IMG/VR virus record: IMGVR_UViG_3300042197_001420
Span: 1-51,188 of that record
Source of the DNA: a virus
Length of the DNA: 51,188 nucleotides
Strand: one strand, 5' to 3'
In this document: positions 1 through 51,188 of the stretch, in pieces
How positions within the stretch are numbered: position 1 is the stretch's first letter
Layout of the letters: each line of letters begins with the position of its first letter
Notes under the pieces: model-generated
Databases searched by the model: none
What the model was told of the DNA's origin: nothing
What the model saw: only the letters and a program-made list of their open reading frames with translations
Program-made: the position numbers and the translations under genes

Positions 1-46
1 TTAATTGCTCATTAATAAAATCTTCGTAATTAGGTAGATTTTCCAT
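1..46 (-). CDS. N-terminal fragment of a capsid-targeting-tagged protein
   Basis: Only the first 15 codons lie in the window; the gene continues past the left edge. They read M-E-N-L-P-N-Y-E-D-F-I-N-E-Q-L, the same N-terminal pattern as six other genes in the left 11 kb. The ATG sits one base after the stop of the upstream gene, as expected in a tight operon. By analogy with T4 internal proteins, the tag would direct the product into the prohead and could be cut after I-N-E. The body of the protein cannot be seen, so no function is proposed. Confidence 0.6.
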   Translation of the reverse strand, partial: MENLPNYEDFINEQL

Positions 47-47
47 T

Positions 48-317
48 TTATTTCTTTATTTCAAATTCAGTGCTTCCTGAGTATTCAGCTCCAATTAATT
101 TTATATTCTTTGCTTCATATCCTGCATTCTTAAGAATTTCTTCTAGAACTTCAGGAAACTTTAAAGCTAATCCCTTGCATGTAAAAACACCAGAAGATTC
201 TGTATATTCAACAACAGATCTTAATTTTTCTCCTACGACCTTTTTAATCTCAGAAACCTCGGAAGTATCCAAGGCTTCTGAAATCATATATTGTTCGTAT
301 GTAGGTAGATTTAACAT
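48..317 (-). CDS. Small capsid-targeting-tagged protein, unknown function
   Basis: This 89-aa protein starts M-L-N-L-P-T-Y-E-Q-Y-M-I-S-E-A-L. The first 14 residues match the tag shared across this region and resemble the T4 capsid-targeting sequence. I-S-E followed by Ala is a good match to the (L/I)-x-E cleavage rule of the T4 gp21 prohead protease, and cleavage would leave a mature protein of about 75 residues. That remainder is charged, with one Cys and mixed alpha/beta character, and I do not recognise it. The ATG abuts the stop of the upstream 259-aa gene. DNA encoding the tag is identical over 20 bases to the start of the gene at 9114-9746. Delivery to the virion interior is inferred. 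Confidence 0.6.
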   Translation of the reverse strand: MLNLPTYEQYMISEALDTSEVSEIKKVVGEKLRSVVEYTESSGVFTCKGLALKFPEVLEEILKNAGYEAKNIKLIGAEYSGSTEFEIKK

Positions 318-1097
318 TTAGAAATTAGACTTTGCTGTAAAGTAGAAAGCAACGAATCCATAATCGTCAATTCTTACTACGTTTAATTTTTCATCATATA
401 AACAAGCCTGACCCATTGAATTACTAAAATCTCCAGAATCGAAATCTTTTCCGTTAAAATTTCCTTGTAAGAAATTGTATATTTTCGACATTGTAGGATC
501 TTCGTCGTTAGTTTCAGAATCTACTTGAATAACTTCTACTGGTTTTGCTCCTAATTGATTAGCAACATTGGTATAGAAAGCAATCATTTCTTTTTCTGCA
601 CCTTCGATAGAATCTTGTAAATTAATATCCGATAGGTCTTTTGCTCCTTTTTTAGCTAATGTTCCTTCGTTCATAGCTGCTTCAGCTTCTGCAATTTCTT
701 CCTCTGACCATTCAAATTCATAAACTACCTCAGGTTTAACAGATTCGAAAATTTCAGATTTGAAAAGTCCGATGCTAGATGATTCGTTCAAATTAGCTTT
801 ATTTTCAGACTTACGAATCATTTCTAAAACTCTCTTACCATATTTAGAAAGAGTAAGAACTTTTTGTCCTCTATTTTCGAATTTTTCGAAATATCTACTA
901 TTTCTTCCAAACCATTTATTAACATCGAGGTCTTTTCCTCTTTCTTCGGTAAGTTGAGTTAAGAAAGTTTTCATTTCCTCTTCAGTAACAAATCGTTTAC
1001 CAACAAATTGAACGACTTTATTTCGAACGGGGGCCTTTTCGTTAACTCGAATGTTGGAGTATTCTCCATACTTTCTTTTAATTTGTGTTCTTGCCAT
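318..1097 (-). CDS. Conserved-looking phage protein, unknown function
   Basis: This 259-aa open frame starts with ATG and ends directly against the next start codon. The N-terminal 100 residues are strongly basic, with many Lys and Arg, suggesting nucleic-acid or scaffold contact. The middle (about 125-160) is acidic and Glu/Ala-rich, and the C-terminal 60 residues are beta-rich and aromatic. I recognise no family motif, signal peptide or membrane segment. It lies between a nucleotidyltransferase-like gene and a tagged small gene, so it could be a late accessory or virion gene. It lacks the capsid-targeting tag of its neighbours. Confidence 0.45.
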   Translation of the reverse strand: MARTQIKRKYGEYSNIRVNEKAPVRNKVVQFVGKRFVTEEEMKTFLTQLTEERGKDLDVNKWFGRNSRYFEKFENRGQKVLTLSKYGKRVLEMIRKSENKANLNESSSIGLFKSEIFESVKPEVVYEFEWSEEEIAEAEAAMNEGTLAKKGAKDLSDINLQDSIEGAEKEMIAFYTNVANQLGAKPVEVIQVDSETNDEDPTMSKIYNFLQGNFNGKDFDSGDFSNSMGQACLYDEKLNVVRIDDYGFVAFYFTAKSNF

Positions 1098-1129
1098 TTT
1101 TTTGTTTTTGTTATTTTTTTCTATATATC

Positions 1130-2347
1130 TTAGATTTTAATCTTTCTCTCCTCTTGAATTCTTTTGGTAAAGTAGTCTTCAAAAGTCGGGAAAGAAGATT
1201 CTCCAACGTTTACATTTTTTATTTTTTTCTTCATTTTCTTTATGATATCTGCCACATCATCCAAAAGAATTTGAGTAACAGTTCCTGAAGGTTTCTTCTT
1301 GGGTTTGGAAAATGAAGAAAGAAGAATTTTGTATATGTGCTTATTTATAGTAGAGTCTTTTATAAGTTCTCTAACTTTATCGTCATCTATAAGACCGGTA
1401 TTCAAATCAAATTCGGGAACGGATGCAAAAGAAAGAGGATCTACTTCAATACCCTCGTATTTGTAGCCGTTTCTCTTAATGTATTGTTTATAAATTTCGT
1501 TGATTAGCTCAATATATCGATCTTCTTCACCGATAGTTTTAAGTCCGTATTTTTGAAGTCCTGTAACTTTAATATACTCTGCTAAATCAGAAAGAATGAT
1601 TCCATACATGTCTTGAGGTTCTCTTTCCTCGTCATTCGTTCTATTGATCTGAGTAATTACAGGATCTATAACTTTTGCATGTGTAATATCTGTTCCGTCT
1701 TTATTCATAAATTTGAAAATGATAGAATCGATAGGTTTTTCTACATCATTTTTCAAAGCTGTAGATTTTAATTGAGGATTTAGAATCGATACGATATATT
1801 TTGTAAAAGAATCAGTATTGAATCTCTTTATCAATTCATTTTCCGGAGTTCTTAAATAATCTAGAAGATGAGTTTTTTGTGCCTGGTCCAATTCGCCATA
1901 CCAAATGATCGGTGGTTTTTCGACTCTAAGCAAATCCGATATTCCGTTAAGAATAGACACATCATCAATAACTTTTCCTTTAGGGGATTTAATGTCGGTT
2001 AGAACTAATCCGTTCAAAGGTAGCTTATCGTAAGTGATGTTTGCTGGTTTGGTCGTATGAAAGAATCTAAGACCGTATTTATATCCGATAGGTAGCTTTT
2101 CAAGATCTTCTTTAGGAAGAGATTCTATGAATCGAATAGGTGCCTCGTATAACGAAGACATGGTACGATCAATTGAGGTAATTTTGCCGTCTTTCTTATA
2201 AAATACTAGTCCCTTTTCGGTTCTTTCAAAACAAAATCGAGTTGCATTAAGTTTTTCACTAACTACAACAAATTGATTGAATAATTTATTAACAAACTTC
2301 ATTCCATCGGTTAAGAAGACTTGTCTAAGTGTTTGTATTTCAGCCAT
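1130..2347 (-). CDS. Possible nucleotidyltransferase (RNA/DNA ligase-like) protein
   Basis: This is a 405-aa protein. Residues 30-40 read S-E-K-L-N-A-T-R-F-C-F, reminiscent of ligase motif I (E-K-x-D/H-G-x-R-F), with Lys32 as the candidate nucleotidyl acceptor. They are followed by F-Y-K-K-D-G and D-R segments and by Y-G-L-R-F-F and L-N-G-L-V-L-T-D-I, where ligase-like folds carry motifs III and IIIa. The usual Asp or His plus Gly after the Lys is replaced by Asn-Ala, so activity is uncertain. The C-terminus ends with F-P-T-F-E-D-Y-F near residue 390, which resembles the N-terminal tag of neighbouring genes but sits at the opposite end. The gene is 2 bp from the upstream tagged gene. The ligase-like assignment is inferred from motif resemblance only. 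Confidence 0.35.
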   Translation of the reverse strand: MAEIQTLRQVFLTDGMKFVNKLFNQFVVVSEKLNATRFCFERTEKGLVFYKKDGKITSIDRTMSSLYEAPIRFIESLPKEDLEKLPIGYKYGLRFFHTTKPANITYDKLPLNGLVLTDIKSPKGKVIDDVSILNGISDLLRVEKPPIIWYGELDQAQKTHLLDYLRTPENELIKRFNTDSFTKYIVSILNPQLKSTALKNDVEKPIDSIIFKFMNKDGTDITHAKVIDPVITQINRTNDEEREPQDMYGIILSDLAEYIKVTGLQKYGLKTIGEEDRYIELINEIYKQYIKRNGYKYEGIEVDPLSFASVPEFDLNTGLIDDDKVRELIKDSTINKHIYKILLSSFSKPKKKPSGTVTQILLDDVADIIKKMKKKIKNVNVGESSFPTFEDYFTKRIQEERKIKI

Positions 2348-2349
2348 TG

Positions 2350-3363
2350 TTATTTTTCTAATGTGATAGAGTTAATGTAAGTTAACTGATCTTTTATCTC
2401 TTTGGCTTTAACTTTGATTTGATTTGTGTAATAGGTATCTTTAATACCCCATCTTTCTTCTGATTCTTTAGCGGAGTTAGTATAGGTAACATAATCAGCA
2501 TACCATTGTAGTACTCGTTGAATAATATATCCACAATTAGGCATGGTTTGTTCTTCTCCTTTTTTCGTATATCCAACGATAATATCTCCATATCTACCTT
2601 TGAGTTGCTTCTCTAATGCAGTTTTAATTTTATCTGTAAGCGAATCTATAGCCTCTTTAACCATTCCATCAATATCATCGCCGGCAGCTCTTTCTCTAAG
2701 AATAGCTTCGTATCTGGACATATTTTGAGCTCTAAAATCTTTATCGGATATAAATTTCATAGCTCCTTGCTGAGATTCTTTTCTATTTTTTCTTAATTCA
2801 ATAGATGAAGCAACCTTGCTAGGATCGATAACATAAACTGCATCGGTAACATCAGCCATTCTTTTAAGTGAATCCAAGTTAGATCCATATTTGCCTTTAT
2901 TGGTATCCGCAGATCCTAATTTAGTTCCAGCATCTTTTTTAGGAACTAATTTATATTCAGCTTCTCCTTTTTTAGATTTAGAAGCCCATCTATCATATTT
3001 CAATCCCATATAAAGACCGCCTTTAACCACGGCTAAAGGAACATTAGCTTTTATTTTTCTGGGGCCAATATCGGATGCATATGGATTCTCTTTTTCGTTT
3101 TCGGAGAAGTAAATTAAAATTAGATTTGGGTCTGATTTTGATAAATTTTCTGCAGCATGAGGATCTACTCTATTGATATCTGCATTTGTTATTTCCGATA
3201 CAGCAATTCCCATTTTTGATAAAGTATCAAAAAATGCCTTTCCGATTCCGCCATCTTTATTGGATACGATATTTTGAAGTACCGAAGAATTAAAAGCTTC
3301 GTTTAGAAATTCATAACCGTAATTTTCGTTTACAAATTCGTCAAATGACATTAGGTCTTTCAT
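2350..3363 (-). CDS. Large capsid-targeting-tagged internal-protein candidate
   Basis: This 337-aa protein starts M-K-D-L-M-S-F-D-E-F-V-N-E-N-Y and then has F-L-N-E-A-F at about residues 19-24. It has the tag pattern, and L-N-E before Ala is a near-ideal gp21-type (L/I)-x-E cleavage site, better than V-N-E earlier in the tag. The remaining 310 or so residues are highly charged, with basic stretches around 125-165 and helical segments towards the C-terminus. I recognise no domain. Its size and position between the uvsW cluster and the ligase-like gene resemble large packaged T4-type proteins such as Alt, but no ADP-ribosyltransferase motif was found. The internal location is inferred from the tag. 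Confidence 0.5.
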   Translation of the reverse strand: MKDLMSFDEFVNENYGYEFLNEAFNSSVLQNIVSNKDGGIGKAFFDTLSKMGIAVSEITNADINRVDPHAAENLSKSDPNLILIYFSENEKENPYASDIGPRKIKANVPLAVVKGGLYMGLKYDRWASKSKKGEAEYKLVPKKDAGTKLGSADTNKGKYGSNLDSLKRMADVTDAVYVIDPSKVASSIELRKNRKESQQGAMKFISDKDFRAQNMSRYEAILRERAAGDDIDGMVKEAIDSLTDKIKTALEKQLKGRYGDIIVGYTKKGEEQTMPNCGYIIQRVLQWYADYVTYTNSAKESEERWGIKDTYYTNQIKVKAKEIKDQLTYINSITLEK

Positions 3364-3366
3364 AAT

Positions 3367-3582
3367 TTATTTTTTATTTTTGTAATTCTTCATTGTTTCA
3401 AGGAACCCTGCAAGTTGCTCATCATTAAGCTCGGAAGGATCTTTAGCGCCATATTTCTGAAGGTTTTCCAGAAAGGCTTTTTTGAATTTTTCAGCGGATG
3501 CTTCTCGAAGTTTCTGTTCCTTAACTTCTGATCTAATTTTATTAAAGTTTCTAAATTTAAGCAAAGCCATTTTAGTTTTCAC
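3367..3582 (-). CDS. Small basic protein downstream of uvsW
   Basis: This 71-aa, Lys-rich, helical protein has an ATG that overlaps the last 11 bases of uvsW, suggesting translational coupling. It has no recognised domain. The N-terminal half is strongly basic (K/R-rich) and the C-terminal half contains a short helix-turn-helix-like acidic/hydrophobic segment. In T4 a small gene (uvsW.1) also follows uvsW, but I cannot show homology from sequence. A role in recombination or nucleic-acid binding is possible on context alone. Confidence 0.4.
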   Translation of the reverse strand: MKTKMALLKFRNFNKIRSEVKEQKLREASAEKFKKAFLENLQKYGAKDPSELNDEQLAGFLETMKNYKNKK

Positions 3583-5104
3583 TATTTTTACTATATATCT
3601 TCTTTAAATCAACTCGTCTCGTAGTATAAGGAAAGTTCTGATCTGCATATATAGCCTGTCTGGCTTCGGAGTGCTTATATAAGTAGTTTTTGAATTTGCC
3701 GACACAATAATCGTCTACAAAATCGATGATAATTAACTTCTTTTTAGTTTCATGTTTACGTAATCCTCGACCAATGGATTGTCGAATAATTACTTCCGAT
3801 TTGAAAGATTCTGTTAGGTAAATTGTGTGTATATTCTTAACATTAATTCCTGTAGAGAATGTTCCGAAAGAGGCAATCATAATTTTACCTTCTCCTTCTT
3901 CGAGATTATCTTTTTGATATTCTCTCAGGTCTTTATCTACCGAACCGTCGATATAAAAAATCTTTCGATTAGTCTTTTCTCTAAGCTTGTCGTATATCTT
4001 ATTTCCATATTCAATTCGATAAAAGAGAACAAGGCTATTTTTTGTGTTCTTTAGAATCATATCAGTTATGAATTCTAGTCTTTCTTCAGATTGAATTGCA
4101 TATTGCTGTTCTAGATTTAGAAGTTTTTTACGATCTTCTTCGGATCTCTGAAAGAGAGTTTTGAATCCTTCTTTCACCTCAGAACGAGCATAATCCATTT
4201 CAATAACATAAACTTCACAAGGAGTAATATGTCCTTTTTCCATCAAATAATCGGCTCGAATTGATGTAATTACAGGTCCTGTATATGCCATAAGAGTTAG
4301 ACGATCTAGAGTTCCTGGTTTAGGAATTGTACCAGAAAGTCCGAATTTTCTAGTTGCCGAATCACATTTCTCTAGAATAGTTTTGATAGAAACCGATTTT
4401 GCTTTATGTGTTTCATCGACTATAACCGTATCGAATTGATCGAAATACTCCTTGTCTTTTTTAACTAGAGATTGATATGTTCCTATAACGATATTCGATT
4501 TATCTCGAATAACAGATCCGGCAAAGATTTGTTGAATATCCATCTTCATCTTACAGGACTCCTCATTGTATTGATAAAAATCTTCAGCACCTTGAACTAC
4601 AAGGTCAACAGTAGGAACAATCATTAGGACCTTTCTAGCCTTTTGAGTTTCTAATAGATAGGCGATTGTCATATAAGTAATCAAAGTCTTTCCGGCCGAA
4701 GTTGCTAATTCAGCCAAACAATTTTGATATTTAATGATATTGAATACTGTGTCTATTTGATAGTCTCGAGGCTTCATTTGAGCATTTGCCCATTTCTCAT
4801 CTATCCAAGATTGAAATTCTTCTTTGTCTATTTCTCTATCGAATCTTCTTTCAATTCCTTCGATGTTTAATTCAAAGTCATATTGTTTACACAGCTCAAC
4901 AACTTCATGCCAAAGTCCAGAAGGCAAATATCTATCAGATTTGAAGTAAGAGATATAACCATCCCAAAATCCTTTCTTAACTCGAGGATCCCATTTGGCA
5001 TTAGCTGCTTGTTTTCTAAATGACAAATTTAATTGATCTAGTTCTAGTTCAGTTGCCTCGGTTAGAGTAAGAAATTTGTCATTATGTGTCAGTGACCAAT
5101 TCAT
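3572..5104 (-). CDS. uvsW: UvsW-like superfamily 2 helicase
   Basis: This 510-aa ATP-dependent helicase unwinds branched DNA, R-loops and stalled forks during recombination-dependent replication. Visible motifs are Q-like P-R-D-Y-Q near 112-116, Walker A A-T-S-A-G-K-T at 134-140, Walker B/motif II D-E-T-H at 230-233, motif III S-G-T at 257-259, motif V F-S-T-G-I near 416-420 and motif VI R-Q-S-I-G-R-G-L-R-K at 441-450. The T-S-A-G-K Walker A, the size and the N-terminal region before the helicase core fit T4 UvsW (about 500 aa). Its upstream neighbour is a UvsY-like gene, the same pairing seen in T4. The ATG follows an A/T-rich leader with no Shine-Dalgarno motif. Confidence 0.9.
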   Translation of the reverse strand: MNWSLTHNDKFLTLTEATELELDQLNLSFRKQAANAKWDPRVKKGFWDGYISYFKSDRYLPSGLWHEVVELCKQYDFELNIEGIERRFDREIDKEEFQSWIDEKWANAQMKPRDYQIDTVFNIIKYQNCLAELATSAGKTLITYMTIAYLLETQKARKVLMIVPTVDLVVQGAEDFYQYNEESCKMKMDIQQIFAGSVIRDKSNIVIGTYQSLVKKDKEYFDQFDTVIVDETHKAKSVSIKTILEKCDSATRKFGLSGTIPKPGTLDRLTLMAYTGPVITSIRADYLMEKGHITPCEVYVIEMDYARSEVKEGFKTLFQRSEEDRKKLLNLEQQYAIQSEERLEFITDMILKNTKNSLVLFYRIEYGNKIYDKLREKTNRKIFYIDGSVDKDLREYQKDNLEEGEGKIMIASFGTFSTGINVKNIHTIYLTESFKSEVIIRQSIGRGLRKHETKKKLIIIDFVDDYCVGKFKNYLYKHSEARQAIYADQNFPYTTRRVDLKKIYSKNSEN

Positions 5105-5107
5105 AAA

Positions 5108-5554
5108 TTAGTAATTTTTTTGATGGAATTCTTCTATGCTAATTCGATTACGTATAGCGAATCCCATTTTATCCAATGTGTCCACACATTCAGCAAAGAA
5201 GTTAATTTGATTATCGAGTAGCTCAGTTTGTCTGGTTCTTAGAGCCATATCTGAATCTATGAATTGATTTATTTCTCGATAATCCAATCTAACGTCATGT
5301 TGTAGTTTGTAATACTCATAACGAACTTTACGATAATTTTGATCGTTAGATTTTTTCTTATAGACTGCAGCACGATACTTTGCTAGTTTTTCTACCATCA
5401 TATGTCTATACGAAAGCATCAATACTTGAGCTTCAGGTATTTGATCGATCTTGTTTATCATCGAAATTAAGGAAGACATTTTTGTGCTATAATCATTCCT
5501 TTCTTTTTCAAGGGCCTCATCGATTTCGTTAACTTTTCTTTCTTCTTCGGTCAT
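5108..5554 (-). CDS. uvsY: UvsY-like recombination mediator
   Basis: This 148-aa protein is predicted to load the UvsX recombinase onto gp32-coated single-stranded DNA. It is almost entirely helical and charged, as in T4 UvsY (137 aa). The C-terminal segment around residues 108-143 has the UvsY pattern: an aromatic helix (N-F-F-A-E-C-V-D-T-L) followed by M-G-F-A-I-R-N-R and a terminal E-E-F, comparable to T4 R-G-F-A-I-K-H. Its position directly upstream of uvsW supports the call. The ATG overlaps the stop of the preceding small gene by one base. uvsX is not in the window. The middle of the protein shows little obvious identity to T4, so confidence rests on the C-terminus and synteny. Confidence 0.75.
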   Translation of the reverse strand: MTEEERKVNEIDEALEKERNDYSTKMSSLISMINKIDQIPEAQVLMLSYRHMMVEKLAKYRAAVYKKKSNDQNYRKVRYEYYKLQHDVRLDYREINQFIDSDMALRTRQTELLDNQINFFAECVDTLDKMGFAIRNRISIEEFHQKNY

Positions 5555-5793
5555 TAGAACAGAGAATTATTGTCTTTTTTATTTCGATCTTTTAGATCGA
5601 CTATATTTTTTTCCTTTATTTTTCTTTCTTTATATTTTATGTCACCTATCTCAATTTGATTAATTTTCGGTGTTTTTTCAGTCGGTTCAAAATCGATTAG
5701 AAGCTTCAAATCCTTCTTTTTGCCGGATTCTTCGTGAAATTTTTCTAATTCGCTTTCCATGATCTTAAACATTTCTGATGTCGATAGGTTCAT
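5554..5793 (-). CDS. Small charged protein between primase and uvsY
   Basis: This 79-aa Lys/Glu-rich protein has no recognised domain. The longest start overlaps the primase end by 29 bases. In-frame ATGs at codons 8 and 12 would reduce or remove that overlap, so the true start is uncertain. The stop codon overlaps the uvsY ATG by one base, consistent with coupled translation. The C-terminal 40 residues are almost all Lys, Asp, Asn, Glu and Ile and look disordered. A replication or recombination accessory role is possible by context only. Confidence 0.4.
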   Translation of the reverse strand: MNLSTSEMFKIMESELEKFHEESGKKKDLKLLIDFEPTEKTPKINQIEIGDIKYKERKIKEKNIVDLKDRNKKDNNSLF

Positions 5794-6826
5794 TTGTAAA
5801 GTATTTATCGAGGTTTTTTATTGCTTCGTTTTTTCGTTTCCAACAGTATATGAATAGATCGTTTAGGTCTTTTACCTTTTCTTGAACCTTATAGTCTCGA
5901 ACCAATTTGTTCCACATAAAGACGGATTTTCTTCTTTTAAGTTTTGCTTCCATTACACGTCTTCCTGCCGGATCATTATCAAATAGGTATCGAATAGTAG
6001 AAATATCATCAAACATTTCTGTAGGTTTATCTGCACCTGTAATTGCTATAGAATTAGGTTGTAAAAATGAATCGATAACCCCTTCGAATACTGTTACTGG
6101 TTTACTGAAATCTACAGAAGTAAGTCCGAAATAAAGACTTGTAGTGTTTAGCTTTATGATTTCATCTTCAGGTTTATCTATGCCCTTTCCGCGAATTAGG
6201 TAATTTATTTTTTCGATATTGTAACTTACATATTTTGCTCGTTTTTCGGAGAAATTACGGATTTGCCAACCTAGAATTTTTGCTTTATTCGGAGTTAGAT
6301 GTAAAACATAAAGTTGATCTTTTTTTGGATCGTAAAGGAATTGATCTAACTTAAAGTGCATAAATCTGGCTTTGAGGTATTTTTCAATAGTCAGATTTTC
6401 TGAAGGATGTACAAGCTTAAGTTTTTCTTTTACTTCTTCGTAAGGAATACCATAATCGAAAAGATTTTGAAACGTTGTATGTTCTAAATAATCTTTTGTT
6501 TGAACAGCAACTCGATGTTCACGAATATAGTCTAAGAAGAATCCGAGTTCATCCATGTTCTTAATAGGAACATTAAAATCTTTGAAGAAACTTACGAGGT
6601 TTGTATGTTTTTTACATCCATCGTTAAAACAATGGTACATCAAATTTGCCCAATAGATATTGGCTCGTTTTTTGTATTGATTAGTGGAGTCACCGCAATA
6701 AGGACATGCAAAATTTAATCGATCTCGAAAAAATCTTACTTCGCCTTTAACGCCTTGAAATTGAGATTTAATAACAGATTCGACTCTTGAATTAATTTCA
6801 ATTTTTTTTGCTTCGGTAATTTCCAT
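5765..6826 (-). CDS. 61: gp61-like DNA primase
   Basis: This 353-aa primase would make RNA primers for lagging-strand synthesis at the phage fork. Near the N-terminus is a zinc-binding module with Cys41-x2-Cys44 and Cys66-x4-Cys71, the CHC2-type ribbon. A Toprim-like catalytic centre follows: F-E-G-V-I-D at 247-252 with Glu248, and F-D-N-D-P-A-G at 282-288 with Asp283 and Asp285. The length is close to T4 gp61 (342 aa). No helicase domain is fused, so a separate gp41-type helicase should be encoded elsewhere. It sits in a cluster with gene 32, uvsY and uvsW. Confidence 0.85.
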   Translation of the reverse strand: MEITEAKKIEINSRVESVIKSQFQGVKGEVRFFRDRLNFACPYCGDSTNQYKKRANIYWANLMYHCFNDGCKKHTNLVSFFKDFNVPIKNMDELGFFLDYIREHRVAVQTKDYLEHTTFQNLFDYGIPYEEVKEKLKLVHPSENLTIEKYLKARFMHFKLDQFLYDPKKDQLYVLHLTPNKAKILGWQIRNFSEKRAKYVSYNIEKINYLIRGKGIDKPEDEIIKLNTTSLYFGLTSVDFSKPVTVFEGVIDSFLQPNSIAITGADKPTEMFDDISTIRYLFDNDPAGRRVMEAKLKRRKSVFMWNKLVRDYKVQEKVKDLNDLFIYCWKRKNEAIKNLDKYFTNEPIDIRNV

Positions 6827-6828
6827 TT

Positions 6829-7035
6829 TTAATTTTTATGCATTTTATAGAGATTGATTCCGATAACGAGAACATTCATAATCATAACAGGATAGGATTC
6901 GATAAAGAATCCATAAACAACAAAACATGCACATGCAAAGCTATTTATAAGTCGTAACATCCACATATCTTTCATTAACATGGAAAGTAAGACCATTAAC
7001 ATTGAGAAATACCCAAAGATTTCAATATAATTCAT
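6829..7035 (-). CDS. Small YgjV-like inner-membrane protein
   Basis: This 68-aa, very hydrophobic protein has Leu/Met-rich segments at about residues 5-23, 28-46 and 48-64, so two or three membrane helices. The arrangement G-Y-F-S-M near the start, then L-R-L-I-N-S, V-V-Y-G-F-F, S-Y-P-V-M-I-M-N and G-I-N-L-Y-K resembles YgjV/semiSWEET-like small membrane proteins, but with only half the usual length. It lies between gene 32 and the primase gene, just downstream of the gene 32 terminator, so read-through or its own promoter must supply transcription. Its function in infection is unknown. Confidence 0.55.
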   Translation of the reverse strand: MNYIEIFGYFSMLMVLLSMLMKDMWMLRLINSFACACFVVYGFFIESYPVMIMNVLVIGINLYKMHKN

Positions 7036-7047
7036 ACAATTAGATAA

Positions 7048-7074
7048 AAGGGCACTCCCATAAGAAGTGCCCTT
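7048..7074 (-). terminator. Intrinsic terminator after gene 32
   Basis: A perfect 9-bp stem (AAGGGCACT paired with AGTGCCCTT) encloses a 9-nt loop. On the minus strand it is followed by TTTTATC. It lies 17 bp after the gene 32 stop codon and is by far the most GC-rich hairpin in any gap of the window. It should end or attenuate the gene 32 transcript before the membrane-protein and primase genes. Confidence 0.85.
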
Positions 7075-7091
7075 GATTTAGATTAGATTGA

Positions 7092-8051
7092 TTATTTAAT
7101 ATCGAATTCTTTCAACCATTCTTCAATATCATTATCGTTTGAGTTTCCGGCATCTTTTGAAGCAGAGTCAATAGATGAAGCAGATTCTTGAACAACATGA
7201 TTTTCAGTAGTTCCTGCCATAGGTGGAATCGGAGATTCTTTCTTTACAGGGGTTGGAGAACTTACTGCTTGATAAGCAGAACCTGGATTAGATCCGGTTA
7301 ATTCAGCAATGTAATTGAAAACCTTTTCACGAGTTTCATTTGTCCATGGCTTGAATTCGTGATCTTCTAATGTAGATACACCTTCATAGATACCAAGAAT
7401 CATTTTACGACATTCTTCATTGTTATCCATTTTAGAACCATTTAGAGTTACGGAAGCTGGATTATTAGCGAATTTACATTCTTCATAATTCCAATATCCG
7501 CCTTTCATAGTTACTTTTAATGAGAAGTCTTTACCGTTAAAGAAGTCAAAGATGTTTGTTGGTTCTACACCCATTTCGATATCTTCAGCGGAAGGCTGAA
7601 TTTGAGCATCGATTAATTTCTTAACCGCTCGAGGATAACGAATGATTTGAACTGTGTTTTCTAATTCTGGACGTTGTGGATCCTTAACAATTAAAACATA
7701 AGAATAGTAGTATTCTTTACGTTTCATTTTTTCAGCTTGCTTCTTTTCGAAAGCAGATTCTGATTTGTAGAGTTTCCAGAAAGTGTCCTGAATAATTGAT
7801 TTTTCACCTGGTTGAGATGAAGGACAATCGGCATAGAAACCGTTTCCATCGGCATCTTCTAGCCAATAGGAGAATTTCTTGACGATTGATTTTTTGGGAT
7901 TGTTTAGATTCGGAATGAATCTTAAAACTGCTCTGTAGATAGAGTCTTTAGAAAGTTTCGGATCGGTTTTGTAAATATCAGATCCTGTTTGTTGTTTTTC
8001 CTCGGATTTGAAATTGTCGAGGCTCAAATTAAAAATGTCTAAATTTTCCAT
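7092..8051 (-). CDS. 32: gp32-like single-stranded DNA-binding protein
   Basis: This 319-aa protein would coat single-stranded DNA at the fork and during recombination, and interact with UvsY, primase and polymerase. Residues 108-125 (K-M-K-R-K-E-Y-Y-Y-S-Y-V-L-I-V-K-D-P) and the following E-M-G-x-x-P-T-N, S-L-K-V and N-Y-E-E-C-K-F segments follow the T4 gp32 core (K-R-K-T-S-Y-W-A-N-I-L-V-V-K-D-P; E-M-G; N-Y-D-E-S-K-F) in the same order. The C-terminus is Ser/Asp-rich and ends acidic, as in the T4 protein-interaction tail. Only Cys76 remains where T4 has a zinc-binding His/Cys set, so the zinc site appears lost. A 173-bp leader with repeats precedes it and a terminator follows. Confidence 0.88.
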   Translation of the reverse strand: MENLDIFNLSLDNFKSEEKQQTGSDIYKTDPKLSKDSIYRAVLRFIPNLNNPKKSIVKKFSYWLEDADGNGFYADCPSSQPGEKSIIQDTFWKLYKSESAFEKKQAEKMKRKEYYYSYVLIVKDPQRPELENTVQIIRYPRAVKKLIDAQIQPSAEDIEMGVEPTNIFDFFNGKDFSLKVTMKGGYWNYEECKFANNPASVTLNGSKMDNNEECRKMILGIYEGVSTLEDHEFKPWTNETREKVFNYIAELTGSNPGSAYQAVSSPTPVKKESPIPPMAGTTENHVVQESASSIDSASKDAGNSNDNDIEEWLKEFDIK

Positions 8052-8224
8052 TTTACTTACTTTTTTATTTACGTTATTTATTATATGTACTTACAAATAA
8101 AGTATTCACTTACAACTACTTACTATTCCGGACTAATGTTCTTTGTTTTGACTTACTTTACTTTAAGTACCTTACTAATTTACTTGTTATAGATATTATA
8201 TGTATCTATATCCTTACGAGTTTC
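8052..8224 (-). promoter_or_regulatory. Gene 32 leader with repeated GTAAGT elements
   Basis: This is the longest gene-free stretch in the window (173 bp) and lies directly upstream of gene 32. Read on the minus strand it contains five exact GTAAGT copies (plus-strand ACTTAC at 8055, 8089, 8108, 8118 and 8151), mostly within A/T-only sequence. The region is otherwise unstructured and pyrimidine-poor near the ATG. T4 gp32 represses its own translation by binding its leader, so these repeats are candidate autoregulatory binding sites or promoter operators. No convincing -35/-10 pair was identified. Confidence 0.5.
8188..8210. repeat. 8-bp inverted repeat upstream of gene 32
   Basis: TATAGATA and TATCTATA form a perfect inverted repeat around the 7-nt spacer TTATATG. 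It sits at the distal end of the gene 32 leader, 14 bp after the stop of the KTSC gene. It is AT-only apart from one G-C pair per arm, so as an RNA hairpin it would be weak. It could be an operator-like dyad. Confidence 0.4.
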
Positions 8225-8563
8225 TTAATTAAGTTTCTCGTATTTATATCCTCCTCTTCTAATAAGAGACCAAAATCTCGTACCGAAGGTTCCTTCATCC
8301 ACTTCATCTTTACCGAAAAGCTTTCTCGCCCCTTTTGCTATTCCGCTTCCAATTTTTTGAAGAAGATTTTTCTCTAATGAAAGTTGTCTCCAAACGGATT
8401 TAGGCACATCTGAGTATTTATATTTTGATCCATTATGAAATTCTATTTCAAGGATTTCTGTGTTAGAATCATAATCCATAGAAACTAGATGTGAAGACTT
8501 AACTTCTTTCTCCCATCTCTTCTCGGTTATTAGATATTCTTCATATGTTGGTAGATTTTTCAT
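8225..8563 (-). CDS. Capsid-targeting-tagged KTSC-domain protein
   Basis: This 112-aa protein starts M-K-N-L-P-T-Y-E-E-Y-L-I-T-E, the clearest copy of the shared tag; cleavage after I-T-E would remove 14 residues. Residues 23-62 (S-S-H-L-V-S-M-D-Y-D ... L-E-I-E-F-x-x-G-S-K-Y-K-Y-x-x-V-P) and the final G-G-Y-K-Y-E-K match the KTSC domain, a small fold named for Lys, Thr, Ser and Cys positions and often found in phage and lysyl-tRNA synthetase contexts. About 30 residues (64-93) are inserted, including the cationic, Gly-rich amphipathic stretch N-L-L-Q-K-I-G-S-G-I-A-K-G-A-R-K-L-F-G-K. The start overlaps the upstream stop as ATGA. A packaged role is inferred. Confidence 0.7.
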   Translation of the reverse strand: MKNLPTYEEYLITEKRWEKEVKSSHLVSMDYDSNTEILEIEFHNGSKYKYSDVPKSVWRQLSLEKNLLQKIGSGIAKGARKLFGKDEVDEGTFGTRFWSLIRRGGYKYEKLN

Positions 8564-9111
8564 CTGAGTATACCGTAAATTCTTTTGGTTATTCTTTTAT
8601 TGGCTTTAGATAACAATCTAGTGTAATATCCGTCTTTCTGCATTTCTGGTTTTTTATCAGCTCCAACTATATCTTTGATAGCCATTTCATCGGTTACTAC
8701 TGGAGCTCTCGAAGAAGATAATAGATCTTCCATTCTCAGAGATGCCTCTATGTACCAACCTCGAGTATTAACTAATTCTAAAATTTTCTTTACTAGATCT
8801 CGTTTAGCATCTCTTATTCCATTGGTTCCTAATAAAGCTATTTTGTTACCATAAGGCGTTTCTTTGTAAATGATAAATGCATCCGGCAATTTGTCTTTAT
8901 CTACATCTTTTAGAAACGAGGCCTTATATTTGGATCTTAATTCTCTATAATCAGATGCAGAAAAATCCATGCCTGCCTGAGAATACGTATCCACATACAT
9001 ATTCCAAATCAATTCCATACCTTCATCGTCTATCTTGGACAAATCAAAATCTATCCATTTAGCAGAAGGAATTCTAAATTCCAATAAAAAATCTTCAAAT
9101 TTAAGAAACAC
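8560..9111 (-). CDS. Tagged protein, possibly acetyltransferase-like
   Basis: This 183-aa protein begins M-F-L-K-F-E-D-F-L-L-E-F-R, a divergent form of the tag in which L-L-E fits the gp21 cleavage rule. The body has a helix (I-W-N-M-Y-V-D-T-Y near 35-43), a beta strand A-F-I-I-Y-K near 78-83, a strand with A-L-L-G-T-N-G and a further helix-strand (I-L-E-L-V-N-T-R-G-W-Y-I-E-A). This order resembles GNAT N-acetyltransferases, but no clear acetyl-CoA R/Q-x-x-G-x-G/A motif is visible. The C-terminus is very basic. It shares ATGA overlap with the KTSC gene and lies 2 bp from the duplicated-domain gene. The fold is a guess. Confidence 0.4.
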   Translation of the reverse strand: MFLKFEDFLLEFRIPSAKWIDFDLSKIDDEGMELIWNMYVDTYSQAGMDFSASDYRELRSKYKASFLKDVDKDKLPDAFIIYKETPYGNKIALLGTNGIRDAKRDLVKKILELVNTRGWYIEASLRMEDLLSSSRAPVVTDEMAIKDIVGADKKPEMQKDGYYTRLLSKANKRITKRIYGILR

Positions 9112-9113
9112 AA

Positions 9114-9746
9114 TTAGGTTTTACGGTTGTTTTCTATCCATTCCTTAAAAATAGGAATTGCTTGTTTCATTCCGTCAGTCTGATTAGCGGAGTACTCAGC
9201 TCTATTCATCATAGTGGTAGCTATCGCCATTGCATGTTTATGATCGCTCTTCTTAAGTTTATCTATAATATCAATAGTCTTAAGAGCTTTTTCTTTAGAT
9301 CCATATCCTGTACCTTTTATGGCATCTTTTGTTCCTGGATTAAATAGACCATCTCCCTCGGCAAGTATATTGTCTAAATCTATACCTTCAATTTCTTCTG
9401 ATTCGGATTTTTTATTTTTATCTATCCATTCTCTGAATATCTTCATTGCCTCTCTCATTTCCGGAGTTTGATGTTGATGCTTCTTGGCTCTAGATTCCAT
9501 AGTCGTAGCTATAGACATAGCCCAAACTCTTTCTCCTTTACTCATGAGCTCATCTAACTTCTTAATAGTGAATTCGGCTTTTTCTTTATTAGCATATCCA
9601 GTACCCTTAATAGCGTCTCTTCCTCCTTTAGAATAAAGACCGATATCAGGTGGATCATCTGCGTATTTTTTTCTTTTCACAGTATGACCAACTCTTGGTT
9701 CATCTTTCTCAAAAAGGAATTCTTCGTATGTAGGTAGATTTATCAT
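9114..9746 (-). CDS. Tagged protein with a tandemly duplicated domain
   Basis: This 210-aa protein starts M-I-N-L-P-T-Y-E-E-F-L-F-E-K, a clear tag with L-F-E as the possible cleavage site. The rest contains two copies of an approximately 79-residue unit at 34-113 and 131-209. Both have D-A-I-K-G-T-G-Y, then K-E-K-A, a helix, A-M-(S/A)-I-A-T-T-M, R-A, Q-T, and end I-F-(R/K)-E-W-I. The copies have diverged considerably, so the duplication is old. An acidic linker separates them. I do not recognise the unit. It is the first gene of a tagged trio after a 101-bp gap that may hold a promoter. Confidence 0.6.
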   Translation of the reverse strand: MINLPTYEEFLFEKDEPRVGHTVKRKKYADDPPDIGLYSKGGRDAIKGTGYANKEKAEFTIKKLDELMSKGERVWAMSIATTMESRAKKHQHQTPEMREAMKIFREWIDKNKKSESEEIEGIDLDNILAEGDGLFNPGTKDAIKGTGYGSKEKALKTIDIIDKLKKSDHKHAMAIATTMMNRAEYSANQTDGMKQAIPIFKEWIENNRKT

Positions 9747-9847
9747 AACTTATTTATCTAAAATGAAACTGACTTTTGGTATTTAACATATAACCATTAC
9801 TGGTTGATTCGGTAAAAGGAATACAGTTCCTCATCCCATCGTCCGAT
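9747..9847 (-). promoter_or_regulatory. Intergenic gap, possible promoter for the tagged trio
   Basis: This 101-bp gap lies between the RuvC-like gene and the tagged genes at 9746-8225. On the minus strand it holds a small dyad (AACCA-GTAA-TGGTT) and the AT-rich stretch GTTATATGTTAAATACC about 45-60 bp before the ATG. It is one of only three or four gaps over 75 bp in the window, so a promoter or processing site is likely, but no consensus can be assigned. Confidence 0.3.
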
Positions 9848-10459
9848 TCAGCCCAAATCCGAACTAACTAATGCAATAGAGTCAATCAGATCATCAAACG
9901 GTTTAGGGATATGGAATTCTCCTTCTCTAACGATATCCATATCTACCAACTTTCTTTTAAGAGGAGATTCCGAATTCTCTAAAAAATATCTCATCATATC
10001 ACATTTAGTTGCGTTACCGTTTCCAGTGTAGGCTTTTTTAAGAGTCTTTGGAGGGACGACTTTAATGATATGTCCGAATTTCTGAATTAGCTTAACTTTA
10101 AGGAAAGTGTTAAATGTGATTAGATCGATAAAGCTGTTTCCTTTAGACCCATAAGAAAATCCTTCGATTCTTACTTCAGTGGGTGTGATTCCTGTGAATT
10201 CGAATATATCCATGATTGAATCGGATAATTCATCTGCATTCTTAAGCTTTATGCATTGATCTTCCATTGAATTTTTAGAAGATTTATCTTTATTATATGA
10301 AAAGATATTGAGAGTTTTGGCTTCGCTTAGTTCTTTATGAAACTTAAAAGCCTTCAAATCAGGATTATAATTTGGAACAAAAGAAAAAAGCAAAATCTTT
10401 GTATTTGCTAGAATTGCAATCGCTGTTGAATTTATGGAAAAATCTATACCAACTATCAT
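9848..10459 (-). CDS. RuvC-like Holliday-junction resolvase
   Basis: This 203-aa protein has an RNase H-like fold and is predicted to cut four-way DNA junctions. Acidic catalytic candidates are Asp6 in V-G-I-D-F-S near the start, Glu99 in R-I-E-G-F-S-Y-G, and Asp190/Asp193 in F-D-D-L-I-D-S-I-A-L near the end, the RuvC order. V-V-P-P-K-T-L-K-K at 134-142 is typical of the family. I chose the ATG at 10457-10459, one base after the upstream stop, because it puts the first strand at the N-terminus. A longer frame from a TTG at 10501 would overlap the upstream gene. T4 itself uses endonuclease VII, so this may replace it. Confidence 0.75.
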   Translation of the reverse strand: MIVGIDFSINSTAIAILANTKILLFSFVPNYNPDLKAFKFHKELSEAKTLNIFSYNKDKSSKNSMEDQCIKLKNADELSDSIMDIFEFTGITPTEVRIEGFSYGSKGNSFIDLITFNTFLKVKLIQKFGHIIKVVPPKTLKKAYTGNGNATKCDMMRYFLENSESPLKRKLVDMDIVREGEFHIPKPFDDLIDSIALVSSDLG

Positions 10460-10460
10460 A

Positions 10461-10826
10461 TTAGAGTCTTTTGCCGATTGCAGCACCGATAGCGGCACCA
10501 ACTAATCGACTGGTTAATAGGTCATAAACGACTCCTCTTTCAATACCCAATACATTTGCAATGATTTTACCAACAGTAGATCCTAAAGCAAACCCTGTAA
10601 GTCCACCGAGAATAGATCCCATGAAACCTTCATTTGTTAGTTGTTCATTAAAGTCTTTTACGTCTTTATTTTTATCTAAATACTCAGAAATAAATTTCTT
10701 AACCGCTTCATCGATTTTCTTCTCTTCCTCTTCGGTCAATTCACTTTTCAAATTTTCATTCATCATTTGAAGTTCTAATTCACTGAATGTTTCGTTTTCT
10801 ATTAGGTATTCTCTGAAAGTTTTCAT
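10461..10826 (-). CDS. Tagged glycine-zipper membrane-active protein candidate
   Basis: This 121-aa protein starts M-K-T-F-R-E-Y-L-I-E-N-E, the copy closest to the T4 tag M-K-T-Y-Q-E-F-I-A-E. L-I-E is a candidate cleavage site. Residues about 15-65 are acidic and helical. The C-terminal half holds two Gly/Ala-rich hydrophobic segments, F-M-G-S-I-L-G-G-L-T-G-F-A-L-G-S near 68-83 and V-G-A-A-I-G-A-A-I-G near 108-117, with GxxxG spacing typical of glycine-zipper membrane helices. It could be a packaged protein that inserts into membranes during DNA entry, or a prohead core component. It lies between the tail-tube-like gene and the resolvase. Confidence 0.55.
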   Translation of the reverse strand: MKTFREYLIENETFSELELQMMNENLKSELTEEEEKKIDEAVKKFISEYLDKNKDVKDFNEQLTNEGFMGSILGGLTGFALGSTVGKIIANVLGIERGVVYDLLTSRLVGAAIGAAIGKRL

Positions 10827-10854
10827 AATTTTTTGTAAATTTCTTATTATTTAT

Positions 10855-11421
10855 CTAAGCCGTTGGAAAGTCCATTTTCATTTCGTTAAATCCGAAAGTG
10901 GCTTCGAAAGTTCTGAATTCGGGTGTCATATCTGAATATGAAAGAGTAAATTGATTTAATCCCGTAAATAGACAATCATGAAATTGAACCGAATACATTC
11001 TAAGACCTTCAGTATCGAATATGTGCAGAGGAACATCTAAGGTATAAGGACTTGAAGTAGCAAAGTCATAGTAATAAAAGAAGGTTTCTAGCATAATCCA
11101 ATAATTGACATTACCGTCTAGTAATTGAAATGTGATTGTGAAGTTTCTATCAATTAACATCTCATGTGAAAGAGATTGTCTCCATCTTCTAGTAGTTCCT
11201 TTTGCTTGAGGTGCATTACCCGGTTTAGTTTGTTCTACTGGTTGGTAATTGAAATTGGGTATCGAAATTGATTGTATAGACCAATTCACTACATCGGTAA
11301 CATCAGTCACTGGTGTAGGCATTCTAAATAGGTAAGGAGTGTATCGATCTTTAACATCCTTGGGAATAAAAGTCCTAGGAAGTTCTATCTTAAATAGGTC
11401 GTTTCTGCTTTGTAATATCAT
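10855..11421 (-). CDS. Tail-tube-like (gp19/gp54-type) protein
   Basis: This 188-aa, beta-rich protein has no membrane segments. The order V-V-N-W-S-I-Q-S-I-S-I-P, F-T-I-T-F-Q-L, N-Y-W-I-M-L-E-T-F-F, L-H-I-F-D-T-E-G, F-H-D-C-L-F-T-G-L and L-S-Y-S-D ... F-E-A-T-F-G-F follows the layout of T4-type tube-fold proteins: two sheets with a central helix and a late strand pair. It could be the tail tube subunit or a tube-initiating baseplate protein, and the sheath gene is not adjacent. It is the last gene of the structural block. The tag-bearing gene downstream begins after a 28-bp A/T gap. Confidence 0.5.
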   Translation of the reverse strand: MILQSRNDLFKIELPRTFIPKDVKDRYTPYLFRMPTPVTDVTDVVNWSIQSISIPNFNYQPVEQTKPGNAPQAKGTTRRWRQSLSHEMLIDRNFTITFQLLDGNVNYWIMLETFFYYYDFATSSPYTLDVPLHIFDTEGLRMYSVQFHDCLFTGLNQFTLSYSDMTPEFRTFEATFGFNEMKMDFPTA

Positions 11422-11426
11422 TAGTT

Positions 11427-13712
11427 TTAACCGTTAGATTGACTGGTTGCTTTTGTCTTTTTTATGTTTGCTTTTACTCTTTCGGCTAAAGTCTTTCCGA
11501 AAGTTGTTTCGGATTGGCCACTACCACTTTGTGTCTGTGTTTGAGTCGGTGTCGTTTGAGTAGAAGTAGTATTTGTCATTCCATTCATTTGAGTTAATTG
11601 AGAGGTTATGTCTTGAATGGATGAGGTTAGAGAAGCTACTTGAGAATTTAATCCATCGATAGTAGAATTTAATTGAGTAATAATTTGATCCTTTTGTTCT
11701 AATTGATCTTGTGCTAAAGCAACCACATCTTGTACGGTTGATTCAGTATTAACTGTACTTTGTATATTGGTTTGTGAATTAATTGTAGATTGTAATTGAA
11801 CATTCTGTTGATTTAATCCGTCTATCATGGTTTTTTGTTGATTAATCACTTCGATTAGAGATTCGATTTGTGTAGTTAATGCAGAGATTTGATTTTCTAA
11901 ATCTGCAACCTTATTGGCTTTTTGTAGATCTTGAAATTCTGCAGTTGAATAGAAGTCACCTGAATAAAGGAAAGTTCTATCACCTGATTCGTTTTGTAAG
12001 AATATACGGAATGTTCTATTTGTAAGACCTAGAACTCTTCTGGTATCGTTTTCGGATAAACGGAAAACAACTTCACCGGATCCTTTATTTGCATAGTCTG
12101 CAGGGAATTCTATAAATTCCAAATTTTCACCTTGGTCTGAATCAAAAACTAAATATAAATCTCCGATTCCGGAAAGATTCATAGTTTTATCTTGACCGTT
12201 GTCTTTTTGAAATAGAGTAAACTTAAGGAAACAAACGGATTCGGGAATTAAAACTCTAGCTAATCCATTCGAATAAATTTGTGAATTAGAAGTTCCTGAA
12301 CTTTGTAAAGTAGAAGGAGCTTGTAAAACCGTAGAAGTCGGAGTGTTTGTATTTGGTGCAGGATTTACGGTTTCCGTCGTAACAGAGATATTAGAATTAG
12401 TGGAGAAAGAGGTTATGTATTTAGTAACATTTAATACCGGTTCTGTTATTCTATTAATTTGAATATCTTTTACAACGTTTTGATTGTAAATTTTAGTTTG
12501 AACCGGATTGGAACCTAGATTAATGGATCTCAGCTTTCTTCCGTATTTCGATGCAGATTGTGAAATCATAGAAGCGGTTTTCCAAACCTGAGTATTGTCA
12601 CTTCTATTATACATTCTCATTGTATAATCGATCTTAAAAGAAATAGCATTCGTGTTCTTGATTATTGGTCGATAGTAATTGGGTTTATCGAATTCGTCAA
12701 CTTGAGAAGTTTGCATTTCATCGGTTTTTATCCAAGCATAACTTGCTGTTGCCGGATCATAAACATATTCAGAGATTATAAAGTCATGTAAAAGAATGAA
12801 ATCATATCCAGAATTATTCAAATCTAAAATGTAATTCTCGATGATATTTCCTCCATAGGTAGCATAGTATTCGATATAATCTCCGGCTGAGGATTCTTCT
12901 ATGAATGCTGCTATATTACTAAATTGATCTCTAACTGGAAGGTCAATTGCTTTTGTATCGGTTATTGTGATATACTCTTGACTATCAATAACTTCTCTTT
13001 CTTTTACCCAAGAAAAATCAACAGAAATCATTTGTTCTCTCAGGATTCCGACTTGATCGGTAATTCTTTCTGCAACGGTATCTCCGTTAAGAACTCCTAA
13101 CCAATAGTCATAAATCAGATTGTAAAGAGAAAGAACTCTTACTTCTATATAAGAATTGTATATTCTTCCTGCAAAGAAGAAAGGATTGGGATTAATAACC
13201 TCAAACGTGTCTTCTTTGTTATAGGATATGTTTGCTAGAACTAAATCAGTTCCGTCTTTTTTCTTACATTTAATAGTAAGAATTAAACCAAAGTTATCTT
13301 CGAAATTAAATCCTTGAGTCAGGTGCAGCTTGATTGTATCATATACTGGTGCCTGAGGATTTGTAAAAGTTATAGGAAGATTAGGGGTACTCGTTAAAAG
13401 CGGATCATAATCATTATAAAAAACAATCTTATTTATGTCAAGAAGAGCTCCTTTATAAGGAAGAATCGATGCAAATGATCGATTTCTAACGTTTGCCGTT
13501 CCTATCGGAAGTCCGTCTTGTAGAATTTCAGCGGAATCTGCATTAAGAATCTGATCCACATTAGTATGACCGTTGCTCATTTTCCAGATAGGAGCAGTGG
13601 TTGTGGATATTCTGAATTCGTTTCCCGAAACGTTAATCAAGTCCTGATCGGAATAAACATATTCCATCAAGACGGATGAGGATAACTGAGCGTATTTAGA
13701 TGATATTGCCAT
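11427..13712 (-). CDS. Structural protein with C-terminal coiled coil
   Basis: This is a 761-aa virion protein candidate. Residues 1-590 are beta-rich with many Asn, Thr and Tyr and no recognised domain. Residues 597-708 form a long heptad-patterned coiled coil containing two copies of I-D-G-L-N, and 711-740 are a Thr/Gln/Ser linker. A short Lys-rich tail ends the protein. A coiled coil followed by a flexible tail suggests a trimeric fibre, tape-like or chaperone-like baseplate component. It is one base from the upstream membrane-anchored gene. The function is unknown. Confidence 0.45.
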   Translation of the reverse strand: MAISSKYAQLSSSVLMEYVYSDQDLINVSGNEFRISTTTAPIWKMSNGHTNVDQILNADSAEILQDGLPIGTANVRNRSFASILPYKGALLDINKIVFYNDYDPLLTSTPNLPITFTNPQAPVYDTIKLHLTQGFNFEDNFGLILTIKCKKKDGTDLVLANISYNKEDTFEVINPNPFFFAGRIYNSYIEVRVLSLYNLIYDYWLGVLNGDTVAERITDQVGILREQMISVDFSWVKEREVIDSQEYITITDTKAIDLPVRDQFSNIAAFIEESSAGDYIEYYATYGGNIIENYILDLNNSGYDFILLHDFIISEYVYDPATASYAWIKTDEMQTSQVDEFDKPNYYRPIIKNTNAISFKIDYTMRMYNRSDNTQVWKTASMISQSASKYGRKLRSINLGSNPVQTKIYNQNVVKDIQINRITEPVLNVTKYITSFSTNSNISVTTETVNPAPNTNTPTSTVLQAPSTLQSSGTSNSQIYSNGLARVLIPESVCFLKFTLFQKDNGQDKTMNLSGIGDLYLVFDSDQGENLEFIEFPADYANKGSGEVVFRLSENDTRRVLGLTNRTFRIFLQNESGDRTFLYSGDFYSTAEFQDLQKANKVADLENQISALTTQIESLIEVINQQKTMIDGLNQQNVQLQSTINSQTNIQSTVNTESTVQDVVALAQDQLEQKDQIITQLNSTIDGLNSQVASLTSSIQDITSQLTQMNGMTNTTSTQTTPTQTQTQSGSGQSETTFGKTLAERVKANIKKTKATSQSNG

Positions 13713-14528
13713 TTATTTCTTAAAATTCCATTGTAAAAGGTTGTATTGAAGTCCTATTCCTAATTGAACTCCTATTCCAATTTTGGCATTAAAAGGATCT
13801 ACATAAGGTCCAAAACCTCCATAGAGACCTAAAGCCCACCTCTTAGGAGGAAAGTATTTTTTTAGAACGTCTGATTTAGCAGGATCTATAAGAGCTCCGT
13901 CTAATTTTGTAACCGAAAATCCAGGATATTTAGAGGTAACGAATATCTCTAACTTTCCGTCTTTATTTTCAGTTAGACCTGTAAGCAAACTCATTCCTAT
14001 TTGGTCGTTCTTTATATGCATTGGGCCTGTTTTAAGATTCAAAGAAGAATCTACATTAACCCAGAAGGATCCATCTAATTTCCTATAATTTCCAGCTGAA
14101 TATGTTGTGTCGTATTTCCAAAAGAAGTCTTGTGTTTTGGTTCCGTCTTCATTATATCTGGGCTTTCCCGGATATATCGGAATGTATTTGGGAATCTCAA
14201 TGATTCTAATTTCAGGTTTTACTACAACTATAGGATTGTCTTTTAGATATTGAATTTCTCTATAAAGAGCTAGATTATAATCTTTAAGAGATTTTCCTTC
14301 TGCTATAATAGCTCCTCTTTCATAAATTAATTGACCGTTTTTTGCTTGATATGATCTAAGAGAATCATTCATAGCATACAAATTCTGCTTCAAAGTATTT
14401 ACCTCTCCTTTGGAAGGAGAACATCTTTGAATTAAAATAATAACAATCAAAGCCGTGACAATAGTCAGATTCCTTTGATTTTTAGGATCTTTGATCCACT
14501 CTCTTAGCCAAATTAAAAAATTAGTCAT
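13713..14528 (-). CDS. Membrane-anchored protein with periplasmic coiled coil
   Basis: This 271-aa protein has an N-terminal basic segment, one hydrophobic helix at about 20-35 (I-V-T-A-L-I-V-I-I-L-I) and a coiled-coil stretch at about 42-95. The C-terminal half is Gly-rich and beta-prone, ending with R-W-A-L-G-L-Y-G-G-F-G and G-I-G-V-Q-L-G-I-G-L. This layout recalls small phage-encoded anchored proteins of Bacteroidota phages and, loosely, inner-membrane spanins. The Cys after the helix is not in a lipobox. It lies inside the fibre block, between the coiled-coil protein and the collagen-tagged fibre. A lysis (spanin-like) or injection role is possible. Confidence 0.4.
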   Translation of the reverse strand: MTNFLIWLREWIKDPKNQRNLTIVTALIVIILIQRCSPSKGEVNTLKQNLYAMNDSLRSYQAKNGQLIYERGAIIAEGKSLKDYNLALYREIQYLKDNPIVVVKPEIRIIEIPKYIPIYPGKPRYNEDGTKTQDFFWKYDTTYSAGNYRKLDGSFWVNVDSSLNLKTGPMHIKNDQIGMSLLTGLTENKDGKLEIFVTSKYPGFSVTKLDGALIDPAKSDVLKKYFPPKRWALGLYGGFGPYVDPFNAKIGIGVQLGIGLQYNLLQWNFKK

Positions 14529-14535
14529 ATTTTAT

Positions 14536-17500
14536 TTATTGCATTCCAAGTCTTATCCAGTCGGCATATACAGTTACGGATCCACCCAAATTCATTACAA
14601 GTGTATTCTTCCATCCTCTCATATCAAAAGAAAATCCAGCAGGAAGTATAAATGAATGTGCTAAATCTGAAGTAAACATTCTACTGGTGGTATCAATTAA
14701 AATTTCTTTAATTTTTATAGTGGTTGCTGTAACGGTATTTTCTATTACATATTGTGCATAGAAAGTTCCAGACTGAGGATATGTGGGGATATATTGCATC
14801 TGTGCGTCGGTATTAATATAAACAACTCTATCATAATCAACTGAAGGAAAGGACATAAAAGTTATGAGAGATGAACTCGTTCCCGTGGTTCCTGAATTTA
14901 CTATGTATGATGTAGCTAAAGTCTTAACATCATCCATTATTTTCATAGAACCGTCCGGGAAAATTCTAAATCTTTCTGTAGAGGTAGTAGTTGCATTTGT
15001 GGTTCTAAAGGATATACCTAACCTCGCATTATCGGATCCTTGATAAGGTCTAATCTCGGCTTCATAATTGTTATCAGTAGAATTTAATCTTAATCCATTT
15101 GACAAAACAGAATTATTAACAGATGAGTTTCTAATTCTAATGGCGCCGCTAACATCTAGTCTGGATCCTGGAGTAGTGGTATGTCCAATGGACCAAAAAC
15201 CATCTGCATCCATGAATGCCTTTTCATCATAGGTTCTTAAAATACCAGTACCAACAGAACCAATACCCAATCCAAAAAATCTAATTGCTCCACCTCCTGA
15301 ACCTCTGCCTTGACCCATATATAGATTAAGGTCTCCACCGTCAGCATCTGCTCCAGAACCAGCATAACCGGATCTAACATTAAGATCCCATCCGTTTCCA
15401 GATGAGGAATTAGCTAAACCTATAGTTTTGTCAGATGTTCCTTGTATTTCAATATCAAAACCGAGGGCTGAAGTTTGTGAACCTATATAGATTTTACCGT
15501 CTTCTTTTATTCTTAATCTTTCTGTTGCTGTCGTTGATGATGTAGGAGTTGTGAAGAATGATATGTATGTCGGTTTCGAAGTTAAAGTCCAAAGTCCTGC
15601 AGAATATGATGTAATTTCAGCATTTTCAGAAGACCAATTGGTACCGTCCCAACCTCCAAAAGAAAGTCCACCTAGAATCCCAGCGTTAGGAGTTGGAGAA
15701 GTAGAATTGCTTCTTTGGAACAGGATATGATTTCTCTGTGCGAGAGTTGAATTTGATGATCTAATACCAAAGGGAGTAGACGTATTGTCTTGTATAAAAA
15801 ATCTTGAATTTACAGGGGAAGCCGAATGAGCCAAAGGTCCTATTGTTATCCATCCGGTAGGTTGAATTCTCATGGCCTCTCCGGTTACACCAGCAAGAGA
15901 ATTAATAAACGATAAACCTAAATTATTTGAAGCGGATCCTCTATAAAGATTTATAGAAGAAGCATCCGAAGTTCCATTTTCAAATTTAATTCCTCTACCG
16001 ATACCGGCAGATGCTATAACAGAGTCATTTATAGCTATATTTCCATTACCTACTTCTAATTGATCAGACGGTGTCGTTGTATTAATACCAACTAATCCGG
16101 AAGAAAGAATTCTTATTCTTTCCAAATTTGAGGTTCCGAATGCTAGGTAATTAACGTCTCTATTAAAAATTGTTCTATCTCCACCGGATACATGTATATT
16201 ACCGCCAACTTGTAAAGCTTCTTGAGGTGAAGTCGTAAGTATACCAACTCTTTGATTTACTGTATCGATTCTACTTATTTCGGCTCCTAGTGAATTAACA
16301 AATCTAATAGATCCATTTGTGTTATTTCCAATCAAAGTTATGTAACTTCCGGACAAAATTGATAGAGGTCCTGTACCTGTTTGTTCTATCAATGCAATTC
16401 CATTAGCTCCAGATGCCCTATTAATAGAGAATGTTGGAGTAGTAGGAGTAGATCCGTTTGCATAAAAAGTTATATTAGCCGATCCATCTAGGATTCTACC
16501 ATAACCGATTCCTAAATAATTTGATCCGGCATCAAGATTTCCAATATAAAAATCTCCTCTAGATCGACCCTTTCCAAAATTATCGAAAGTAGATCCGGTA
16601 TCAAAAGTAGGATTTGAAGAATGACCTACAGCTAAATCCGTATTGAATCTACTTAAAGAATTACCAACCGTTAATCTAGGTCCGGTAACTCCTGAAATAA
16701 TTGTACTTCCTCCGTTTGTTGTAAGTAATCGAAGATTGGGAGTCTGAGATAATCCCAAAGAAGGCGTATTAAAGATATCTCCGGCAAAAAGTTCAAAATC
16801 TATAGATCTTGTACCTGCTTTGAAATAATGATTGTATATTGGACCGAGAGATTGATTAATTGCAAATCCTGCATTAAAGAAATTTCTTGCATCTGTGGTT
16901 GCTCCTGTAAGCCCAATAAAATCGAATGCAGTGGCTCCTGTAGATGAAGTAGCTCCATAGGCTCCTATAGAAAATCCACCGAGTCCGGTAAAATCAATTC
17001 CGGTCTGAATTAGAGTTAATTTAGGATTTAGTCTTTGAGACGACGCTAACGGAGGAGCAAGATTTCCTTGAGTAAGATCGATTATATTGAAGTTATTCAA
17101 ATAATTATAAGCCCATGTAGGATCTCCCAAAAAGAATCCTGTTTTATTAGCGTTGTTTTGTACCATAAAGTCTGCCTGTCCTGAAGGAATTGTAGTTGGA
17201 CCGACTGTAATATCTGGTACATAATTAGCTTGACCTGATAATCCTGATTGTATGTTACCGGTCTTACCATGATAATAGGAAAACTCAAAAGATCCACCAG
17301 TGGGTCCAACGCTTCCTGTAGGTCCGACTAGATTAACTCCGCTAGTTAACCAAGAAGTCGATCCGGCATCCCAATAGAAAACCTCTCCGTTATCATCTAA
17401 CCAAAAGTCATAATCTTTTAGATCTCCGAAATTGGGTCCATGATCCATTGTAGGAGCAGTAGCTCCGACTTGCCAGTGATCTCCTCTTTCTCCAAAAGGA

Positions 17501-17646
17501 CCAGGTATACCGGGAACTCCTTGAGGTCCAGTCGGTCCTGGAGGTCCACCTCCAGCCAAAACTATTTGGTCGAAATTAAAATTTACTTTCTCAAGGACTT
17601 CCGATAACGGGTCAGAGGAAAATAGCTCTTTAATTACTATGGGCAT
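14536..17646 (-). CDS. Collagen-like tail fibre protein
   Basis: This 1036-aa protein has a short N-terminal attachment region (1-32) and then Gly-Pro-rich triplets at 34-55 (G-P-P-G-P-T-G-P-Q-G-V-P-G-I-P-G), followed by more G-P-T-G near 110. The long body is Ser/Thr/Gly/Asn-rich and repetitive, with many recurring short motifs such as R-(I/L)-R-I and G-I-N-T-T-T-P-S, typical of trimeric fibre shafts and of proteins with repeated tip-like units. The last 130 residues are a distinct beta-rich domain, plausibly the receptor-contacting tip. No peptidase-type intramolecular chaperone motif was found. Confidence 0.65.
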   Translation of the reverse strand: MPIVIKELFSSDPLSEVLEKVNFNFDQIVLAGGGPPGPTGPQGVPGIPGPFGERGDHWQVGATAPTMDHGPNFGDLKDYDFWLDDNGEVFYWDAGSTSWLTSGVNLVGPTGSVGPTGGSFEFSYYHGKTGNIQSGLSGQANYVPDITVGPTTIPSGQADFMVQNNANKTGFFLGDPTWAYNYLNNFNIIDLTQGNLAPPLASSQRLNPKLTLIQTGIDFTGLGGFSIGAYGATSSTGATAFDFIGLTGATTDARNFFNAGFAINQSLGPIYNHYFKAGTRSIDFELFAGDIFNTPSLGLSQTPNLRLLTTNGGSTIISGVTGPRLTVGNSLSRFNTDLAVGHSSNPTFDTGSTFDNFGKGRSRGDFYIGNLDAGSNYLGIGYGRILDGSANITFYANGSTPTTPTFSINRASGANGIALIEQTGTGPLSILSGSYITLIGNNTNGSIRFVNSLGAEISRIDTVNQRVGILTTSPQEALQVGGNIHVSGGDRTIFNRDVNYLAFGTSNLERIRILSSGLVGINTTTPSDQLEVGNGNIAINDSVIASAGIGRGIKFENGTSDASSINLYRGSASNNLGLSFINSLAGVTGEAMRIQPTGWITIGPLAHSASPVNSRFFIQDNTSTPFGIRSSNSTLAQRNHILFQRSNSTSPTPNAGILGGLSFGGWDGTNWSSENAEITSYSAGLWTLTSKPTYISFFTTPTSSTTATERLRIKEDGKIYIGSQTSALGFDIEIQGTSDKTIGLANSSSGNGWDLNVRSGYAGSGADADGGDLNLYMGQGRGSGGGAIRFFGLGIGSVGTGILRTYDEKAFMDADGFWSIGHTTTPGSRLDVSGAIRIRNSSVNNSVLSNGLRLNSTDNNYEAEIRPYQGSDNARLGISFRTTNATTTSTERFRIFPDGSMKIMDDVKTLATSYIVNSGTTGTSSSLITFMSFPSVDYDRVVYINTDAQMQYIPTYPQSGTFYAQYVIENTVTATTIKIKEILIDTTSRMFTSDLAHSFILPAGFSFDMRGWKNTLVMNLGGSVTVYADWIRLGMQ

Positions 17647-17655
17647 TATTTTTTC

Positions 17656-20600
17656 TTATTTTTTCTCAAGTATAACTGTAAAGGCTATGGAAGTCTTTTT
17701 ATCTCTCGGTACTGTATATATCACCTTGAAATTAAGACCGCCAGATTCGTCTAGAATAAGCTTAAAGTTTTTACTTTTCTTATATCCCAAAGCTAACTTA
17801 GCCTCATCGTCTATTTGTGTGTTAATTTGTGGAGGATCTACGATTCCTCTAGTTGGTACCCAGATCTTTTCCCAGAAGATAACTTCTTTCACTACATATC
17901 TTTGAAAGATATTTTTTTCGATATAGGTTTTAATATCATCATCCAAAATCAAATCTCCAAAAGAAAAGTCAGGATTTACGTATTTTACAAATTCTTCTCC
18001 TATTCCATCGGTAATTAACCAATCTTGAAGAGATCGAGTTACATAAACCGAAATATCTAGATCGGTTTTAGAGGCAAATTGCTTTTCCGAAACAACTAAA
18101 TTTCTATCAGTATTGTTAATAGAACCTGCATCTATTACTTCTTGAATTGTGGCAAATCCTGTAGGAAAAGTTTGTAAACGAACTTCATTAGGAATAGAAA
18201 TGGTCTTTGAAGCAAAAAATGCTTTTTCTTCTTTAGGTTCTCTCGTTCCAATTACAGAAGAGAATATATCTTTTTTGATGTATTTTCGGTAATAGAAAGG
18301 ATCCCAATTGGATCTGAAAACATAATAATCTGAATAGTCTATAGCAATCTCCTTTAATTTGGGATAAATGAATCTTTCTTGATCTCTAGAGCCTCCGTTT
18401 GAAAGAATAACATTAGGATTTTCCACATTGACTTTATTAAAGTAGAGATTTTTTATCTTGCCCAAATTATCGTCTTTGAGATATGTCAAGTCATCGAAAA
18501 TTTGAATGTTATAAAAATCTATCCCTCCGCTTATAAGGTCCTGAGTATCAACAAATTGTATAACATTTCTCCATCTAGGAGTATAAGCTCCACGATACCT
18601 TACAACAGGATTAAGAGAAACTCTATCTAAAGCTGTTAAAGTGTAACCTAAAACAGGTTCACTTTGTTGTATGTCGTTTGAAGTCTTTTTTAAAATTTCT
18701 CTTCTTAAATAAGAAGATTTTATCGGATAATCAGGTCTAACTAGATTAACCGCATATCGATTTTCCTCTATTAATCCTTCTCGAGTCACATTCAAATATC
18801 GGATTTCGGGGTCACCAAAATTAATTTGATTTTGTATGGTTGCGAAAGAAATAGAATCAATTATTGACAGATAAGCATTAAATCCTCCATCTATATAAAG
18901 AGGATTGAAACTAAGCGGATTAGAATATAATGTCGAGAAAGGACCCCAAACTCCTTGAATATAAGTAAGGGAATTTGCTCCGTTGGGTGTTAAGGTGGGA
19001 AAGAAAGGCAATCCAGAAATTGAAGTACATAGGAATCCATTCGAAGTGATTTGTGAAATTCCTTGAAATGTATATACATTAAATCCGTCAGTAACTTGAA
19101 TATCGTTATATCCGCCGTTTTCATTGAGGCTCACTTCTACGGTAAGATTAGGGAAATTTCCTGATATATCGGGAATTAAAGAAACATTAAATTCGCCCCC
19201 TGTATCTGTCCAATTATCGATTAATCCAGATAGAGATTTGTTGGTATAATTAAATAATCCACTCTGAACCTTCCATTTGTCAGCTACCGTATATAGTAGA
19301 GCTCTGTCTATAAATTTATTTATGATCGAAGGATATGCAGGATCGATGCTTTGAAATAAAACATCATTAAAATCAGTTTGAATTAGAAGAGTAAGAGTCT
19401 TCCATTTTTCATTTTTTATGAAAGTTAATTGAGTACCGGAATTCCCGTATGTGAGAACAGTAGAAAACTTATAACCATTGTATTTTTCACCATAGACATA
19501 ACTAAGAGATTCTCGATTATAATTAATTTGTGAAAATTCTGATCTATCTACTATTTCTACTTTAGCCCCTCGGAATAAAGTCTCCGAAGCCTTGGACGAA
19601 TTTCCATCGGCAAATATAGAGTACTTAAACTCTCTAGGAATATAATATGAAGTTCCACCCTCAGTTACAGTTTCTCTGGTAAAATAATTAACGAAATAAT
19701 TCTCGGCAATTGAAAGTAAATTTCCTGAAGGACCAGTTCCTGAAGTTAAACCGAAAAGAGTTGCTGTCGATCCGGTAGATCCGATTGTAGGAATAACCAA
19801 GTAATTACTAGAGGTAGGTCCTACCGTAGGATTTATTTTGATGTCTTCGTCGAAGTAAGAATAAGAACTAACTTTCTGATCGAATGTCATATATGGTGGA
19901 TATTTCTGTAAGTAATACCACTCATGAGTAAAGAATTTAGTAGATCTTTCTATTTGATCGAAATCTGGAGAAAAGTTATTGTATCCTAAAGCCTGATCGG
20001 TGTTTAATCGATATCCATTTTCTCTGACATCTAAACCTTCATTATCATAGACCCATTTATTTATAAAAGGTACAACTCTCGAAGAAAGGGCTAATTGAGA
20101 AAGATCATTTTCTTTTAGACGATCATATTCATTTATTACAGGATCTACTGTGTCAGTAAGATCGTCTTGATAACCGATCAAAGATTGAAATCCTCCATTT
20201 GAAATAAATGCAGAACTAGGACCAACTAATTCATTTATTGCCGTTTGACCAGTGGAACCGATTAAAGAGAAATCGAAATTAGGAACCTGTGAATAGGTTC
20301 CACCGGTTCCAGTTGTATATCCGGTAGAGTACCAAGTAAAAAGATCCGAAGGATATGAATCCGCATCTTTCTTATAATCCGTATTATGAAAGTCAAAATC
20401 AAAGTCTTTTATTGGAAAAACAGAAAGCCATCCGTTAGAATTCTTTGCTAATTTATAAAGTGCAATTTTGTTAGAAGAACCGAATTCAAATTCTTTAGAT
20501 TTGTCTATTAGATTAACGACGAAGTATTTTTCATAATTTCTGAATCCTATAATTTCTCCGTTATCATCATATAAAACTTCGTCTAAATAAAGAGCATAAT

Positions 20601-22512
20601 CTCCAGTAGTCAAATATCCACTATTTGACTTTACATAAATATCTTCAGTAGCATCTCTAAATTGTAGAACGTTTTCTCTATCTATAATAGCTCGAGACTT
20701 TGGATTATTATTTCCACCTCCAAAAGAAGCGAGCAAGTATTTACCGGCAGTCACAGGAGCTATTGCTATTGGTGAAGGTTGATATGTGGTTGTATTTGAT
20801 TCGGAGATATATTCGTTAGATATTAAAAAAGGAAATTCCGTATTGTCACTAAAAAATGAGATCTTCATCTTGCTCCAAGATTCAGAATTTATTTTAGAAA
20901 AAACGAGTATTTCTCCATTTATGTAAATGGCTTTAAATGGAGGAGTGTCTGTTACATAATCCTTTATGTTATTAATCGCCTCTGTTATAGAGATCGATAT
21001 ATCCATAAGAGTACCGTTGATACTATACGTTAATCCATTAGTCTTTCTTGCAGAAACGGCACTAGAACCTTTAATTGTATGAGAATCAATAAAAGGAGCC
21101 TCTTTAGAATTTGTCCAATCTGTGTATCTTACTCGAATTTCATCTCCGTTACTAGGGGCTGAAGTTACTCTAAAAGCTATAGCAGGTCTTCCTTTTTTAT
21201 CTGTTTTAATTGAAGGAATATAAGCAAAAGGAAGATCGAATCCACTAAAGTTTTTCCAATTAACTGATTTATTCTTTATTCTTAAATAAGAATCATCTGG
21301 ACCAGAGTCGAAATTACTTTCCCAATTGTTTACATTGTCTATTGAATAAATTACCCCTTTAGTGTCTTTGATATATCCGAATCTCGATTTTTGAGTATCT
21401 ATCCAGTCGATAAGATAGCCGGAATAAAGATTAGTTTTTGGATAAACCTTAATTCCCTTTTCGTTGTATTGTATATCATCTTTAGTTGACGTAGGAACTC
21501 CTACAGTGTCTTGTACCGGTGTAGGAATCTGAGTTTTTTCTATGAATCTATCTTCGAAAAGACGAGTATTTGAAATTGTAAACTTTCCGAGTTCTATGGC
21601 ATTCATATATAATCCGAAATATCGACTAAATTTATATCTTTCTTGATCTGGATCGTCAAATAAAAACTCCAAATTAAGAAGATTGGCACAAACTACTCCA
21701 TTTCTAAAGAAGCCCTCTGTTATAAAGTCTTCTGATTCAATTAGAGTTTTGTCAACTAAAGAATAATTTAAGTATATGTCTTCGGCCTTTCTACAAAATC
21801 CTCCTTTGTCATAAGAGATTCCTTGCCAATAAGAATTTTGTCCTTTATCGAAAGAAATATAAAGTGGAGATTCCGGGAAATTGGCATCGTTAACATGATT
21901 CCTGATATATTTACCTATTTCCGTTCTATTTGTTAGATCGAAAGTCTTAATGATATATGCATTCTGAATTATGTTAGAGAAGAAATTTTCAGGATCTTCT
22001 ACTAAAGAATTTAAAGAACTAAGAGTATCAATATCTAATCCGCTGTATTGTGAAGTATTAGCATTAACGGTTACAGGACCGTCCATTTTGAAGATAACAA
22101 AATACTCAGGAATGTTATCTCTTTCTATCCATAAAGGAGAAAATAGAGAAAATTCTTCCGTGTATAATTGACTGTTCTTGGGATACATTCCGTTTCCGTA
22201 TGTAAAGTCAAATTGCTTATTGTATTGATCTTTTATCGTAGTAGAATCGTCTTCTTCGAAAAGTGAATATGCTATTTTATTGGGAAGTAATCGACTTCCT
22301 TGATTGTAGAATCTTTTAAGATCAAAAGAATAAGATCCGTTTCCACTAACTTCGAATCCTTTGTATATGGATTTGCTTAAAAAAGGATTTGCATCTATAG
22401 ATTCGAGATAAATTCGATTCTTGGAATCTGCAATAATTTTTATGTTAGTAGACAACTTCGGATTGGTCCTGAGCAATCCAAATGATGTTCTTTTAAGTAT
22501 TTTATCAGGCAT
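17656..22512 (-). CDS. Very large virion protein, outer baseplate or fibre candidate
   Basis: At 1618 aa this is the longest protein in the window and is not recognised. It is rich in Asn, Tyr, Ser, Asp and Phe, and is beta-rich throughout. It has no signal peptide or membrane helix. Short G-S-T-G and G-P-T/G-P-S motifs occur near residues 745-770 and 900-930, in what look like surface loops. The N-terminal 100 residues look like a separate compact domain. The gene is flanked by two other giant genes and by fibre genes, so a component of the baseplate periphery or adhesion apparatus is likely. The start is an ATG after an A-rich leader. Confidence 0.45.
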   Translation of the reverse strand: MPDKILKRTSFGLLRTNPKLSTNIKIIADSKNRIYLESIDANPFLSKSIYKGFEVSGNGSYSFDLKRFYNQGSRLLPNKIAYSLFEEDDSTTIKDQYNKQFDFTYGNGMYPKNSQLYTEEFSLFSPLWIERDNIPEYFVIFKMDGPVTVNANTSQYSGLDIDTLSSLNSLVEDPENFFSNIIQNAYIIKTFDLTNRTEIGKYIRNHVNDANFPESPLYISFDKGQNSYWQGISYDKGGFCRKAEDIYLNYSLVDKTLIESEDFITEGFFRNGVVCANLLNLEFLFDDPDQERYKFSRYFGLYMNAIELGKFTISNTRLFEDRFIEKTQIPTPVQDTVGVPTSTKDDIQYNEKGIKVYPKTNLYSGYLIDWIDTQKSRFGYIKDTKGVIYSIDNVNNWESNFDSGPDDSYLRIKNKSVNWKNFSGFDLPFAYIPSIKTDKKGRPAIAFRVTSAPSNGDEIRVRYTDWTNSKEAPFIDSHTIKGSSAVSARKTNGLTYSINGTLMDISISITEAINNIKDYVTDTPPFKAIYINGEILVFSKINSESWSKMKISFFSDNTEFPFLISNEYISESNTTTYQPSPIAIAPVTAGKYLLASFGGGNNNPKSRAIIDRENVLQFRDATEDIYVKSNSGYLTTGDYALYLDEVLYDDNGEIIGFRNYEKYFVVNLIDKSKEFEFGSSNKIALYKLAKNSNGWLSVFPIKDFDFDFHNTDYKKDADSYPSDLFTWYSTGYTTGTGGTYSQVPNFDFSLIGSTGQTAINELVGPSSAFISNGGFQSLIGYQDDLTDTVDPVINEYDRLKENDLSQLALSSRVVPFINKWVYDNEGLDVRENGYRLNTDQALGYNNFSPDFDQIERSTKFFTHEWYYLQKYPPYMTFDQKVSSYSYFDEDIKINPTVGPTSSNYLVIPTIGSTGSTATLFGLTSGTGPSGNLLSIAENYFVNYFTRETVTEGGTSYYIPREFKYSIFADGNSSKASETLFRGAKVEIVDRSEFSQINYNRESLSYVYGEKYNGYKFSTVLTYGNSGTQLTFIKNEKWKTLTLLIQTDFNDVLFQSIDPAYPSIINKFIDRALLYTVADKWKVQSGLFNYTNKSLSGLIDNWTDTGGEFNVSLIPDISGNFPNLTVEVSLNENGGYNDIQVTDGFNVYTFQGISQITSNGFLCTSISGLPFFPTLTPNGANSLTYIQGVWGPFSTLYSNPLSFNPLYIDGGFNAYLSIIDSISFATIQNQINFGDPEIRYLNVTREGLIEENRYAVNLVRPDYPIKSSYLRREILKKTSNDIQQSEPVLGYTLTALDRVSLNPVVRYRGAYTPRWRNVIQFVDTQDLISGGIDFYNIQIFDDLTYLKDDNLGKIKNLYFNKVNVENPNVILSNGGSRDQERFIYPKLKEIAIDYSDYYVFRSNWDPFYYRKYIKKDIFSSVIGTREPKEEKAFFASKTISIPNEVRLQTFPTGFATIQEVIDAGSINNTDRNLVVSEKQFASKTDLDISVYVTRSLQDWLITDGIGEEFVKYVNPDFSFGDLILDDDIKTYIEKNIFQRYVVKEVIFWEKIWVPTRGIVDPPQINTQIDDEAKLALGYKKSKNFKLILDESGGLNFKVIYTVPRDKKTSIAFTVILEKK

Positions 22513-22535
22513 CTCATTTTAGTTGTTTATTCTTA

Positions 22536-25500
22536 CTATCTATTCGAATCTCCACCGGAAGTCTTTCTTAATTGAACAGGGACAATATCTCTACCCGTTA
22601 TAGGATTGATTGTTTTGATAGTCTTGTTCAAATCATCTAAAGCTGTTTCGAATGTTCTAGAAGGAATATCTTTTCCAACTACTGTTCTGCTATAATATCT
22701 AGCGGTTACCTCAACATCGAAAGAGAATCTTTCTTTATTTATTGGATTGCTGTAGATGTCAATTCCTAATTTTTTGGTATAAACAACGTTTGCATTTTTA
22801 GAGAAGTTTCTAACTCCTCCGATATTACCAAGACCTGTATCTCCAAGTCCAAAATAATCCGTCATTCTATATTGGAAAATGAAAGGGATAGAAATTGCTT
22901 CTCCTTCACCGAATGTAATTCTTCTTACAGAAAGAGAATCGGATCCATCGACTACAATATCTGAGTGAGAAGAAGGATTTAAGAATAGATAAGATCCTAC
23001 CGATTTAGGTCCTAATAGATATTGATCGTTTACGTCAAATGCTATCTTAGAGTATTTGTCTGCAGTTCCTCCGACTCCTTCAAAGAATAGAGGAGTTTGT
23101 AATCCTGAACCTGTAACTCCAGCAACAAGATTTCCGAATTTGGAATTTCTTACAGATTCACTAGCAGCAACATTGGGATCGGATTGTAAGTTCCAATCGT
23201 CTATTGCAGGGTGATTTATGTGAATTAAAATTGTATTGTCGTAGTTAGAAGAAACCGTAAAATCCGTAACAGAAACTACATCAGAAATTGAAGTTGTTCC
23301 CGTAGCTCCGAACCAAATAAAATCCGTGGCAGTAGAACCGATAGTAGAAGTTGTTGTGATTAAATCTTGAATGGCCAAATTCGAAGTCCATTCTAAATCT
23401 TCTATGGAGGTTGCACCTACTAGAGATCCACCACTGATTTGAGAATTTGCGGCATAAACTGTACCTCCAGTAGAAGAAACAGCTCCATATAGAGGAGATT
23501 TTCCATCAACTGAAAGATATCGAGAAGAGATAAACTCTCCTAAAACCTGTGAAGATTGATCCGGTGTATTTCGAATAAACCCATAAGAGGCAACATCTGT
23601 GTCTAAAGGATTAGAAAGTCCTAAAGGAACTCTATCGTATTTTCTTATTAAATTATAATCTGTGTCGTTCCCGTTATATGAGGTTCCTCCTGCCCAAGAC
23701 TCTTGAATCTTAAATAGACGATTACCCCAATATCTTGCATACATTTCTAAACTACTTGCCGAATCATTAAAGATTTTTATGAAGTAATTTTTGGAAATGA
23801 TTGCACCCTTCTTAATAGTTAATTGACCTACCTCATCTTTGTAGTTTCCAGCAAATAGAGAAACTGTTGTATTATTTTCGACCTTATATTCAGTTGCAGT
23901 TTCATCGACGATTCTAACAATAAGAATTCCTCTTGATGCTTCCAAAAGGGCTTTCAATCTAGCAATTTCCGATTCCATAGTAACAAGTTTATCGAAAAGA
24001 GCAATAACATTTTGCTCAGGAGAAAGGAATCCTGAAGCTATTTCGGTTGCATTATGAGCAAAGAATTTACCGTTTTGGTCGAATTGGTTTGCAACGTGTT
24101 TCTTAATTCCAAGAGAATCTAAATCTTGTTGAAGTTCAATTCTAACCTTTTCGTCTTTGGCTTCGGAAAGGATGGATCCGGAATCTGGTGCAGATTCAAA
24201 TTCTGATGGAAATTCTACACGAATAATTTCTGACCAATCGGATTCTTTCGGAGAAACTGGCCATCCTGATTCTGAAAGAGATTTAATTCTAAATTCAACC
24301 GATTCTCCAAAACTGATGGGAATGTCAACTGAGTTTATATTTATAGCATCGGCATTTTCTACATCTTCAATAGCCCATGTAATTTGACCTGTAATAGGAT
24401 CGGTTTTTCTTTGTCTAACCTCGGATCTAACTTCTACCCAAGTAGAAAAAGTTCCTCTTCTCGTTTGTCCGTCTTGATCTAAGAAGTTAATTTGCTCTGG
24501 CTGATTAGCTCCTCCTTCTTTACTTAGGTATCGATATTGAGTAATAAATTGAACAACTTCTTGAGGACCTGTCTTTTCCGAAGTTTTTGCTATCGGCATA
24601 GGAAAGAAACCTCTAATTCGATACTTGGGTGTTAGCTGATCTACTGTATTAGAAATTCCAATAGCATTAATATCATCAATGACGGAAGAAAATAGAGAAG
24701 AAAGTGAGTCTCTTTGATTAATCAAAGTAGACAGTTGATTCTCGTCTGTTTGCTTAAGTTGCTGAGATGTATATTTAGTTGTTTGTAATTTAAGTCTAAG
24801 TTCTTTGATGGCTCTATCCGTAGAACTAATATCAGATTGAATACGAGTCTTATCGGCTTGTAGCTTCTTCAAATCCGAAAGAACCGAATTGTCTGTTAAA
24901 TGTTGATTAACCTGAGTAACCTTAAAGTTTTCTTGATTAAGAACAGGTGAATCCGGTTGAATCCCCAAAGAAGTAGGAATAACGCCTTCCTTAGCGATTG
25001 AATATAGGTAAGCACCGAAGTCAATTACCTCGTTTTGATAGTATGTTGCTAAAGTAATTTCATTTCCTAATTCGTCTTTCGTTCTAAGATCTGATGTATA
25101 AAATCCAGAACCTGGTGACCAATTAACCGCAGCAATTTTAGAATCTGGGTCGATAGGCTTAAGAAAGACAACAGTGTATTCGTCAAATCCAACGTTAACA
25201 TTAACATTGACTGGTGAATCGTTTAATGAGTAGATAGAAAAGATATCAGCTCCGATTAAGATCGGATCCGCACCTTCTACCAATCTTAGAGCAACTGTTC
25301 GATTAGAACCTTCAATCTGTACAATTTCGTAACGTGTATTTTTTCTTCCTGAGTTTACAATAAGAGAATCTCCAATTTTAAGAGATCTGGTACCCAAAAA
25401 TTCAGATTGAGAATCATTATAAGTTAATTTATCCAATTGAACTCGAATAACTCTCTTTTTGTAATTAACGTCATTTACTTGTTCAGTGATTGTATCATCC

Positions 25501-26156
25501 GTAACTTTAGTTACTGCGAATTTACCATAAAATCTTAGAGTTCTTGGAGGAACTGAAATAGTATCTTGATCTAAAAAGTAAGTGATATTATTTTGTACTA
25601 GAACTTTTGCAAAGTTTTCGTAATTGATATCTGATCGACCTCCAAAGTATTGATTAAAAATTCTCTTTTTAGCTTCGCTATCGATATTAAGAATGTATCT
25701 AGCAACTTCTACATTTTCTGTGTTGTATTTAACTTGCGTTCCTAGATTAAAAGTGACATAAAGAAGAGGATTCAAAAAAGATTCGAAGAACCAATTTTCT
25801 CTAGTTTGAAAGCTAGTGGGTGTAGGAAGAGATTGTATATCTTCTGCTTCTTTTTGAAAAGAACTTAAAAGAATTTTTCTAAAAGATCCATCTGAAAGTC
25901 TAACTGAAGATTCTGTTTCTCCGATCCCTCCCAAATTTTTAACGTCATTTTCTAATCTTACTAATTGATCTTTTATAGCTCCAAACGAAGGAACTTGCAC
26001 AGTTTGAATTACTCCGTTTCCGTCAAGAACAGGAATAGAAACAGTATCAGATTTAGAACTAACTAATTCAGAGACTTTAGTAATTATTTCGTAAGAGTTA
26101 TTCTGTAACTTTAATAAGTCATTGAGAAGAGTAGTTAATGAGTATTTTGTGTCCAT
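22536..26156 (-). CDS. Large baseplate-associated protein with fibronectin-like segment
   Basis: This is a 1206-aa virion protein candidate. The N-terminus (1-90) is helical. A long coiled coil lies near 420-490 (K-K-L-Q-A-D-K-T-R-I-Q-S-D and L-K-L-Q onward). Around 600-665 the order V-E-F-R-I-K-S-L-S-E-S-G-W ... S-D-W-S-E resembles a fibronectin type III strand pattern. A short coiled coil (E-S-E-I-A-R-L-K-A-L-L) is near 740. The C-terminal third is beta-rich with G-S-T and G-A-T-G loops. It sits between two other large unknown virion genes. The role is unresolved; a wedge or fibre-attachment protein is plausible. Confidence 0.45.
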   Translation of the reverse strand: MDTKYSLTTLLNDLLKLQNNSYEIITKVSELVSSKSDTVSIPVLDGNGVIQTVQVPSFGAIKDQLVRLENDVKNLGGIGETESSVRLSDGSFRKILLSSFQKEAEDIQSLPTPTSFQTRENWFFESFLNPLLYVTFNLGTQVKYNTENVEVARYILNIDSEAKKRIFNQYFGGRSDINYENFAKVLVQNNITYFLDQDTISVPPRTLRFYGKFAVTKVTDDTITEQVNDVNYKKRVIRVQLDKLTYNDSQSEFLGTRSLKIGDSLIVNSGRKNTRYEIVQIEGSNRTVALRLVEGADPILIGADIFSIYSLNDSPVNVNVNVGFDEYTVVFLKPIDPDSKIAAVNWSPGSGFYTSDLRTKDELGNEITLATYYQNEVIDFGAYLYSIAKEGVIPTSLGIQPDSPVLNQENFKVTQVNQHLTDNSVLSDLKKLQADKTRIQSDISSTDRAIKELRLKLQTTKYTSQQLKQTDENQLSTLINQRDSLSSLFSSVIDDINAIGISNTVDQLTPKYRIRGFFPMPIAKTSEKTGPQEVVQFITQYRYLSKEGGANQPEQINFLDQDGQTRRGTFSTWVEVRSEVRQRKTDPITGQITWAIEDVENADAININSVDIPISFGESVEFRIKSLSESGWPVSPKESDWSEIIRVEFPSEFESAPDSGSILSEAKDEKVRIELQQDLDSLGIKKHVANQFDQNGKFFAHNATEIASGFLSPEQNVIALFDKLVTMESEIARLKALLEASRGILIVRIVDETATEYKVENNTTVSLFAGNYKDEVGQLTIKKGAIISKNYFIKIFNDSASSLEMYARYWGNRLFKIQESWAGGTSYNGNDTDYNLIRKYDRVPLGLSNPLDTDVASYGFIRNTPDQSSQVLGEFISSRYLSVDGKSPLYGAVSSTGGTVYAANSQISGGSLVGATSIEDLEWTSNLAIQDLITTTSTIGSTATDFIWFGATGTTSISDVVSVTDFTVSSNYDNTILIHINHPAIDDWNLQSDPNVAASESVRNSKFGNLVAGVTGSGLQTPLFFEGVGGTADKYSKIAFDVNDQYLLGPKSVGSYLFLNPSSHSDIVVDGSDSLSVRRITFGEGEAISIPFIFQYRMTDYFGLGDTGLGNIGGVRNFSKNANVVYTKKLGIDIYSNPINKERFSFDVEVTARYYSRTVVGKDIPSRTFETALDDLNKTIKTINPITGRDIVPVQLRKTSGGDSNR

Positions 26157-26157
26157 C

Positions 26158-28227
26158 TTATCTTATTATGTCTATGTTAAATAGATATTGATTTTCGTCA
26201 GTGCAATAAATTTCAAATATAGGTCTATTTGAAAGTAACATTGATTGTGATATAATCACCATGGTTTTACCATAAGATCCGTTACCGAAAACATTTTGTT
26301 TGTCGGTTCTAAATATGATATTGTATCCGCTAGTGTTGATTTTATCATCAAAAACAAATTTAAGCATTTGACCGTTTTTCCATCTTTGGTTCGAATCGTC
26401 TATGTTTATAGACAGAGTGTCTCCGAAAGTTTCAATTCCTGTGATAGGATCTGAATTTTGATTTTTCTGTCTAAAGTAATTAGTGAATTTATCAAGAACT
26501 AAAATGTTATTATCGACCAAATTCGAGGATGTAGTGTCTTGACCGTTGGAAATTCCAGTTTCTAAAAAATTAGAAGCGTTACCACATAACATAAATGTGC
26601 TGTAACTTTGATTTCTATTTAAGACCTTTACTTGGTTTGGTATCGATCTATCTAAAATAATGCCGTCTCCTTGCTTAAGTATGTCTGTGTTGTAAGTTAA
26701 GCTCAGAGGAAGATTTCCTGAAAGTATCGAATTTATATTATTAGCATTTTGATTAATCAAATCTAACAAAGTGGTACTGGATTGAAAAGCTAATTGAGAA
26801 TTATTTAATGATTTTTCTAAATCTGAGATTCTTTGAATAAGATCATCGATAGTCCCTTGAGTAAAGTAGTATTGTTGTAGTTCAGCAATTTCTTGCTTAA
26901 TTTGTATGATTTGTTGATTTTGATTAAGGAATTGTTCAGCGGCTTCCTGCATTCTTGTTGAAGCGTCTATGAATAAATCCATAGAAAATGTATTGTAATC
27001 GTTAATGATGGTCTCAACTCCAACATTGTCTGCAGAAGTGTCAAATTTAACGTTTAATTTAAGTCCGTATCCATTACCATTTAGCTTAGTAACTTTATTT
27101 GGTTTAAATTTATCAAATCTCTTCAAATATGAAGGAGCAGCAACTTGATTTACATAATCATCTAAAACAAGAATTCCATAAAGATTTCTTGCTCTGTCTT
27201 GAGGATTTGAAGCGCTGTATGTATCATAATAAACAAGGGCAGCATTAAAGGAAAAATCAGTCGATGCATCCGATGCATTAAATTCAGAGATTAAAGAGAT
27301 ATTGGGATCTTCGACGATCGGTTGATATGAATCTGCATCCGTGTCGAGAATAATACCGTCCATTTTAGATAAAAGAACAGGTTTTCCTGAAAGAGGAACT
27401 GTAGAAGCAGTTCCAGGAACGTTTATTATATTACCGAATGTAGTTTCAGAAAGATATGCATCGATTATATCGTTATCATAGTATGCTATCATTGAAAGTC
27501 CTGTAGGATGTATTGATCCTGCATCTCTTCCGTCTATGTAATTTCCTCCGGTCCATTGTCTTCCTGGAGCATAATTAGAATCTTGATATGTTTTGAATAG
27601 GACTACTGGAGTATTACCGTGAGTAACCGGAACATTCAAATAAACTTCACTGTAAGAATGTCCGTCTCTAGAAACTGAATTGACAATATCAACGTCTCCA
27701 ATATACTTTACAACTCTTTTGTAGTATTGAGTAGGATCGGTTTCTGTGAATCTAGAAGAAACTGCGGATTCTGCAGCATTAGCTCCTCTAAATCGTATAG
27801 CATTGATATTTGCTAACCACTTCCAAAATAGTCTCTCGGCAACTGTGTATTTTTCTGAAGGATTATATGATTGAGCTAATGTATTACTTCCGTCTAAAAC
27901 TAATTGTTCGAAATTCAAAAGGTAATTTTGAAAAGCCTGAGCAAAATTGATATTTTGATTCGTACTTAAATCAGAATTAGGAATTGATGAATTGGGTAAT
28001 CCCGCAGTTGCACCACTTAAAGTACCTAAAGCTTCCCAAACGATATAATTTTCATAATTAGATGAACTTGGAGTAGCTACATCCGGTAGGTCTAGTAGAG
28101 CAAATTTAGAAAATACGAATCTAGCATCGTCATCAGTGAATGTTTTTGATATGTCATTTGATGCCGAGGTAAACGTATAAAAAGTTCCTCCTTGTACTCT
28201 TAACGCATTTATTAGCGGAGTTGCCAT
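26158..28227 (-). CDS. Large virion protein with central coiled coil
   Basis: This 689-aa protein has a beta-rich N-terminal 400 residues, a coiled coil around 440-515 (Q-E-I-A-E-L-Q-Q and I-S-D-L-E-K-S-L-N-N) and a beta-rich C-terminal domain. No family was recognised. Its composition and position between a short fibre-like protein and the 1206-aa protein fit a trimeric baseplate-attached fibre or a fibre connector. Gene spacing is 1 bp to the downstream gene and 18 bp to the upstream gene. Confidence 0.45.
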   Translation of the reverse strand: MATPLINALRVQGGTFYTFTSASNDISKTFTDDDARFVFSKFALLDLPDVATPSSSNYENYIVWEALGTLSGATAGLPNSSIPNSDLSTNQNINFAQAFQNYLLNFEQLVLDGSNTLAQSYNPSEKYTVAERLFWKWLANINAIRFRGANAAESAVSSRFTETDPTQYYKRVVKYIGDVDIVNSVSRDGHSYSEVYLNVPVTHGNTPVVLFKTYQDSNYAPGRQWTGGNYIDGRDAGSIHPTGLSMIAYYDNDIIDAYLSETTFGNIINVPGTASTVPLSGKPVLLSKMDGIILDTDADSYQPIVEDPNISLISEFNASDASTDFSFNAALVYYDTYSASNPQDRARNLYGILVLDDYVNQVAAPSYLKRFDKFKPNKVTKLNGNGYGLKLNVKFDTSADNVGVETIINDYNTFSMDLFIDASTRMQEAAEQFLNQNQQIIQIKQEIAELQQYYFTQGTIDDLIQRISDLEKSLNNSQLAFQSSTTLLDLINQNANNINSILSGNLPLSLTYNTDILKQGDGIILDRSIPNQVKVLNRNQSYSTFMLCGNASNFLETGISNGQDTTSSNLVDNNILVLDKFTNYFRQKNQNSDPITGIETFGDTLSINIDDSNQRWKNGQMLKFVFDDKINTSGYNIIFRTDKQNVFGNGSYGKTMVIISQSMLLSNRPIFEIYCTDENQYLFNIDIIR

Positions 28228-28245
28228 TCAATTAAATTTTTTATT

Positions 28246-28812
28246 TTATAGAGTAACCCATGTACTTCCACCAGCTACTGAGCTAGATCCCGTACATCCT
28301 TTGAAAACATTAAGAGAAAGGTCATAAACTAAAGCTCCTTCTTGAGGATTCTCTATAGCATCGATATCTGCAGTGGTTAAACGTGGAATTGTAACATATG
28401 CAACTGGGTCTGATGCAGTAGGTCCAGTAGTACCAACTCCAGTAAAATTAACCGTAGGAATAGTTCCTAAACCTAAAGTTTTGTCAATTTTTCTGAAGTA
28501 AACTGAACTTCCAACACCGGCACCAACCTGAACATAATTAGATGCTCCTAGGACAGCATTTCCGACCTGTATTGTAACATTACCGGTAATTACGTTAATT
28601 CCACCACCAAGAGAACCTCTTACAATAAGGTCCTCAGTTTCCATGTCGTTATTGCTTCCATATCCATAGTTATTGATTTTTCCTGTAGCTATATCAATAA
28701 TAGATAGAACGTCATTCAAAGCATCTGCGATTGTATTAAAATTGTCGTTGATGGTTATCCTGGACGATGATACGGAATCAGTACCATTTAGAGTTGTTGT
28801 TGAGATTGCCAT
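28246..28812 (-). CDS. Short fibre-like structural protein
   Basis: This 188-aa Gly/Ser/Thr-rich protein has an N-terminal I-N-D-N-F-N-T-I-A-D-A-L-N helix typical of phage fibre attachment ends, then a beta-rich shaft. The C-terminal pattern N-P-Q-E-G-A-L-V-Y-D-L-S-L-N-V-F-K ... W-V-T-L is common at the tips of short tail fibres and head decorations. It contains one G-T-T-G-P-T insertion. It is likely a small trimeric accessory fibre attached to the baseplate; partner genes on either side are large virion proteins. Confidence 0.5.
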   Translation of the reverse strand: MAISTTTLNGTDSVSSSRITINDNFNTIADALNDVLSIIDIATGKINNYGYGSNNDMETEDLIVRGSLGGGINVITGNVTIQVGNAVLGASNYVQVGAGVGSSVYFRKIDKTLGLGTIPTVNFTGVGTTGPTASDPVAYVTIPRLTTADIDAIENPQEGALVYDLSLNVFKGCTGSSSVAGGSTWVTL

Positions 28813-28814
28813 TT

Positions 28815-31800
28815 TTATTTTATTTTTATTATTTCGTTTTTAGTTACTATTTGTTTATTTCCGTTGGTGTCCTCTAATTCTAAAGTAAGTGTATAACTTC
28901 CTTTTTTATTGAACATGTACGAAAAATACTTATTATTGTAGTATATATCCGTAAAGTTAGGATCACCATCTTTGGTTAAAGTCCATTTAGGATTTTTCTT
29001 TCCTTTCATTTTAGAGTTATCGTAAGTAAAATTAACTACTGTACAAAGTGGAAGTTCTTCTGAATACTTTAGAACTCTAATTTCATCCCATGTAGGATTT
29101 TTAATAAGAGACCTTCCATAAGAAGTTCCAACTATTCCGTCCATTTCTATTTTAATCTCTTCAGGCGAAGAAAATTTCTTTGAAACTGCTATAATCTTGG
29201 TTTCTGTAGAAGAGACTACCGAACTAGGTCCTGTTGCTCCCGAATAACCAAAAACTATATTGTATTCGAAGTTATTTATCCCATCTATTCCTTGAGCGGT
29301 AGGTCCATTTAATTCATTAGCTAAATCTGTTAAATTAGTGGATCCTATCGAATAAGGAGAACTCATTCCGTATATTAATATGCTTCCAGTCGGTCCTGTA
29401 GACTCAACTTTATAAATTTCAAAGCTCGTAGGAATATCTCCTAAATATCCAAAATAAACCGTTTCGTAAGAAGAAGTGTCTCCTGCTAGATTTTCGAATT
29501 TAACTCTATGTCTTCCTCCTCTATCAAAAGATTTGGAAACCGCTCTTATGTACGGCTCAATAAAATAGTTAGAATCGTAGGTCTCATCATAATAGTAGAT
29601 AAAGTCTTCTAGGAAAGGATGATCCGTTCCGTCTCCTGTCATGTCTTGATTTAATTGACGAGTAATTTCTATCATATTTTGTTTATCGGTTCCTGTCAAT
29701 CCTGTGAATCTTCTAGAATCTACAATGTCTTGAATGTATAACCAATCAGAACCATCAAATTGATAGGTTCTTCTATTTGCATTAGAGACTATAATATCTC
29801 CGGTATTTGCTACTAAAGAAGTGGAACCTATAGCTCCTGTGTATCCTGTCGGTCCTGCCTCATAATAAACATCTATCGAAGAAAGATCAAGAATCGTATT
29901 TCCTTTAGTCATATAGACGTAAGCAGTAGGTCCGGTAACTCCCGTAATTTCCCATTGAGTTATCTTGGTTCCTATTCCGTCCCACCAAAGGTGATATAAA
30001 TCGTCCCATTTAGGAACATTTGTAAGTAAATTAAATGTGTATGGAGACCTATCAACTAGAGGATTGTCTATAGGATTGTTCATATTTTTATAGAATTCAA
30101 TAGAATCTAATGAGTTATAACTCATATCTGCCATGTCTATTTCCTCATTTGGATGTAAAGGTAAATCCCAGGTCGATGTATATTCATCCCATGTTAAAAG
30201 TGGTGGTGGTACGAGGAATCCACTAGGGTTTGGAGGAAGAACGATATCTCTTTGTACTGGATATTTTCTAGTGTCTAGAGTGTAATCTAATTCACGATAT
30301 TGATACCATCCAATAAAGTCAGATTCGCTAATTTTTACTTCTATCATATTTTCGTTTATGATAAAAGACTTATTGTTATAACCGTCCCAAAGATAAAGCT
30401 CCACTTTATAATTTCCAACATAAGGTAGAATCACAGGAAAATTATCTCCTTCTAGAATAGAAATCCTTCCCGAATCGAAAGAGAATGCGGGTGTAGTGTC
30501 CTCTGATTTTGATACGATCCACTGCATTTCATAATATCCATAAAATCCAAGACTTTGCCAACTATAATTAAATTGACTTGGATATGAAGAAATGGGAAAT
30601 CCTGTAACTCCTACATATATAGGATTACTCGTCGATCCGGTAGTAGAAGTCCATCCTGTAATAATTTGAGAATTGGTAAATCCTCCATATAGAGCTCCGT
30701 AAGTAGGACCAGCAAAATCTATTTGATTGAAAGTAACCTGAGCATCATCCCAAGTAATATCGAAAGTAGTATTATTTAGAGTTATTGGATATCCGATAGG
30801 AATATCTTCATCGTCATTAAGTTTTGTTATCGGAACATTTGCTTTATCAAAATAACCTAAAAAACAATCCGAGAAATATCCGACCGAAGCACCTGAAGGT
30901 CCGAATGTATATCCAGGAGAAACATTAATTTCAGTTGCTGTTCCTCCTGATGCAGAAGGAATTGAGTATTGAACGGTTGCTGCCGGAAAAGGACCTGAGG
31001 TATTACTAAACCAATTCACATAAATTGTACCAGTAGCTCCTAAAGCCTGTTTCTCAACGAGTCGTATTCTTCCAGAAGTTCCTCCTTCTTGATAAACCGT
31101 AAAGAATTCGTTAAAATCCGAAGATCTAATACTATCAATAATCTTATTTGCCACTTCGTAGTTTTTGTAGATGTATTGACCAGTATCCACGTCTCTCTTA
31201 ATTACCGTATCTATTGAAGTGGGTCCTGTACCGAAAGGGATGTCGAATACGAATCGATATGTTTGAATTGTATCTAAAGGAAGAGGATATCCTCCAACAT
31301 TAACATCACTTGTACTTAATCCTACTAACCACGTATTTTGATTTGTAAATCCTCCAATCGTCAGATCTGGGCCAACAGGACATCCGAAAAATTGAAGAGG
31401 TCTTAGATCCTGTACAAATCCTTCAGTTGAAGGAAGAACCTCAAATGAAGGCTTAAGACCTAAATCTATTTTGTCAATTCTATATTGATCGTTCCATATA
31501 TTAGTATCGTACTTAGCAAAGTAAATTGCCTCACCTATAATATCTACAATTTTTGCATTAACTGGAAGGAAATAATTTTGTAATTTTCTTTTAAGTGCAA
31601 ATATCTTAATTAGAATTTCTTGAGGGGAAAATGTAAAGACTTCTTCAACGATAGGAATTCCGTTCTCGTCAAATTCTGAAGTTGCTGCTGTTATATCATA
31701 GAATAGACCGAATTTATTTGTCTTTCTATAAATTTTAGAAGGAATCAGTCCTGAATTATTGAAATCTGCATTTTCGGTAAAGATCGACGATATGTCTATT

Positions 31801-32645
31801 TGTTTATATTTACCTACATAAGGAGAGTCTTGGTCGATATTTAACCAATACTCTTTCATTCTTAGATTTTGATATCCAAAGAATTTAATTACATTTATAA
31901 GAGCTTTATAAGATCCAAGATAAGGATAGATGTTAGAATACTCTAGGAGCATCTCCTTCCTTTTTTGATTCATAAGGGTCCAATTTGGCTTAATCTCATT
32001 AACATCGGAATTGTCGAATAGAGATTCATCTTGCGGAAAAAGATCCACACCCAAAGCGGTTAGCCAATCTCTTAATCTTTCGTCTTCTTCCTCACCTTCT
32101 CCGTATATTAGAATTTCAGCAAATACATGTCCGCTAGCATCTCGAATAAAAAGAATTTTTTGATATGCATCTTCCGAATCAGGAGCAAATCCTAAATTAA
32201 TTTGAACCGGAATAGAATCTATCGTGGTGACTTCTTTAATGTCTTGTTTAATTCCCGAAGTTCCGGTAGAATAAGTTTGATATTCAAAGGTGTAATCGAG
32301 AGATTGATACTTTTCGAGTACATTTTCCTCCTCGGATACATCGAAAGAATAAAGAAAGAGGGATTCGTTATAAGGGATTTTGAAATAGGCTTCGAAATCC
32401 AAGTTAGAAGCAGAAGATCCTGTAGGTCCAACATAAATAGAGGAATCTACAATGGGATATGTGAGTTCGTATTGTTGAGTAGAAGTGTTATAAACCTCTT
32501 CCATTATGTAAATTTGATAGTCGTCAATTAGGCCGGTAGATACTGTATTGAAATCAACTCGACCTATCCAACGATCACTTGCCTCTAAATACTCAAAATT
32601 AAAGTATTCTCCTTTCTTATTGAAAAAATTGAGATATTTATACAT
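28815..32645 (-). CDS. Large baseplate protein, gp7-position
   Basis: This 1276-aa protein lies shortly downstream of the gp6-like gene, where T4 has gene 7 (about 1030 aa, wedge protein). I see no direct T4 identity. The N-terminal 130 residues are beta-rich. A helical section around 200-260 (N-Q-K-R-K-E-M-L-L-E-Y-S-N) is followed by a long beta-rich region. The C-terminus (about 1215-1276) has an Ig-like/PKD-like look: K-G-S-Y-T-L-T-L-E-L-E-D-T-N-G-N. At least eight G-P-T-G, G-S-T-G or G-P-S-G motifs are scattered along it. A wedge or adhesion protein is inferred from synteny. Confidence 0.5.
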   Translation of the reverse strand: MYKYLNFFNKKGEYFNFEYLEASDRWIGRVDFNTVSTGLIDDYQIYIMEEVYNTSTQQYELTYPIVDSSIYVGPTGSSASNLDFEAYFKIPYNESLFLYSFDVSEEENVLEKYQSLDYTFEYQTYSTGTSGIKQDIKEVTTIDSIPVQINLGFAPDSEDAYQKILFIRDASGHVFAEILIYGEGEEEDERLRDWLTALGVDLFPQDESLFDNSDVNEIKPNWTLMNQKRKEMLLEYSNIYPYLGSYKALINVIKFFGYQNLRMKEYWLNIDQDSPYVGKYKQIDISSIFTENADFNNSGLIPSKIYRKTNKFGLFYDITAATSEFDENGIPIVEEVFTFSPQEILIKIFALKRKLQNYFLPVNAKIVDIIGEAIYFAKYDTNIWNDQYRIDKIDLGLKPSFEVLPSTEGFVQDLRPLQFFGCPVGPDLTIGGFTNQNTWLVGLSTSDVNVGGYPLPLDTIQTYRFVFDIPFGTGPTSIDTVIKRDVDTGQYIYKNYEVANKIIDSIRSSDFNEFFTVYQEGGTSGRIRLVEKQALGATGTIYVNWFSNTSGPFPAATVQYSIPSASGGTATEINVSPGYTFGPSGASVGYFSDCFLGYFDKANVPITKLNDDEDIPIGYPITLNNTTFDITWDDAQVTFNQIDFAGPTYGALYGGFTNSQIITGWTSTTGSTSNPIYVGVTGFPISSYPSQFNYSWQSLGFYGYYEMQWIVSKSEDTTPAFSFDSGRISILEGDNFPVILPYVGNYKVELYLWDGYNNKSFIINENMIEVKISESDFIGWYQYRELDYTLDTRKYPVQRDIVLPPNPSGFLVPPPLLTWDEYTSTWDLPLHPNEEIDMADMSYNSLDSIEFYKNMNNPIDNPLVDRSPYTFNLLTNVPKWDDLYHLWWDGIGTKITQWEITGVTGPTAYVYMTKGNTILDLSSIDVYYEAGPTGYTGAIGSTSLVANTGDIIVSNANRRTYQFDGSDWLYIQDIVDSRRFTGLTGTDKQNMIEITRQLNQDMTGDGTDHPFLEDFIYYYDETYDSNYFIEPYIRAVSKSFDRGGRHRVKFENLAGDTSSYETVYFGYLGDIPTSFEIYKVESTGPTGSILIYGMSSPYSIGSTNLTDLANELNGPTAQGIDGINNFEYNIVFGYSGATGPSSVVSSTETKIIAVSKKFSSPEEIKIEMDGIVGTSYGRSLIKNPTWDEIRVLKYSEELPLCTVVNFTYDNSKMKGKKNPKWTLTKDGDPNFTDIYYNNKYFSYMFNKKGSYTLTLELEDTNGNKQIVTKNEIIKIK

Positions 32646-32646
32646 C

Positions 32647-32895
32647 TTATAGGTTTAGTGTTCCGTCGTTTTTATCTATCGTGTAGTTATTGTAGACCTG
32701 TATTTTCTTAACACTGTCTGTAATTTCTACGAACCAAGGTTCCATTCTTTCGAGAAATCCATCCATCACGGGATTACCGAACATACGATTTGAAAGGAAT
32801 TTGTCTATCATTCCTTCCTTTCTATAATCATATCCAACGGATTTTAGCTTATCGTTAGAAGAATACATTTTTGTGTATATTGAGTCTTTGTACAT
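32647..32895 (-). CDS. Small protein between gp6-like and gp7-position genes
   Basis: This 82-aa, charged, aromatic protein has no recognised domain. Its ATG overlaps the last base of the gp6-like stop (TAATG), a translational-coupling arrangement, and it ends 1 bp before the 1276-aa gene. The sequence has a helical N-terminal half and ends in an N-D-G-T-L-N-L beta-like tail. A small baseplate wedge component or assembly factor is plausible by context. Confidence 0.45.
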   Translation of the reverse strand: MYKDSIYTKMYSSNDKLKSVGYDYRKEGMIDKFLSNRMFGNPVMDGFLERMEPWFVEITDSVKKIQVYNNYTIDKNDGTLNL

Positions 32896-34652
32896 TATAA
32901 TTGACTTTTCTTTTGTTGCATTTTCTTAATCGATATAGTTTCTTTTATGACTTCTTTTACGATTATATTCAGAGAAGAGTAGGTTTTATCACTCAATCCG
33001 TCTTCGAAATAATTTCCGAATCTATCATACCATCCTCCTCGGAAGACAGGCATTTCATTTTTACCAATAACGATATCTCCGAAATCATCCAATCCAACAT
33101 TAGGATCTGTGTTTGCAGGAACCATAACCTTAATATCTTGAACGGTTTTAATTCCTCGAATCGCATCGAAGGTTTCTAATTGTTTGTAGTAAAATCCATC
33201 GATTATTGCCTTTTCGTTAGTTTCTGAAATGAAAGAAATGTTAACTGAATCTACTCCAGGAATAGCTTCTATCAAAGCTATTAAATCCGATTTAGGAATT
33301 TTATCTCTTCTTTTTACTTGTAGCAAATAATCTGTAATTTTTGCGTTTATGTCATTCGAAAGAGTAGAGGCATTTGCAGAATCGTAAATTCTAAGAAAGA
33401 TGTTCATTACATATTTGGTTAGAATAGGATCGATTATTTGTAATTCTGAAGAAATCATTTGTTGACCTGACTGATTAACGTATCTATAAAGTGCGTTCTT
33501 TTCTGCCTCGTCTAAATAGAAATTCTCTAGATTTGTCGTAAAATAATCAGCATTTTTTTGAAGTCTTCTTGCAATATCTGGAATAAGAAACAAATAAATT
33601 ACGTTATCATCGTCTATGTATTGATCGTCATAGGTAGTATATGCATCGACATATGAGTAATTAAATCGAGAAAAGAAATTAACGTAATTGTCTGTATTAG
33701 CTAAAACGAACGATCTACTTGCCTTCGGAGCAATCAACTTTGTAACGTTAGGATCTTCTGCATCCGCACCCAAAACTATAGGTTTCGCTATAGTAGTTTC
33801 GATGTATTCGTTAGGATCTATTTCTTCTCCTGTATTTGTGACTATAGGATCAACCCATTTCCACTTAACTTTGTTTGTCTTTCCGTAGATATTTCCAGCA
33901 AATCCTTCGGTTAGAATGTATTCAACTCGAATGTTTGCTCCTCTCGGAGGAATCGTACCAAAATCTTGATTTCCGAAATAGATGTCAATTCCTTCGGTTA
34001 ATCCTGTTTTTACCAAGCATTGTTTACCTCCTTTAATCATATCGTATAGAGAATCTACTATCTCATAAGGTTCTCCGTTGACATAAACTTTTACATTTTC
34101 GTTATCTATAGGTTTAGTATCTACGATCGTAAAAGATTGCATTTCTAATCCCGTTCCGGTTTTAGCCTGTTCGTTTAGAGTTCCTTGAATAATTTTTAGA
34201 GGAATGATTGATCTGTCTGATTTCTTAAGTTTAAGACTTTCCGTATCATTAGAGATTCGGATAATATAATTCAGTCCGTTTTCTTCACATTGAATCTGAG
34301 TTTTGTCGTTAATTATGGCATATGTAAAATTAACTTCTGAAATACTCGGTTTCCATTTAATTTGAAGAGTTCCTTCAGCACAAATAGCTCGAGTTGGATT
34401 ATGTCCGGCTAATCTAGCAAATCCGTATATCGATCTCCTTTTTGTAGCAGTTGTTATGTTCAATTCTACTAATGCATCTTCGAGATACAAGAATATCAAT
34501 TGAACAAAAGTGTTCATTACCACAATTAATTGACCATAAGGAGAAGCAGCAGAGAATATGTCTCCGGATTGTGCATAAACCTCCGACAAATAATTTCTTA
34601 GTTGTAGAAATATGTCTCCTATTTTTAATTTATTCGGTCTAAGTATACTCAT
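32895..34652 (-). CDS. 6: gp6-like baseplate wedge protein (baseplate J family)
   Basis: This 585-aa protein would form the iris ring of the contractile-tail baseplate, pairing with gp25. The N-terminal region, with a helix (Y-G-Q-L-I-V-V-M-N-T-F-V-Q-L-I-F-L-Y-L-E-D) and then L-A-G-H-N-P-T-R, fits the gp6/baseplate J start, where A-x-x-x-G is conserved. The later I-P-G-V-D-S-V-N near 470 and D-K-I-P-K-S-D-L-I-A-L-I-E motifs are typical of the J C-terminal domain. The adjacent upstream gene encodes gp25, the usual partner. The length is near T4 gp6 (660 aa). Confidence 0.8.
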   Translation of the reverse strand: MSILRPNKLKIGDIFLQLRNYLSEVYAQSGDIFSAASPYGQLIVVMNTFVQLIFLYLEDALVELNITTATKRRSIYGFARLAGHNPTRAICAEGTLQIKWKPSISEVNFTYAIINDKTQIQCEENGLNYIIRISNDTESLKLKKSDRSIIPLKIIQGTLNEQAKTGTGLEMQSFTIVDTKPIDNENVKVYVNGEPYEIVDSLYDMIKGGKQCLVKTGLTEGIDIYFGNQDFGTIPPRGANIRVEYILTEGFAGNIYGKTNKVKWKWVDPIVTNTGEEIDPNEYIETTIAKPIVLGADAEDPNVTKLIAPKASRSFVLANTDNYVNFFSRFNYSYVDAYTTYDDQYIDDDNVIYLFLIPDIARRLQKNADYFTTNLENFYLDEAEKNALYRYVNQSGQQMISSELQIIDPILTKYVMNIFLRIYDSANASTLSNDINAKITDYLLQVKRRDKIPKSDLIALIEAIPGVDSVNISFISETNEKAIIDGFYYKQLETFDAIRGIKTVQDIKVMVPANTDPNVGLDDFGDIVIGKNEMPVFRGGWYDRFGNYFEDGLSDKTYSSLNIIVKEVIKETISIKKMQQKKSQL

Positions 34653-34655
34653 CTT

Positions 34656-35051
34656 TTATACGTTTAGATTTTTCATTGTTTTTGGATCTGGTGTAGCAGC
34701 AACTCCAAGAACCTTTGTATTGTCTATCAAAATATCTACGATAATCGAATCGGTTATATCCCCTTTGACAAAATTAACATCAACCGATAAAGGTATATTC
34801 ATAGAATACATACAATATCTTCTTATTTGTGTCATTATAGCATTCTTAATCGATCCTACCGTTATGTATTGATTCCAAAGATATCCTTCTAAATTAACTC
34901 CAAGCTCGGGTTCTCCTAGAATTTCTCCAGGAATTGTTGTGAGAATCATCTCAACCATTTGAATTAAATTAGAAACAGAATCTTCAACTTCTAAGAGGTT
35001 ACCGTTGTAATTTGGATCGTTAGGAAGTCGAAGATAGATATCCACTGCCAT
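34656..35051 (-). CDS. 25: gp25-like baseplate wedge protein
   Basis: This 131-aa protein has the GPW/gp25 lysozyme-like fold family pattern: a helix with Q-M-V-E-M-I-L-T-T-I-P-G-E at 31-43, then G-E-P-E-L-G-V-N-L-E-G-Y-L-W at 46-59, and a late strand with I-V-D-I-L-I. It is a baseplate wedge component that contacts gp6 and nucleates sheath assembly. The length equals T4 gp25 (132 aa). An 80-bp leader with two small dyads lies upstream, one of the few gaps in the structural operon. Confidence 0.85.
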   Translation of the reverse strand: MAVDIYLRLPNDPNYNGNLLEVEDSVSNLIQMVEMILTTIPGEILGEPELGVNLEGYLWNQYITVGSIKNAIMTQIRRYCMYSMNIPLSVDVNFVKGDITDSIIVDILIDNTKVLGVAATPDPKTMKNLNV

Positions 35052-35090
35052 ATTATATTATCTTATTATTTTATTATTTAAGTTCACTAG

Positions 35091-35122
35091 AGATCATCTA
35101 TTGATCTTAGAAGATACTTCTA
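35091..35122 (-). repeat. Two adjacent small inverted repeats upstream of gene 25
   Basis: AGATCA-TCTAT-TGATCT (35091-35107) and TAGAAG-ATA-CTTCTA (35108-35122) are directly adjacent perfect 6-bp dyads in the 80-bp gap before gene 25. On the minus strand they lie 40-70 bp before the ATG. They could be an RNA-processing or translation-control structure. Neither is GC-rich nor followed by a U-tract, so they are not terminators. Confidence 0.4.
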
Positions 35123-35131
35123 GATTCATTA

Positions 35132-35905
35132 TTAAGAACCTCCGGTTGTGAAGAAGAAGTCCATTCCTTCATCTCCTTTGATCTCTTCTTCTATCTTTGT
35201 TAGTTCGTCTTGTCCTTCCGATCTTATCAAATCATAATTAATTTGAATGTTACCAGGAAGATTAAAGTTAAAAGTTCCGAGTATTCTAGATAGCTGCATT
35301 TTACATTTAGCTACAACGTATCGATAGAATATCTCATCTTTCATTAGGTATTCAAAAGGCAACTTAATATAACAATGAGCAACACAATCTCTATCGGGAG
35401 TTTGACCTCCAATGAAGAGTTTATGTGAAGATCGATTATAATTATAAGAAATCGTGTGATTAATGATATGACTCGATAAATCTAACCAAGATAAATTGAG
35501 AACATAATACATCATATTTTCTGTACCTTGTCCGATAGAAACCGAATCCGAAAGAAATAAACGTTCAATTCCAAAATCTCCAGTACCATCAAATGAGAAG
35601 GTTCTACCAAAGTCTTCTTTTAATTTTTTGAAACTGAATACCGAGAAAACGCAATCGGGAAGAGTGACCGTTCGACTCTTTTTGAATTCCTGACTGTCGA
35701 AATTAGTTCTAGGGACTACAACATATCTTTCTTCTACGGCATCTTCGTATTTCTTATAAAACCAATCGGCGGATAATTTGATTATCCTTTCAATCTCTTT
35801 CACAGGAACAGTAAACGGTAGAGCACAAGCCACAGAAATTTCTTGTTGCACTAATGCAATAAATTCATCTTGTGTATTGGGTTGATTTGGTTCACAATAA
35901 TCCAT
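35132..35905 (-). CDS. Structural protein, possible neck/connector or wedge component
   Basis: This 257-aa protein has a helical N-terminus (E-I-E-R-I-I-K-L-S-A-D-W-F-Y-K-K-Y near 42-58), then a beta-rich central part. The run of helix, R-Y-V-V-V-P-R and R-T-V-T-L-P-D-C-V is similar in layout to phage adaptor or neck proteins (T4 gp13/14 class). The C-terminal 40 residues are acidic. Its ATG overlaps the stop of the upstream 455-aa gene (TAATG). The next gene downstream is gp25, so a baseplate role is also possible. Confidence 0.35.
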   Translation of the reverse strand: MDYCEPNQPNTQDEFIALVQQEISVACALPFTVPVKEIERIIKLSADWFYKKYEDAVEERYVVVPRTNFDSQEFKKSRTVTLPDCVFSVFSFKKLKEDFGRTFSFDGTGDFGIERLFLSDSVSIGQGTENMMYYVLNLSWLDLSSHIINHTISYNYNRSSHKLFIGGQTPDRDCVAHCYIKLPFEYLMKDEIFYRYVVAKCKMQLSRILGTFNFNLPGNIQINYDLIRSEGQDELTKIEEEIKGDEGMDFFFTTGGS

Positions 35906-37272
35906 TACGGTTTAAGGTATTTTTTAGTCGGTATAATTACCGTGTCACCTGCAACAAAATATCCAGGTTTTAATTTTTCGTATTCGATAACTATAACTTC
36001 TTTATTCAGTTCGGCATGAACTCCAAGTTTTCCTTTTCTGAAAACTCCTCCGTTCATTTGACCATTAAGAACAGAATTTACTCCATTGATTTCTGAAGTA
36101 TTTATTGTTACTGTTCTATTTGCCATCGAATTAGTCAATATACATCGATTAGCAATAGAATCTAAATAAAGGTTACATTCAATCAATCTACAATCTGCTA
36201 TTTCACAATCATAGAAAGTACATCCGACAAAATTACCATATTGAATTTTACAATTAACAAATTCAATATCCTTTATAGTTCCTGAGCTTTTTATTTCAGT
36301 GTCTCTTACCTGTAAAGCCGATACTGTGGTATCATAATTCAGCTCCATTGCATTATCTTTGAATTTACTATCAATTAGAAAGTCAAAAATTCTGTCTCTC
36401 AAAACCGAATAGTAATACTCTAAAGTTTTAGGATCTTCTACCAGGTCTATGCTGAATCGTATTTTATCAAATTTCTTTTTGAATATAGCATAATCTAAAT
36501 AACATTCTCGAATCTTATTTTGCTTTAGAATAATCTTTTCAAACTCGGTTATATTTTCTTTTGTGTATGCAGGTCTAAAGGTAGAATTCCAAGAAACAAC
36601 ACAAAACTCTGCAATTAGCTCGAGAGTTTCGGAAGGTCTTAAATGATAGTCTTTACCTCCTATATATTGCATTCTTAGAAATCCTTCATTTAGACATTCG
36701 AAGTTAATTCCGCACTCTACAGTATTAGGTACCGAATAGAATTTAGGATCTACGACTGATTCTTCTTTAGGTATAAATTTTTGATTGATATCAAATTTCT
36801 TAATGGACTTTGTATTGAATCCATATCTTCTAGAAGGGAAAATTTTATAGGCAAAATCTTCATTAAATTCTAGAATGAATTTAAGTTTATCTATTTTTTC
36901 TACCGTAATTCCTCTAAAGAATAGAGTTCCTTTGAATGGTCCTGCTTCCGAATCCATAAATTTGATATCAACGAACATATTATGTTCTTTTTCGGTAGAT
37001 CCGTTCTTTTCGATCCAACCGAAAAGATTAAGACAAATAAGACGTGAGTCTCGATAAGTCATAAAGGCGGTTTCTACTCTCCAAACTCCATCATCACCTC
37101 TAGTGATATTGATATTATAGGATCCTGCAGCTTCTTTAGAAACTTTTCTCTTTAGAGCTTTACTCAAACCACTTAATACAGAAGAAGGAGTCATATCCGA
37201 ATTAAATTCAGATATGACCCTTACTAAAGTTTTTTCAAATAGTGGAGAATATGATAGGCTATCGTACTTCAA
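35905..37272 (-). CDS. Structural protein with pentapeptide-like beta-helix
   Basis: This is a 455-aa protein. Residues 1-330 are mixed alpha/beta with no recognised family. Residues about 335-417 show pentapeptide-like spacing (F-V-N-C-K, F-V-G-C-T, F-Y-D-C-E, I-A-D-C-R, L-I-E-C-N), a right-handed quadrilateral beta-helix, with unusually regular Cys in successive turns. The C-terminus returns to a mixed fold. The start codon is TTG (37270-37272), with no ATG in frame for the first 26 codons. It lies between the S1 protein gene and the possible connector. The function is unknown; a virion or assembly protein is plausible. Confidence 0.45.
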   Translation of the reverse strand: MKYDSLSYSPLFEKTLVRVISEFNSDMTPSSVLSGLSKALKRKVSKEAAGSYNINITRGDDGVWRVETAFMTYRDSRLICLNLFGWIEKNGSTEKEHNMFVDIKFMDSEAGPFKGTLFFRGITVEKIDKLKFILEFNEDFAYKIFPSRRYGFNTKSIKKFDINQKFIPKEESVVDPKFYSVPNTVECGINFECLNEGFLRMQYIGGKDYHLRPSETLELIAEFCVVSWNSTFRPAYTKENITEFEKIILKQNKIRECYLDYAIFKKKFDKIRFSIDLVEDPKTLEYYYSVLRDRIFDFLIDSKFKDNAMELNYDTTVSALQVRDTEIKSSGTIKDIEFVNCKIQYGNFVGCTFYDCEIADCRLIECNLYLDSIANRCILTNSMANRTVTINTSEINGVNSVLNGQMNGGVFRKGKLGVHAELNKEVIVIEYEKLKPGYFVAGDTVIIPTKKYLKP

Positions 37273-37301
37273 TTGTAAGCTTCTTTTTTCTATATATTCA
37301 C

Positions 37302-38486
37302 CTACATAGTAAAGTCTACCTTCTTGGATTCTTTGTCTATTTTTACTATTTTTACTTCGATTTCCTGACCTACTTCGAATTCAGTATTTTCTTCTAGATA
37401 AGATTTGTGTAATAGACCTACCACTTTAGGCTCAATTTCAACAAATACTCCGTATCGAACAACTCGTTTTACTCGACCAGTAACTACTGAAGGAATCTTG
37501 AATCGATTTTCAATATCATCCCATGCATCGATTTTAGGTTCTGGAAGAAATTGACTTAAAACGATTTTATCATTGTCTATGATTTCGGAAACAAAGAATT
37601 TGATAGATTCCCCGGCCTTAATTCGACCATCTTCAAATTTCTCTAGAAGTTCTTTTGAAATATCTTTCTTGGCAATTAAACCAGTAAGACACTCATTAAA
37701 TTCAACGAAGATTCCATGACGAGAACACCCTGTAACGAATCCTTCATACTCATTACCAAATTGTAATTGCTTAATAGCCGTAGGAATAAGATTTTTTAAG
37801 TAATCTCTATGAGAAACAACGATATAATCTTTTTCTTTAGAGTAATTAATCGGAACTACATAGATATTTTTAGCGATCAAAGAGTCAAAGTTAACTAATT
37901 TATTCATTCCTCCGAGAGATCCTGGCATAAAGCATTGAACTCCATCGATATCAACAAAATATCCGCCATGAATAAGTTCTTTAACTTGTGCTGCATAAGC
38001 AATAGGTTCTCCGATAGAAGATCTAATTTCTTCTTTCTTCTTAGAGAGAATGTTTTTAGAATAAGATACGATGATATTGGAAGAACTACTTCCAAAAGAT
38101 TTTCCAATTTTTTCAACTAAGACCTCGATAGGAAAGTCTTTTTGAATGTATTTTAGATATGAAGTTTCTTCTTTGGATAGATCCAACATGGCGTCTTCTC
38201 GCCAATTAATATCGACCATTGCGTATTTATTATTGATCGAAACAACTTTACCACTTCTAACTTCACCATTAACAGGTTCTACGAAATTTAGACTCTTTCC
38301 TGAATAGAGTTCATAAAGTTCTTGTGCATAAGGAGCATTACTAAAGACTTTTGTGTCGTCTCCTGGATGCTTCTTAATTTTTTTGTTTTCTCTAAGTCTT
38401 CCTGGACAATCCGAATTATATTCATCCCAGTCAAATCCTGGAATAGCTTCGAAAACGACGTTAGAATTTAGATGTTTTTTTTGCAT
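37302..38486 (-). CDS. S1-domain RNA-binding protein (ribosomal protein S1-like)
   Basis: This 394-aa protein has four S1-type OB repeats at about 73-144, 161-226, 244-312 and 332-394. The last two are clearest: G-F-V-T-G-C-S-R-H-G-I-F-V-E-F ... G-L-I, and G-R-V-K-R-V-V-R-Y-G-V-F-V-E-I ... G-L-L-H-K-S. The architecture resembles a short bacterial ribosomal protein S1. It would bind mRNA or ribosomes and could favour phage mRNAs, all of which seem to lack Shine-Dalgarno sites. It is embedded among tail genes (30-bp gaps on each side), not with replication genes. The ATG precedes M-Q-K-K. Alternatives are an RNA chaperone or an RNase-associated factor. Confidence 0.85.
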   Translation of the reverse strand: MQKKHLNSNVVFEAIPGFDWDEYNSDCPGRLRENKKIKKHPGDDTKVFSNAPYAQELYELYSGKSLNFVEPVNGEVRSGKVVSINNKYAMVDINWREDAMLDLSKEETSYLKYIQKDFPIEVLVEKIGKSFGSSSSNIIVSYSKNILSKKKEEIRSSIGEPIAYAAQVKELIHGGYFVDIDGVQCFMPGSLGGMNKLVNFDSLIAKNIYVVPINYSKEKDYIVVSHRDYLKNLIPTAIKQLQFGNEYEGFVTGCSRHGIFVEFNECLTGLIAKKDISKELLEKFEDGRIKAGESIKFFVSEIIDNDKIVLSQFLPEPKIDAWDDIENRFKIPSVVTGRVKRVVRYGVFVEIEPKVVGLLHKSYLEENTEFEVGQEIEVKIVKIDKESKKVDFTM

Positions 38487-38516
38487 TTGTTTTTATTTTA
38501 GAGGGTTATTAAATTA

Positions 38517-39014
38517 CTAGGTGAGTCCTCCTTGCAGAAGAGGATTATTAGGCATCCCTGTAATAGGAAGAGGAGCAGCATTAGGAATTGCAGCAGGACC
38601 AGCTCCTTGAGAAACTAAACCAGGAGGAATAGTTACTTTTACGTCTGCAGTTTTTAGATATTTGTCCACTTCATCCGAAATAACTTGTGCTAATATAGGA
38701 GCTATATCCGATGACATCCATTCTGAAACTGAATCGGAAATAGCGTTTGCCCATTCATTAGCGGTTACTCTTTTTATTAGGTCTCCTGCAACTACCTGTG
38801 AAGCTAGATTATCCGCTGTTCCGAATTTAACTACCATTGAGGCTTTTGATATATTTCCTAGGGCAGTGGATATACTCTTTGAATTAGTTTTTGCTCCTAC
38901 TGAAGCACCTCCGTCGAGATATTTTCTTAAAGATTTTTTTACAGCATCCTTCTTAAATTCATTTTTAAGAGCGTTTTCTATTCCAGTCTTTAGAGTACTT
39001 TTAATTAGTGGCAT
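38517..39014 (-). CDS. Small virion protein, unknown
   Basis: This 165-aa protein has a Lys-rich helical N-terminus, an Ala/Ser-rich central part and a Pro/Gly-rich C-terminal tail (I-P-P-G-L-V-S-Q-G-A-G-P onward). It has no membrane segment or recognised family. It lies 7 bp from the gp5-like spike gene upstream and 30 bp from the S1 gene downstream. The flexible tail and position suggest a hub-associated or assembly protein. Confidence 0.4.
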   Translation of the reverse strand: MPLIKSTLKTGIENALKNEFKKDAVKKSLRKYLDGGASVGAKTNSKSISTALGNISKASMVVKFGTADNLASQVVAGDLIKRVTANEWANAISDSVSEWMSSDIAPILAQVISDEVDKYLKTADVKVTIPPGLVSQGAGPAAIPNAAPLPITGMPNNPLLQGGLT

Positions 39015-39021
39015 ATCTTAA

Positions 39022-39813
39022 TTATTTAACTGTGGTTTTAGGTGTTCCTCCCTTCCCCGATAAATGAGTTGCTTCTATCATCGGTTGCATTGGAGGAGAA
39101 GTGGGTGCACCGAGGTTTCCGACATGAGTGTGTTGATTAAATAGAGTTAAAAAAGAATTTCCTAAAATTACTTTTTCGGAAGCCCCTTTGCCTAATTCTA
39201 TAGTATTCGAATGATCGATACTAACATTTACAGCTTTAATTTTAACGTCTGTGTCGGTTGTAACTTCTATATCACTGGCTTGAGTAATTTTTAATTTTCC
39301 GTCGTCGAAAATTTCAGCCTTACTGCTTCCTGAAGCAGTCTGTATCAATATAGATTTGTCGTTTTTAATGTTAATTTGTGTTTGCTGATAATCCAACATA
39401 AGTCCTTTTTCTTCGGTAAAGAAAATCTTCAGAGATCCTGCAGTTACCGTATCATAGACTATTATATGCGAGTTTTCGTAAGAGTTTTCAATTTCTGCCT
39501 TAGCTTCATCGGAAATTTTTTGATTAAAGTAATACTCGGGATGATAAATGTTTCCGGCATCAAATCGAACAGAAACAATAGATCCTAGCTTAGGTACCGA
39601 AAACATTCCTCCTCCCGTAGAAGATCCTGCCGTAAAGTTATTTGCCGGATATGCCCAAGGGATATCCGCTGTAGGAATTTGATCGAATTTCCCATAAACC
39701 TTAATTTTTACTCTACCATTTTTAAGAGGATCTGCTATATCCACAACCTCTCCTAACCATGCAGTAGAATCCAGATCATCTTTTTGAAATCGGTTTAGTG
39801 TATCGAAAGGCAT
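39022..39813 (-). CDS. 5: gp5-like baseplate spike without lysozyme domain
   Basis: This 263-aa spike protein would form the membrane-puncturing needle. Residues about 16-100 are an OB-fold: W-L-G-E-V-V-D-I-A-D-P ... G-R-V-K-I-K-V-Y-G ... I-P-W-A-Y-P ... P-K-L-G-S-I-V-S-V-R-F, as in gp5/VgrG/gpV. From about 115 the sequence becomes alternating short strands with Asp, Lys and Thr (K-I-T-Q-A-S-D-I-E-V-T-T-D-T-D-V-K-I-K-A), a triple-stranded beta-helix. It ends with H-T-H-V-G. T4 gp5 has a lysozyme domain between these parts, and here it is absent. It lies directly downstream of the gp27-like hub region, the usual partner. Confidence 0.82.
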   Translation of the reverse strand: MPFDTLNRFQKDDLDSTAWLGEVVDIADPLKNGRVKIKVYGKFDQIPTADIPWAYPANNFTAGSSTGGGMFSVPKLGSIVSVRFDAGNIYHPEYYFNQKISDEAKAEIENSYENSHIIVYDTVTAGSLKIFFTEEKGLMLDYQQTQINIKNDKSILIQTASGSSKAEIFDDGKLKITQASDIEVTTDTDVKIKAVNVSIDHSNTIELGKGASEKVILGNSFLTLFNQHTHVGNLGAPTSPPMQPMIEATHLSGKGGTPKTTVK

Positions 39814-39840
39814 ACTTTTTATATGTGAAAATTAGAATCG

Positions 39841-41385
39841 TTATTCAGAAAGAGGTTTAGAATCATTATTTAGAGAAGGATTTTCCGGTGAAGATCCTTG
39901 AGATGTAGAATCTGGGCCGTTATCATTACTTAGAGAAGGTAAAAAATCATCGAAGAATTTACCTCCTCCAAATATCTTCGTTTTATTCTGTAAAGATGAT
40001 GATCCTTGTCCGAATGAATCTATTTTTGTATTTGAATCGGTTGTAGGATTTTTTCTTGAAGCATTTTTTCCTACTTCTTGAAGAGCAAATTGAGCCGCTG
40101 CTCCAACGTTTCCGGTTTGTGCTATTGTAGAAGCTTGAGCAGCAGAGAATCCCCAAACATTCCCTAAAAATAATTGTCTTATCGGTGCAGCAGCTCTAAG
40201 AACCTCTGCAACAGCTCTTCTCGCTGCGTCTTTTGCTGCTTGAGGAAGTCTTTCTATAGAAGATTCTAAAAGGCTTAATCCGTATATATTACCGTCTTCG
40301 CTACCTAATGCATCTTTTATTTTCTTTATGTTTGGTAGCTTAAAAGGCGCAAGGACTCTTTCAATTTCCGAGTTTAATCTGGCTAAGAATCTATCTCTTA
40401 GGTCACCGGGACCTTGAACTGACAATTCAGAAGAATTTGAAGGTAGGGTACTAGGTGCATCGAGTGCTAGAGAATCAAGAGCCCCATTCGTAAAGTCCGA
40501 AACTGCTTTATTATGATGGAATCTAAAGATATTTGCCTCTTTAACGTTTCCAAATTTGAAAACTATTTTTTGTGCTTTTAGAGCTAACTCTTTATTAGAA
40601 AGAGAGGCTAATATAGTATTTGATTCATCTGGCAAAAATTCACAATACTCGAAATTAAGCATAATTCTCGATATATTAGGATTAACATAATCAAGATTTG
40701 CTGTATTTGAGTATCCGTTAGGATCCTCTCCTAAGAATTTATCAACTTCCTGTTTATCCTTTTCTTTTATAGATTTAAGAGGTTTTTTGTTCAATCCGGT
40801 TCCTACCGTAGAATCCGAAGGAATGTCTTGCCATCTTTGAGGAGTTCCTCCTCGATTTATAGATCTTGCTTCGTAACAATAAATAGCTACTTTAAACCTT
40901 CTTAGATTTAGAGGAACGATTTCTCGTCTATATTCCCAATCAAAACAGGCCTTTCGATAAAGATCCATTAAAGCTGTTATTCTCAAATCTATAGATTCGT
41001 CCAAGCAATTTATCGTTATCTTTTTATCTTTTATGAGAGGAGAGTATGTCGATTCTTGAAATGCATGTTTCCAGGCTTCATCTAAACCTTCAATTGATTG
41101 AAAGAACCAAGGAGTTTCAGAATTAATTCTCTTCATAAGTTTAATAAAAGAAATTAGATACTCCTTTCTTACCGTATCTCCTATTCGATCTAAATATCCG
41201 CAAGCAGTATTCAAAAGAGGTTTTTCGGAAAGTAAACCTGATTCAGGTTGATCGAATAGAAAAAATAGCTTAAATCCTAAATACGTTGGATCTTGATATT
41301 TAATCAAAGGATTCGTCGTATAATTAAGATTAGATTTTTTGAATCCTTCTATCGATGGATCTGTATAAAAAGTTGTAGATGCCAT
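39841..41385 (-). CDS. Large structural protein of the hub region, unknown
   Basis: This 514-aa protein has a mixed, aromatic N-terminal 290 residues, an Ala-rich helical segment at about 385-440 (A-A-K-D-A-A-R-R-A-V-A-E-V-L) and a disordered Ser/Asn/Pro-rich C-terminal 60 residues. It has no signal or membrane segment. It lies between the gp27-like hub and the gp5-like spike. It could be a hub or tape-associated protein, but no family was recognised. Confidence 0.45.
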   Translation of the reverse strand: MASTTFYTDPSIEGFKKSNLNYTTNPLIKYQDPTYLGFKLFFLFDQPESGLLSEKPLLNTACGYLDRIGDTVRKEYLISFIKLMKRINSETPWFFQSIEGLDEAWKHAFQESTYSPLIKDKKITINCLDESIDLRITALMDLYRKACFDWEYRREIVPLNLRRFKVAIYCYEARSINRGGTPQRWQDIPSDSTVGTGLNKKPLKSIKEKDKQEVDKFLGEDPNGYSNTANLDYVNPNISRIMLNFEYCEFLPDESNTILASLSNKELALKAQKIVFKFGNVKEANIFRFHHNKAVSDFTNGALDSLALDAPSTLPSNSSELSVQGPGDLRDRFLARLNSEIERVLAPFKLPNIKKIKDALGSEDGNIYGLSLLESSIERLPQAAKDAARRAVAEVLRAAAPIRQLFLGNVWGFSAAQASTIAQTGNVGAAAQFALQEVGKNASRKNPTTDSNTKIDSFGQGSSSLQNKTKIFGGGKFFDDFLPSLSNDNGPDSTSQGSSPENPSLNNDSKPLSE

Positions 41386-41394
41386 AATTTAAGT

Positions 41395-43005
41395 TTACTT
41401 CGGTGGTGTATTTTTAGCAGGTATAGGCCATTCTCTTCGAATTAGAGTTAATCGTTGATTTATTCCTTCTCCCTCTCTATATTTATACTTTATGTCGGAG
41501 ATTACGTAATAACCGCTTAAAAATTCATTTTTTACCTGAGCTTGAGTGTCTCCAGTTCCTTGAGATCGACTATCGTTAGGTTCATCCTTAGAGGCTGCAC
41601 CAGAAAACATCCCAGTTCCTTCTCCGGGTTTTTGAGGTGGTTTATTTTCGCCTAAAGCCTCGTCTCTGGATTGTAAAGCCGAGGTATTAGTGTTTATGGA
41701 AGTTTCATATATCAGAATAGGAATTCTCTGATATTTGTAGAGATAGTGATTCATGCCGTCTAAATCCACAATCAGTCTGGTCTTTTTAAGTTCTTCCAGG
41801 TTTTGGTAATTTAGAATTTGTGCATAACAAAAGTTATCATGAACATTTCCACCGAAAGCTAATCCGGCCTGTTTACCCATCCATTTATATTTCGATTCTT
41901 CTTTGTAAAGAGGAACCGGAAATGTAGGTGGGCCGTCTGATCTTCTTCCTTTAAGAAGAATGTAATTGTCTTCTGCTCCGGGTGTAGTAAAAGGATCGAC
42001 AAAAGCGTCTTGATATTCAATCGCGGATTCTTCGATATTTAACCATTGTGCGTATCTTTTATACCCATTATCCATCCAAACTCTTCCTGAAGAATTTTCT
42101 AAACTATAATCCTTAATGAATACGTTTTTACCGGACATAGTATTCAAATTCGTAAGAACTAAACTTCCCTTTTGTGAGTCTGGATCGTCTAGATCTCCTT
42201 TTCCCTGCATACCTGACATTGGAATACTATCTGAAATGTTTATTTCTTCGGATTTGTCTTCTAAAGAAAATTGCTTATTTACATTAACGAAACATAAATA
42301 GTAGTAAGGATCTATATACCAATCGAAGAAAGAATCCTCATCCTTGTATGCCGAAAGGACTGTTTGTTCGATAAAAGTTTGATATGTTTCCGAAGGAATA
42401 AGTCTAGTCATTGCATCGTCTGTCGATGTTTCGTTAGAAGCATAACCTAATCCTAACTCTTCACACATATCTCCTAAATGCTCGAATGAAGTATTTGAAG
42501 GAAATGACTTGTAGGTTTCTGAGTAGAATTTGGGAATTCTCATCATTCCATTAATAAAGTATTGCTGATCCTCCGGATCGCCTATAACTCTAACTATAAC
42601 AAAGTCTATACGAATAGCTTTTTGATTGTCAGGATCTGGAGGTCTAATATAAACAGAAACAACATCTCCGTCCACTGGACCACTGATATTAAATTTTCTT
42701 GATGTGTCAGAAAAAGTAAGAAGTAAACGAGGAATTCTTCCGTTAGTGTCTATTTCAAAGTCATCAATCTCGTCTTCTTCTAGCATCATTGTATTGATAG
42801 CTATCATAGGCATATATGCACCGGCCCTTGAAGATTCTTTAAAGTCTAAGGGTCTCATGTTACCAGACATGTCACCCTTAGACTCTTCCGATTCTGTATC
42901 TGTAATAAATAATTCGTCTATTAGAAGTTTACCGCTTTTATCTGTAGGTGATTTCTTAAAATTTGGCTCAATTATAGAGACGATTGATCTTTCATAATTA
43001 CTCAT
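41395..43005 (-). CDS. gp27-like baseplate hub protein
   Basis: This 536-aa protein has a middle region (about residues 170-235) with the layout of gp27/gpD-type hub proteins: F-E-H-L-G-D-M-C-E-E-L-G-L-G-Y, then Y-Q-T-F-I-E-Q-T-V-L-S-A-Y-K-D-E-D-S-F-F-D-W-Y-I-D-P-Y-Y-Y-L-C-F. The C-terminus ends with G-Y-Y-V-I-S-D-I-K-Y-K-Y and a final R-L-T-L-I-R-R-E-W-P, typical of tail hubs. It would form the central tube platform that carries the gp5 spike. Its ATG overlaps the upstream stop as ATGA. A linker of about 60 residues near 450-510 is Gly/Ser/Pro-rich. Confidence 0.6.
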   Translation of the reverse strand: MSNYERSIVSIIEPNFKKSPTDKSGKLLIDELFITDTESEESKGDMSGNMRPLDFKESSRAGAYMPMIAINTMMLEEDEIDDFEIDTNGRIPRLLLTFSDTSRKFNISGPVDGDVVSVYIRPPDPDNQKAIRIDFVIVRVIGDPEDQQYFINGMMRIPKFYSETYKSFPSNTSFEHLGDMCEELGLGYASNETSTDDAMTRLIPSETYQTFIEQTVLSAYKDEDSFFDWYIDPYYYLCFVNVNKQFSLEDKSEEINISDSIPMSGMQGKGDLDDPDSQKGSLVLTNLNTMSGKNVFIKDYSLENSSGRVWMDNGYKRYAQWLNIEESAIEYQDAFVDPFTTPGAEDNYILLKGRRSDGPPTFPVPLYKEESKYKWMGKQAGLAFGGNVHDNFCYAQILNYQNLEELKKTRLIVDLDGMNHYLYKYQRIPILIYETSINTNTSALQSRDEALGENKPPQKPGEGTGMFSGAASKDEPNDSRSQGTGDTQAQVKNEFLSGYYVISDIKYKYREGEGINQRLTLIRREWPIPAKNTPPK

Positions 43006-43577
43006 ATCACGTTATTATTAGAGGATAAATCATTTGAACTTGTAAATCTAGGACTTGATATCGAAGGTGCAAAAATAAGTCTGCTTCCATCGGTAGAGAA
43101 AGGAACTTCTCCGGGTCTAAGTAGATTTGTAGGTTTAGGATCCGAAGATCCATTTTTTCTTTTTGCAGCTAGCTTGGCTAACTGTTTCATTCTAGAAATA
43201 TCTTTTTGACTTGCCCTTGTAGGATCAAGAAAAAGAGCTTTTGTATCTTTTACTAGGTTATTAGATTTTACTGATTTTATGTAAGCTCTATCAATAGATT
43301 CTTTAGAGAAGATCAAAACTACATCTAAAAGATTCATAGAAAACGGATTAGAAATTTGATTAAACTTAAGAAATCCGTCTAAATAATCTAGATTTCCGTA
43401 ATTTTCCCAGACTATCAAATCCGGTCTACATAAATGTCTTTCTTCTACAAGAACAACTCGATCTACTCTTAATTCAGGAGCAAAATAATTTACTTCTAAA
43501 TTCAATTCGAGAAGATCGATCATAGTTACGTCTTCTCGGATCATTTCGTCTTTTAGATCTATTAGCTTTATGTACAT
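43002..43577 (-). CDS. gp53-like baseplate wedge protein
   Basis: This is a 191-aa protein. Residues 50-89 (C-R-P-D-L-I-V-W-E-N-Y-G-N-L-D-Y-L-D-G-F-L-K-F-N ... N-P-F-S-M-N-L-L-D-V-V-L-I, read in parts) match the gp53/LysM-like signature: R-P-D-L-I, Y-G, then a helix, N, and a final strand. The C-terminal 60 residues are basic then Ser/Asn/Pro-rich and look disordered. The gp53 class completes the wedge and contacts the hub. The stop overlaps the hub ATG by 4 bases. The motif match is short, so the call is moderate. Confidence 0.5.
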   Translation of the reverse strand: MYIKLIDLKDEMIREDVTMIDLLELNLEVNYFAPELRVDRVVLVEERHLCRPDLIVWENYGNLDYLDGFLKFNQISNPFSMNLLDVVLIFSKESIDRAYIKSVKSNNLVKDTKALFLDPTRASQKDISRMKQLAKLAAKRKNGSSDPKPTNLLRPGEVPFSTDGSRLIFAPSISSPRFTSSNDLSSNNNVI

Positions 43578-43589
43578 AATTCAAAAATT

Positions 43590-45995
43590 TTAGTAAACTC
43601 CTTGTGCCGCAGCTTTAAGTATTCCTGGTATACTTTTATGATTAGGGAACCTCTCAGCCAAAACGTTCACAACGTTAGAAACATCTTCCGGTGAAACTGC
43701 ATGTTCTTGTTTTGCTTGTGCTGAAGATTTACTATATTTAGATTTTTTCATTTTTCCTTTCTTGGCCTTTCCTTTATTTCCATAACTTCCGTTATCTGTA
43801 TCTGAAGGAGAAAGAGTAACATAAGTTCTACCTCCTCTATGAAACATTGCCATCATATCCGATCGGTCTCTCATTCTAGCAGGTTTAAGAGTACAAGTAA
43901 CAGTTAATCTAGTAGGAAAATCGTCTGTACTTAAAGGACCGTGAAGATGATATTCGGATTTTTCAAGTATTAGGTTTCCTATAGACATAATAGGTCTAGC
44001 GGGATTTCCTACCATTATATGCCATTCTCCTGTGTCTTCGCCAGTAAGAAGTGAATTAACTGCTTGGGCTCCTGCTCCTCCTCCACCTCCAGGAGAATTG
44101 TCGAGTGCACCTCCAATCATATTGGAAATCATATTTCCGGCCAATCCTTTTGCAGCGTTAGCAAGTCCTTCTAGAGTAAGTCCTTGACCTCCTGTGAATT
44201 GATCAGCTCTCTTTTTAATACCGTCGGAAAGAGATTTGAAATATCCTGAGTAATCTCCGGCTAAAAGTTTCTTAGGGTCTCCTAAAGGACCTACAGTTTT
44301 AGAGGCTTGTCCTCCACCTCCTCCACCTCCAAAGAATCGAATATCTCCTCCCCAAAATTCTCCTCGGTTTGCTGTTAAAACAAATACATTTGAAAGTAAA
44401 TCGATCATAGCAACTTTAGGATTTATTCCGTCGATCGATCTTAATTCATAATCAAATTTAAGAGTTATGGCCTGTTCGAATTCTAGACCTTTATCTCTCA
44501 TCATCATTTTCTTGATAACGTCTAGAGGTCCGTAAACAACGTTTTTATTTTGATATGGATCGACTCCACCTCCACCTCCACCTCCTCCGGATCTATCTGT
44601 AAATGCTCCGGGAGAAGAGCCAGGAGGTTTTTGTGTAATCCAAGAAGCTGCCTTAATGATATTTCCTAAAGCTCCGCCGATAGCGGCTCCTTCGTTTCCT
44701 TGCATAGTTTTATTATGTACAAGTACTCCGTTTGCAAAGTAATTATGATTGTCTTCGACTTCAAAAGTTCTAACTGTAATTTTCTTACTAATTAGTCTTT
44801 CTATTCTTTGTATTTTAATTTCCTCTCCTCTATCTCCAATTAATATGTCTCCTTCTTCTAATTGACCGAGGGTTTCAATTCCGTATTTTTTTGCATTTTC
44901 TGGATTAAATGAACACCATCCTTTATTCAAAACAAAATAAGGGTGATCGTCAGTAGATAGAATCTCTTCGTTATTATCGAATTGTATATGAATAATTTCT
45001 TGTCTTTTATAGATCATTAAAGCAGTAACAGCTTTAATTTCCATCTCTTCGTTATTTAGATTGTAAGATAAAATCTCGTCTCCTATTTCAATTTCTTCAA
45101 TTTTCTTATATGTTCCATCGGACATCGTAATGAGAGTTCCTTCGACAAAACATCCACCACCACCACCGGAAAGGGTTTGAACCTCAGACTCAAGTTCTTT
45201 CCAATTCATTTTTGCAGAGAATTTTAGACCTACAGATTCCCATGTATTAGCTTCTCCATCAACCCAAGTAACTAGTCTTGCAATATCCGGTGTAGGAATT
45301 TTGAAAGGATCCCATAAATCATCCGGTGCAGGTTGAGAAAATCTTCTAAGAGTAACCATATAATTATTAGGCACTAGACCGTAATTTTTGCACCACATAA
45401 AGTCTTCCCATGCATATTCGACAACATTTGTTCCTACTCTAGGATTACCTACACCCTGTCCGTCACACCAATTAATGATGTTTCTAGCAGTCGGATTTTC
45501 TAAAACAGATTTAATTCCATGTCCTTGTCCAAAAGTGGTTGTTGCTGTTTCGCCAGCGGTTGCCGGAGTTGCTGATGCTCCTGTACCAGAAGCCGGTTGT
45601 CCAGGATAAAAAACTGTAGTAGGTGACCACATATCTTTTAGTCTATCTGGTTTATCCAAGTAAGGTTCAGGATCAGGACCTAAAGTAAAGTTATTAAAGT
45701 AAAAAAGAGAATAACGGTTAAAAATAGATTGGGTTGCTTTTCTAGGAGCGGCATTCTTTATTAATTCATTTCCATCTGCATCAATCCCGGTAACTCCCTT
45801 TGGAAGAGGAACATCGAACATGTCATCTGGATTTTGATTGTAATAAGATTGAAAAAGAGTTCCAGGATCAGTAGCAAAAGTAGCAGAAACCTCTGTAGGT
45901 CCTTCACCTGCAGGAATACTTCCTTCTTCGTTTCTACCTCCTGCAATCGAATAATATGAATCTTCTTTACCAAGATAAGCACCGGCTCCGGCCAT
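43590..45995 (-). CDS. Structural protein with Hint (intein-like) domain and poly-Gly tracts
   Basis: This 801-aa protein is interrupted by a 147-residue Hint domain from Cys282 to Asn428. The domain has block A (C-F-V-E-G-T-L-I), block B with Thr348 and His351 (S-T-D-D-H-P-Y-F), block F (E-V-E-D-N-H-N-Y-F-A) and block G (V-L-V-H-N). There is no endonuclease insert. The residue after Asn428 is Lys429, not Cys, Ser or Thr. Poly-Gly tracts occur at 277-281, 470-477, 556-562 and 636-640, the first right before the Hint domain. The host part includes I-M-V-G-N-P-A-R-P-I-M-S-I-G-N-L-I-L near 655-672, as in baseplate and tail-tip proteins. It is encoded just upstream of the gp53-like gene. Confidence 0.75.
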   Translation of the reverse strand: MAGAGAYLGKEDSYYSIAGGRNEEGSIPAGEGPTEVSATFATDPGTLFQSYYNQNPDDMFDVPLPKGVTGIDADGNELIKNAAPRKATQSIFNRYSLFYFNNFTLGPDPEPYLDKPDRLKDMWSPTTVFYPGQPASGTGASATPATAGETATTTFGQGHGIKSVLENPTARNIINWCDGQGVGNPRVGTNVVEYAWEDFMWCKNYGLVPNNYMVTLRRFSQPAPDDLWDPFKIPTPDIARLVTWVDGEANTWESVGLKFSAKMNWKELESEVQTLSGGGGGCFVEGTLITMSDGTYKKIEEIEIGDEILSYNLNNEEMEIKAVTALMIYKRQEIIHIQFDNNEEILSTDDHPYFVLNKGWCSFNPENAKKYGIETLGQLEEGDILIGDRGEEIKIQRIERLISKKITVRTFEVEDNHNYFANGVLVHNKTMQGNEGAAIGGALGNIIKAASWITQKPPGSSPGAFTDRSGGGGGGGGVDPYQNKNVVYGPLDVIKKMMMRDKGLEFEQAITLKFDYELRSIDGINPKVAMIDLLSNVFVLTANRGEFWGGDIRFFGGGGGGGQASKTVGPLGDPKKLLAGDYSGYFKSLSDGIKKRADQFTGGQGLTLEGLANAAKGLAGNMISNMIGGALDNSPGGGGGAGAQAVNSLLTGEDTGEWHIMVGNPARPIMSIGNLILEKSEYHLHGPLSTDDFPTRLTVTCTLKPARMRDRSDMMAMFHRGGRTYVTLSPSDTDNGSYGNKGKAKKGKMKKSKYSKSSAQAKQEHAVSPEDVSNVVNVLAERFPNHKSIPGILKAAAQGVY
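44712..45152 (-). other. Hint / bacterial-intein-like domain coding segment
   Basis: This is the sub-region of the 801-aa gene coding residues 282-428. It has the N-terminal Cys nucleophile, TxxH motif, block F His417 and the terminal His427-Asn428 pair. The +1 residue is Lys, so normal inteins' second nucleophile is absent. This resembles type A BIL domains, which can cleave at the C-end or splice using non-standard flanks. No homing endonuclease is present, so the element is not itself mobile. Confidence 0.7.
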
Positions 45996-46020
45996 AATAA
46001 CTTATTATTTTTTCTATATA

Positions 46021-46560
46021 TCAAATATATGAAAGAAACTCGTCGATGTCTCCTTCGAATTTATCTCCGTAAGCTCTTCGTAGTCTCTCGTTAAATTCTA
46101 TATTCGATGATATTTTTAGATGACCTTCATATAAAGGTCTTGTTGATGTTTTTTTTATAATTCTGAGATTTTTCAAAATCAGATATTCTTGTATTTTATT
46201 GAACAGATCCGACATTTGTAATTTAGTTCTACAAACGAAATTCGATTGTATACAAAATCGATGAGAACAATCATCGATAAACCAAGTTTCCAGCTCTGCT
46301 ACGGTTCTAAATTTCGGAATCTGAAATCTTTTAGGTTTTTCTCCATATTTCAAAAGAAACGTTCTATCATATAGATGTTCCTTCAAGAAATTGATATTAT
46401 CGTAAAATTTGATTAGCTTTATCGAATAATAAGGAATATCTGCATTGAAATGTATATCCTCTACGATACCTTTAATTGGAATAATTATTTCAGGATCTTG
46501 TGAGGAATATATGATTGCGTGACATATCGTTTTTTTATCTAGAAGATCAGACTTTATCAT
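46021..46560 (-). CDS. Protein of unknown function in the tail region
   Basis: This 179-aa protein is rich in Ile, Lys, Phe and Arg. The N-terminal 60 residues are beta-rich with I-I-I-P-I-K-G-I-V, then helical segments, and it has four Cys at scattered positions. No known family was recognised. It overlaps the upstream gene by 14 bases and ends 25 bp before the Hint-bearing gene. Its position before a baseplate block suggests a small assembly or chaperone protein (the T4 gp26/gp51 position class), but there is no sequence evidence. Confidence 0.4.
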   Translation of the reverse strand: MIKSDLLDKKTICHAIIYSSQDPEIIIPIKGIVEDIHFNADIPYYSIKLIKFYDNINFLKEHLYDRTFLLKYGEKPKRFQIPKFRTVAELETWFIDDCSHRFCIQSNFVCRTKLQMSDLFNKIQEYLILKNLRIIKKTSTRPLYEGHLKISSNIEFNERLRRAYGDKFEGDIDEFLSYI

Positions 46561-46933
46561 ATTCCATTTTTTGTACTGAATTAAATTTCTTGGAAATTCT
46601 ATTACTTATGGCCTCATCGTCAGTAACGAGATGGTAATTAATTTCAAAATCGCAAGGATGAAAGAGATCTTTAATACCGTCTATAAAGTCAGTAGTGAGT
46701 TCCTCCCGATAAAGAAAGAGGAACTCACTACTTTTACATTTTGTGAATGAATTAATTCTTTTTACTATTTGAAATTGTACAATTTCCGGTGTAGGAGGTG
46801 TCCTAAAAACATCGTTATTAGTTAGTCTTTCTCTTATATCATGATGATTAATTACATCTGAATTTTTCTTTTTTGAAAAATACTTTTCGAATTTTTCTCG
46901 GTTACACTTAACTATAAAAACGTTTTTTGTCAT
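46547..46933 (-). CDS. Protein of unknown function containing a DNA hairpin
   Basis: This 128-aa Lys/Phe/Asn-rich protein has no recognised domain. Its ATG overlaps the upstream stop by one base and its end overlaps the next start by 14 bases. Codons 68-81 lie in a perfect 15-bp inverted repeat (46691-46732), an unusual structure for coding DNA. The protein reads S-S-E-F-L-F-L-Y-R-E-E-L-T-T there. Otherwise ordinary composition for the region. Confidence 0.4.
   Translation of the reverse strand: MTKNVFIVKCNREKFEKYFSKKKNSDVINHHDIRERLTNNDVFRTPPTPEIVQFQIVKRINSFTKCKSSEFLFLYREELTTDFIDGIKDLFHPCDFEINYHLVTDDEAISNRISKKFNSVQKMEYDKV
46691..46732. repeat. Perfect 15-bp inverted repeat inside a gene
   Basis: AGTAGTGAGTTCCTC at 46691-46705 pairs exactly with 46718-46732 across a 12-nt loop. 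With 7 G-C pairs it is the strongest hairpin in the window besides the gene 32 terminator. On the plus strand it is followed by TTTACATTTT, and on the minus strand by GACTTTATAG, so it is not a good terminator in the coding direction. Confidence 0.75.
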
Positions 46934-47274
46934 TATTTCTCAGAGATTTCTTTTTTGTATTCGTTAAGTTCTCGAATTTCTCTTCGAAGATCCTTTATTT
47001 TTTCTTCCACTTCTTCTAGTGTAGGTGAATAGGAAATTCCCCAATCGATTTGAAAATTTAATTGTTCTCTATTATAATTTCCACCCAATTCTAATCCAAG
47101 ATCTCTTGAAATGTCCATTAGAATTCCGGCAACTTTGTCGAAATAATCTTCTGATTCTTCGTCTAATTCATAGACTCTAGTTATTTCGATAGATCTATCA
47201 GCACCGTTATATTGATTATCCGAAACGGTTTTGATTATTCCATTTTCAGCATTAGACAATTGAATTTTAATCAT
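46933..47274 (-). CDS. Small protein with C-terminal coiled coil, unknown
   Basis: This 113-aa, acidic and basic mixed protein has a beta-rich first 35 residues, then a helix near 42-60. The last 28 residues (L-E-E-V-E-E-K-I-K-D-L-R-R-E-I-R-E-L) form a clear coiled coil. No family was recognised. Its stop overlaps the next ATG by one base, and it sits 3 bp after the upstream gene. It could be a small oligomeric assembly factor. Confidence 0.4.
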   Translation of the reverse strand: MIKIQLSNAENGIIKTVSDNQYNGADRSIEITRVYELDEESEDYFDKVAGILMDISRDLGLELGGNYNREQLNFQIDWGISYSPTLEEVEEKIKDLRREIRELNEYKKEISEK

Positions 47275-47277
47275 GAG

Positions 47278-47625
47278 TTAGACAATTTGTTCTTCTTTCT
47301 CAGATTCCCATTCTCTTACGGCATCTTTCCAAGATAAAGATTCTTCAGATCCCCAGAGTTTAACCGTCTTTACCCAAATCTCGATATGACGATTAATTTC
47401 AGAATCCGACATTCCTCTTCTTCTCATCTCGGTAATTATTTGAGCTTGTCTTTTTTCTAAACTCTCTGTTTCTTTACTCCTAACTATTTCGGCATTTTCT
47501 TCTTGAATTTTTTTCCCTCTAAGTAGATTAGAGGATTTCCATGCACGATACTCAACTGGATTATTTTTCTTTAACCAAAGTTCGTAAGATCTTCTTTGTT
47601 TTCTTGCTTGAGATTGTCTCTTCAT
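47278..47625 (-). CDS. Small basic helical protein, unknown
   Basis: This 115-aa Arg/Lys/Glu-rich, all-helical protein starts M-K-R-Q-S-Q-A-R-K-Q-R-R-S-Y. The middle has M-R-R-R-G-M-S-D-S-E-I-N, a helix-turn motif, and the end is acidic (E-W-E-S-E-K-E-E). The start is strongly cationic, suggesting nucleic-acid contact. No known family. It is 4 bp from the upstream 63-aa gene and 3 bp from the next. Confidence 0.4.
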   Translation of the reverse strand: MKRQSQARKQRRSYELWLKKNNPVEYRAWKSSNLLRGKKIQEENAEIVRSKETESLEKRQAQIITEMRRRGMSDSEINRHIEIWVKTVKLWGSEESLSWKDAVREWESEKEEQIV

Positions 47626-47629
47626 ATAT

Positions 47630-47821
47630 TTATTTTTTAGGTTTTACTTCTGAAATTTTATAAATTAATGGGGGCAATTCCTCTCCATCGTCCTGACATA
47701 TCTTAATATATTTAATCATATGAGTAAGACTGTCCCTTAATTCTTCTATATCCTTAATTGAATTAAACTCTATCTGAAAGTTCTCATCGAAATAAGGATT
47801 ATCTTTTAATCGACATTTCAT
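47630..47821 (-). CDS. Small protein of unknown function
   Basis: This 63-aa protein has an ATG start 21 bp after the stop of the 187-aa gene. It has a helical central part (I-K-D-I-E-E-L-R-D-S-L-T-H-M) and a short beta-like end. Codon use and spacing fit the operon, so it is probably real despite its size. No function is proposed. Confidence 0.35.
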   Translation of the reverse strand: MKCRLKDNPYFDENFQIEFNSIKDIEELRDSLTHMIKYIKICQDDGEELPPLIYKISEVKPKK

Positions 47822-47842
47822 ATCCTCAGCCGTTTCTTATAT

Positions 47843-48406
47843 TTATTCGGCTTCTGAGTCTTTAGAATTCGATATAATGTAATTTTTAATTGTCTCCTTA
47901 ATTGCTTCGTTAATAGAATCTGAAGTTATTTGTGAATAGGCAAATTCAATAATTTCCTCAATAACCTCATCTTCGTCAAACATCATCGAAAGAAATTCAA
48001 AAACTTTGGTGGAGGGTAGTCTTAGCTTAACCTCAACATTAATGGATTCTTCACTCATTTTTTTCTGTTTCTCTAGAATGATTAGAATCGGCGATTTTTC
48101 TTTTATTTCTTTAGGAGAAGGAGGAGCTATAGAATTTGGTTCTGGATTTCCCAGCATTTTTTCCCATTCATCTAAAGAGGCGGGTTCAGGCGGTGAAAGT
48201 GGAGAGTAAAATTGATTTTCTCCTCCTTTAGCCTGATAGACGGCCTCGTCTACCTGCCTCATTTGAATACCTAATTGTTCTTTTGGGATGAATCTTCCAC
48301 TTTGAAAATAGACTGTAGTTTCGTCTTCAGCAATATACTCTTCGACTTTACCTAGTCTATTTGAGGATATCCATTCATAATACTTTTTAACTTCAAATAC
48401 TTCCAT
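47843..48406 (-). CDS. Protein of unknown function next to the right-edge fibre
   Basis: This is a 187-aa protein. Residues 1-50 are mixed beta with K-Y-Y-E-W-I and F-Q-S-G-R-F-I-P-K-E-Q-L. Residues 65-110 are Pro/Glu/Ser-rich and likely disordered. The last 70 residues are acidic and helical, with M-F-D-E-D-E-V-I-E-E-I-I-E. It could be a fibre assembly or attachment factor because it follows the fibre gene after a 116-bp gap, but no family is recognised. Confidence 0.4.
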   Translation of the reverse strand: MEVFEVKKYYEWISSNRLGKVEEYIAEDETTVYFQSGRFIPKEQLGIQMRQVDEAVYQAKGGENQFYSPLSPPEPASLDEWEKMLGNPEPNSIAPPSPKEIKEKSPILIILEKQKKMSEESINVEVKLRLPSTKVFEFLSMMFDEDEVIEEIIEFAYSQITSDSINEAIKETIKNYIISNSKDSEAE

Positions 48407-48420
48407 CTTCGATTACTTTA

Positions 48421-48449
48421 TTGGTATTTTATGTGAAAAAAATTACCAA
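48421..48449. repeat. Imperfect inverted repeat downstream of the fibre gene
   Basis: TTGGTATTTT and AAAATTACCAA pair with one bulged base around a short A-rich loop in the 116-bp gap between the fibre gene and the 187-aa gene. On the minus strand it is followed by TAAAG, not a U-run, so it is a weak candidate terminator or a leader element for the downstream gene. The rest of the gap shows no other structure. Confidence 0.35.
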
Positions 48450-48522
48450 GTTTCAATTAAAGACAATAGAATTTCCATCAACAATATGCGAAATGAGGTC
48501 TTGAGAAATCTTCATATATCAT

Positions 48523-51188
48523 TTACCGCATTCGTCCTTTCAGTAAAACAGAAAAATCAGATGCACTCCAACCGGTTGTAGTATAGTAATATATTTCTTC
48601 CGGTAAATTACCAGATGCATTGAATGTTTTAGTGTAACTGAGTGCATTATTAGCAACCGGGAAACTACTTCCCCATAGTTCGTAATCCCATTGTTGTTCT
48701 TGTCCTTCCATTATATTAGGTCCGGATGGTCCGGAAGGACCATCCCAATAAAGGATCGTCAGAGAACCTCCGGCAGGAGCTAACCAGTTAGGAGCACCAC
48801 CTGGATGTCCATAATTGAAGATGGTGTCTTGTGGAGCCCAAAATCCAATTCCTCCGGTTTCTCCAGCGGCAACTGGCCATGAGGATTTTTCGATGCTTAT
48901 TAAAATTTCTTTCCCGGTAATTGACATGTTTTGATAGTTCAAATTAGAAACCGACGGAACTGTTAAATTAGCAAAATCCATATTTACCGGGGCAATTGAA
49001 TATGTAGAAGATGAAGTTTCTGCGAATTCCAAGAATGAATTTTTCATAGTGGAATTAAGCAATAGATAAAAATCGGAAAATCCACTAGAATATGTAGGAT
49101 TTAGAAGTATTTCGGATTTTTCATATGTACCTTGTATATTAAAATTAATATCTACAAATTCTTGATTATCCATTCGTAAAGTAGAATTACTCCATTCTCC
49201 GGATATCGCAATTTGATTCGTGGTTGCCGAAGAAGATGTAGCTCCGGCAAAAGTAATTGTGCCTTCATTTATTTCGGCGTTGAAGACATTAATCAATGTG
49301 TTATTCAACGAAGCAAAGTTGAAATTATATTCAGCTCCTTTTGATTCTCCTGATATATTTAATTGATTGGTTCCTGATATATCTACTGCGGATAAATCAT
49401 AATAGATAGAATTAAAGTTGCCTCCTGAGAAATTTATAGATAATGAAGGAGTCGCTCCAGAAGATTGATTATTTTGTATATAAATTTCTGAACCTTTGAA
49501 TTTAGATGGAGATGGCCATGCGGAATCTCCTACCTGATACGTTATCATAGAAAAATAAGCCCCTGATGATGTAAAGATACCGGCACCTATCCATAATCGA
49601 GTATCATCGTATTCACAATACCCTAATCTATAAAGAAATGAAGATCCTTCAAATCCGACAAATAGAAATTCAGAATTTCTAGACCTAACCGAAGGTAATT
49701 CTATCGTAAAACTTCCTCCTGAGTAAATGTATCCGGAAATTGCAATATATCCTCCTATTATATGAGTATTAACAAAATTCTCCGGATTCCCTGAATCATT
49801 AGTAATAAGAGCTCCTCGTAAATGAGTTCTAGTTACTGAACCAGAAGGATCGAATCCATAGATTCTGGATCCTTCCATAAATAATTTTTGCATAAAAAAG
49901 GAAGAAACTTCATCTAGGCTTAACCCTTCAAATTGGATTCTAGACCCTATTAAGCTAGAAGTGTCAATTGTCAAATTTGCACTTAGTAGGAAGGTTTCAG
50001 TGTCAGTGGTTGATAAAGAATAATCATAAAGTGATATGGTTGAATCTGATATGGTGCTTTTGCTTATTGTTAATGTATCATTGGTGGTTTTAGAAAAACA
50101 ATTACCGGTATATAATCTAAATCCATCCGCAGTCAACCAATCAAAGCTAATAGATAATTTTGTGGCTTCGTTACCGGTAACTCCTAATAAAAATTCGCCA
50201 TTAGTAATCATCGAGCTTAGAATGGTTCCATCTAAATGAAAGGTTTCTCCTAATGAATCGGTGGATAAATTATTCAATTGAGTTTCTCTTATCGTTAATT
50301 CTCCATAATTGGCATTTATCAAGTCGTTTATGCTGGAATTGTTAATTTCTAAATTTATATACATGGGAAATCCTGCGCTATCTAAAGCACGATAAGGAAA
50401 TCTATGAGTTGAATCTATGTTTAATTTCTCTGCAATTATTGTTACTCGATCAATAGGATCGTATACGTGAGTAAATTCGTCTGAATATAAATCATAAGTT
50501 GCATCCAATGTTATGGGTTCTATCAAAGATCCTCCAAATGTTGTTTGATAATCAACTACGGTAATAGCTGGAGTTCCGCTGGCGGATATAGAAGATGATA
50601 TACCATAACCAATGGATGATCCAGGAGATACGGTTTCCAAATGAAAACATATATAATCAAATGATTGACCAGTGTTAGTATCTGACCATCGATGTACTGT
50701 CCATCCTGCACAAGTCCAACCAGAAGTTGCGCCATAGGAAATTATGTCAGCTTCTATCGTAGCAGATAAGGCCTCTGCCGCTCCCGGTGCAGGGGTATAT
50801 GTAAATGGTCCAGAGGTAATTTGAGTTGTGCTTATCGATATAGAATCTATTAAAGTTGGATCTCCGATGGTTTGAAATTCGAAAGTTATGGATCCTTTTG
50901 ATTTATTAGCTGTATAAAATTGCCAGGTTCCTCCTGGTGCTATAGTATCGGTCGAAGTTGCAACAGTTACAAATCCGGAGAATCCATCATCTACACCAGA
51001 TCCCCATGATCCATTGTTAACTCCAGCATCATATATTCGGTATTGTGCTCCTGCAGTAAATCCAGATCCAGATGCCAAGACTAAAGCAGTTGCTTGGTCT
51101 ATCGAATAAACTTGAAAGGGTCCAGTAGGTCCTTGATCTCCAGTAGGTCCTTGTAGTCCTTGATCTCCAGTAGGTCCGGTAGGCCCTT
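48523..51188 (-). CDS. Collagen-tagged fibre/spike protein, N-terminus off the window
   Basis: This partial protein of at least 887 residues stays open to the right edge. The upstream-most visible codons are Gly-X-Y triplets (G-P-T-G-P-T-G-D-Q-G-L-Q, then G-P-T-G-D-Q-G-P-T-G-P), then F-Q-V-Y-S-I-D. The only start-like codon near there is a TTG at 51076-51078, which lies inside the open frame and is not a credible start. The body is Ser/Thr/Ile/Asn-rich with stacked short strands (S-T-I-S-D-S-T-I-S-L, L-R-G-A-L-I-T-N), suggestive of a beta-helix spike. It also has several G-P-S-G-P motifs near the C-terminus. It is a likely receptor-binding or tail-fibre protein. Confidence 0.65.
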   Translation of the reverse strand, partial: GPTGPTGDQGLQGPTGDQGPTGPFQVYSIDQATALVLASGSGFTAGAQYRIYDAGVNNGSWGSGVDDGFSGFVTVATSTDTIAPGGTWQFYTANKSKGSITFEFQTIGDPTLIDSISISTTQITSGPFTYTPAPGAAEALSATIEADIISYGATSGWTCAGWTVHRWSDTNTGQSFDYICFHLETVSPGSSIGYGISSSISASGTPAITVVDYQTTFGGSLIEPITLDATYDLYSDEFTHVYDPIDRVTIIAEKLNIDSTHRFPYRALDSAGFPMYINLEINNSSINDLINANYGELTIRETQLNNLSTDSLGETFHLDGTILSSMITNGEFLLGVTGNEATKLSISFDWLTADGFRLYTGNCFSKTTNDTLTISKSTISDSTISLYDYSLSTTDTETFLLSANLTIDTSSLIGSRIQFEGLSLDEVSSFFMQKLFMEGSRIYGFDPSGSVTRTHLRGALITNDSGNPENFVNTHIIGGYIAISGYIYSGGSFTIELPSVRSRNSEFLFVGFEGSSFLYRLGYCEYDDTRLWIGAGIFTSSGAYFSMITYQVGDSAWPSPSKFKGSEIYIQNNQSSGATPSLSINFSGGNFNSIYYDLSAVDISGTNQLNISGESKGAEYNFNFASLNNTLINVFNAEINEGTITFAGATSSSATTNQIAISGEWSNSTLRMDNQEFVDINFNIQGTYEKSEILLNPTYSSGFSDFYLLLNSTMKNSFLEFAETSSSTYSIAPVNMDFANLTVPSVSNLNYQNMSITGKEILISIEKSSWPVAAGETGGIGFWAPQDTIFNYGHPGGAPNWLAPAGGSLTILYWDGPSGPSGPNIMEGQEQQWDYELWGSSFPVANNALSYTKTFNASGNLPEEIYYYTTTGWSASDFSVLLKGRMR

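What the first reader, a model, noticed from the sequence alone, without database searches (positions are those of the whole stretch)
1..10826. A dispersed set of genes sharing a T4-like capsid-targeting tag
Seven genes (1-46, 48-317, 2350-3363, 8225-8563, 8560-9111, 9114-9746, 10461-10826) start with variants of M-x-N-L-P-T-Y-E-E-Y-L-x-x-E or M-K-T-F-R-E-Y-L-I-E. T4 internal proteins start M-K-T-Y-Q-E-F-I-A-E, which targets them to the prohead and is removed by gp21 at (L/I)-x-E. Here candidate sites I-S-E, I-T-E, L-F-E, L-I-E, L-L-E, I-N-E and L-N-E follow the tag. The bodies are unrelated, so the tag looks like a modular address on diverse cargo. The tag is seen directly and its function is inferred from T4. 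This could be an arsenal of proteins injected with the DNA in a non-enterobacterial T4-like phage.
Basis: partly seen in the sequence, partly recalled or inferred. Interest (0 to 1): 0.88.

Follow-up and report, generated by a model that had tools for sequence, protein, structure and literature searches.

The report
Expanded capsid-address tag in giant phages
These giant relatives of phage T4 put the same short address label on about 22 to 34 otherwise unrelated proteins per large sequenced contig, probably to load them into the virus head and deliver them into the next host cell; T4 is known to do this with only a handful.

Summary
All seven N-terminal tags are at the stated places, against about 0.1 expected by chance. 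They are the edge of something larger. Relatives of the window (144-254 kb contigs) carry 22-34 tagged genes each, about 140 tags in seven records spread over about 72 unrelated body families. The consensus is M-K-N-[IL]-[PK]-[ST]-[FY]-[ED]-[ED]-F-[LVI]-N-E|[SAGN]. Its core matches the residues shown in T4 to drive capsid targeting (Y4, F7) and gp21 cutting (I8, E10). A profile trained only on this clade, scanned over T4, ranks IPIII, IPII and IPI 2nd, 3rd and 5th of 278 ORFs. The relatives encode a gp21-family (S77) prohead protease fused to a long, probably scaffolding, C-terminus. T4's His85 and Ser140 are conserved in it. The end of its protease domain (VNE|S) and the capsid protein (LYE|N) carry the same kind of cut site as the tag. 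The 462 kb and 735 kb "huge phage" records use the tag too; PAU, PTm1 and MaF61 do not. Cargo includes a RimK glutamate ligase-zinc protease fusion and an NMN-adenylyltransferase-like enzyme. Head targeting and cutting are strongly inferred; injection and effector roles are plausible but untested. This is a greatly expanded variant of T4's internal-protein system.

The parts
8..46 (-). Tag MENLPNYEDFINE of a gene cut by the window's left edge; predicted cut after INE
   Evidence: the gene next to the 48-317 orthologue in L006 begins MERIKSYTEFINES (L006:14363-14737)
276..317 (-). Tag MLNLPTYEQYM-ISE of gene 48-317 (89 aa, unknown); predicted cut after ISE (one residue longer spacing than the core)
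   Evidence: conserved in orthologues MRNLPTYEQYMISE and MLNLPTYEQYLITE
1160..1192 (-). C-terminal tag-like motif FPTFEDYFTKR in gene 1130-2347 (T4 RNA ligase 2-like protein); no Glu at the cut position
   Evidence: RNA ligase fold by Foldseek
3325..3363 (-). Tag MKDLMSFDEFVNE of gene 2350-3363 (337 aa, unknown fold); predicted cut after VNE or after the second site LNE about 9 residues on
8522..8563 (-). Tag MKNLPTYEEYL-ITE of gene 8225-8563 (KTSC-domain protein)
   Evidence: (KTSC E=1.2e-14)
9079..9111 (-). Tag (GTG)FLKFEDFLLE of gene 8560-9111 (unknown)
   Evidence: orthologues MNQFLKYDEFLLE and MFKKFRQFINE
9708..9746 (-). Tag MINLPTYEEFLFE of gene 9114-9746 (two-repeat protein of unknown function)
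   Evidence: F10 and E13 of the tag invariant in 13 orthologues while the linker behind it varies greatly in length
10797..10826 (-). Tag MKTFREYLIE of gene 10461-10826 (121 aa, Gly-rich C-terminus); the most T4-like of the seven
   Evidence: MKTFKEYLIE|[ST] or MKTFKEYLVE|S in most orthologues; T4 IPs are MKTYQEFIAE|A and gp61.1 is MKTFKEFIKE

Best explanation
The tag is a capsid-targeting sequence (CTS) of the T4 internal-protein kind. It lies at the extreme N-terminus, with an invariant F/Y-x-x-F core that binds the prohead core (probably the scaffold fused to the protease), and it brings whatever protein follows into the prohead. The S77 prohead protease then cuts after [L/I/V]-N-E and frees the cargo inside the head, and DNA is packaged around it. 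When the phage infects, the cargo enters the host with the DNA. The tag works as an interchangeable 5' module, and this jumbo-phage clade has put it on roughly 22-34 proteins per large contig. Shown by sequence: the tag, its enrichment, its modularity, the match to T4's functional residues, the protease with its catalytic residues, and the shared cut-site sequence. Inferred: prohead loading, cutting, injection, and roles in early takeover or counter-defence.
For: (1) Enrichment of 7-24 tags per 100 kb against about 0 expected, using control starts inside the same genes. (2) Unbiased search: the residue triplets most enriched at N-termini are F....NE, F..F..E and I..F..F, 45-54 observed against about 2 expected. 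(3) T4 mutational work puts targeting on residues 4 and 7 and processing on 8 and 10 (PMC9026906); these align with core positions 0, 3, 4 and 6 here. (4) A profile trained without T4 ranks T4 IPIII, IPII and IPI 2nd, 3rd and 5th of 278 ORFs. (5) S77 protease and gp23 are in 8 of 10 related records; His85 and Ser140 are invariant, and T4 gp21's ITE|S near its C-end aligns with VNE|S here. (6) The major capsid protein has LYE|N just before its mature arm, as T4 has LTE|A. (7) [LIVM]xE[SAGNT] sites are 2.8-3.6 per 100 aa in the clade's protease-scaffold proteins against 0.60 genome-wide. (8) Tag F and E are invariant while the linker varies greatly; the codons are synonymously mixed. (9) DNA identity between unrelated tagged genes is about 0.6 in the tag and falls to about 0.3 within ten codons. 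(10) A tagged protein imitates the capsid protein's mature arm, with the two cut sites in register: FLKE|NSAAATVSSVGGMG against LYE|NNSYAQLGAVNGMG.
Against: No virion proteomics exists for any of these uncultured phages. The window itself carries no protease gene, although it is a fragment. Tagged genes are not significantly concentrated near the head genes, except weakly in G001 (p = 0.03). PTm1 and PAU have S77 proteases but no such tag, so the protease does not imply the tag. At the profile threshold used, T4 gives 1.35 expected hits, so single weak hits there mean little.
Confidence: 0.86

Rival explanations
1. The tagged proteins are mainly prohead core or scaffold parts that help shape a very large head and are degraded or expelled at maturation, not delivered cargo.
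For: T4 core proteins are also gp21 substrates. Some tagged families recur next to the head genes in every genome, such as the 250-264 aa family F3. Extra LxE sites follow the tag in 37 of 142 tagged proteins.
Against: About 72 unrelated families, many found in one genome only, and several catalytic folds fit accessory cargo better than a conserved scaffold. A second LxE site is only about twice as frequent as in other genes (26% against 13%).
Confidence: 0.2
2. The tag addresses proteins to another place, such as a phage nucleus, the membrane or the tail, and its likeness to the T4 CTS is convergent.
For: Function is inferred only. Some jumbo phages sort proteins within the infected cell (general knowledge).
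Against: gp32, UvsW, the primase-position gene and the tail genes of the window are untagged. The cut-site residues are conserved to E|S/A/G/N and match the protease's and capsid protein's own sites.
Confidence: 0.05
3. The pattern is a by-product of start-codon context and AT-rich N-terminal codons, or one paralogous gene family.
For: Lys and Asn codons near starts are common in AT-rich phages (general knowledge; no tool result supports this rival).
Against: Codons at the core are synonymously mixed (TTT/TTC, GAA/GAG). Bodies show no detectable similarity across about 72 families. There are no hits in PAU, PTm1, MaF61 or HTVC008M.
Confidence: 0.01

Closest known systems
[quoted passage not shown]
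   Same: Short N-terminal tag with aromatic-x-x-aromatic-[ILV]-x-E, cut site E|small residue, unrelated bodies, S77 protease with His85 and Ser140.
   Different: 22-34 tagged genes per large contig instead of 3 known; a longer head (MKN[IL]P[ST]) before the core; Asn preferred at P2; protease fused to a 400+ residue scaffold-like C-terminus; enzymes among the cargo; jumbo genomes.
T4 Alt (injected ADP-ribosyltransferase, cut by gp21)
   Same: An enzyme carried in the head and delivered to modify the host; the tagged RimK-zinc protease fusion near the capsid gene would be a functional parallel.
   Different: A different enzyme chemistry, and a standard tag.
phiKZ / SPN3US jumbo-phage inner-body and ejection proteins
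   Same: A large head cargo matured by a prohead protease that cuts after Glu.
   Different: There the propeptides are mostly 111-254 residues and the motif is A-x-E (PMC5694885, PMC10052503). Here they are about 10-14 residues and [LIV]-N-E.

Membership tests
T4-type capsid-targeting sequence / internal proteins | Short tag at the extreme N-terminus with aromatic residues at the targeting positions (T4 Y4, F7) | tested here: met
   Core 0 is F/Y in 141 of 142 tags and core 3 is F/Y/W in 140 of 142. The profile was seeded with a core pattern, but the unbiased triplet search agrees.
T4-type capsid-targeting sequence / internal proteins | Processing residues [IL] and E (T4 I8, E10) followed by a small residue | tested here: met
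   L/V/I in 142 of 142, E in 133 of 142, next residue mostly S/A/G/N.
T4-type capsid-targeting sequence / internal proteins | Bodies unrelated to each other | tested here: met
   139 tagged proteins fall into 72 body families at E<=1e-4.
T4-type capsid-targeting sequence / internal proteins | Cognate gp21-family (S77) prohead protease in the same genome | tested here: met
   Over the Pfam cut-off in 8 of 10 related records, with catalytic His and Ser aligned; absent from the window itself, which is a fragment.
T4-type capsid-targeting sequence / internal proteins | Found in the virion with the tag removed | not testable with these tools
   No isolate and no proteomics.
T4-type capsid-targeting sequence / internal proteins | Injected into the host with the DNA | not testable with these tools
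   Needs infection experiments.
phiKZ / SPN3US ejection proteins | Long propeptides (111-254 residues) cut at A-x-E | tested here: not met
   Tags are 10-14 residues ending in [LIV]-x-E, compared with PMC5694885 and PMC10052503.

The most novel reading that the evidence does not exclude
In these giant phages the head is a programmable delivery vehicle. One short address, at the N-terminus (cleavable) or in some proteins at the C-terminus (without the cut site), loads dozens of proteins, including enzymes that could act on host ribosomes (RimK-zinc protease fusion), nucleotides (NMN-adenylyltransferase-like) and RNA (an Rnl2-like ligase). That would be the largest known set of co-injected proteins whose targeting can be read from sequence, and it would extend to the 735 kb phage.
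Probability: 0.35. Interest if true: 0.88.

Novelty: new variant of a known kind. Interest (0 to 1): 0.74.

Why it matters
If right, the tag is a readable code for proteins carried in the virion: from sequence alone one can list the probable injected proteins of uncultured giant phages, most of which have no family assignment. T4's three internal proteins all turned out to inhibit type IV restriction enzymes (PMC12373910), so dozens of such proteins per genome would be a ready list of counter-defence candidates. It also shows that T4's capsid address is shared with phages up to 735 kb and can spread from gene to gene as a small module.

Tried and rejected
Apparent untagged orthologues, first read as tag gain or loss, turned out in most of the cases checked to be mis-called starts: the tag lies just upstream in frame; counts were redone with all start codons. 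Concentration of tagged genes around the head cassette: not significant except weakly in G001. AlphaFold models of 1130-2347 and 2350-3363 had low confidence (pLDDT about 64); the first still matched T4 RNA ligase 2 (E = 9e-8), the second matched nothing. Host assignment through bacterial genomes found nothing. A strict consensus DNA scan of IMG/VR found few contigs because exact codons are required; about half of the stretches that were checked are true N-terminal tags. PADLOC gave no defence-family hits among cargo. A C-terminal version of the tag is kept as a lead only: it rests on two protein families.

Full report
What was checked. The seven tags were read directly: six complete genes plus one cut by the window edge, all on the minus strand. 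The core pattern [YF]-x-[EDQN]-[FY]-[LIVM]-x(1,2)-E occurs four times in about 15,000 internal positions of the window's proteins, which predicts 0.13 N-terminal occurrences; five genes matched under the caller used there, which missed the GTG start of 8560-9111.

Where the window comes from. It is a 51 kb linear fragment of a virus record with no prohead protease of its own. It carries gp32-like and UvsW-like genes, a RuvC-like resolvase gene and what look like tail genes. Protein relatives in annotated collections are huge-phage assemblies LR756500 (462 kb) and LR756501 (735 kb), then Flavobacterium phage MaF61, Sphingomonas phage PAU and Tenacibaculum phages PTm1 and PTm5. IMG/VR holds close relatives up to 254 kb. 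A Bacteroidota host is therefore likely but not shown (one search found no host genome).

Genome-wide extent. I fetched G001 (246 kb), G006 (254 kb), G005 (160 kb), G002 (144 kb), G003 (43 kb) and G010 (47 kb). A first census gave 27, 23, 17, 24, 9 and 10 tagged genes against 0.2-0.75 expected. A profile of core positions -4 to +7 built from 101 tags, applied to all possible starts, gave 34, 34, 22, 26, 10 and 11, with no hits at control starts inside genes. Tagged genes make up 7-12% of those records. The same profile found 23 in LR756500 and 17 in the first 220 kb of LR756501, four in T4, two each in P-SSM2 and KVP40, and none in PAU, PTm1, MaF61 or most of HTVC008M. An unbiased count of residue triplets at N-termini put F....NE, F..F..E and I..F..F at the top, 45-54 observed against about 2 expected, so the motif does not depend on the T4-inspired pattern.

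Match to T4. Mutational work on T4 IPIII assigns targeting to residues 4 and 7 and processing to 8 and 10 of MKTYQEFIAE (PMC9026906). These are core positions 0, 3, 4 and 6 of the present tag. The clade profile, which contains no T4 sequence, ranks IPIII, IPII and IPI 2nd, 3rd and 5th of 278 T4 ORFs; rank 1 is gp61.1, MKTFKEFIKE, and rank 4 is an unrelated-looking ORF. IPI has the targeting half of the tag but its first ITE comes later, which explains its lower score.

The protease and its sites. Eight of ten related records encode Peptidase_S77 above the Pfam cut-off, and the same eight encode gp23. His85 and Ser140 of T4 gp21 are invariant in all thirteen proteases aligned. In this clade the protease is 614-634 residues: an S77 domain followed by a long region rich in [LIVM]-x-E-[SAGNT] sites, at 2.8-3.6 per 100 residues against 0.60 genome-wide. 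The likely reading is a protease-scaffold fusion that cuts itself up. The end of the S77 domain, T4 ITE|S, aligns with VNE|S or VNE|A. The major capsid protein has LYE|N or LYE|S before its mature arm, a few columns from T4 LTE|A; the other capsid proteins aligned have [ILM]-x-E|[NS] or close to it in the same place. Small tagged proteins copy the capsid protein's mature arm, with the two sites in register. Tag, capsid protein and protease therefore appear to share one kind of site.

Modularity and selection. 139 tagged proteins form 72 body families. Between unrelated tagged genes of one genome, DNA identity is about 0.6 in the core and falls to about 0.3 within ten codons; four neighbouring genes in G006 (133-135 kb) share nearly identical tag DNA but fall in four different body families. 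In 13 orthologues of window gene 9114-9746 the tag's F and E are invariant while the linker behind varies from 0 to about 20 residues. Core codons are synonymously mixed. Tagged genes sit next to each other far more often than chance in the larger IMG/VR relatives and LR756500 (p < 0.001), but not in the part of LR756501 examined. They are not clearly concentrated at the head genes.

Cargo. Of 88 representatives, only a few have family hits: KTSC domain (window 8225-8563), cytidylyl/NMN-adenylyltransferase-like, glycosyltransferase 2, PAP2, DUF5824, DUF5856, and a roughly 490-500 residue protein that joins a RimK-type alpha-L-glutamate ligase (E = 8.7e-34) to a putative zinc-protease domain (E = 6e-5), encoded within about 6 kb of the capsid gene in four genomes. 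T4 Alt, an ADP-ribosyltransferase carried in the head, is a precedent for an injected modifying enzyme, and T4 IP1-3 inhibit type IV restriction enzymes (PMC12373910). Most cargo is unknown.

A lead. The window gene 1130-2347, which has no N-terminal tag, is an RNA ligase 2-like protein (Foldseek E = 9e-8 to T4 Rnl2 on a low-confidence model). Its orthologues all end in T-[FY]-x-x-[YF]-x, like the tag, but without the cut-site Glu; in LR756500 it is fused to the NMN-adenylyltransferase-like domain that is a separate tagged protein in G001. A second family has the same feature. A non-cleaved C-terminal address is possible but rests on two families.

Verdict. The tag is a T4-type capsid-targeting sequence in all sequence-testable respects, greatly expanded in a jumbo-phage clade. 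Loading and cutting are very likely; injection and effector roles are likely for some cargo and untested. The papers searched describe the address in T-even phages and contrasting long propeptides in phiKZ/SPN3US; none describes this expansion, but subscription literature was not searched.

Noticed in passing
window:43590-45995: This 801-residue protein of the tail gene region contains an intein-like splicing domain at about residues 283-428 (Pfam Intein_splicing E=1.4e-12).
   Followed up: no
L032 / G001:81957-83801 and orthologues: The prohead protease of this clade is a 614-634 residue fusion of the S77 domain with a long scaffold-like region, unlike T4 where gp21 and gp22 are separate.
   Followed up: partly
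T4 NC_000866 18966-19130 (gp61.1): T4 gp61.1, annotated hypothetical, begins MKTFKEFIKE and scores above the known internal proteins with the clade profile; it may be an unrecognised head protein.
   Followed up: partly
L006:15067-15336; G010:28742-29014: A small tagged protein copies the major capsid protein's mature N-terminal arm (NGMG..PGNPGTQ) and, in L006, also has a tag-like motif at its C-terminus.
   Followed up: partly
LR756500 265948-267909: An RNA ligase 2-like domain is fused to an NMN-adenylyltransferase-like domain, with a tag-like SFKTFGDYI in the linker.
   Followed up: partly
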